Both the position numbers and the translations under genes were made by a program. Below the pieces are notes generated by a model that searched no databases, had not been told where the DNA came from, and saw only the letters and a list, made by a program, of their open reading frames with translations. Shown piece by piece: positions 1-33,240 of a stretch of 33,240 nucleotides of DNA. Source of the DNA: a virus; the IMG/VR virus record IMGVR_UViG_3300029927_000045, positions 1-33,240 of that record; one strand, written 5' to 3'. Within the stretch, counting starts at the first letter, position 1; the number at the start of each line of letters is the position of its first letter.

Positions 1-998
1 TTTTGAGTAACAGTAAAAGCATTTTCGCCCGCTATCGAATAGTCATTTGATGCCACATCTGTGACAAAAACATTTTCACCTGCAACCGGCGTTGTATCGA
101 CTAAACCAACATTTGCAAAATTATCTGCTACGCCAAACTTTTCTTGCGCTGAATCGTCTTGACCTGAGACATTGCCGCCCCCAATCCAGTTGTAAGTTGC
201 AAGCTCTTCGTTTGCGTTTCCGCCGGATAGGTTGCGCCACTCTAGGGCTAATATGTCAATTGCAGTGTCTGTGTTGGGTTTTGTGTTAAATCCTTGCGTA
301 TTGATTACAATATTATTGTAAGCGTTAATATTAGCAACTACTGCGCTTAGAGGGAGATTTGCGCTGGGGTCGCGCGTTACATCGATAGAGATACCGCCGG
401 AGTCATCTTGGTTTGTCGATTGGATGCCGTTATCGATAAATGTGTTATTAAAAAGCTCTAAGTTATAAGTTGTAGGAGAAGATATTATCCGCCTTTGCAT
501 GTTCACTGCGTTGCGAGAAAACCCTCTCACCGCGCAGTTACTCATAGTTAAACTCTGGTCTCCAGCGCCACCAAAATATACAGCGTCTTGTTGTCTAATA
601 TCGTTTTCGGCGTCAACAAAACAACGTTGCAGCAACAATTCAGTACCCAACAATCTAAATGCTTCGTCTGAATTTCCGGTTATGCTCGCGTTCGTTATTG
701 AAATGCCTTCGTACACAACAAAATTGCCGTTTATTGTATTTATGTGTCCGCCATCACTACTTGTTATGTGTGCGCCAAGACCAAAGCCAGTCGCATAATT
801 GCCAGTTGTGTGCGTTATTTTAATGTAGTTATTAACCGACTCGCCCGCACGCGCAGGAATAACAAGATCGCCGACATACGTACCCGGCTCTAACTGTATT
901 TCGTAGACCTCAGTCAGCGTCGAAGGGGCTGCGTCGATAGCTGTTTGCAGATCAGTAAAGTCCGCACCCCCTGCTTGATTGACGACAACTATCGTCAT
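1..998 (-). CDS. Beta-helix (pectate-lyase-fold-like) protein, partial
   Basis: Reading from ATG at 998 the frame is open to the window edge (332 codons, C-terminus missing). The N-terminus MTIVVVNQAGGADFTDLQTA, followed by an 'IQLEPGTYVGDLVIP' stretch, is the usual opening of secreted and phage right-handed beta-helix proteins: a 'sparse data, spread over bins' start, then short parallel rungs. Later 'NNTFIDNG' and 'NNIVINTQGF' repeats fit rungs of the helix. In phages such folds form tailspikes or depolymerases; in bacteria they are polysaccharide lyases. Its start overlaps the stop of the upstream CBM6-like gene by one base (TAATG), so the two are translationally coupled. No signal peptide is seen, which favours a virion protein over a secreted enzyme. 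Role in host-surface polysaccharide binding is inferred. Confidence 0.8.
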   Translation of the reverse strand, partial: MTIVVVNQAGGADFTDLQTAIDAAPSTLTEVYEIQLEPGTYVGDLVIPARAGESVNNYIKITHTTGNYATGFGLGAHITSSDGGHINTINGNFVVYEGISITNASITGNSDEAFRLLGTELLLQRCFVDAENDIRQQDAVYFGGAGDQSLTMSNCAVRGFSRNAVNMQRRIISSPTTYNLELFNNTFIDNGIQSTNQDDSGGISIDVTRDPSANLPLSAVVANINAYNNIVINTQGFNTKPNTDTAIDILALEWRNLSGGNANEELATYNWIGGGNVSGQDDSAQEKFGVADNFANVGLVDTTPVAGENVFVTDVASNDYSIAGENAFTVTQ

Positions 999-1753
999 TA
1001 AGAGATGCCGATGACTGCTATTGTTATAAAGTCAACACGGATAAGCTCAAACCAATCTAAATTGATTGATCCGTTATCAATATTAAGCCGGAATGTGTAC
1101 CTCCCTGCCGGCAAGAAAAGCAATCCAGGATGATCAATTGACCACACGTCCCATGCCCCAGTCGCAGAGATGATTCCGGACGAAACATAAACCTTAACGC
1201 CATCAATGCTAAAACTTAAGTTGACGCGCGGATTCGCTTGCGCAACCCGCGCATAGCGCGCAGTTACTTGATACAGTGCGGTGTCATTAACAACAACCTC
1301 GTATTCTAGCCACTCACCTGCTTGCGTCCAACCGATGTTAAAGCCATCTGGAGTCCCTGTTTTGTTCTCAACGTCTACACCTGCATCGTCCCTATACAGT
1401 CCACCACGGTTACTTTCCGGCGTAGAATCATTAGCGGCGGTGTAGTTTTCAAACTCAATTCTACCTGGCACTTGCTGCAAATACGGGTTTTCAATCTCAA
1501 TCGCAACGCACACTGCAGCACCTGTTAGACCTGTCTCATTGATTACAAGGTGATACTGATAGCGGCCGAAAAATGTGGCATAACTAAACTCCGCACACTT
1601 AGCGCCAACAGCAATTCGGCCAATAGTTTTTTTTGTTTCAATCGATTTCATCGGCCGTGTGTCACGACCATAGTTTGTGTCGACGCGATATTCAATTGCT
1701 GCAAGAGCTGTGCATGGCAATAATAACAACAACAATAGAAAAAACTTTTTCAC
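998..1753 (-). CDS. Secreted CBM6/CBM35-like carbohydrate-binding protein
   Basis: The 251-aa product starts with a clear signal peptide: MKK, a run of leucines, then ALA before the likely cleavage at about residue 18-19. Residues about 115-240 look like a CBM6-type beta-sandwich: 'GVDVENKTG', 'NIGWTQAGEWLEYEV', 'GRYTFRL' and the closing 'NLDWFELIRV' are the recurrent CBM6 blocks. No catalytic domain is visible. The start codon is GTG at 1753, overlapping the upstream stop as GTGA, so it is coupled to the Crp-like gene. A phage gene encoding an exported sugar-binding protein beside a beta-helix protein suggests work on cell-surface or environmental polysaccharide, or a lysogen-expressed accessory (moron) role. 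Family call is fairly firm, role is inference. Confidence 0.75.
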   Translation of the reverse strand: MKKFFLLLLLLLPCTALAAIEYRVDTNYGRDTRPMKSIETKKTIGRIAVGAKCAEFSYATFFGRYQYHLVINETGLTGAAVCVAIEIENPYLQQVPGRIEFENYTAANDSTPESNRGGLYRDDAGVDVENKTGTPDGFNIGWTQAGEWLEYEVVVNDTALYQVTARYARVAQANPRVNLSFSIDGVKVYVSSGIISATGAWDVWSIDHPGLLFLPAGRYTFRLNIDNGSINLDWFELIRVDFITIAVIGIS

Positions 1754-2415
1754 TTAACCACCTTATAAGATGCTGTTTTTCTTATATGCACGAGTGAACC
1801 CTCACACATCATTCCCGATACTGCTCGACCTACCATTTCTCTGCTGATGCCTAAAACTGGCGCCAATGCCGTGCGCGACAGCATGAAGCCAAACGCCGGC
1901 GCAACGGCGTCAAGACGTCTAAGCAGCCAGGCAACATTTTGTTTTGATCTGTATGTTTTTAGTCGCGATGTAAAAGTCATCTGATCAAGTATAAAATTGT
2001 CATATTGCTGTTTTTCTGGGTCGCAAGATACTAATGTCGCTGTAGTTAGTGCATGAGCATAAAAACCTTCTGGAATGAATATCACGTCACCCTTAGATAC
2101 GATACAACTGCCGCAACGTTTGCCTAATGGATGATAGAGCATTGATGCAACCGTGCCGTTTTCAACCAAAAACGATCCCCGAACCATCTTTGTTTTGCCG
2201 GTTTTTATTGTGACAGACTGTCGTCCCGGATCAATTGTCGTGTTTCTTAATGTTGCCTTTGCTTGCTGATTTATATCGTCTTCTTTTAGTCTAGTAACAA
2301 AATTCCTAGTGCTTTTGACCTCTGCATTAATACGCTTATCAAGTTTTCGCAAAGCGTTATCTACTAACGCATGCGTGTCTATGTTAGCTCTCCATGTTGA
2401 CGCGATAGTGCGCAC
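1750..2415 (-). CDS. Crp/Fnr-like transcriptional regulator
   Basis: The 221-aa product has the two-part build of Crp/Fnr proteins. About residues 70-135 resemble a cyclic-nucleotide-binding jelly roll ('GSFLVENGTVAS', 'KGDVIFIPEGFYAHAL'), and residues about 175-218 form a winged HTH ('MLSRTALAPVLGISREMVGRA', wing 'GSLVHIRKTASYKVV'). A long helical N-terminus precedes them. Ligand-contact residues of true Crp are not obvious. The only in-frame start is GTG at 2415 after a TGA; an ATG at 2428 is in another frame and stops after 15 codons. It is the first gene behind the pR'-like promoter and terminator at 2501-2603, so it would be the first late gene, or have its own promoter. Could regulate host or lysogen genes. 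Confidence 0.7.
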   Translation of the reverse strand: MRTIASTWRANIDTHALVDNALRKLDKRINAEVKSTRNFVTRLKEDDINQQAKATLRNTTIDPGRQSVTIKTGKTKMVRGSFLVENGTVASMLYHPLGKRCGSCIVSKGDVIFIPEGFYAHALTTATLVSCDPEKQQYDNFILDQMTFTSRLKTYRSKQNVAWLLRRLDAVAPAFGFMLSRTALAPVLGISREMVGRAVSGMMCEGSLVHIRKTASYKVVK

Positions 2416-2500
2416 CGCGAGACCATCACAACAATGTCTTCAATCGTGAGCATGGGGCAAATACCTATTAAAATTTAAAGGCGACAGCGAAATTCAGTCG

Positions 2501-2523
2501 AAAAAAAAGCCGCGAAAGCGACT
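2501..2523 (-). terminator. Rho-independent terminator (tR'-like)
   Basis: On the minus strand a 6-bp stem (AGTCGC with GCGGCT, one G-U pair, UUUC loop) runs straight into a tract of eight T. It lies about 45 nt downstream of the predicted start of the promoter at 2575-2603 and before the first late gene (2415). This is where lambda places tR', the terminator that Q protein lets polymerase ignore. As a plain terminator it would also close the early operon ending with the gene at 2629. Confidence 0.75.
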
Positions 2524-2574
2524 ATTTTGGTGCTGTGTGATTGTTTGCAGGGGTAAAAATACCAAGTTGCCTGA

Positions 2575-2603
2575 ATAATCGCTAAAATCGGGCGGCTTGT
2601 CAA
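2575..2603 (-). promoter_or_regulatory. Strong sigma70-type promoter (pR'-like late promoter)
   Basis: Minus strand: a perfect -35 TTGACA (2603-2598), a 17-nt spacer and GATTAT as -10 (2580-2575), with start expected near 2568. It sits only 25 bp past the stop of the Q-like gene and about 45 nt ahead of a terminator. Lambdoid late promoters are strong, constitutive and blocked by an early terminator until Q acts; all three parts are here in the same order. Confidence 0.7.
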
Positions 2604-2628
2604 ATATTTTTCATACAACAGTAATACG

Positions 2629-3012
2629 CTAGCTTACCGATTGATCGATCCTACCTTGAATGTACATTCGAATTTGATCTATCGACGTCTTATATTTTGT
2701 CACGCCAATTCCTAGGTGCCTAGCTGCAATCTCAGCATGAAAATCATAAACATAACGACAAATTATCGCTCCTACTTCAACCTTTGTTAAGTTTGTCAGC
2801 CATGATTCGACCATTTCAGCTATCGGATTATCCGGTATGTTATTAGATCGACAAGAACTTTCTCTTGCCGCTGACATCGCTGCCGGGCCCTCTTTAGCTA
2901 ATATATGTAACACTGATCTTTTAGAATATCCCAGCCCATCAACATTGATGGACTGGAACCATCTTGCCCAGATAATCAATAAAACTTCAACCTCGCATTC
3001 CTGGTCTAACAT
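2629..3012 (-). CDS. Q-like late antitermination protein
   Basis: A 127-aa product with 'LLIIWARWFQSINVDGLGYSK' near the N-terminus, which resembles the 'WGRW...GLGYPS' block of phage antitermination Q proteins of the small type, and a C-terminal helical part ('ARHLGIGVTKYKTSIDQIRMYIQGRID') shaped like a sigma-region-4/HTH-type DNA-binding segment as in those proteins. Its place supports the call: last gene of the early/replication operon, followed at once by a strong promoter and terminator leading to late genes. Starts at ATG 3012. It would load on polymerase paused near its start and make it pass terminators. Other small HTH regulators remain possible. Confidence 0.62.
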   Translation of the reverse strand: MLDQECEVEVLLIIWARWFQSINVDGLGYSKRSVLHILAKEGPAAMSAARESSCRSNNIPDNPIAEMVESWLTNLTKVEVGAIICRYVYDFHAEIAARHLGIGVTKYKTSIDQIRMYIQGRIDQSVS

Positions 3013-3030
3013 TAGTTTTTAATCTCATTA

Positions 3031-3046
3031 TGTTTCACGTGAAACT
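3031..3046. other. parS: ParB-binding site (parS-like)
   Basis: The sequence TGTTTCACGTGAAACT matches the chromosomal parS consensus TGTTTCACGTGAAACA in 15 of 16 positions, with the 14-bp core GTTTCACGTGAAAC a perfect palindrome. It lies in the short intergenic space between the Q-like gene and the GapR-like gene. No parA or parB gene is visible in the window, so a host ParB would be the natural partner. This length of match to a conserved site is unlikely by chance in 33 kb. Confidence 0.75.
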
Positions 3047-3063
3047 AACGTACTTTAGTTGTC

Positions 3064-3495
3064 TTAATGTTGCGCTGTAGACTTTTGGCTGTCTTTGATG
3101 GTTCTATGCGCAGAAGCAACAAACAGATCATCTTGTAAGGGTTGGCCTTGCGCCTTGCGCATAATCGCATAACTAATATCATAGTTTTCGCGTTGCTTTT
3201 CGTTCATGTCGTTGTAGCGAATTGATGCCCTAACAGCTTCTTTGTTGAGTCCGTGATTTTCAAAGCGAGCCATTATCAAAGATAGTTGATCGTTTAGCTC
3301 TTTGCGTTTGATCCTAATTGTCTCAACTTCTTCGCTAGCGTTACTTAGCTTCTGCATAAATTCAGGATTAGGCTGCCGAAACATTGACTTCAAATTTTCA
3401 TTGCGTTGATCGTCGGCGACGATGTCTTGATTAAAGTCGCTTTCGTTGCCGTTATTATCGGGCTCGCCTAAGTGTGATACGTTGCTGTTTTTCAT
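3064..3495 (-). CDS. GapR-like (DUF2312-like) coiled-coil protein, tentative
   Basis: The 143-aa product has a polar, disordered N-terminus (about residues 1-50), then a helical coiled-coil part ('EEVETIRIKRKELNDQLSLI') and a compact block with 'GLNKEAVRASIRYNDMNEKQ'. This order, coiled coil then a short 'G+D/N..A+R..IR...M....R' helix, resembles the GapR/DUF2312 family of small nucleoid-associated proteins that clamp overtwisted DNA. Similarity is by eye only; it could equally be a phage accessory protein without that fold. A Shine-Dalgarno-like AGAGGT lies before ATG 3495. It is in the replication operon between the RuvC-like and Q-like genes. Confidence 0.45.
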   Translation of the reverse strand: MKNSNVSHLGEPDNNGNESDFNQDIVADDQRNENLKSMFRQPNPEFMQKLSNASEEVETIRIKRKELNDQLSLIMARFENHGLNKEAVRASIRYNDMNEKQRENYDISYAIMRKAQGQPLQDDLFVASAHRTIKDSQKSTAQH

Positions 3496-3555
3496 TGTGT
3501 TGTTACCTCTGTTTTGTGGGTTTGTGGTTATTGAGTCTTAATTATTTGTATCGAG

Positions 3556-4080
3556 TTATGCACGATAATCATCAAGTTGACTGACATTAGCAGGAACCAC
3601 TTGCATGCTCTTGGGCTTTGGATCGACGCCAGCCACGGTTAAGGCCACGCCAAGCGCAGCCCAAACGTCTTTTGATACGCCATACAGCGGCCCCGGCGCT
3701 TTCTTTGTGCCCATTGCGGTTTGTCTGTCGCCGCCATAGATGTCAATAATTGACGAACGAATATTGGAATCTTTCGCACGCGAGTCGTGGCATAAATGCG
3801 ACTTAACCTCTCTTCGATAAACTGTATTGAATGGTCCTTGCCATGCCTGTATGAATCTACCGATCCAAACACAAGTGTCGAAAACCGTAGCGCCGACCGG
3901 CATGCCATAACTGGCGATCATTTCGACGTGCATCGACACAGCATTAAAAGTCGGCTGGTAAATCAACATTGTAAGAATCTCATTATTGGGATATATCCCG
4001 AACTCATGTAATGAGTTGTCGCGCGTATCCAGCACTACATAAGCACTCAATACAGGACCCGGATCAATTGCAAAAATCAT
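3556..4080 (-). CDS. RuvC-like Holliday-junction resolvase
   Basis: A 174-aa RNase H-fold nuclease of the phage RuvC-like type. Acidic metal-binding positions are visible: D6 in 'IFAIDPG', E53 in 'HVEMIASYGMPVG', and the C-terminal acidic helix 'SKDVWAALGVALTV'. The 'CVWIGRF', 'VYRREVKSHLC' and 'GTKKAPGPLYG' blocks recur in this phage group. It would cut branched recombination or replication intermediates before packaging. ATG 4080 lies inside the end of the methyltransferase gene (17-bp overlap), so it is coupled to it. It fits with the RecE/RecT-like pair made from the other early operon. Confidence 0.85.
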   Translation of the reverse strand: MIFAIDPGPVLSAYVVLDTRDNSLHEFGIYPNNEILTMLIYQPTFNAVSMHVEMIASYGMPVGATVFDTCVWIGRFIQAWQGPFNTVYRREVKSHLCHDSRAKDSNIRSSIIDIYGGDRQTAMGTKKAPGPLYGVSKDVWAALGVALTVAGVDPKPKSMQVVPANVSQLDDYRA

Positions 4081-4813
4081 TTAATATCTCGTATGCTTGT
4101 TTAACCACAAATGGAACTTGCCCATTGCCAATGGCTTTAAGCTGCTCCATCCCTGTGGCCACAGCATCAGTATTTCGTTTGAGCACGGTGTAATCATCTT
4201 GTGAAAGCATCTCGCCGACTGCTCTTGAATATTGCCGTCCGAATGATTCTTTCGTACCAGGCTTGATATATTGCGAAATGTCCATGCTTTCGAGCATTGC
4301 GCAGTTGGTCTGAGTAACGAGAATCCATAGTCTCTGGCTTTCGCATATACCCCCCACTTCTGTACTTCCCAGCACACCCCATCTTGCATGTAGCCCCATT
4401 TCGGCCAGGTCTGCGAATATATGTCTAATGTATTTGTGACCAAGCAAATTTGGGACGTTTTCCAGCCATGCGATTTTGGGTCGAATGATGCGAATACACT
4501 CTTTCGTTTCAAACCACATATTTCTGTCGTCGCGTTCTGCTTTTGCCCGCCCACATATGCTGAACGGCTGGCATGGGAACCCTGCTGTGATAACATCAAC
4601 CAATCCCTTATAGCTGTCGGCGTACCCCTCACGGATGAATGCTCTGATATCGCCGAATATTGGGGCGTTGTCGAGCAAACCGTCTTTGATTCTCTGAGCA
4701 AGTATTCGCTGACAGTAGTCGTTAAATTCAACATATCCGACGGGGTTCCAACCCATTATTTTTGTGCCCAGCAATCCGCCTCCCGCACCAGAAAACAACG
4801 AAAGCTCTCTCAA
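4064..4813 (-). CDS. Phage C5-cytosine DNA methyltransferase
   Basis: The 249-aa product carries the ordered motifs of DNA (cytosine-5) methyltransferases: I '[10 protein letters not shown]' (SAM binding), IV 'GFPCQPFS' with the nucleophile C81, VI 'LENVPNLL' with E118, a VIII-like 'ESQRLWIL', and X 'AIGNGQVPF'. It is short; only about 60 residues lie between motifs VIII and IX/X, so the target-recognition region is very small and sequence specificity is unclear. No partner restriction gene is present, so it is probably a solitary enzyme that protects phage DNA from host restriction or marks it. The start is TTG at 4813, overlapping the SSB stop (TTGA), which may keep its translation low. Confidence 0.88.
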
Positions 4814-5286
4814 AACGGTATGTCATCGTCGAAGTCCTGATCATTCTGTTCCGCTTGCGGTTGAACTGGCTGTGCCGCGCTGCCGCCACTTGATTGCTGA
4901 TATCCGCGTGATCTCGCGGCTCGTTGAGTATCGTCTTGATAATCATCGCCTCGGCTACTGAGCATCTGCATTTCATTCGCAACGATCTCGGTGGTGTAAC
5001 GATCATTACCACTTTTGTCTTGCCACTTGCGCGTTTGCAAACGGCCTTCAACATAAATTTTCGAACCCTTCTGCACATACTCACCAACGACTTCGGCAAG
5101 CCGACCGAAAAATACTAGGCTGTGCCACTCAGTTTTTTCTACCTTGTCGCCAGTGTGCTTATCTTTCCAGGTCTCGCTAGTTGCGATCGAGCAATTAGCA
5201 ACTGCGCCACCGCTCGACGTGTAACGAATTTCAGGATCTTTACCTATATTGCCGATTAAAATTACTTTATTTATGCCTCGTGCCAT
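4810..5286 (-). CDS. ssb: Single-stranded DNA-binding protein
   Basis: A 158-aa bacterial-type SSB. Residues 1-110 form the OB fold ('[19 protein letters not shown]', '[21 protein letters not shown]', '[12 protein letters not shown]'), then a Q/S/G-rich linker, then the acidic tip DFDDDIPF that recruits replication and repair partners. Length is close to usual. ATG at 5286 overlaps a TAA of the frame upstream (TAATG). It sits between the P-like helicase loader and the methyltransferase in the replication operon, where it would coat single strands during phage replication and recombination. Confidence 0.95.
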
Positions 5287-5453
5287 TAGAAATATTCCTC
5301 GCTGTCATTACCATCGCACTCATAATCAAATCTGACACTCACATCGCAGCCCCATAACTCAACAAAGGCGTCGGCTAAGGAGCCTCGCACATATTCTATG
5401 CTGTGAAATTTCCTGCTGATACTCTGGCGGTTGTATGCAGTTAAATCTACATA
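5286..5453 (-). pseudogene. Frame-shifted continuation of the small gene at 5538
   Basis: In the frame +1 to the ORF that starts at 5538, minus-strand codons from about 5453 to the TAA at 5288-5286 give a natural-looking acidic protein end: 'YVDLTAYNRQSISRKF', 'GSLADAFVELWGCDVSVRF' and 'DGNDSEEYF'. It has no good start of its own (a TAG lies just upstream; the first GTG would leave 34 residues), and its stop overlaps the ssb ATG as expected of an operon gene. The simplest reading is that it is the true C-terminus of the gene at 5538, joined by a one-base shift near 5447-5458. Confidence 0.5.
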
Positions 5454-5538
5454 GCGTAGCTATTTTAGCGCTCTCGCTTCTACCGTTTCTGGTGGCAGTA
5501 ATAAATATATTGCGGATCACTTGAGGCTCTTCAGGCAT
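5359..5538 (-). CDS. Small unknown protein; frame probably disrupted
   Basis: ATG at 5538 overlaps the stop of the P-like gene by 8 bp and opens a 59-aa frame beginning MPEEPQVIRNIFITATRNGR. The first 30 residues look like real coding sequence, but the tail in this frame ('HRICARLLSRRLC') looks like out-of-frame reading, while the +1 frame continues sensibly to the ssb start. I do not recognise the family. Either a one-base indel, a sequencing error or a programmed +1 shift would explain it. Confidence 0.4.
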   Translation of the reverse strand: MPEEPQVIRNIFITATRNGRSESAKIATLCRFNCIQPPEYQQEISQHRICARLLSRRLC

Positions 5539-6202
5539 GGTCACCCCGCAACCCAGCCTTAGCTTTCTCGATATGCTCTGATGCAATTTGTATTGACCGT
5601 GCCTTTTCTTCTGTTGTTTTTGCTCCAGGCGGCAAACGACCAAGCGCTAACTGCTCGGAGATTTTAAACTCTTCACCGTTGCTAAGACGTTGCAAATAAT
5701 GAAAATAAACCGGGGACCAAACTTCCAGAATATAATTCTCATTAGCACCTCTTAACTTTCCCCACTGTCGGTTTATTCTTGGGTCGTGCGCCGTGTGCCA
5801 AATCACAGGATGTCGCCACCTGTCGCTCGCCTGCCTGTAATTTTTAAAATTACCGTTTTTTGCGTCTGAGATTCCAGACAAAGCGATCCAAAATGCATCA
5901 ATCGGCTCCGGCAAGCCGAGTGATATAGGCGTCACCTGGCACAGCTTGATAAATTCACCAGGCGCAGTTGGTGGCCAATCACATTCGCGTAAGCATCGTT
6001 CGACTCCGGTTTGCATCTGATCACTGGTTAATCCGCAAATAGCATAAGCCCAGACGTTGAGCCATTCTGTGACCTCGTCTTCATCCGCAAAACGAGCAGT
6101 GAATTTATCTCTGAATATTGCTTTGAAGCGATCGAACAAGCGTGATCCCAGCCTGAGCCGACGCTCTTCGTGAGGGTCAGCGCGCTGAGTCTGATTGTTC
6201 AT
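5531..6202 (-). CDS. Replication protein P-like helicase loader
   Basis: The product resembles the lambda P/DnaC-loader family in phages: 'VTEWLNVWAYAICGLTSDQMQTG' is the helix bundle with the conserved L-T-Q pattern, followed by 'CDWPPTAPGEFIKLCQ', the signature 'WPPT.P.EF..LC' block. The C-terminal half ('WSPVYFHYLQRLSNGEEF') is family-like as well. A longer reading from 6319 would bury 143 bp in the upstream gene, so I prefer ATG 6202 (MNNQTQRADPHEE), giving 223 aa and a 26-bp overlap. It would load host DnaB helicase at the origin bound by the upstream initiator-like protein. Confidence 0.8.
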   Translation of the reverse strand: MNNQTQRADPHEERRLRLGSRLFDRFKAIFRDKFTARFADEDEVTEWLNVWAYAICGLTSDQMQTGVERCLRECDWPPTAPGEFIKLCQVTPISLGLPEPIDAFWIALSGISDAKNGNFKNYRQASDRWRHPVIWHTAHDPRINRQWGKLRGANENYILEVWSPVYFHYLQRLSNGEEFKISEQLALGRLPPGAKTTEEKARSIQIASEHIEKAKAGLRGDHA

Positions 6203-6971
6203 CAGGTTCGATTGGTTCGTCGTCGAGATATTGCCCTGCAAAGTCGCTGATCCGTTTGTGATGTTCGCGCTTTGCGCTGATTCCGCTAGGAGATGCGCTA
6301 CCGCTTGCTTGAGTGCCATATTGTTTTTGCCTCGCTTTGAAGTGCCCTATTTCTCGTTTAACCACCGGGTTACGAATGAACGTTTGATTCCAGGATTTTT
6401 TTTTATCATCGGTGTCACGCCAATAGGCGACAAAACCAGGGACCAAAGTGTTTTCGATAAACTCTCTCGTCGCGCCGAGATTGATTGCCCATTTCACCGA
6501 GTTTTCGTTGGGATACCAATCCTCGGGAATCACACAAGCAGATCGTGATTCGGACTGAGTCTTTATTCCCTTACCTTCCTTTCCCTTCCCTTCCCTTCCC
6601 TTCCCTTCCGGGGGTGAGCGCTCGTCGATCTCTCGTCGAGTGTCATCTGTCGGTAATGGGTATTTATTAGTAGGCCGGTCAATTTTTTGGTGATCCCACC
6701 CTGTTACCCGCCAATAAACCTTTCTATCTGATTGATATTCAATTAATAATTCATTATTAATTAACTCGTCGATCATTCGTCGAATGCTCACAGAGTCAAA
6801 GTCGTCAGCAGGGAATATTTCCATCTTTAAACGTTTAGTGCTGCCAGGGTGGATCCCCTGGTCATCACAAAAATTCCACATACCCAGGAAAAGTAAGCGT
6901 GCTTCTATTGAACATTCAACGACTTGTTCGCTGGTCCAAAATTCGGGCTTCACTGTTCTTATTCGAGCCAT
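6177..6971 (-). CDS. Phage replication protein with winged-helix N-terminus and DnaT-like C-terminus (O-like)
   Basis: The 264-aa product starts with the phage replication winged-helix block ('IRTVKPEFWTSEQVVECS', 'ARLLFLGMWNFCDDQG', 'YWRVTGWDHQKIDRPTNKYP'). A charged linker (about residues 115-140) contains 'EGKGREGKGKEGKG', encoded by a GGGAA tandem repeat. Residues about 145-210 ('PEDWYPNENSVKWAINLG' to 'SWNQTFIRNPVVK') match the DnaT DNA-binding domain found in many phage initiators. With the P-like gene next downstream it forms an O-P type pair. The start ATG 6971 overlaps the stop of the cII-like gene (TAATG). By analogy with lambda the origin may lie inside this gene. Confidence 0.85.
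   Translation of the reverse strand: MARIRTVKPEFWTSEQVVECSIEARLLFLGMWNFCDDQGIHPGSTKRLKMEIFPADDFDSVSIRRMIDELINNELLIEYQSDRKVYWRVTGWDHQKIDRPTNKYPLPTDDTRREIDERSPPEGKGREGKGKEGKGIKTQSESRSACVIPEDWYPNENSVKWAINLGATREFIENTLVPGFVAYWRDTDDKKKSWNQTFIRNPVVKREIGHFKARQKQYGTQASGSASPSGISAKREHHKRISDFAGQYLDDEPIEPDEQSDSAR
6579..6610 (-). repeat. GGGAA tandem repeat with G-quadruplex pattern
   Basis: On the plus strand TTCCC is repeated five times from 6581 to 6605, followed by TTCC. The minus (coding) strand therefore has five GGG runs separated by AA, a textbook G-quadruplex pattern with two-base loops. The unit length of five is not a multiple of three, so gain or loss of one unit would shift the frame of the replication gene. 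It encodes the Gly/Lys/Glu-rich linker between the two domains. Confidence 0.85.
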
Positions 6972-7348
6972 TATTTTGCTGCCATAAACTCTTTAAAGTG
7001 ATTAAGTTTTTGTGTCAGGTGCGCTATCTCTTCGTCTCTATCAGAAAGTCGTTTTTCCATGGCAGACATGGTTGGCATTAACTGGTAATGACGCTTAATT
7101 GCCAGCCACTGCAGGGGCACCTCGTTGCCGCAATAGTCCATTAGCTGCATTATCTTGTTAGGCGGAAAGTGAGCTGATCCCTTTCGTATTCTCGAAAACT
7201 GAGCAATAGCTATTTCCAGATCTTTGGCAATTTCATCATCGGAAAAGCCAGATAAATCAACACATAAATTGATTGCAGACAAGAAGCTTGGCTGCTTCGC
7301 TACCAGCGAATAGTCAATCCCTAAAGCTAGTTGTCTGTTAACCGTCAA
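6971..7348 (-). CDS. CII-like HTH regulator
   Basis: A 125-aa protein with a lambda-repressor-like HTH at about residues 25-75 ('LSGFSDDEIAKDLEIAIAQFSRIRKGSAHFPPNKIMQLMDYCG') and a C-terminal coiled coil ('MEKRLSDRDEEIAHLTQKLNHFKEF'). Phage proteins of this shape are commonly annotated as CII-like or 'phage regulatory' proteins. The frame has no ATG near the N-terminus; TTG 7348 is the best start, lying inside an inverted repeat that could be an operator. It is separated from the cro-like gene by a terminator, matching the lambda order cro-tR1-cII-O-P. Confidence 0.7.
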   Translation of the reverse strand: MTVNRQLALGIDYSLVAKQPSFLSAINLCVDLSGFSDDEIAKDLEIAIAQFSRIRKGSAHFPPNKIMQLMDYCGNEVPLQWLAIKRHYQLMPTMSAMEKRLSDRDEEIAHLTQKLNHFKEFMAAK

Positions 7349-7372
7349 TTTAATTGACTTTGCTTGACGGTT
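7340..7372. promoter_or_regulatory. Nested inverted repeats at the cII-like start
   Basis: AACCGTCAA (7340-7348) and TTGACGGTT (7364-7372) form perfect 9-bp arms. Within them GTCAATT-T-AATTGAC (7344-7358) is a second palindrome. TTGAC occurs at 7354 and 7364, ten bases apart, one helical turn. This is unlike the AGCAATATATTGCT operators and overlaps the TTG start of the cII-like gene, so it may bind another regulator, possibly the cII-like protein itself, or form an mRNA hairpin that hides the start. Confidence 0.5.
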
Positions 7373-7407
7373 GGTTTCGGGGTAAAATTTTTTTCATTCT
7401 TCCATTC

Positions 7408-7438
7408 AAAAAAAAGCGCTGGCATTGCTGCACAGCGC
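7408..7438 (-). terminator. Rho-independent terminator between cro-like and cII-like genes (tR1-like)
   Basis: Minus strand: GCGCTG, one bulged T, GCA, a GCAA (GNRA) loop, TGC, CAGCGC, then eight T. This 9-bp GC-rich stem with T tract is a strong intrinsic terminator. It lies where lambda has tR1, so early transcripts beyond cro would need antitermination or read-through. Confidence 0.85.
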
Positions 7439-7444
7439 GCAAAT

Positions 7445-7485
7445 CTGGCTAATGCCAGTGGGGAGAGAGTCGCAAATGAATTTGC
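7445..7485 (-). promoter_or_regulatory. Candidate nut-like site (two hairpins)
   Basis: Between the cro-like stop and the terminator, the minus strand carries GCAAAT-TC-ATTTGC (7485-7472), then CGACTCTCTC (weakly boxA-like), then CTGGC-ATTA-GCCAG (7458-7445), a 5-bp stem with tetraloop like a boxB hairpin. The order hairpin, boxA-like, hairpin, terminator resembles lambda nutR-tR1. The boxA match is poor, so this is tentative. Confidence 0.35.
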
Positions 7486-7493
7486 ATATAGGC

Positions 7494-7718
7494 TCATGCT
7501 TGTTTTGTTGTAGCCAAAGTTGTTCGCCGGTCAAACGAATCCAGTGCGCGCTCGAGCGTCTCAAGGCTGCCAACGGTGGGGTTTGTTATCTTTCTGTTTG
7601 CAAACTTAGACAACCAGGAATAATCGAGATCTGGCTCAAAATCCGCGATTTCTCGATACTTACCTTTGCACGATTTTAGGCGATCATAAATTTGTTCTGT
7701 GGCGTCAGTAATTGTCAT
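7494..7718 (-). CDS. Cro-like HTH repressor
   Basis: A 74-aa HTH protein. 'KYREIADFEPDLDYSWLSKFANRKITNPTVGSLETLERAL' is a Cro/C1-type helix-turn-helix (recognition helix about 'DYSWLSKFANRK'). I chose ATG 7718 over a TTG at 7754, since the latter would run into the operators and promoter. The first gene of the leftward early operon and divergent from the cI-like gene, it is in the cro position. The predicted transcript start is only about nine bases upstream with no Shine-Dalgarno, so translation may be nearly leaderless. Confidence 0.72.
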   Translation of the reverse strand: MTITDATEQIYDRLKSCKGKYREIADFEPDLDYSWLSKFANRKITNPTVGSLETLERALDSFDRRTTLATTKQA

Positions 7719-7730
7719 AAGCACAAATCT

Positions 7731-7788
7731 AGCAATATATTGCTGATTAATCAAGCAACAAATTGATAGCGTTAAGGATTAGATTGCC
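7731..7788. promoter_or_regulatory. Operator cluster of the genetic switch (OR-like)
   Basis: AGCAATATATTGCT at 7731-7744 is a perfect 14-bp palindrome. Related sites follow at 7754-7767 (AGCAACAAATTGAT, 11 of 14 identical) and weakly at 7775-7788 (10 of 14). Spacing is 23 and 21 bp, about two helical turns, reminiscent of lambda OR1-OR3. A separate palindrome TGATTAATCA lies at 7744-7753. The perfect site recurs at 9529-9542, which strongly supports it as the phage repressor operator. Confidence 0.78.
7734..7761 (-). promoter_or_regulatory. Leftward early promoter (pR-like)
   Basis: Minus strand TTGTTG (7761-7756), 16-nt spacer, TATATT (7739-7734). The -10 lies inside the perfect operator and the -35 inside the second one, so repressor binding would block it. 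It drives the cro-like and replication genes. Confidence 0.6.
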
Positions 7789-7791
7789 AAT

Positions 7792-8163
7792 ATGGATAAA
7801 ACATCACAAAGCGCACTGGCAGAAAACTTGATTAAATTAATGGATCATCACGGGTATAGCCAAGTAAAGCTGGCTAAAAAAGCAGGGATAGCGCAAACCA
7901 CTGTCAGTAATCTTATACGCCCGGATTCACGTGTCAGCCCAACAATGGAAAGTATCGACAAAATCGCCGTGGTGTTTCGACTTAAGTCATGGAAGCTGCT
8001 AATGCCAGGTATCTCGCTTGATATTTTGATAAATCGCACTGTCGAAACCTTAATTCACTATTACAAAGAATCCAGCGATGAAGGCCGAGACAATACTTTA
8101 CGTGTCGCAGAGAATGAAGCACGGTATGCCACAATACACACAGAAAAAAAAGAGGCCATGTAG
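7792..8163 (+). CDS. CI-like phage repressor (short type)
   Basis: The 123-aa product has an XRE-type HTH at about residues 10-60: 'LIKLMDHHGYSQVKLAKKAGIAQTTVSNLIRPDSRVSPTMESIDKIA'. The C-terminal half is short and lacks the LexA-like Ser/Lys autopeptidase domain of classical CI, so induction by RecA-stimulated cleavage is not expected in this form. AAGGA at 7774-7778 is a Shine-Dalgarno 13 nt from the ATG, and overlaps the weakest operator, which would allow autoregulation. It diverges from the cro-like gene across the operator cluster and is in the cI position. Confidence 0.75.
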   Translation: MDKTSQSALAENLIKLMDHHGYSQVKLAKKAGIAQTTVSNLIRPDSRVSPTMESIDKIAVVFRLKSWKLLMPGISLDILINRTVETLIHYYKESSDEGRDNTLRVAENEARYATIHTEKKEAM

Positions 8164-8230
8164 CCCAAAAAACATTAAGAGTAAAGTTCTTTCTTTTCAA
8201 CCTAGCAAGCTAAAGATTTAAGAGGTGGAC

Positions 8231-8983
8231 ATGGCAACAGAGCATGAAAAGGAGCAAGTCAATCGACTGACAAAAAATAGCTCAAACCGACTGTTTTTTC
8301 AGGTAGTCATTGCGGTTTGTGTTGCTGTCATTTCTGTGAATATGTTTAAAGCCGTCCAGGTCTACGATGAAACATCTGATAACGTGCATGCCCGTGTCGA
8401 GACGATAAACAAAAAAGCGACCCAAAAAAAAGAACAGATGGCATCACCAAAAAGGCAGCCAGAACCAATAAATGTTTTGGCCTTACCGCTAAAGAGAGTG
8501 AAGTCTCAATATCTTAAAAAGGAAAGGTTAGCGGCAATTAAAAAACATCTGCAGACTAAGTCGATCAATCCAAGATTTACCCAACAATTTTATAATTGTC
8601 TAAGCGCGAGCGCATATAGGAAAAATGGCGATATTTTAGTAAGTACAGCACTGGATTGGTGCACGAAAGAATTTACCGATAGCGGCGGTAAGTTTAGAAC
8701 GGCATATTACAACCTAGATTATATCTATGGTCAATTTAGTGGGTGGGATGGAGCGCATTATAAGCTAGAAAGGTATGTTAAAAATATAATGCACGACGAG
8801 GATTCGTATAAACATATCAAGACTCGCTACCATCTTGTAACATCGGGTCAGAATGCGCCGTATTTAAATATTGCAATACGTTTTAAAGGTAAAAATGGTT
8901 TTGGGGCGATACGCAATAACCGCATTATCGCAAGGGTTGACATTGAAAGTGGTGATATTATTGAAATTGTCAGCACGGAATAG
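8231..8983 (+). CDS. Membrane-anchored protein of unknown function in the rex position
   Basis: A 250-aa product with one N-terminal transmembrane segment (about residues 18-40, 'LFFQVVIAVCVAVISVNMF'), a polar, lysine-rich linker and a C-terminal domain of about 130 residues ('WCTKEFTDSGGKFRTAYYN', 'YLNIAIRFKGKNGFGA'). I do not recognise the fold. The ATG 8231 has AAGAGG six bases upstream and is preferred over GTG 8225. It follows the cI-like gene in the same direction and so should be expressed in the lysogen, the place of lambda rexA/rexB. A role in superinfection exclusion or defence is a reasonable inference, not shown. Confidence 0.6.
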   Translation: MATEHEKEQVNRLTKNSSNRLFFQVVIAVCVAVISVNMFKAVQVYDETSDNVHARVETINKKATQKKEQMASPKRQPEPINVLALPLKRVKSQYLKKERLAAIKKHLQTKSINPRFTQQFYNCLSASAYRKNGDILVSTALDWCTKEFTDSGGKFRTAYYNLDYIYGQFSGWDGAHYKLERYVKNIMHDEDSYKHIKTRYHLVTSGQNAPYLNIAIRFKGKNGFGAIRNNRIIARVDIESGDIIEIVSTE

Positions 8984-9069
8984 CGCCGCCAAAGGAATCA
9001 ACCATAAAATATTTAGCAGTTTTCTTTGGCGTCGGCTTTGGTCTCCTCGAGCCTATATTCCAATCTTTG

Positions 9070-9346
9070 CTACTCTGATGCGCGGTAACCCGCACGCAGT
9101 TTTATTTCTATACGCTCAATCTCTCTTTTATAAATATTGCATCGCCGCACGATAAGACGCTCCCTCTGCCGTTCATATCCGCCATTGTTTTTCGTGCCGA
9201 GCGTCTCTAAGTTTTTGCTTAAGTTGATCAATTCTTTGCTGGCGTTTATGGCTTTGGTCTATAACCAACGTTCTCACCCTGCGCTTAGACTATATTTTAT
9301 CTGGTCTACGATATAGATCGGTAGGATTCTCAGGCCTTTGTGTCAC
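9070..9346 (-). pseudogene. Interrupted small basic coiled-coil gene
   Basis: GTG 9346 has an excellent Shine-Dalgarno (AAGGAGG, 8 nt away) overlapping the stop of the upstream 35-aa ORF. It codes VTQRPENPTDLYRRPDKI, meets an in-frame TAG at 9292-9290, then continues in the same frame for 38 residues (coiled-coil 'RIDQLKQKLRDARHEKQW') to a TGA at 9175. In the +1 frame the basic helix goes on ('YERQRERLIVRRCNIYKR', 'IERIEIKLRAGYRASE') to a TAG at 9072-9070. One nonsense and one frame change in an otherwise coherent reading suggest a decayed gene, or a readthrough product. Confidence 0.45.
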
Positions 9347-9361
9347 TGCTGACGCTCCTCC

Positions 9362-9469
9362 TTAGTATGGCTTATCAGAGTGGACGTTGCCGTGTTCGTC
9401 TTCCCATATGGGCGCTTGCGTAGGCAAGGAAAGCAATAAACCTATCCATGACGCTATAAATAAACGCAT
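9362..9469 (-). CDS. 35-aa secreted or membrane peptide
   Basis: ATG 9469 to TAA 9362 encodes MRLFIASWIGLLLSLPTQAP and then a short polar tail (IWEDEHGNVHSDKPY). The start looks like a signal peptide, with a likely cut after 'TQA'. The stop overlaps the Shine-Dalgarno of the following ORF, implying coupling. A TATAAT on the minus strand (9568-9563), inside the pL operator, could be its promoter, though its -35 is poor. No family recognised; too short for firm support. Confidence 0.4.
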   Translation of the reverse strand: MRLFIASWIGLLLSLPTQAPIWEDEHGNVHSDKPY

Positions 9470-9527
9470 TCCGACTTCCCTTTTGTTCGGTCATTTGCGC
9501 TTTAACAATTGTTATTGTGCAAGGCTT

Positions 9528-9573
9528 AAGCAATATATTGCTTGACTTGATAAATGCTCAGCATTATATTGCT
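9528..9573 (+). promoter_or_regulatory. Rightward early promoter with two operators (pL/OL-like)
   Basis: TTGACT (9542-9547), 17-nt spacer, TATATT (9565-9570) is a strong sigma70 promoter. The perfect operator AGCAATATATTGCT (9529-9542, 16-bp palindrome with flanks) abuts the -35, and a second copy AGCATTATATTGCT (9560-9573, 13 of 14) covers the -10. Transcription would start near 9577 and cover the recombination genes from 9647. This is the second repressor-controlled promoter of the switch. Confidence 0.82.
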
Positions 9574-9646
9574 ATTCAACGCCAAGAAACGACAGCGTTT
9601 TCCGTCCTAAGCCGAAACCGGGCAACTGATTAAACAGGAGTAAGAC

Positions 9647-9814
9647 ATGAGAGGAATCACAAAAGGCTTTGACCCAAATATAAAGCAAGCAACTCGCCGC
9701 AAAAACAAGTATGCGAGACGACAACGCGTCAAGAATTTTATATTGAGTGGCATCTGCTATCTACTAGGGTCAGCCGTTCTTGTTATTGCCATTGCCGAGA
9801 TCCCAATGCGATGA
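9647..9814 (+). CDS. 55-aa small membrane protein, first gene of the pL-like operon
   Basis: AGGAG six bases before ATG 9647. The product begins MRGITKGFDPNIKQATRRKN and has a very basic stretch (RRKNKYARRQRVKN, residues 17-30), then one hydrophobic segment (about residues 31-50, 'FILSGICYLLGSAVLVIAIA'). The stop overlaps the next ATG (ATGA), so it is coupled to the exonuclease gene. It occupies the position of lambda N, and the Arg-rich stretch recalls RNA-binding antiterminators, but the transmembrane segment argues against a plain N homologue. A small inner-membrane protein is the safest call. Confidence 0.7.
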   Translation: MRGITKGFDPNIKQATRRKNKYARRQRVKNFILSGICYLLGSAVLVIAIAEIPMR

Positions 9815-10749
9815 ATGAAACCTCAAAAGAACTGGTTACTGTAGAAGACGAAGGCCCGAAGCTAGGTATTTTCGACGACATTCCCAGCGATGAATACCAT
9901 TTTGGAAAAGGTATTTCCAAGTCTGGGCTCGATATTATCAACCGATCTCCAGCGCACTACATCACGAATAAGCAGCATCCAAGGCCGCCGACTGATGCAT
10001 TAGATATCGGTCGCGCGTTCCACTCTTTGGTTCTTGAACCGGACGTGTTCAGCCTTGAGTTTATTTGCGAGCCTGATGATGCGCCGCGTCGCCCGACTCA
10101 ACCACAGTTAGATGCGGTTAAAAAATCAGACAAAGCGCGAGCGTCCATCGAATATTGGCAGCACTGGGACGCAGAGAACATCGGCAAAACGGTAATAAAA
10201 AGTAAGCCAGGGGCTAACAAATTTTGGAAGCCTGGAGACTGGGCAACAATACATAATATGCGCGATGCGATTATGTCTCACCCGATGGCATCGATCCTCT
10301 GCAATCATGACGACGGCAAAGCCGAGCAAACTATATACTGGATTGACGAGCTCACATTCAAACTGTGCAAGTGCCGCCCTGACTTTGACAATCAGGCTCA
10401 CAACGTCATCGTCGACCTGAAATCCACTCTCGACGCAAGCTACACAGAGTTTGCAAAATCAGTCGGCAAATGGCGCTATCAAGTGCAAGACTCATTTTAT
10501 ACCGACGGCATGCGTTCGGCAGGCAGAAAGATTGCCGCTTTTGTTTTTATCGCCGTGGAAAAAGACCCGCCGTATGGCGTCGGAGTTTACGTGCTCGATG
10601 CAGAAGACAAGCGGATCGGCCGCACAATGTATCAAAACGATCTTGACGTTTACAAGACGTGTCACGATGCTGATGAATGGCCGTGTTATTCAACCGATAT
10701 TCGTAATCTCGAAACGCCGCCTTGGACCAAGCGCGGAAAAATAAGCTAA
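9811..10749 (+). CDS. RecE/exonuclease VIII-like PD-(D/E)XK nuclease
   Basis: A 312-aa protein matching the C-terminal nuclease domain of RecE. Visible blocks: 'ISKSGLDIINRSPAHYI' and 'GRAFHSLVLEPDVF' at the N-terminal side, then the catalytic core 'CRPDF' (about residue 190) and 'IVDLKST' (about residues 200-206), giving the D...D-x-K metal site, and 'WRYQVQDSFYTDGM' with the Q-Y motif. It would resect linear double-stranded DNA 5' to 3' to yield tails for the annealing protein encoded next. Coupled to the upstream small gene. Confidence 0.88.
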   Translation: MNETSKELVTVEDEGPKLGIFDDIPSDEYHFGKGISKSGLDIINRSPAHYITNKQHPRPPTDALDIGRAFHSLVLEPDVFSLEFICEPDDAPRRPTQPQLDAVKKSDKARASIEYWQHWDAENIGKTVIKSKPGANKFWKPGDWATIHNMRDAIMSHPMASILCNHDDGKAEQTIYWIDELTFKLCKCRPDFDNQAHNVIVDLKSTLDASYTEFAKSVGKWRYQVQDSFYTDGMRSAGRKIAAFVFIAVEKDPPYGVGVYVLDAEDKRIGRTMYQNDLDVYKTCHDADEWPCYSTDIRNLETPPWTKRGKIS

Positions 10750-10766
10750 CCAACAAAGGTTAAATA

Positions 10767-11468
10767 ATGACTAAAAATTCTCAACATCAAACAGACGGCG
10801 ATAGTAGCCCGGCTTTAAGTGATCTGGTCAATACTGCGCAGCGGACGAATTTATCCGCAGTTAATAATGCTCCAGCCAGGATGAATGCGTTTTCTTCTTT
10901 TGCCGCATTCGAGCAAGCTCAGCGCATGGCAAAACTATTATCTTTGTCGCAGCTGGTGCCCAAAGAATATCAAAACAATTTACCAAATTCTGTCATTGCT
11001 CTGGAAATCTCGCAACGAATCGGGGCCAGTCCTATGGCTGTAATGCAAAACCTCTATATAGTCCACGGTAAGCCTGGCTGGTCTGCACAGTTTATCATCG
11101 CGACTATTAACGGTTGCGGGAAGTTCTCCCCGTTGCGTTACAGGCTTGAAGGTGAAGGCGATAATAGATCGTGTGTGGCCTATGCGATAGAAAAAGAAAC
11201 TGGCGAAATATTAGAAGGCCCCGCCGTCACCATAAAAATGTCCAAAGCCGAAGGCTGGTTTCAAAAAAACGGCAGTAAGTGGCAGACCATGCCTGAGCTT
11301 ATGCTGCGCTACCGTTCAGCCAGCTTTTTCGGCAAGCTCTATACACCCGAAATACTAATGGGCATGCAAACCGCAGAAGAGCTACAAGATATCATCGAGG
11401 GCGAATTGTCATCAGACGACGACAGTGCGACAGCATTATCATCAAGCATTTCAGGCGGTAAAAAGTAA
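10767..11468 (+). CDS. RecT-like single-strand annealing protein, candidate
   Basis: The 233-aa product contains a block common to many phage proteins found beside RecE-like nucleases: 'FEQAQRMAKLLSLSQLVPKEY', 'ALEISQRIGASPMAVMQNLY', 'VHGKPGWSAQFIIATINGCG' and 'KWQTMPELMLRYRSASFF'. These are usually annotated as RecT family or phage recombination proteins. The C-terminus is acidic and serine-rich. Paired with the exonuclease it would anneal complementary strands. It ends with TAATG, overlapping the next start by one base. Function is from family and context. Confidence 0.7.
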   Translation: MTKNSQHQTDGDSSPALSDLVNTAQRTNLSAVNNAPARMNAFSSFAAFEQAQRMAKLLSLSQLVPKEYQNNLPNSVIALEISQRIGASPMAVMQNLYIVHGKPGWSAQFIIATINGCGKFSPLRYRLEGEGDNRSCVAYAIEKETGEILEGPAVTIKMSKAEGWFQKNGSKWQTMPELMLRYRSASFFGKLYTPEILMGMQTAEELQDIIEGELSSDDDSATALSSSISGGKK

Positions 11469-11890
11469 TGATCGTCAACACTAAGAGAGTCAACCTTGGG
11501 CGAGAGATAGTCGACCAAAAAATGTTTTTGTATGCGCGTCCGAACGAAGACGCAGAAAACGGTTTTCAGTTAATACTTGTGACTGAGCAATTCAGATATT
11601 ATATGCATGACGAAAATGTTTTGCTCGATACTGTCGTCGTTGAATACATGCCGCCTGTCGATCTCAGTTACGAACAAATGATTGTGAAAGCAGTCCAGAC
11701 CTTGCGTGATAAACAAAAACAAATTCTGGCTGAATCTCACAGAAAAATCGCGCAGCTTGACGAAAAGATTAACAAAATGCTGCTTCTTACCGACCAATCA
11801 AAATCGGACTCATCTGACGTAGTGATAAGTGCAGAAATCACCCCTTCAGACTTATCAAACACAGATGATGGAAATGACATACCATTTTAG
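11468..11890 (+). CDS. Unknown protein with SSB-like C-terminal tip
   Basis: A 140-aa protein with a beta-rich N-terminus (residues 1-75), a coiled coil (about 85-115, '[23 protein letters not shown]'-type register, shown in part), a polar linker, and the final residues DDGNDIPF. That end closely mimics the SSB tip (DDDIPF), which binds RecO, RecQ, exonuclease I, primase and others. It is not an OB-fold SSB by eye. Lying after RecT-like and before CsrA, it may recruit or block host SSB partners during phage recombination. Start overlaps the previous stop (TAATG). Confidence 0.7.
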
Positions 11891-11901
11891 GAGACCGTCA
11901 A

Positions 11902-11964
11902 ATGCTAAAAAAAATATCCTCTACAAACCACCTAGCCAACAACAAGGGAATAACACCATGCTAA
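11902..11964 (+). CDS. Possible 20-aa leader peptide overlapping csrA
   Basis: ATG 11902, preceded by GGAG, opens [20 protein letters not shown] and stops at TAA 11962-11964, inside the first codons of csrA in another frame. Termination over the csrA start could couple their translation. Very short, so only a possibility. Confidence 0.3.
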
Positions 11965-12143
11965 TTCTGAATAGACGGGTCGGTGAAAACATAGTGATAG
12001 GAGACGATATCACTGTAACAGTATTAGGCGTCAGCAGAAATCAAATTAAAATAGGTGTTAAAGCGCCAAAGCACGTAAGCGTGCACCGTGAAGAAATTTA
12101 TGCGCGGATTCAAAGTGAGAAAAAACAGGAAGCAAAATTGTGA
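11958..12143 (+). CDS. csrA: CsrA translational regulator (phage-encoded)
   Basis: The 61-aa product is a full-length Csr[21 protein letters not shown] at the start, then '[31 protein letters not shown]'-type core with the RNA-binding edges beta-1 (LILNRRVG) and beta-5 (VSVHREEI, with the key Arg at about position 44). CsrA dimers bind GGA-containing mRNA leaders and alter translation and stability of carbon metabolism, motility and biofilm genes. A longer frame from 11829 is an artefact; ATG 11958 with GGGA upstream is the natural start. Its stop overlaps the next gene (GTGA). Confidence 0.93.
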
Positions 12144-13075
12144 GTGTCTCGCTGATAACAGTCCTGATTTTACTTGCAATCATTGTGATTGTCTGTCTTG
12201 CCGTTTATCAACTATCACGGTCATATAGAACAATACATAAAATACTTTACAAAATCACAGCACAACTACCCTGTCGTCTCATAGACGTTAATGGCAGTCC
12301 ATACATGGAGCGATACGCTATGCCGAAATTTCTGCGTACTGCACTTAAGCGATTAGGTTTCACGGCCTATCTCCATCGCTTTGTCAGCAGTGACAGTGAA
12401 CGTAACGTACACGATCACCCCTGGCCCTGGGCTATCGCTTTTGTTCTAACCGGGCGCTACATCGAGCAACGCGTAACCGGCCTAGACATCGAAAACGGAT
12501 GGATCTCTAAATTGCAAACGATACGCTGGTTTAACCGCTTGGGTAGTCTCGATTTTCACTGCATCACCAAACCCCAACCCAACACCTGGACATTGTTTAT
12601 CCATGGTCCGCGCACCAAAAGCTGGGGATTTTTGGAAGCCATCGACACCGGCACCGTCTACCACCAACCCTACGACGTCGCAGCCACCCTAGACTGGGAA
12701 TCTAACAGCCAGACAGGCCAGCACACTTGCCGCCAGCCGCGCGAATTGAGCGCGACGCAGTGCAACGTCAATCGGGTAAACCCCATAGTGCTGTCAGACG
12801 CATTTATTGACAACCTTTTTCAAGGCACCAACTTTGGCGCCGAAATTAACGGGTGTGTTAACAAAAAGCGTGACTTTATAGCCTCGATTCTACGCAAACA
12901 GACTGGCGGACATTGGTCAGGACAGACCGCTTACGCTCTCGTCATTAATGCTGGCTTTGTGACAGATGCGCCGGCCCGCCAACATAAAAAACTGACAGCC
13001 CTTGGCGCCGCGTACATGGACGAGTATGTACGCGGCACAGGCGATTCTCCCGCGCCGGCGAATTTTGAGAAATAA
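12140..13075 (+). CDS. Membrane-anchored cupin-like protein
   Basis: 311 aa starting at GTG 12140 (GTGA overlap with csrA). Residues about 4-26 form one transmembrane helix ('[19 protein letters not shown]'). Residues about 75-175 look like a small cupin: '[21 protein letters not shown]' carries the HDHP metal-binding box, with '[18 protein letters not shown]' and 'SWGFLEA' completing the barrel. The C-terminal 120 residues are not recognised ('[20 protein letters not shown]'). Standalone phage cupins of this type are known but unexplained; fusion to a membrane anchor is unusual. Substrate unknown. Confidence 0.7.
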
Positions 13076-13078
13076 ATT

Positions 13079-13327
13079 ATGGAAAAAGAACTATTAAAAG
13101 CAATCTTAAGCGAGCTTAAACATCAACGTAAAAACCGTGATGACGCGCTCTGGTCAACAGATGACATAGCAGAGCACTTAACAACCAGCAAATCAACAGT
13201 ACACAGCAGAATAATTAGTAAGCGCGGATTCCCCAGAGCCGTAAAAATTGAAAACGGCCCCCGGCGGTGGTATGCCGGCGAAGTTAAATCGTTCTTAAAA
13301 AAACAAAGAGAAGCGTGTCGGCCGTAA
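13079..13327 (+). CDS. AlpA/excisionase-like DNA-binding protein
   Basis: An 82-aa protein with a MerR-type winged HTH: 'LWSTDDIAEHLTTSKSTVHS' then 'KRGFPRAVKIENGPRRWYAGEV', the typical 'GFP.P......RW...EV..W' pattern of AlpA and phage excisionases. It is the last gene of the pL-like operon, ahead of the attP candidate and integrase, so a directionality factor (Xis) is likely: it would bend attP/attR DNA and tip the integrase toward excision. Confidence 0.8.
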   Translation: MEKELLKAILSELKHQRKNRDDALWSTDDIAEHLTTSKSTVHSRIISKRGFPRAVKIENGPRRWYAGEVKSFLKKQREACRP

Positions 13328-13329
13328 TT

Positions 13330-13540
13330 TTTACGCGTTATTTACGTCTAAACCCCGCTATCTCATTATTATAAAACAATTTTGGCCCTCCGTCCCAGGG
13401 AGCCACGTTTGTTTGTCATATCTTGCCAAAAGCTGTCATTGCTTTTTAAATCAACGCGTTAATGCGTTTTTATACCCTCTCTCTCTATTAGTTTTTGCCA
13501 TTCTCTGCCATTTTGTCGTAGAATTTACGCGGATTTTACG
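13330..13540. promoter_or_regulatory. attP: Candidate attP region with paired arm-type repeats
   Basis: The 230 bp between the excisionase-like gene and int carries no gene. TTTACGCG followed 11 bp later by TTTACG occurs twice in the same orientation: 13330/13341 and 13524/13535. Identical 11-bp (one-turn) spacing at both ends fits arm-type integrase or Xis sites. Between them are TTTTGGC...GCCAAAA inverted copies (about 13380 and 13428) and an imperfect hairpin (TGGCCCTCC...GGGAGCCA, about 13382-13405) that may hold the crossover core. The core itself cannot be fixed without attL/attR. Confidence 0.6.
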
Positions 13541-13557
13541 AATGGATTACGATTGCC

Positions 13558-14535
13558 ATGGCAGCACCGAGAAAGATAGCGAACGGGAAATGGATTGTTG
13601 AAATATGCGTCAAGCGCAGGCGCAAGTCTAAAACGTTTGATTCTAAAATTGAAGCGAAAAGCTGGGCTTTTGAGACAGAAATACAGCTTGGCAGCTCAGA
13701 TAAGATCGTGCGCGGCCGCACCATTGCTGATTTGTGCAAGCGATACGCTGAAGAAATCGTGCCATCGCATAAGGGCCACCGGTGGGAGCTTATCAAGCTC
13801 AACAGCTTTAAAAATGATTACATCGCTGATGACGCAATTAGCGAAATGTCATGCGATGATGTTAACGCATGGATTGTTAGTCGCAGCAAGACTGTCTCTA
13901 ACGCATCCATATGCCGCGAGCTTAACTTGCTATCAAGCATGTTTACTTATGCTATCAAGTGCAAATGGTGCCGCGACAACCCCGTCAGCAAGGCTGATAA
14001 GCCAAAGCAGCCCCCGCCGCGCGATCGACGAATCAGCAATGAAGAAATCGAATTGATCACTTCTGCGCTCGATTACCAAAAAAAGCCCGCTGCGATCGAT
14101 ATGCGCTTTGAATTAGCGACAGCTTTTTTGTTGGCGATTGAAACAGCTATGCGCCAGGGTGAGATTTGGGGCTTATACGACTCAGATATCTACTTAAACG
14201 ATCGGTTTGTACGACTTAATGACACAAAAAACGGCACTAGCAGAGACGTGCCTTTGACCAAAAAAGCCATTGCACTTATCGAAAGCCTTAATTTAAAAAA
14301 AGGTAAGCTATTTAAATCAAGTCAAGCATCGGCTGGCCAGCTTTTCACTCGCACCATTAAAATTTTGGGGATTATAAACTTAACGTTTCACGATACGCGA
14401 CACGAGGCCCTCACCAGGCTCGCGCGTAAGCTTGACGTGTTAGACCTGGCGCGCATGGTTGGTCATCGCGACCCGCGCTCGCTGATGATCTACTACAACC
14501 CCACAGCGTCAGAAATAGCAAAAAGACTTGACTAA
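13558..14535 (+). CDS. int: Tyrosine site-specific integrase
   Basis: A 325-aa integrase. N-terminal arm-binding part (residues 1-60, 'RKIANGKWIVEICVKRRRKS'), a core-binding SAM-like domain (about 60-165) and the catalytic domain. Catalytic residues: Arg in 'ETAMRQGEIWGL' (about 199), 'HDTRHEALTRLA' (His/Arg about 278-281), 'GHRDPRSLMIYYNP' with His and the nucleophilic Tyr (about 312). Start ATG 13558 has no clear Shine-Dalgarno and sits directly after the second arm-repeat pair, so binding there could feed back on int expression. It would recombine attP with attB and, with the AlpA-like factor, excise. Confidence 0.95.
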   Translation: MAAPRKIANGKWIVEICVKRRRKSKTFDSKIEAKSWAFETEIQLGSSDKIVRGRTIADLCKRYAEEIVPSHKGHRWELIKLNSFKNDYIADDAISEMSCDDVNAWIVSRSKTVSNASICRELNLLSSMFTYAIKCKWCRDNPVSKADKPKQPPPRDRRISNEEIELITSALDYQKKPAAIDMRFELATAFLLAIETAMRQGEIWGLYDSDIYLNDRFVRLNDTKNGTSRDVPLTKKAIALIESLNLKKGKLFKSSQASAGQLFTRTIKILGIINLTFHDTRHEALTRLARKLDVLDLARMVGHRDPRSLMIYYNPTASEIAKRLD

Positions 14536-14560
14536 CCCAGAACGCGGGTTAGTCAAGTCT
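14524..14560. repeat. 15-bp perfect inverted repeat over the int stop codon
   Basis: AGACTTGACTAACCC (14524-14538), a 7-base spacer, GGGTTAGTCAAGTCT (14546-14560). The int stop TAA (14533-14535) is in the left arm. As RNA this is a very stable hairpin, but no T tract follows on either strand, so it is not a standard intrinsic terminator. It could be an RNase III site controlling int mRNA, as lambda sib does, or a protein site. Confidence 0.8.
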
Positions 14561-14598
14561 ATAAGTCCCATTTATTTTAAATATATATAGCAAAACGC

Positions 14599-14635
14599 TT
14601 TACATTGTAGATATAGTGAGGTACTATAGCTACAA
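14599..14635 (+). promoter_or_regulatory. Promoter inside a large palindromic operator (acr operon)
   Basis: TTTACA (14599-14604), 17-nt spacer, TACTAT (14622-14627). Spacer, -10 and start point all lie in a 31-bp palindrome: left arm TTGTAGATATAGT (14605-14617), 5-bp spacer, right arm ACTATAGCTACAA (14623-14635), with 12 of 13 positions paired. A dimeric HTH protein bound here would shut the promoter. The leader then runs to a strong AAAGGAGA site before ATG 14702. The small HTH gene at 15955 is the natural candidate regulator. Confidence 0.8.
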
Positions 14636-14701
14636 GGTCGACAAACAAGTTGGCTACCGCGCCTCGGGACTTGGGGCACAAAATCTCAAAAGGAGATAGA
14701 A

Positions 14702-14992
14702 ATGACTATACAAGTAATAACACAAGAAACAACTAGCCACGATCTTTTTGCAGCGCAAATAATATATAAAGACGCTGACATTTTGATTATTGCTATCCCA
14801 TCAGAATTTCTGCCAGCGGAAGAAAATTCAGAGTTTTGGGCGGACGATCCCGTTTTGGTTTCAATATCCGAGGAGTCTGTATTTCAATCAAAATCTTGGT
14901 CTTTTACTCACGAAATTGGAAATATTTCAATCATAAAATATTACAGCTCAGACGAAGAATCGCTTAAGGCTACTGTCAAAGTTAATGACTAA
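14702..14992 (+). CDS. Unknown small acidic protein, first gene of the acr operon
   Basis: A 96-aa acidic protein with a strong Shine-Dalgarno (AAAGGAGATAGAA before ATG 14702). Alternating beta-like stretches ('AAQIIYKDADILIIAIPSEF', 'WSFTHEIGNISIIKYY') suggest a compact alpha/beta or beta fold; no motif or family is recognised. Being first behind a strong regulated promoter and coupled (8-bp overlap) to the AcrVA2-like gene, it is a candidate inhibitor of a host defence system by association only. Confidence 0.65.
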   Translation: MTIQVITQETTSHDLFAAQIIYKDADILIIAIPSEFLPAEENSEFWADDPVLVSISEESVFQSKSWSFTHEIGNISIIKYYSSDEESLKATVKVND

Positions 14993-15953
14993 CCACCCAA
15001 ATCGGGGGCGCATACCGCGCCCTCTTACTTTTTTGCACTCAATCAAAGACGACTATCCTAATGCCTGGTCGCAGCTCGATGAGCTGCGCAGAGACCGGGG
15101 CACAGATATACCAAATTGGCCGGATTGGTGTTTTTGTCCGATGTCCGGTTGGTATGCTGTCGTTAGCTCTGAGCTGCAAGTTAATGAGATCAGTCAACTA
15201 TACATTGCTGATGTCGCAAAGCTCGCAGCGCTCGGTGCTTGGCGCTATACGCAATCAATATACCGCTTTGATGAGACAGTTTATCAATCTCTTATCGAGA
15301 CCGTGCCGCGCGGCGCTATACCAACTGATGTGATTTATCGGATGCCAGAATGGTGCCTCTATATTGAGACGCCAAAAATGCGCTGGATGACTCACAACTT
15401 AGCTGGGTTTTTTGCGCACTTAGAGTATGACGTTAATACAGAGCGTCACGAGCTGCGCTTATTGCTCGATACTGATGATCAACTGATACCTTTTGTGTTG
15501 CACTTGGGCGCATGGACAATAACAGAAGCTATCGATAGATCACTAAGTGAGACGGTAAAAAAAGCAGAAAAAGTGGGAGTTGCATTTAACAAATCAGACG
15601 ATCTTGTTATGCAAATGAGCGAATCGGTTTATTCTTTGATATCACTACTACTGTATGTGTGCAGTGACGGCGTTGAATATAACGGCAATCAAAAGCCATC
15701 ATTTCCACAGCCGAAGCGTACAAAAAAAGGCTGGAGATTGTTCCCTGCGGCCAAGCCAAGATACTGGGATTTGTGCAAACAAACCGGCGACAGAATACGC
15801 GCCGCCGCCGGCGGCGGATCAGGTAAAAAAGCACCTCACATTCGGCGCGCGCACTGGCATAGCTTTTGGGTGGGAGCGGGTGATGATAAAAAACTAACTG
15901 TAAAATGGCTGCCGCCGATTGCGGTTGCATCAGACAACAATACAGAGCAATAA
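14985..15953 (+). CDS. AcrVA2-like anti-CRISPR protein (candidate)
   Basis: This 322-aa protein has the length and conserved blocks I recall for the AcrVA2 family: an N-terminal 'NAWSQLDELRRDRG' helix, 'KLAALGAWRYTQSIYRFDE', 'MPEWCLYIETP', and the very conserved end 'PHIRRAHWHSFWVGAGDD' followed by 'KLTVKWLPP'. AcrVA2 lowers Cas12a levels by recognising the nascent Cas12a N-terminus and triggering loss of its mRNA; homologues occur on phages and plasmids, including in hosts not known for Cas12a, so the target here may differ. Coupled to the upstream gene and followed by a small HTH gene, as acr-aca loci often are. Based on remembered family features, not a search. Confidence 0.75.
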   Translation: MTNHPNRGRIPRPLTFLHSIKDDYPNAWSQLDELRRDRGTDIPNWPDWCFCPMSGWYAVVSSELQVNEISQLYIADVAKLAALGAWRYTQSIYRFDETVYQSLIETVPRGAIPTDVIYRMPEWCLYIETPKMRWMTHNLAGFFAHLEYDVNTERHELRLLLDTDDQLIPFVLHLGAWTITEAIDRSLSETVKKAEKVGVAFNKSDDLVMQMSESVYSLISLLLYVCSDGVEYNGNQKPSFPQPKRTKKGWRLFPAAKPRYWDLCKQTGDRIRAAAGGGSGKKAPHIRRAHWHSFWVGAGDDKKLTVKWLPPIAVASDNNTEQ

Positions 15954-15954
15954 C

Positions 15955-16152
15955 ATGCAAGCAATAACACTAAAAAATTATATCGACAAATATTACAGCG
16001 GAATGCAACGTGCCTTTGCTAACGCTAACAACATTGCGCCGCCGCAAGTGACGCAATGGCTAAACAAAGACTTTATTGTTGTCGATAATAAGCTGTATAG
16101 CGCGCGCAGAGTGCTGACAGCAGAAAAAGCTAGCCGCCAGACACAGCCTTGA
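15955..16152 (+). CDS. Small Cro-like HTH protein, possible Aca-type autorepressor
   Basis: ATG 15955, two bases after the AcrVA2-like stop, gives a 65-aa protein; a longer frame from 15919 runs back into that gene and is less likely. 'QAITLKNYIDKYYSGMQRAF' then 'NIAPPQVTQWLNKDFIVVD' is a Cro-like HTH with recognition helix around 'PPQVTQWLNK', and 'LYSARRVL' follows as a dimer strand. Anti-CRISPR loci commonly end in such a gene, whose product represses the acr promoter; the palindrome over the promoter at 14599-14635 is a fitting site. Its end overlaps the convergent membrane gene by 23 bp. Confidence 0.72.
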   Translation: MQAITLKNYIDKYYSGMQRAFANANNIAPPQVTQWLNKDFIVVDNKLYSARRVLTAEKASRQTQP

Positions 16153-16399
16153 AATAATTTTCTGCGGCGTGCCAAGCTAGCGTACCCAGCAAACCCAGAA
16201 AACCACCAATAGCACTGATTATGCCCCAACCGTAAACTTTCTTTTTTATTGCTTCGTTACGCTCAATCGCCAGCTTTCTTTCGCTCATTAAAATAGCGAT
16301 AAACTGATGATGGTCGGCATGGCTTATTGCATCTATTCTATCGCGCTCGGTCAGCACTTCGTTGATGGCGTTTTTTATGTCGTCTTTGCTGAGCTGCAT
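16130..16399 (-). CDS. Small membrane protein, possible holin-type
   Basis: 89 aa: a charged, helical N-terminus (residues 1-52, 'KDDIKNAINEVLTERDRIDA') and one hydrophobic segment at about 57-77 ('GWGIISAIGGFLGLLGTLAW'), then a short polar end. Last gene of the lysis cluster on the minus strand. One transmembrane span and location would suit a pinholin, antiholin or spanin-like role, but no specific family is recognised. Confidence 0.6.
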   Translation of the reverse strand: MQLSKDDIKNAINEVLTERDRIDAISHADHHQFIAILMSERKLAIERNEAIKKKVYGWGIISAIGGFLGLLGTLAWHAAENYFKAVSGG

Positions 16400-16405
16400 A
16401 TTCGG

Positions 16406-16816
16406 TTAGTCCACTTTGCACGATATTGTTTTAATTCCATTCTCGCCGACCGGCGAGATAAGCTGTATATCGATGGGTATCCAATACGATTTTATAGCCA
16501 GTCTTATTTTTAGTATGTGCCTGCAGTCGCGGGGAGACTCTACTATTAACACTACCCCTGGCTTGCGGCCTGTAACTGTCGCGTAATAAATAGATTGGCC
16601 GATGCTCTCAGCCCATTTGCTTGCGAAATCATATTCGACTGCATAGCCACCTACCATGCAGTCGACGCGGGTCGCATCAGGCAAACGGTATTCGACAATG
16701 CCTTTGCAGTGTTTGTCTTGATACCAGCGCTCGGGATGTTGGCGTTTAGCGTAACTGGGAAAGGCAATTATGCAGACTGACAGCGCAAATAATAATAACT
16801 TTAGATAGGTTTTCAT
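16406..16816 (-). CDS. Exported PD-(D/E)XK-like nuclease-related protein
   Basis: 136 aa with a clear signal peptide (residues 1-23, 'LKLLLFALSVCIIAFPSYA'). The mature part has 'EYRLPDATRVDCMVGGYAVE' then 'YDFASKWAESIGQSIYYATV' and 'GVVLIVESP', a block seen in small phage and bacterial proteins with a restriction-endonuclease-like core (D, E, then K/Q on the next helix). Several Cys residues fit an exported protein. Export of a nuclease-like protein could act on incoming DNA in the periplasm, hence superinfection exclusion, but this is inference. Two bases from the hydrolase gene. Confidence 0.6.
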   Translation of the reverse strand: MKTYLKLLLFALSVCIIAFPSYAKRQHPERWYQDKHCKGIVEYRLPDATRVDCMVGGYAVEYDFASKWAESIGQSIYYATVTGRKPGVVLIVESPRDCRHILKIRLAIKSYWIPIDIQLISPVGENGIKTISCKVD

Positions 16817-16817
16817 G

Positions 16818-17435
16818 TCAGCCTTCTATGCGCGGCAGCTCGGCAGCCGCCATCAGTCTATGCGTCCAATAGCTTGCTAGCTCGCGTGTTTTAAATTGTC
16901 CTCCGTGACCTTTAACCGCGTGCGGCCCAACGCACATATTGATGTGTGCATCGTAACGCGATTGTTTGTCAAAACCAAACCGCCCCGCCGCACCCCAAAG
17001 ATGTCGTCCATACTTAAGCCGCAGCGGCGAGAGATAAGCGCCCCAGCGCCACAGCTTGCTAGCTAACGCAGGTGTGTCGGTAGGATTGTAAGCAACGACG
17101 ATACGGCTCGCTGTATCGCGCGGGAAAACAATGCTTTGGTCAAGCGCAGGATTGAGCATCATTAAAGCGCTCAAGCCTTGCAAGCCAAACTCGCGCGCAG
17201 CTTGATAAGCAATAGCAGCACCGTTGCTGTGTGTAATTAGGGCATCGCCAGGCTTGATTATTGAGCCAAGCAATCGAGCAACGGTTTCGTTGATCGGACG
17301 TAGATTAATCAAGCCAACATGGCCATAATTGATAATCTGCGGCGTGTGGCCCATCTCATAAATCGCTGGCGCGCAATTGCCGACAGTATTCTCGGGCTTG
17401 CGCACGTTAAAGCCGTGCAGCAAATAGACGGTCAT
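16818..17435 (-). CDS. Alpha/beta-hydrolase (lipase/esterase-like)
   Basis: 205 aa. 'VYLLHGFNVRKPENT' gives the oxyanion-hole HG motif, 'LITHSNGAAIAYQAA' the nucleophile elbow with Ser about 70 (HSNG in place of GHSxG), 'VVAYNPTDTPA' the acid-bearing strand and 'GPHAVKGHGGQF' the catalytic His about 176. No signal peptide. It starts ATG 17435, overlapping the 38-aa gene (ATGA). In the lysis cluster next to a transglycosylase it might attack outer-envelope esters, in the way LysB does for mycobacteriophages, though that parallel is only functional. A metabolic or moron role is also possible. Confidence 0.8.
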   Translation of the reverse strand: MTVYLLHGFNVRKPENTVGNCAPAIYEMGHTPQIINYGHVGLINLRPINETVARLLGSIIKPGDALITHSNGAAIAYQAAREFGLQGLSALMMLNPALDQSIVFPRDTASRIVVAYNPTDTPALASKLWRWGAYLSPLRLKYGRHLWGAAGRFGFDKQSRYDAHINMCVGPHAVKGHGGQFKTRELASYWTHRLMAAAELPRIEG

Positions 17436-17548
17436 CGCTGCCGCTCTGCCAGCGGCATCGCTGTTTGTATAATGAAATCAAGCACACTAACAACTGTTAG
17501 CACATCATCAACGTCAAGTGTGCCGGCATCGATGAGTTTATTGTGCAT
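17432..17548 (-). CDS. 38-aa small protein between endolysin and hydrolase
   Basis: ATG 17548 preceded by GGAGA; overlaps the transglycosylase stop by 11 bp and the hydrolase start by 4 bp (ATGA). It reads MHNKLIDAGTLDVDDVLTVV and then a mildly hydrophobic helix ('SVLDFIIQTAMPLAERQR'). Tight packing on both sides and a ribosome site argue it is translated. Function unknown. Confidence 0.6.
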   Translation of the reverse strand: MHNKLIDAGTLDVDDVLTVVSVLDFIIQTAMPLAERQR

Positions 17549-18041
17549 GGTTTTCTCCAATTATTGTGTAATACGAATGTACAAATTCGTCGATTGTGCC
17601 TTTGCCCAGTCGCGTGTTGTAGTGCCGTTTCCAGTACATTGCCAACTGCTCGATATTGTCTTTTTGCGGCAGCCAAGCTTTTACTCGTCGATAATGCAAT
17701 CTGCACATTGCTGTCGCATAAAACGCGTTGCCGATCAGCAAATGATGCCGCGGCATATCGTTGTGCCAAATTGCACCGATTCCGTAGAGCATTTTATCGC
17801 GTAATTTTTGCTTATAAGCCAGGTAGTTTTGCCAAATGTCATCGTGTGTCGCAGGCTCCATTTGATATAAACCAAGCGCCGGGCCTCCGCCTATTTGTTT
17901 GACAAAATCAAACTTTGATTCTTGCGCTGCGGTGCCGAGCACTAAACGCACAGCCGATTCGCTATGCATGTTTAACTCCTTCAGCACCGGCTCGACGATA
18001 TAATCGCGATATTGCTTTACCGCAATGGCTTGATAATTCAT
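17538..18041 (-). CDS. Endolysin, lytic-transglycosylase-like
   Basis: 167 aa. 'VRLVLGTAAQESKFDFVKQ' places the catalytic Glu at 41, followed by 'GPALGLYQMEPATHDDIWQ', the 'G..Q..P' substrate-binding motif of goose-type/SLT transglycosylases; 'AMYWKRHYNTRLGKGTIDEF' is the closing helix. No signal peptide, so it needs a holin or would act from the virion. First gene of the lysis cluster, it would cut the glycan backbone of peptidoglycan. Confidence 0.8.
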   Translation of the reverse strand: MNYQAIAVKQYRDYIVEPVLKELNMHSESAVRLVLGTAAQESKFDFVKQIGGGPALGLYQMEPATHDDIWQNYLAYKQKLRDKMLYGIGAIWHNDMPRHHLLIGNAFYATAMCRLHYRRVKAWLPQKDNIEQLAMYWKRHYNTRLGKGTIDEFVHSYYTIIGENHAQ

Positions 18042-18257
18042 AGCTATAAAAATCCAATTTTTTTGAGTGTAAACTCAGGAAGTGTAGGGCTATTAACTAA
18101 GTTATAAAACATAATTAGATGTACGTAATAAATTAACTAATATGTGTTTACATCAGTTGTAACCACTTAAATCTAACGTAACAGTGGATAGACGCTCCGC
18201 CACTAGAAATTTATTTTCCGAATAAAGCGAAAAGCAGGGTCGAACTTTGACAATGGT
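18042..18257. other. AT-rich intergenic gap, no gene
   Basis: 216 bp between the last tail gene and the endolysin. No convincing ORF. Minus strand has AT-rich promoter-like words (TATAAC near 18103) but without a good -35. TTACA-TCAGT-TGTAA and repeated ATTAACTAA words are present. It may hold a weak late promoter for the lysis cluster. Confidence 0.4.
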
Positions 18258-20876
18258 TTAAATTACTCCGATATTTAACAAGCGTGGGTTATCGCCCTGA
18301 ATTTGCAAGATTTGGACAATGTCACCACTCGTCATGAAATTGAAGACGTTTTCGTTATCGTTATATGCATACGACAACGATAAAACGGTGTTTCCATTAA
18401 AATCAGATTGACCATCGACTGATAGCGTCAGTCCTGCTGTATCTGTGAGTTTTGGTGCATTAAGGCTTCCATGGAATGGCAAAATATATTTAATAAACGT
18501 TCGGTTTTCTATGTTTACATCAAAGCTTTCTGGGTTTAACGGGAATGTTTCTCCGGGCGACAAAATAGCTCTACAAGCAGCGCTTGGACCGGTAGGCGGC
18601 TGCGCACTGAACACAGTATCCTCCACTATGTTGGTAATTAGGTTCTTAGAAAATATCTTTGACCCACCGACATAAACTTCAAGGTCAAGCAAATGCGTCT
18701 TCATTCCATTCGATATACCTGATATTATTGCGCCAGTGGCCGTTGTTGTTTCTCTTTGTCTTAGTATCACCACTGTTAGTGACCTGATGTCTAAATAAAT
18801 AATTTCCGACTGTTCTATTGTTCTTGTTCGGCTCCTAACAGGTTCGCCAGGATTAAAAAGTGTTCCAACACGAACCCAAGAGCTGTTGTCAATAAGACCT
18901 GAAGTAAAAAAAGGAAATCGAGTTGAACCTATTTTTAGGCCAACGCCTAGCTCAACACTGTCGTTCCTAAAATCCGTCAGCTCTTCATCGCGTAATCCAA
19001 ATCGCTCTTGTGCAAGAAGTCCATTTGGCCCTGCTTCGTTTAATATGTCTATAAAGAGGCCTGCGCCTAATGCTTCAATAGTAGCAACGATTTTACTATC
19101 ACCATCAAATGCTGCACCGATTTGATGTTGGCCAGTCATGATATGCCTTGACTGCAAAACATATTCACCGCCTGAATTTCTTCCTTCAGTATAAAAACAC
19201 TGATTATTGATGCGCTGATTCGTATGTAAATTAATGTAGTTTATTTCTTGTTTCGATAAGTTTGCAGATACGTCTGATGTGTTAAGACTATCGATGCCAT
19301 TAAAAACCAGGTCGACGCTTTCTGAAAAAAACGTTCCCACAAAAGAATTTGCAGTCAGTTGAAAATTATCGCCCTCGGGACCTAGGTTAAATACGAAGTC
19401 GGGGCGTAATGTTGGATGTGTGAAAGATTGCTGGCTTGTTGCTCGGGAACATGATTGATTGATTTGCCAGTCTGCACCCCAATTCATTTGATCTTGTAGC
19501 AGACTCAACGTATCAACCTGATGCCAGCCTTCCGGCGCTGTAATAGCATCAAAAATACTGCGCGACAAATCCAGCTTGTTTATTTTGCGCCAAACAGTTA
19601 ATGACGATACCCGTGCTGTCACCGCAATTATATATTTCCGACTGGGCGTCAATGCTGCGCCACGAAGAGTTTCTCCTACTGGAAGCCTTGCGTACTGCGC
19701 ACCGCGTCGGTAAATACGACTAGTATCGGTTGTTAATAATGTATCACCTTGGTTTTTCACAGCCCATGCCTGCCTACCAAAACTAACATTTTGATCACGG
19801 GAAACGGCAGAAGGGTTAGCTCTAAATATCACTTGGTTGTGCGACCCGCCTACTGTACCTAATGGCGCGTTAATGGCAACTCCCCCGTCATCCGCGAATG
19901 GCTGACCCCATCCGCCAGGGGCAGAATCTGAAACTGGTATTGCAACAAACCCTGCTGTACATAATTTTGGATTGTCAACGAACCCTATAACAACAGGGTT
20001 TGCAATATTTCTGGACATGAATTCGACGACAACTGTGTCACCTACGCTGAATACAGAAGAGCCGCAGCTCATATATTTAACCTCAACATCTTCGAACGTT
20101 GTCTGTTGATTGATGTTGATGTTTTGATAATTGCTGTGCGCATCATTCAATGTGACGTCCAGAGTTTCATCGCTGACCTTGTCTACCATTGCAACACGGG
20201 ACCCTGGGTACCATTTCTGTAAGCCGGGCAATAGTGCTGCGTTATAAAAAGCAGCGGACGCACTACCCGCATTAATAGGTGAGAATTGTCCGTCACGGTT
20301 AGCATTAAATTTCGCATCGCCGAAAAATCCTGGCCGCAAAATAACGGGTTTAAGATTTTTTTGGCCGCCAACTATTTCAGAGCCCGAAATTTGCACAGTG
20401 TTATTTTCAAATAGCTCAGACTCAATATCAATGGTACCTACTTCACCTTCCAAATTTTCTGTATAGTCAGCGCACCATGCTTCCGAGACAATACTATCTA
20501 CAAGCGCGTCTAACTTTTTTAATTCCTCATTAAGGCTGGCAAGCTCTAATTGGGTTTGATTGAAAATCACATCAGCTTGTATTCTTCTAATTTCAGCGCC
20601 CAATCTAAAGATTTGGTGCGCCGAGGATAGTTCCTCTATAGTAATTTCACCATCACTAAATCTTTGAATGACAACATCAAGCTCTGACTGTGCGGCCAAA
20701 AAATCTATTTGTGCCTGCGCCCTGTCTGCCTCAAGCGCTGGAATCGTTTCGGTTTCAACTATGTTTATACGCTCAAAAATTATCTGTCGTGTCGCTTGTG
20801 CTGCTGTTGTATCAAGATCAAGCCTAACAAGATATTTTCCGCTGCCAAGATTGTTTAAGATGGTCGCTTTGCCCAT
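18258..20876 (-). CDS. Large tail tip/baseplate-region protein
   Basis: 872 aa. Residues about 40-130 are strongly helical and likely coiled coil ('ALEADRAQAQIDFLAAQSEL'), followed by beta-rich segments ('GDTVVVEFMSRNIANPVVIG') and a long C-terminal part with many N/S/T/G residues and 'LTLSVDGQSDFNGNTVLSL'. Last virion gene of the tail block, 2 bp from the LamG protein upstream. Location after tape measure and minor tail genes indicates a tail tip or receptor-binding structure. No enzymatic motif seen. Confidence 0.65.
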   Translation of the reverse strand: MGKATILNNLGSGKYLVRLDLDTTAAQATRQIIFERINIVETETIPALEADRAQAQIDFLAAQSELDVVIQRFSDGEITIEELSSAHQIFRLGAEIRRIQADVIFNQTQLELASLNEELKKLDALVDSIVSEAWCADYTENLEGEVGTIDIESELFENNTVQISGSEIVGGQKNLKPVILRPGFFGDAKFNANRDGQFSPINAGSASAAFYNAALLPGLQKWYPGSRVAMVDKVSDETLDVTLNDAHSNYQNININQQTTFEDVEVKYMSCGSSVFSVGDTVVVEFMSRNIANPVVIGFVDNPKLCTAGFVAIPVSDSAPGGWGQPFADDGGVAINAPLGTVGGSHNQVIFRANPSAVSRDQNVSFGRQAWAVKNQGDTLLTTDTSRIYRRGAQYARLPVGETLRGAALTPSRKYIIAVTARVSSLTVWRKINKLDLSRSIFDAITAPEGWHQVDTLSLLQDQMNWGADWQINQSCSRATSQQSFTHPTLRPDFVFNLGPEGDNFQLTANSFVGTFFSESVDLVFNGIDSLNTSDVSANLSKQEINYINLHTNQRINNQCFYTEGRNSGGEYVLQSRHIMTGQHQIGAAFDGDSKIVATIEALGAGLFIDILNEAGPNGLLAQERFGLRDEELTDFRNDSVELGVGLKIGSTRFPFFTSGLIDNSSWVRVGTLFNPGEPVRSRTRTIEQSEIIYLDIRSLTVVILRQRETTTATGAIISGISNGMKTHLLDLEVYVGGSKIFSKNLITNIVEDTVFSAQPPTGPSAACRAILSPGETFPLNPESFDVNIENRTFIKYILPFHGSLNAPKLTDTAGLTLSVDGQSDFNGNTVLSLSYAYNDNENVFNFMTSGDIVQILQIQGDNPRLLNIGVI

Positions 20877-20878
20877 TT

Positions 20879-22330
20879 CTAAAGCTCTTCAACATCCATA
20901 AATTGTGACGCTTGGCTAAAATTCATGCTGATAGCACCCACAACAAATTGTTCGCCGACTGTATCGACCGTATCGCCAGGCTTAAGGTGTCGATCAATGG
21001 GCGCGCGAATTCTGCGGCGGCCTTGGTTTCTTGATATGGACACCGCATTAGTTATCAGTCTTGTTATAACCGATTCAATTACAAGTGTGGAATTTCCTGA
21101 AAGTGTTCCCGTGTTCGCTCGCGCGCCTTGATCTTGTCTAAACGTATTGACCTGAACGTTGACGATCTGGTCGCGCACTATTGTCCCGTCCTGCAAAACG
21201 TCTCCCTCAAAAACTGTTAACGTGCCGCCATCAAGGCGATCTGAAATGACGGTAAATAATGTGGCAAGGTTTGGAATGGTTATCGATAAAAAAGAATTTC
21301 CATTAGCTCTCAATCTCAATTGGAAATTAGATATAGGTATTTCTATTTCATCATTATAAGCATTTTTTAACGTCGCAATATAGACCGTATTAACTGGCAT
21401 GTCGACCAGCTCACGAATTATGCGAGGAGGCACAAACCGCAGCGACATAGCGATGGAAATATTTTTTAAAATGTTGGTGGGGAATGGTGACGTGAATACT
21501 ACTGCCTGATCAAACGACAGCAACATAACAAGCGACGGGATTTCCGCCACAGGCGTTTGAATACCTGGAAACGTAAGAGCCATAATTAGTGACGGCACAA
21601 TATTAGCTTGTATTGGCTTGCTTGTAGTGCCCTGTGCCAGCGTCATCGCTATGCTTAACAATGGCAGTTCAGATAATGCTAATTCTCGATGCGCTGATAA
21701 TTGCATCACCGTCAACGCGTCATGATACAAGGCGAATTCGTCAAGTCGGCCGTTAAACCACTGCGCACCATCTAATCCACCGAAAACCAGCCCGTCGACA
21801 CTGGGCGTCAATACACCATCCAGCGAGACCACAGCCGTTTGTTGTGCTCCATCAACAATCATATAGGCTGTTGCACCCGCCTGGTCGTAAACAATTGCAA
21901 CATGGTGCCACTGGCTATCATCTAGTGACGAGTTTGATTGTAGCTGCGCAGAACTCAAAGATGTCGATAGATCTGCTAGTAATATGCCTGCAGTTGTGAC
22001 GACATCAAGCTGAAGTTTTATGCCGATACCATCAAAAAAGACAATGCCAACGTCACCCGGATCGAGATTAAACCAAAGCTCGACGGAAGCTGATTGATTA
22101 GGCTCGTAAAACGCACGTGCAGGCGCACCGATAGCACTGTTATCAACAAATAAAGGTGACAAAGACGATCCAAACGCGCCAGGCTGGCCAAGGATAGCTG
22201 GCCCTGCGCCGATAATACTGTTTGTTGCATCTTGGGTTAAAATTTCATCGGTAATTATTAACCCAAAGGGTTCTTCAAATCTATAATATATGACGGCACC
22301 ATCGTCGATGACCAGGTCGCGATAATTCAC
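20879..22330 (-). CDS. LamG-domain minor tail protein (copy 2)
   Basis: GTG 22330 gives 483 aa starting (V)NYRDLVIDDGAVIYYRFEEP; I prefer it to the further upstream start because the paralogue at 24088 begins in the same way (MSYRDAVLADNPISYWRFEE). Residues about 10-215 form a LamG/concanavalin jelly roll ('SVELWFNLDPGD', 'DDSQWHHVAIVYDQAGATAY', 'GRLDEFALYHDALT'). The C-terminal 200 residues ('RRRIRAPIDRHLKPGDTVD') also match the paralogue. LamG domains in tails bind glycans, so it is likely part of the host-recognition apparatus. Confidence 0.75.
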   Translation of the reverse strand: MNYRDLVIDDGAVIYYRFEEPFGLIITDEILTQDATNSIIGAGPAILGQPGAFGSSLSPLFVDNSAIGAPARAFYEPNQSASVELWFNLDPGDVGIVFFDGIGIKLQLDVVTTAGILLADLSTSLSSAQLQSNSSLDDSQWHHVAIVYDQAGATAYMIVDGAQQTAVVSLDGVLTPSVDGLVFGGLDGAQWFNGRLDEFALYHDALTVMQLSAHRELALSELPLLSIAMTLAQGTTSKPIQANIVPSLIMALTFPGIQTPVAEIPSLVMLLSFDQAVVFTSPFPTNILKNISIAMSLRFVPPRIIRELVDMPVNTVYIATLKNAYNDEIEIPISNFQLRLRANGNSFLSITIPNLATLFTVISDRLDGGTLTVFEGDVLQDGTIVRDQIVNVQVNTFRQDQGARANTGTLSGNSTLVIESVITRLITNAVSISRNQGRRRIRAPIDRHLKPGDTVDTVGEQFVVGAISMNFSQASQFMDVEEL

Positions 22331-22332
22331 AA

Positions 22333-22782
22333 CTAAGCAATATATGCGTAACGTATAATCCCCGCAGCGCTCCACTGTATGCCATAATTACTAGCCGAAA
22401 CGATTACGTCGGCCGGGGTATCATCAAACAAGATCAAACCGATTAAAGGCCGGACAATTCCGTTTTTTGTTTCGTCAACATACAGAATTCCATATCGGAA
22501 AGTCACGTTAACCGGGGAACCAAGATTGACAAATATAACATCATCAGCGTCAAAAGCATCTTGATTAACGACAGTATTAGTCAGCTGTAAGCCTCCCGCA
22601 GCGTAACCGTTAGCAGCTGGCAATTCTGATGCCGCCACGTCGCCGAAAATTGTATGCAGTAAAAGGTCGGGGTTATAACTGCTAGTTAGAAGCGCGAGTT
22701 TAATAATGTCAGTATCAGCGTCGACAGTACCGTCGTGCCAAGTCCTTAATAAGCTATTGTAACCAGTAAAAGTAAACGCCAT
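22333..22782 (-). CDS. Phage tail-associated structural protein
   Basis: 149 aa of the type 'YNSLLRTWHDGTVDADTDII' and 'KLALLTSSYNPDLLLHTIFGD', which recurs in many phage tail regions, with 'GYAAGGLQLTNT'. Beta-rich with no enzymatic motif. It lies between two LamG-domain genes. Probably a tail fibre or tip accessory protein. Confidence 0.7.
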   Translation of the reverse strand: MAFTFTGYNSLLRTWHDGTVDADTDIIKLALLTSSYNPDLLLHTIFGDVAASELPAANGYAAGGLQLTNTVVNQDAFDADDVIFVNLGSPVNVTFRYGILYVDETKNGIVRPLIGLILFDDTPADVIVSASNYGIQWSAAGIIRYAYIA

Positions 22783-22801
22783 TTTTCAACCTCTTGTTAA
22801 A

Positions 22802-24088
22802 TTAAGCTTCAGAAACTTCCATAATTTGACGCTGTTGATTTAAATCTATAACAACCAAATCTGCGATGAATTGATCGCCGTCGATATCAACCGTGTCACC
22901 GGGCTTTAAAGATGAATTAAACGCTGCGCGAATACGCTGTTTATCGTTAATAACACTACGCAGAGAAATATCAGTTAGCTTCACAACTGAAGCTTTTTGG
23001 CTGACGATTAATGATACCGAAACTAGTGAGCCGTTATGACTTGCACTCGTTTTCGTCACATCAAATGATACAAGAGCAAGTGATGATATCAGCCCGCGTT
23101 GAACAAGTATGTTCGAATCTATTAACTCATAAACTTGTAATCTGCCGCCATCGATGCGTGCGTCTATTATGTCTATATAATCCGCCACATTTGGTATAAA
23201 TAATGTTGATATCGAACTGGCACTATTTGTCAGACGGGCAGTGAATGAAGAAAACGGTATCTCAATCGTGGGTAATCCTGGGAAAGTTATCTCTGCTAGA
23301 TATTCTCTTTTAAAAATCAGATCGAACGCTGGATTAGTAGCTGTCAGCGCTGAAAGCTGTAACGCGTTAAATTCAATAGATTCAGGGTCGGCGGCAACAG
23401 CTATAATTTCTTCCGCTTGAATTGCTGCTATGTGCGCGCTTATTTGCGCTTGCGTTAACGCACTGTGGTAAATAGCCAGTTCATCAACTAACAGATTAAA
23501 CGTGCTAGATGAAAATCTATTGCCCACCTCCATTGAAGAAGTGTCAGGCAGGTTCCCAACTTGAGTTGCTACGTCAGATTGAAGTACTGAATCTATATAG
23601 AGTGATCCAGTAAGAGCGACTATGTCATAGACAATAACGATATGATGCCATTGCTCATCGTCAATAGGGTTATCGCTAACAATAAATACAAAATTAGACC
23701 CGTTGCTACCAGGAATTGACTCTGGTCTTAGCAATACAAATATGTGTCCAGGTTGGACGCCGTCAACACTTATATCAATGTCGCCTGAGTCAATTATTCT
23801 TTCACCGGAACTTCCTGGACCAAAAGAAACAAACAATTCAACCGATATAGATCCTGACGTTTCAAGCGATACGTTGTTGGGTATCTCGATCTCTTGCCCT
23901 TCTTGAAATCGAACGCCAAGCGACTCAATAAATGCACCCGGCACGCCAAGAGTCGACTCGTCAGAAAACCCCAATCCGTTGACTGCGTCCTGAACGCCTT
24001 GCTCATCAACAAGAGTGGTGCCGGACGTTTCTTCGAAACGCCAATACGATATGGGATTATCGGCCAGAACCGCATCACGATATGACAT
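22802..24088 (-). CDS. LamG-domain minor tail protein (copy 1)
   Basis: 428 aa. N-terminal LamG/concanavalin domain (about residues 1-220: 'ISYWRFEETSGTTLVDEQG', 'ISVELFVSFGPG', 'DDEQWHHIVIVYDIVALTGS', 'LLVDELAIYHSALTQAQI') and a C-terminal beta-rich domain ending 'SLKPGDTVDIDGDQFIADLV'. Both domains are shared with the gene at 20879-22330, so the two arose by duplication. Likely a carbohydrate-binding tail protein. Confidence 0.75.
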   Translation of the reverse strand: MSYRDAVLADNPISYWRFEETSGTTLVDEQGVQDAVNGLGFSDESTLGVPGAFIESLGVRFQEGQEIEIPNNVSLETSGSISVELFVSFGPGSSGERIIDSGDIDISVDGVQPGHIFVLLRPESIPGSNGSNFVFIVSDNPIDDEQWHHIVIVYDIVALTGSLYIDSVLQSDVATQVGNLPDTSSMEVGNRFSSSTFNLLVDELAIYHSALTQAQISAHIAAIQAEEIIAVAADPESIEFNALQLSALTATNPAFDLIFKREYLAEITFPGLPTIEIPFSSFTARLTNSASSISTLFIPNVADYIDIIDARIDGGRLQVYELIDSNILVQRGLISSLALVSFDVTKTSASHNGSLVSVSLIVSQKASVVKLTDISLRSVINDKQRIRAAFNSSLKPGDTVDIDGDQFIADLVVIDLNQQRQIMEVSEA

Positions 24089-24090
24089 TG

Positions 24091-24438
24091 CTATGCCAGC
24101 TTTTCTTTAACGTTTAATCTTATTGTCAACTGATCGCCAGAAAACCTAATAGAGTTAGGCGAAGCCAGAAACACACCTTCATCATTGGCTACGTTAACAA
24201 GCGGATAGAGTTTTAGTAATCGTTCGACGGCCTGCCGCCTTGCAAGCGTTGGGCTCCTGTCAGTTATCTGTAATACACGGCCCGAGTCGGTAAAGCCGCC
24301 ATCAAATATAGTCACTCCGCCGTCAAGCGTTGACGTGACGCTTGTCCTGCGCGATATCTCGCTGTCGCTATCTTGCGCCGATTGCTCAAACACAACATAA
24401 CCGATTGGATCATATGAAACGCTGGTTATCGATATCAC
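24091..24438 (-). CDS. Minor tail protein, unknown
   Basis: GTG 24438, one base after the tape-measure stop, gives 115 aa; a longer frame from 24525 would run back into the tape-measure gene. 'SVSYDPIGYVVFEQSAQ', 'LDGGVTIFDGGFTDSG' and 'LAKLYPLV'-type helix are seen; the 'DGGV...DGGFTDSGR' pattern is common in proteins just after the tape measure. Likely a distal tail or tip component. Confidence 0.65.
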   Translation of the reverse strand: MISITSVSYDPIGYVVFEQSAQDSDSEISRRTSVTSTLDGGVTIFDGGFTDSGRVLQITDRSPTLARRQAVERLLKLYPLVNVANDEGVFLASPNSIRFSGDQLTIRLNVKEKLA

Positions 24439-24439
24439 A

Positions 24440-27100
24440 TTAAGCCGCCACTTGTGGTGTTGCTGCATCAATTCCAAGTAACAAATCTGCTTGCTCTTCT
24501 GATACGCGAATTTGAATTCTCTCAAGAATTCGAAACATGAAGGCTTCTAGTTCTGGCTCCAGTCCATCTGCGCTAATATTAATAAGAGAATCTCCGCGCT
24601 GTATGGCATTTGACCGCTGTCGGTTAAGCTCTATTGTCGAATTGATTAATCTTTCTTGCAAGCTCAACGCCTCATCTCTGCGTCGGTTTTCTGCTTCAAT
24701 TTGTCGTTCGATGGCTAGCTCTTGAGGTCTGTCTGCATCATTAAGATCGCCAAATAACCCGCCAATTAAATTTCCAGTATTTTGTACTGTGGCATTGATT
24801 GATTCAAATGAGGCTTCGACCAGTCTTGTTTGCTGCTCAAGCTGGGCAACGTTTATCGTGACCATCGCTTCGATGTTTGCGATTCGCTCGTTCGACGCTA
24901 TTTCTTCCAGTCTTGTTTGGAATTCTTCGGACGCTTCGGTAGCTTCAATGGCCGACTCGGCGGCCTGTCCGAAACTTTCAGATGCGGCCGCACCTATTTG
25001 GCGAAACGTTGGCACTCCGTCGACTAATATTTCTATCCAGCGTTGACTAGATTGCGCGGCATTATTTTGAGCCTGATCAACTTCACCAACGACACCGGTT
25101 AAAGCGTTATATTCAATGCCTTGGTCGCGAAAGGCCTGGGTCAATCTATTAGCTATATCGGTTCTGTCGAATTCAGCGCTTCGCGAATCGATAGTAGTTT
25201 GTAGTAATCGTTCAGACGCATCAGAGATTTGTTGGAACGCAGCAAGTTGCTCTTCGTATGCTTCAACCGATTGTCTTGTTGCCTGCTCATTACGCGCAAT
25301 CGCGTCGGTAGTTCCGTTGAGCCGACCTACAAGATTACTAATGCTGGTTATTACAGCATCATTAACCCCGGTCCACTCGCCGATCAATAAAACCAGGGCA
25401 ACGATAGCGCCTACCACGCCCCCTCGGCCCAGTATTGACAACAGCGACCCAAGACCGGATGTCAATGATGAAACAGTGCCTATTGCTCGTATAAATGTGA
25501 GTGCAGCTATGGCGGTTATGAGTCCGCCCACCGCAGAAATCACTGATGAAACTATTGGTAGCAAAGTGTCAAGTTGTCTGCCGAAACCAAGCACGTTTCC
25601 AATAGCGTTTTGAGTTTCTTCGCTGAGTCCGTTTATTCCTTCGCCACCTTGGCTCAGAGCAGAAAATAGAGGCTGAAACGATTCAACGATGCCACCAGTG
25701 ATCCTAACTAATGATTCACCGCTATTTATTATTGCCTGCAGTGCCTGCGTCAAGCCATCGGCTGTTGTTAAGTCGACTCCTCCAAACAGGTCGCTAAACT
25801 GACCAGCCAAATCACCAAACGAATCAATTAAACCATCAAAGTCCAGCCCTGCAAATGCTTCGGGCAAATTCTCTGCAATTGATCTTAGATCATCTTCAAA
25901 GCTGTCAAGGCTGGGGGACAATGCGTCGAAAAAAGGTGCCAGCCCTCCGCTACTTATGATCTCACTGAATGCTAATAATATGTCAGTGCTGGCGTCTGCA
26001 ACGCCTCGGGTTTGCGGTAAAAAGTTGGTGCCGATTGACGTGGCGGCAAGATTGAAACCAACACGAACCCGATCTAGTGACACCTGGGTCGAGTCAAGAC
26101 GAATCTGTAGTTCTGTTTGCGCGCTTCCCGCAGAGTTTGTTACTTCTTGTGTAACTTCCAGAACTCGGTTGAAGTTACCGACAGATAGAGCGAATGTGGT
26201 TGCTCTGTTTATGCCTGCAAGTTGACCAGCGTTATAAAGTTGTTGCTCTGGGGTGAGTTGCTGAAATGCTTCGGCGACGTCGAATAATATATCTCTACCT
26301 GATCTTAAGTCTCCATTTAAGTCATTTTGGCTTATTCCAAGGGTATCCAATGCGCCTATGACGGGTGCGGTGTCTGAGACAAGACGGATTAAAACAGTTC
26401 GCAATCCGTTTGCAGCCTCAGTGCCTGCTATTCCATTTTCAATAATTGGGGTGAGGAATCCGGCCGTCTCTTCAAGTGATAAACCGGCCAGTCTGGCTAC
26501 AGCAGAAACGCTCGATACGGCATCACCGATTTCATTAAAACTTGCACCAAAATTATTTGATGTGCTGTTTAGTACATCTAAAATCCTAGTTACGTCATCA
26601 GCTTCCAAACCGAAACCACGAATTGTTGAAGTTAAGATTGTGGTTGCTTGCTCTGCGGAAACCTCGGACACAGCAAGTGCGGTGAGGGAGCCTTCTACCA
26701 GAGCAATCGAATCTCCGATACCGAATCCTGCTTGCCTGAAATCTGCAAGTGACTGCGTTACTGTCGTGGCAGACGTACCGAACCTAAGCGCCATAGATTC
26801 AATCGTGTCAGCATAGTCGGACGCTTCTCCGTCGCTATCTGATAATACTCGTTGCAAGTCAAGCAAAGCACTTTCGAACTGCACTGCTTGATTGATAGAA
26901 AAAGCGAGTATGCCCGCACCTGCCGCCAATATTGCCGCATCGATGGCAAGGATGGCATTAGTTGTTGAAGCAAGAGGTCTTGCAAGTGATGATAGGCCGC
27001 CTTCCAGGCGAGACAAATCATTTTCAACGGCACGGGTAACCCGTGAGACATCGCTTCTGCCGCCAAAAACTATTTCAACTGTGCGAGTAAAATCAACCAT
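24440..27100 (-). CDS. Tail tape-measure protein
   Basis: 886 aa, the longest product here. N-terminal 'VDFTRTVEIVFGGRSDVSRV' and a TP901-type core (about residues 75-320: 'FESALLDLQRVLSDSDG', 'SLADFRQAGFGIGDSI', 'SSNNFGASFNEIGDAVSS', 'GLRTVLIRLVSD'). Hydrophobic spans in the middle (about 515-575) and coiled-coil ends. It sets tail length and is threaded inside the tube. ATG 27100 overlaps the stop of the chaperone extension (TAATG). Followed by minor tail genes. Confidence 0.93.
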   Translation of the reverse strand: MVDFTRTVEIVFGGRSDVSRVTRAVENDLSRLEGGLSSLARPLASTTNAILAIDAAILAAGAGILAFSINQAVQFESALLDLQRVLSDSDGEASDYADTIESMALRFGTSATTVTQSLADFRQAGFGIGDSIALVEGSLTALAVSEVSAEQATTILTSTIRGFGLEADDVTRILDVLNSTSNNFGASFNEIGDAVSSVSAVARLAGLSLEETAGFLTPIIENGIAGTEAANGLRTVLIRLVSDTAPVIGALDTLGISQNDLNGDLRSGRDILFDVAEAFQQLTPEQQLYNAGQLAGINRATTFALSVGNFNRVLEVTQEVTNSAGSAQTELQIRLDSTQVSLDRVRVGFNLAATSIGTNFLPQTRGVADASTDILLAFSEIISSGGLAPFFDALSPSLDSFEDDLRSIAENLPEAFAGLDFDGLIDSFGDLAGQFSDLFGGVDLTTADGLTQALQAIINSGESLVRITGGIVESFQPLFSALSQGGEGINGLSEETQNAIGNVLGFGRQLDTLLPIVSSVISAVGGLITAIAALTFIRAIGTVSSLTSGLGSLLSILGRGGVVGAIVALVLLIGEWTGVNDAVITSISNLVGRLNGTTDAIARNEQATRQSVEAYEEQLAAFQQISDASERLLQTTIDSRSAEFDRTDIANRLTQAFRDQGIEYNALTGVVGEVDQAQNNAAQSSQRWIEILVDGVPTFRQIGAAASESFGQAAESAIEATEASEEFQTRLEEIASNERIANIEAMVTINVAQLEQQTRLVEASFESINATVQNTGNLIGGLFGDLNDADRPQELAIERQIEAENRRRDEALSLQERLINSTIELNRQRSNAIQRGDSLINISADGLEPELEAFMFRILERIQIRVSEEQADLLLGIDAATPQVAA

Positions 27101-27265
27101 TATTTTTCGGCTTCCTCATTGTCTCGCTCAATTTTTTTAGACCAAAGAAGTGTTTCTGTTTCTGTTAGGTAGCCCTCTGGAAAAACGTCCGGCCTAATTT
27201 CAAACAAAAAGCGATTTGAACGTTGTGCCAGGCTAAGTGAATTTCTTATGCTTATGTTTTTCCAG
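27100..27265 (-). CDS. gpT-like extension of the tail chaperone, by -1 frameshift
   Basis: Minus strand from about 27265 to TAA 27102-27100, in the -1 frame of the chaperone ORF, reads '...WKNISIRNSLSLAQRSNRF' then 'LFEIRPDVFPEGYLTE' and 'LLWSKKIERDNEEAEK'. It has no plausible start codon of its own and ends on the tape-measure ATG. The overlap holds an A5 run (27261-27257) and a G-rich stretch (27300-27291) that could be slip sites. This matches the lambda G/GT arrangement, where a small part of ribosomes shift -1 to make a fused chaperone. Confidence 0.72.
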
Positions 27266-27716
27266 AGGCTTTCGGCTTTTCCACGTCTTGTCCCCTTCCC
27301 ATGAGTGTGATTATTTCATCCGTGAGTTGCTTGAAAATAATGGGGTGAACCTCAGATAGCTTCAGCGAAATATCGCTATTTATTAGAGGGCTAATGGATG
27401 CCATTTGCAGATATTGCAAGCGCATCTTTGTATGCGTTGTTGGCTGATTCTCGTTTACGTCAAGCGCTTCTTTTAAATTTTCAGACGCCTCTTTGTCCTC
27501 AAGACCTTTGTTAAGCAATGCGTTAGCAATTTCAGCGAACCGCTCTGAACTTTCTGCGCGCGATGTGCAAACGCTCATTTCGTTAAAAGTTAGGCCGCGA
27601 ACAACCCAAACAGCTTCATCGTCATCATCAAAAAACGCTGCCAGGTCAGGAACTTTTATTGATGTCTGGCGGTGCTTTGATTTAGCGCTTTGATATTTTT
27701 GTACGTTAAATGCCAT
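27252..27716 (-). CDS. Tail assembly chaperone (gpG-like)
   Basis: 154 aa between the tail tube and tape-measure genes: 'VWVVRGLTFNEMSVCTSRAE' and helical 'LRLQYLQMASISPLI'-type segments. Position and size fit the gpG class of tail chaperones that coat the tape measure before tube assembly. Immediately follows the tail tube gene (TAATG). A -1 frame extension continues past its stop. Confidence 0.75.
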   Translation of the reverse strand: MAFNVQKYQSAKSKHRQTSIKVPDLAAFFDDDDEAVWVVRGLTFNEMSVCTSRAESSERFAEIANALLNKGLEDKEASENLKEALDVNENQPTTHTKMRLQYLQMASISPLINSDISLKLSEVHPIIFKQLTDEIITLMGRGQDVEKPKASGKT

Positions 27717-28690
27717 TACGCAGCTCTATCAGATCCGATCTGCTCAGGACTAATTGTGCATGCGGCTGTTATTAATGCGTCGGCTGGAAACGTACGGTCT
27801 ACGCCAAGAATACCCTGCGTCACATGCAGTTCACTACGAAACCGCGAAGGTCGGAATCTAAACCATAGGTTCTCACCGGCAAGCTGGTTAATCTGGTCTT
27901 GTATGCCGGTGTTAAGCGCTGTCTCAAAGCTGCCTTGGTTGAGCGTGCTGGATGTTGAACCAAGCGTGGTTTGATAGAACTCGTCGGATGAAACAGAAAA
28001 ACTGAGATATGGCGCTTTAAAGTTACGCGCGTTTGGAATTTGTGAAAACACAGGAATGCTGTAAGAAGCATACACACGTTTTGTTAATTGACCGACATGA
28101 ATGGCTGGCAGAGGCGCAGGAAAACTAACCCTGCCGTTGACAAAATCGGTGGTAAATGCTGGGCTGTCGAAACGCTCAGTGTGTAAACCGGGCGCAGAAA
28201 ATATTTCAGTTGCGAGCACTGGTGACGCGACACTTGAGGCAAGCCGCACTTGCGCAACTTCAATGTTGCCGACCGGGATCAATGCAGGGCCACCCGCAGC
28301 ACCACGCACTTCTGAAAATGCGGTGCCTTCAGCTCCACCAACAACTTCATACGCGCCTGCTGGGTTAATTGTTACGGAATGCACAATATGTGTATCCGTA
28401 ACCGCTCTGGTAACCGCTAACGAAAGGCTTGACGGCACATTCAGTTCTGCTCCAGCAAGAAAAGCCAGTGCTGCTGTGACAGATACTTGGTTGTTTATGG
28501 TAGTCGTCGAAACGATGCCGCCGTTCACTAATCCGTCTGGACGAACCACAGGTTCAAAACCTGTTCGACGTGACCACAAATCATCGCTTGATGCAAACGT
28601 GCGTGAGTCACCACTGTTGTCTAACTCAGAAAACTGTATAGGAGTCTGCGCAACCTCCATTTCTAAAAGTGCATCTCTTGCATTAGGCAT
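27716..28690 (-). CDS. Major tail tube protein
   Basis: 324 aa, beta-rich, with 'PNARDALLEMEVAQTPIQF' at the start, 'TTINNQVSVTAALAFLAGAE' and 'SYSIPVFSQIPNARNFKAPY'. Position just before the chaperones and after the tail terminator indicates the tube subunit. It is larger than lambda gpV and may carry an extra surface domain. Overlaps the preceding 66-aa gene by 8 bp. Confidence 0.7.
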   Translation of the reverse strand: MPNARDALLEMEVAQTPIQFSELDNSGDSRTFASSDDLWSRRTGFEPVVRPDGLVNGGIVSTTTINNQVSVTAALAFLAGAELNVPSSLSLAVTRAVTDTHIVHSVTINPAGAYEVVGGAEGTAFSEVRGAAGGPALIPVGNIEVAQVRLASSVASPVLATEIFSAPGLHTERFDSPAFTTDFVNGRVSFPAPLPAIHVGQLTKRVYASYSIPVFSQIPNARNFKAPYLSFSVSSDEFYQTTLGSTSSTLNQGSFETALNTGIQDQINQLAGENLWFRFRPSRFRSELHVTQGILGVDRTFPADALITAACTISPEQIGSDRAA

Positions 28691-28883
28691 CGTTTTTTAC
28701 CTCTGGTTTAATTTCTATTGGTTTGTTTGCTTTGGTTTTTTTATGTACTGCTGAGCCACCTTTTATCAGACTATCTGCAACGTCTGTCGGTAGTTCATGT
28801 GTCCCTGCTTCGATAACGGTTTTAACGCCATCACCTCGATCTGCAAGTACAGCACTTCTAATTTCTATTTTTTTTGTTTCCAC
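28683..28883 (-). CDS. Small unknown protein in the tail block
   Basis: 66 aa: 'KTVIEAGTHELPTDVADSLI' then a Lys-rich end. Small proteins with the 'G.H.LP..VA..LI..G.A' pattern occur just upstream of tail tube genes in several siphophages. Role unknown. One base separates it from the upstream tail gene. Confidence 0.65.
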   Translation of the reverse strand: METKKIEIRSAVLADRGDGVKTVIEAGTHELPTDVADSLIKGGSAVHKKTKANKPIEIKPEVKNDA

Positions 28884-28884
28884 A

Positions 28885-29367
28885 TTAGGCTCCTAACAAT
28901 GAACTTGATGGGTCTCTAAGTTGTTCGGTAAATGACATCTGCACAGTAAATTCACACATAACAAATCGGTTACCTTCTAACGGGTATCCAAATTCGCTGT
29001 CTGTAAAGTTAAGTGCTGCTCTTTGATTATCGACAACGTAGTCAATCTCAAACAGGCACCGCTGCATGTCATTACTAATTTTGTTTAGGTGTATGCTGGC
29101 GTTTTCAAATTCTATTCGGCTATTGCCCGGCAGTCTGTCCCAACCAACAATTTGCACATTTACGTTTTTTGTTATTTGGTCGTAATCTTGTTGATTATTT
29201 GCGGCTCCATCCACGAGAGTTATAAACGGTATATCGCTTTCATCAAATTGAAATGTCCCACGAAAAACCTTTCTGCCAATGTCTACCTGGTAACCATTTT
29301 TTATTGTCAGAGTTTCAAACTGGGCTTGTAATAGCTCCATATATCGTTCTCGAATACTTGCAATCAC
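28885..29367 (-). CDS. Tail completion/terminator-like protein
   Basis: 160 aa. 'IRERYMELLQAQFETLTIKN' and 'RGTFQFDESDIPFITLVDG', then 'VNVQIVGWDRLPG' and a C-terminal 'FVMCEFTVQMSFTEQ'. The alpha/beta shape and order (after gpZ-like, before tail tube) match tail terminators of the gpU class that cap the tube. Confidence 0.65.
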   Translation of the reverse strand: MIASIRERYMELLQAQFETLTIKNGYQVDIGRKVFRGTFQFDESDIPFITLVDGAANNQQDYDQITKNVNVQIVGWDRLPGNSRIEFENASIHLNKISNDMQRCLFEIDYVVDNQRAALNFTDSEFGYPLEGNRFVMCEFTVQMSFTEQLRDPSSSLLGA

Positions 29368-29369
29368 GC

Positions 29370-29957
29370 TTAAAATCTTCTCAAGTAGGCTTCAATTTGC
29401 CTGTTTGCTTCGTTTGTAATGCGTTGACCTGAGGCTGGTACAGTTATTTCTATGCCGTTGTTCTGAAATACTGCTGGAATACTTGGACCGAATCTTTCGT
29501 CTATTTGTAATCTGCCAACACGCCTTCCTGTCGACGTGTTAAATCGCCTACGGAATATGCCTGTATGTAAATTATTCTGATTGCTGCCAACATTAGTTAT
29601 AAATGATTCTGTCAGCCTTTCTCGCGCGCCAGTGCGTCTTACTCTTAAAGATAAACCGTTGCTGAGCATTGATGGCCTGAAAAGTATAAGAGGTATTGGC
29701 TCACCAGTTATAGTCACACGTGATTGCAAACTGCTAAAGTTAGAGCGTGTTATGGACGTAAACCGCCTTATGCTTGCCTGGCTGAGGTTTATCTCTGCAT
29801 TTACTTGCCTGACTGCATTCGACCTTGCAAATGTGGCTACGTTATTCAGCACACGGTTTAATATTCTCGTTTGGACTTGGTCTGGTAACGCTCTGAGCAA
29901 CCGCATAACGTCATCTAGTCCTTGGCCATCAAAGCTTATAGTTATGTCACCTGGCAT
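29370..29957 (-). CDS. Minor tail protein Z-like
   Basis: 195 aa resembling phage gpZ/HK97-gp10-type proteins: 'LRALPDQVQTRILNRVLNNV', 'ATFARSNAVRQVNAEINLSQ' and 'SLQSRVTITGEPIPLILFRP'. It joins tail to head or assists tail maturation. Starts ATG 29957, overlapping the end of the adaptor gene by 11 bp. Confidence 0.7.
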   Translation of the reverse strand: MPGDITISFDGQGLDDVMRLLRALPDQVQTRILNRVLNNVATFARSNAVRQVNAEINLSQASIRRFTSITRSNFSSLQSRVTITGEPIPLILFRPSMLSNGLSLRVRRTGARERLTESFITNVGSNQNNLHTGIFRRRFNTSTGRRVGRLQIDERFGPSIPAVFQNNGIEITVPASGQRITNEANRQIEAYLRRF

Positions 29958-30276
29958 GATTTTTCAGTACCACAATTACAATTTGTACGCCACCAGGCTT
30001 AACAGCGACTACTTGATAACATATTTGGTCAACGATCAAAACAGAATCTCGTATCAACCCATTTGCAAAACGCTGAGAAGTTAAAAAAGTGTAGTCATTA
30101 GTATTAAGTGAGACATCGCCGAACGAGCGTTGATTTGATGGCTTAAACAATCTGCCGAATATGTTGGTCGGTCTATCGCTAAGGTGTGGCCACACTGCAC
30201 CTGGGTGCGCTGTAGCTTCATCCCAATCTTCAAGCATCGCATCAATGTCGTCGACAATGTCTTCACGGTTTGGCAT
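29947..30276 (-). CDS. Head-tail joining protein, probable
   Basis: 109 aa: helical N-terminus 'REDIVDDIDAMLEDWDEA', then beta segments 'YTFLTSQRFANGLIRDSVLI' and 'CYQVVAVKPGGVQIVIVVL'. Size, fold pattern and position between DUF2190 and gpZ-like genes are those of head-tail stoppers. ATG at 30276 shares one base with the preceding stop. Confidence 0.65.
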   Translation of the reverse strand: MPNREDIVDDIDAMLEDWDEATAHPGAVWPHLSDRPTNIFGRLFKPSNQRSFGDVSLNTNDYTFLTSQRFANGLIRDSVLIVDQICYQVVAVKPGGVQIVIVVLKNHAR

Positions 30277-30635
30277 TAGACGGAGATGCTGCCGCCGTTA
30301 CCATTCAGTTTGATTTCCGCAAACTGTGTTGATCCCTCAGCTGATGCAACAGCTACACCGGCGTTGAGAATATCGCCGGCCGCAGGGGTTAAATTACTGA
30401 ATTGGCTGACGCTTACGTCGTAAAATACTTGATCACCTTGGGCAAAAGTATCCGCAGGCACTTTAGGCAGAGAAAAGATGCCTTCAAGCGCTACTGCACC
30501 AGTTTGACCATTGTCGATGTCAGTTAATGCCACAGCCACAAGCGAACCGATCACAACTACACTACCAGAGGCAATAGCCGCGCCTTGGTTGGTATAGCTG
30601 ATGTTGCTGCCATCTTTAATATAATTTGTAGCCAT
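30276..30635 (-). CDS. DUF2190-type capsid-associated protein
   Basis: 119 aa with the DUF2190 pattern: 'NYIKDGSNISYTNQGAAIAS', 'GSVVVIGSLVAVALTDIDNG', 'VALEGIFSLPKVPADTFAQG', 'VFYDVS'. Beta-rich. In other phages this is a decoration or head protein next to the major capsid protein. Confidence 0.85.
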   Translation of the reverse strand: MATNYIKDGSNISYTNQGAAIASGSVVVIGSLVAVALTDIDNGQTGAVALEGIFSLPKVPADTFAQGDQVFYDVSVSQFSNLTPAAGDILNAGVAVASAEGSTQFAEIKLNGNGGSISV

Positions 30636-30678
30636 TATCTTTTCCTCAATATTTGTTTAGCTGTTTTTAGCAGCAAGA

Positions 30679-32766
30679 TTAAGCGCCAAGGTTGCAGAAA
30701 CCGCCACGGAAATCGTTAGCACCCACGCCATAATCTAAGCGCACTTTGTAAGAAATGCCGTCTGACTTGAAACCTTCCATGGAATCGATGAAAGGAGTCT
30801 CATTGCCGTCAAGAAAAGCGACCTCCATCAATGGGATCTGATTAGGATTAGCAACTAAGTACCATTTATTTCCAGGGATACGAACATCAGAGATTATTTC
30901 CACGAAGTTTTGTAGAGGGTTAATCTCGCGGTTATTACGGCCACCGTTTGCGTAAGTTGCAGACTGTATCAATTCCCGTGCCGCGATTTCTTGACCAATG
31001 CCGACTAATAAGTAAGCTGGACGGGCGCCGACGTAATCATCATTTTCTTCGCCGTTTGCTGCTGTTGGGCCGACCTGCTTAACCATAGCTTGGCGACCCA
31101 AATCAAGCAAAGCAATGGTGATTGGTCCAGCAGGGTCGCCAAGATTGCCGTGAGCAGTAGAAAACAATGCTGAGCCATCGCTGGTTAAAGCATTATCATT
31201 TAACGTACGGTAAACATCTCTCGAAATAGAGCGGCTAGCAGCGCTGCCCATCATTCGGGGCAAGCGGCTGATAGCGTCAAGATCGTCGTTGATGATCATT
31301 TGACGAGTGATTGTAATCAAACGTCCTTGCGTTTCAGCTTGGATTGTTTCTCGTTCTTCGCCGAACGAACCACTCTCAAAATCCCCGCCTTCCGGTACGG
31401 TCTTGAGCAAGTTGAATGACCCCATACGTACCCGGCTATTAGGTTTAAAGTCGTTCACTCGAGTCACGTCAACCCAAGGGCGCCACGTAGATGGTTCCCC
31501 GTCGTATGCTGTTTGCAGGATCTTGCCTAGGGTGTTCTCAAATAAGCCGGGGAAATCCGATGTGCTATGTGTAAACGCAGACTGGATCATTTGCGATCTA
31601 TCCATTCGCGAATAATTTATTTTTGCCATATCTAAACATTCACGCACAATCTCGAATGTTGTCATAGTGCGGAATTCGTTCGCCATATCATTCTTTTCGG
31701 CACCTGAGCGAATCAATAGCGCCTTAGTCATGCCTTCAATTTTCTTGTCACGGGCATCAGCGATTGAATGAATAACGGGTGAATTTTGGGCAGGCGTAGA
31801 ATTCTGGCCCAGCTTGTTTAACAGAAGCTTGCTGGCCATAGCTGGCGTGCATTTTTCATCCATTAAACATTCAACCATTAAATCCGCATGTTCTTGAAAG
31901 TGAGCAAACACTCCGTCCTTTATTTCGTGCTTGCGTGCTTGTTCGTCACTAATCAATTTCGCACTAATGTCTGACGCGTTAGCCGGATCGGAAGGTGTGT
32001 TTTCTGAGTCAGAAGCGTCAGAATTATCAACTGAAGTTGAGTCTTTGACTAGCTCCTGTTTTACTTTTGTTTGTGATGGCATGTTGGTAACTCCAGTGAT
32101 TGATTTTGCTAAATTTTCAGGAACGTTTTTGAACCCGAACGTGTTGACATCAAACCGACTTGAATTGCCGGCGGTGCTTTCATCGTCATCATCTTCTGTG
32201 GAACGAGTGATGATTCGGTCGATGAATCCGTTTGCGAGTGCTGACTCAGCAGTGAACCAAGTTTCATCGCTCATGAGATCGCTTATATCGCTATCGCTTA
32301 AATCAGTTTGTGTTGCATAAGTTCTTACGATAGCGTCTTTGTGTATGTCTAAGATTTCAGCATCTTTGCGTAGTTCGTCGGCATTTCCTTCCGTGAAAGT
32401 CCATGGGTCGTGAATCATGAGCAGAGCATTTTCACACATTTGAATGCTGTCACCCGCCATGGCAATGACACTGGCAATTGAATAAGCTGCAGCGTCAATT
32501 CTTGTTGTGACGTTTGCTGAGTGGGAAACCAGCAAGTTGTAAATTGCGATGCCCTCAGTGACGCTTCCGCCTGGGCTGTTAATAGCAACCGTAAGATCGT
32601 CAATATTGCCCAAGCCATCAAGGTCCTGGGCAAACTGGTCAGCTCCTATTACCCAGGGGTGAATAACACCGTAAATTCTTATTAGCGCTGACTCGTTTGA
32701 CACACGATTCATTGCGTACCAATCGCTTTTCATTTTTGTTCTGTTTTTGTTCTTTCTTTTCGGCAT
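30679..32766 (-). CDS. ClpP-like prohead protease fused to major capsid protein
   Basis: 695 aa with two parts. Residues about 20-190 are a ClpP/S14-like protease: 'AINSPGGSVTEGIAIYNLL', nucleophile Ser about 96 in 'DAAAYSIASVIAMAGD' and His 119 in 'LLMIHDP'. A low-complexity acidic linker (about 190-270) and a helical delta/scaffold-like region follow. Residues about 340-695 are a capsid subunit ('RSGAEKNDMANEFRTM', 'GDFESGSFGEERETIQAETQ', 'LISDVRIPGNKWYLVANPNQ'). The fusion would deliver protease and shell in 1:1 ratio unless internal starts or cleavage change it. No break separates the parts. Confidence 0.88.
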   Translation of the reverse strand: MPKRKNKNRTKMKSDWYAMNRVSNESALIRIYGVIHPWVIGADQFAQDLDGLGNIDDLTVAINSPGGSVTEGIAIYNLLVSHSANVTTRIDAAAYSIASVIAMAGDSIQMCENALLMIHDPWTFTEGNADELRKDAEILDIHKDAIVRTYATQTDLSDSDISDLMSDETWFTAESALANGFIDRIITRSTEDDDDESTAGNSSRFDVNTFGFKNVPENLAKSITGVTNMPSQTKVKQELVKDSTSVDNSDASDSENTPSDPANASDISAKLISDEQARKHEIKDGVFAHFQEHADLMVECLMDEKCTPAMASKLLLNKLGQNSTPAQNSPVIHSIADARDKKIEGMTKALLIRSGAEKNDMANEFRTMTTFEIVRECLDMAKINYSRMDRSQMIQSAFTHSTSDFPGLFENTLGKILQTAYDGEPSTWRPWVDVTRVNDFKPNSRVRMGSFNLLKTVPEGGDFESGSFGEERETIQAETQGRLITITRQMIINDDLDAISRLPRMMGSAASRSISRDVYRTLNDNALTSDGSALFSTAHGNLGDPAGPITIALLDLGRQAMVKQVGPTAANGEENDDYVGARPAYLLVGIGQEIAARELIQSATYANGGRNNREINPLQNFVEIISDVRIPGNKWYLVANPNQIPLMEVAFLDGNETPFIDSMEGFKSDGISYKVRLDYGVGANDFRGGFCNLGA

Positions 32767-32782
32767 GCTATGCGCTCGCTAT

Positions 32783-33240
32783 TTAGTTATCTTCGTCGAC
32801 AGAATCACGACTGCCATCGCTAAGTTGCTCTAGTTCAATTTGTTTCATTGTTGCTGACGGACTGCGATTACGTGAACGTATGGCTTGGCTTTTTGACATA
32901 ATTTCAAGTGAGATTTCCGTCTCCATCGCTTTTGCTTCGTCCCTAGGATTAATTTGGATCAATGCGGGACGTGAGAAGTCGGCATCGAATATCGTTTTTG
33001 TATCGCAATTGTCCGGTAGCCTGAGTAAATTTGCTGCAATTGCAGTAGAGACCATCATTTCGTGCATGGGCACTTGATCGATAGACACGAAATATCCCCA
33101 TAGCATTCCGTAGACCTGATATTGCTCGACTGCTTCTTGCCTACGTGAGCTGTACGATCCTTCATAATTTTTACTAAGCGCGGAATAAGAAACCCGCGAA
33201 CCCGCCGCATTGGCTGCATGCTGGACACGTAAATACGCAT
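32783..33240 (-). CDS. Portal protein, C-terminal part (lambda gpB type)
   Basis: Open to the right edge; the frame runs through 'VSYSALSKNYEGSYSSRRQE' and 'AVEQYQVYGMLWGYFVS', typical of the portal stem and crown region of lambda-type portals, and 'RPALIQINPRDEAKAMETEI' then 'SLEIMSKSQAIRSRNRSP', the usual C-terminal block. The ORF starting at 33106 is only an internal methionine. The portal is the DNA entry ring at one capsid vertex; terminase genes should lie just outside the window. Confidence 0.88.
   Translation of the reverse strand, partial: AYLRVQHAANAAGSRVSYSALSKNYEGSYSSRRQEAVEQYQVYGMLWGYFVSIDQVPMHEMMVSTAIAANLLRLPDNCDTKTIFDADFSRPALIQINPRDEAKAMETEISLEIMSKSQAIRSRNRSPSATMKQIELEQLSDGSRDSVDEDN

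Follow-up and report, generated by a model that had tools for sequence, protein, structure and literature searches.

The window, that is, the whole stretch of DNA analyzed here, is an IMG/VR virus record of 33,240 bases from a temperate phage, in which an integrase is present. On its plus strand, a predicted promoter with two putative operators and a leader precedes three open reading frames, P0003, P0001, and P0002 (Table 1). The frames of P0003 and P0001 share 8 nt, and P0002 begins 1 nt past the P0001 stop codon, so the three tightly packed genes of 96, 322, and 65 aa described in the initial annotation were all recovered in place. The operon is flanked on one side by the integrase gene and its terminator-like inverted repeat and on the other by minus-strand genes that converge on it, among which the closest one with any suggested function is lysozyme-like.

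Table 1. Features of the operon and of its surroundings in the window
Feature	Position	Strand	Basis
Further HTH regulator, separate from P0002	7792-8163		
RecE/RecT-like genes	9.8-11.5 kb		
Integrase	13558-14535		
Terminator-like inverted repeat of integrase	14524-14560		
Predicted operator O1, TATAGCAAAACGCTTTA, over the -35 box	14586-14602	+	1 mismatch to AGTAAAACGCTTTA; aligned with relatives
Sigma-70-like promoter, TTTACA-17-TACTAT	14599-14627	+	Consensus scan; layout kept in relatives
Predicted operator O2, TATAGTGAGGTACTATA, over the -10 box, core of palindrome 14605-14635	14612-14628	.	Palindrome statistics, conservation
5' leader, three predicted hairpins (~14636-14655, 14659-14679, 14683-14697)	14631-14704	+	Folding, relatives
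P0003, 96 aa, family without a name, candidate anti-defense protein	14702-14992	+	ORF
P0001, AcrVA2-family protein, 322 aa	14985-15953	+	ORF, profile, AlphaFold2 model
P0002, Cro-fold HTH, Aca5-type putative repressor, 65 aa	15955-16152	+	ORF, PHROG, AlphaFold2 model
Lysozyme-like gene, convergent to the operon	17538-18041	-	
Tail and head genes	from ~24.4 kb onward	-	

Another IMG/VR contig (3300029926_000042) is identical to the window over 15010-20950. Searches for the host by DNA similarity (window 1-24000) and with the head protease found none. Within 1-24000, close DNA similarity to sequenced phages was confined to 4566-4812, where the match is a cytosine methyltransferase gene from Stenotrophomonas phage SOVA965 (76% identity). 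Shortly upstream of the integrase, at 12140-13075, a protein matching phrog_4786, annotated as cysteine dioxygenase, is encoded (E 1.7e-28).

P0003 matched nothing in Pfam, PHROG, NCBIfam, PDB, or annotated phages, in agreement with its earlier description as a protein of no known family, and PADLOC, Pfam, and NCBIfam returned nothing usable for either P0001 or P0003. A P0003 homologue with 49% identity was found in L160/L161 behind the same promoter and leader, and we regard P0003 as a candidate orphan anti-defense protein. In one phage (contig IMGVR_UViG_3300033050_000049, with loci L161 and L197), the P0003 homologue stands alone behind the same kind of operator, and the P0002 homologue is encoded elsewhere in the genome.

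P0001 and the AcrVA2 family

Homology searches and a structural model identify P0001 as a member of the AcrVA2 family and a distant relative of AcrVA2 itself. With the single sequence as query, phmmer matched P0001 to AcrVA2 (PDB 7ci1) at E 5.6e-18 (68 bits), while AcrVA2 matched a family profile built from 80 P0001 homologues at E 7.1e-51; the family is already gathered in phrog_6160 (E 1.5e-61). The AlphaFold2 model generated from the alignment of the 80 homologues had a mean pLDDT of 91.4. Its top three Foldseek matches were AcrVA2 chains (7ci2/7ci1; E 8.8e-19 to 2.1e-17, TM about 0.7), led by 7ci2_A (probability 1.00, TM 0.68-0.74), and no non-AcrVA2 structure was found under E 0.02. The AcrVA2 match first suggested for this frame was thus upheld by both profile and structure. 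Among the matches below significance were the ribosome hibernation factors protein Y, RaiA, and HPF (E of at least 0.025). The C-terminal blocks PHIRRAHWH and KLTVKWLPP, on which the initial annotation had relied, were correctly identified and are conserved among the homologues, with H285, R287, R288, H290, W291, H292, and W308 invariant or nearly so across all 80.

P0001 resembles AcrVA2 of Moraxella bovoculi (7ci1, 7ci2) in fold and length and shares with it the blocks GAWR-T, LPxWCxY, and HIRR-HWH...W-P, but it is only about 20% identical by structural alignment and shows 25-27% identity to two Moraxella homologues. In a tree made by a quick method with midpoint rooting, in which a long-branch warning means that distance counts and branching order does not, P0001 clustered with L011 and L090 (about 55% identity) and the Moraxella homologues sat on a very long branch. 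No AcrVA1- or AcrVA3-like neighbor of P0001 was seen; P0003 had no match in the PDB, which includes AcrVA1 and AcrVA5 entries (PMC13131331). Another phage-borne family member, the AcrVA2-like protein of Shewanella phage vB_SbaS_Y11 (PMC10846135), also has an unproven target; it is about 24% identical to P0001, has no identified Aca5-type neighbor, and has pocket residues that come from docking only (PMC10846135). Overall, the family was found in 19 phage records, 114 plasmid records (60 of them conjugative), 119 viral contigs, and 71 genome-contig matches. No companion gene specific to AcrVA2-like genes was detected; the neighbors vary and now and then include unrelated small HTH genes.

A strong hairpin (15003-15024) lies inside the first 17 codons of the P0001 gene, and the codons of this region agree with those of L012 more often than elsewhere (11/14 versus 66/145; Fisher p 0.024).

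P0002, its predicted operators, and the leader

P0002 matched phrog_10103 (E 1.1e-17), and its AlphaFold2 model has the beta-alpha-alpha-alpha-beta-beta layout of Cro (pLDDT 85.5), with Pfl6 Cro and lambda Cro as best PDB matches at weak E-values; the proposal of a Cro-like HTH protein was therefore confirmed at the level of the model. Relatives in Erwinia, Yersinia, Providencia, and Cronobacter phages occupy small cassettes, several of which adjoin lysis or Q genes, and their partner gene differs from phage to phage. The partner matches AcrIF11 (6kyf) in phiEt88 and fHe-Yen8-01 (E 4e-13 and 6e-13), and an AcrIF11 homologue lies directly upstream of the relative in 18 of 100 loci. Aca5 is described as a 60-aa HTH protein encoded downstream of acrIF11 in Enterobacterales (PMC7648647). 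Because relatives of P0002 are found directly behind AcrIF11 homologues, the arrangement on which that definition of Aca5 rests, we call P0002 Aca5-type, a label that refers to gene setting. The same relatives strengthen the Aca-like reading originally given to the HTH gene.

The likeness to acrIF11-aca5 operons, with Aca5 of Pectobacterium (WP_039494319.1) as the reference, extends to the size of P0002, to its place as the last gene directly behind the acr-like gene in one operon, and to the inverted repeats in the core promoter, of which Aca5 promoters often have two and the window has O1 and O2. Published Aca promoters contain a single inverted repeat or a pair (a pair was seen for Aca5), and repression of them takes place in E. 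coli (PMC9410906). The partner differs, being a type I-F/I-E inhibitor in those operons and AcrVA2-like here. The window was the only one of about 150 loci in which an AcrVA2-family gene stood beside a P0002-type gene, and the available portions of PMC7648647, PMC9410906, and PMC9765179 contain no mention of an Aca5-AcrVA2 pairing.

The promoter had been described as strong and embedded in a 31-bp palindrome. The palindrome (TTGTAGATATAGTGAGGTACTATAGCTACAA, 14605-14635), in which 12 of the 13 arm positions pair, was well above chance: in first-order Markov simulations, similar ones arose in 1 of 10 runs for the whole window and in 0 of 200 for the intergenic region. No second copy of the pattern is present in the window. 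In contrast, the bare promoter match (9/12 consensus positions) was at chance level, with 4 such matches found against 3.2 expected. The promoter is credible because its layout is conserved in related loci (L161, L163, L182, L200, L205, and others), not because of its consensus score. The view of the palindrome as the operator held for O2 but was incomplete, as the predicted operator consists of two sites, with O1 starting 26 bp before O2 and overlapping the -35 box. The element TATAGT-N5-ACTATA of O2 is conserved in relatives, and the center of O2 is GAGG in the window versus the TTTT usual for Q-type sites. Alignment of promoters revealed two sites in many Q-type loci, mostly 26-27 bp apart and 21 bp apart in L164.

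Operators and HTH genes were compared across relatives with consensus scans, which replaced a general search for the best palindrome ahead of each HTH gene because that search was too noisy. The pattern TTTACN{7,10}TATAGTGNNNTACTAT, drawn from the window and L163 and run on all IMG/VR viral contigs, matched 16 contigs from DNA alone, one of which (L180) is the design locus. In L182, which was not used in designing the pattern, a P0002 homologue (53% identity) lies about 220 bp downstream of the operator match, and this is hard to obtain by chance since the P0002 family was found in only about a hundred of 2.9 million viral contigs. Additionally, operator type tracks a single recognition-helix residue, Gln or Lys, across the 53 relatives compared. 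With consensus sequences partly built from the tested loci, which are themselves kin by descent, AGTAAAACGCTTTA (≤2 mismatches, ≤1300 bp upstream) was found in 22/32 Gln loci versus 0.53 expected, and ATAATCAATTTTTGATTAT or ATAAACCATTTTGGTTTAT (≤3 mismatches) in 18/21 Lys loci versus 0.0 expected, the association of the K operators with Lys loci having a Fisher p of about 2e-11. The window is one of the ten Gln loci without a match, as its own site falls outside the scanned span, 1331 bp ahead of the extended HTH frame. Cross-matches were few: 1 of the 21 Lys loci had the Q-type consensus, and 3 Gln loci had the second K-type consensus, at positions overlapping Q-type sites. Two observations on relatives, namely, the co-occurrence of operator and HTH family, in one case found from DNA alone, and the co-variation of operator type with the recognition-helix residue, speak for binding of P0002 to the palindrome and, together with analogy to known systems, make autorepression by P0002 likely. 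A predicted repressor switch on the operon is well supported by about 50 related loci.

The leader measures 74 nt up to and including the first start codon, and its last predicted hairpin contains the Shine-Dalgarno sequence. The same three hairpins were predicted in L026, in both operons of L280, and in L161, the locus with the P0003 homologue, with folding z-scores of -3.3 to -5.1 for the five sequences, a small set; the L280 and L026 leaders follow other promoters and precede other first genes. Stem 1 keeps its shape with unrelated sequences in the three groups, and stem 3, which holds the ribosome-binding site, changes at one pair from U-A to G-U to A-U. A scan of IMG/VR with a leader pattern found five contigs, all the same phages or close copies, and an Rfam search with the leader gave no match. 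The two L280 operons (L280:8230-10150) lie in tandem after an integrase gene with near-duplicate promoter and leader; the last gene of operon 1 is another, different small HTH-like gene, and operon 2 holds the AcrVA2 homologue.

A putative acr-aca operon and its target

We consider it probable that the stretch 14586-16152 represents an operon of the acr-aca type, in which one promoter drives P0003, P0001, and the Aca5-type P0002 and is autorepressed via two sites, because of the AcrVA2 match in sequence and fold, the AcrIF11-linked family of P0002, and the co-occurrence and co-variation of operators and HTH proteins. The sigma-70 promoter looks constitutive and would be transcribed at phage entry; such an early burst, which the initial annotation had also envisaged, is inferred by analogy with published acr-aca systems (PMC9410906). 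One transcript would yield all three proteins, and P0002 dimers would then occupy O1 and O2, closing the promoter. P0001 would probably act like AcrVA2, which causes translation-dependent loss of cas12a mRNA (review PMC13131331): the nascent peptide of a host defense protein would be recognized, and the corresponding mRNA would be lost. The Cro fold of P0002 and the presence of an integrase in a temperate phage would also fit a plain Cro-type repressor of the lysis-lysogeny switch that is not tied to the AcrVA2-like gene. We find this highly improbable, as the palindrome occurs in the window only at the operon promoter, the sole other near match to O1 (2 mismatches, 25100-25113) falls inside late-gene sequence, a separate HTH regulator is encoded at some distance, and the cassettes that contain the gene in related phages are small, adjoin lysis or Q genes, and vary in the partner gene.

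Within the acr-aca reading, the target of P0001 may be Cas12a, but the sequence comparisons make another target more likely, because the clade of P0001 is far from the Cas12a-associated clade. The core motifs, family, and fold shared with AcrVA2, and the activity of AcrVA2 on diverse Cas12a orthologues (PMC13131331), would suit a true anti-Cas12a protein that binds the nascent Cas12a N terminus and depletes cas12a mRNA in the phage host. Such a role seems unlikely given the very long branch to Moraxella AcrVA2 and the genomes of the family: Cas12a was found in 1 of 50 genomes bearing members, and in that one, Moraxella lacunata, the family member is a close orthologue of AcrVA2 (219 bits against 7ci1, versus 68 for P0001). 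Thus, Cas12a as the specific target was not supported. A surviving host free of Cas12a is compatible with an anti-CRISPR, yet it gives no support to Cas12a as the target. Cas1 was detected in 23 of the 50 genomes, and the 27 with no Cas1 match, the spread of the family over many plasmids (more than half of them conjugative) as well as over 100 viral contigs, and the prospect that peptide-guided mRNA silencing could be redirected raise another possibility, namely, a mobile-element anti-defense or gene-control factor that silences some other mRNA outside CRISPR-Cas. We hold this only tentatively, as the operon also contains an Aca5-type gene whose relatives accompany homologues of validated anti-CRISPRs. 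With similar reserve, we suggest that the AcrVA2 family might be a broad mobile-element class that silences chosen host mRNAs via the nascent peptide, with Cas12a as one target of many; the member in the window would be aimed at another defense protein and would have borrowed an Aca5-type switch, with the structured leader as a second level of control.

The operon joins a type V anti-CRISPR family with an Aca5-type repressor, a type hitherto tied mainly to type I inhibitors. The Gln/Lys operator code is readable and could be used to find more anti-defense operons from DNA alone, and, if hosts of the AcrVA2 family are mostly without Cas12a, the question of what this family acts on is sharpened.
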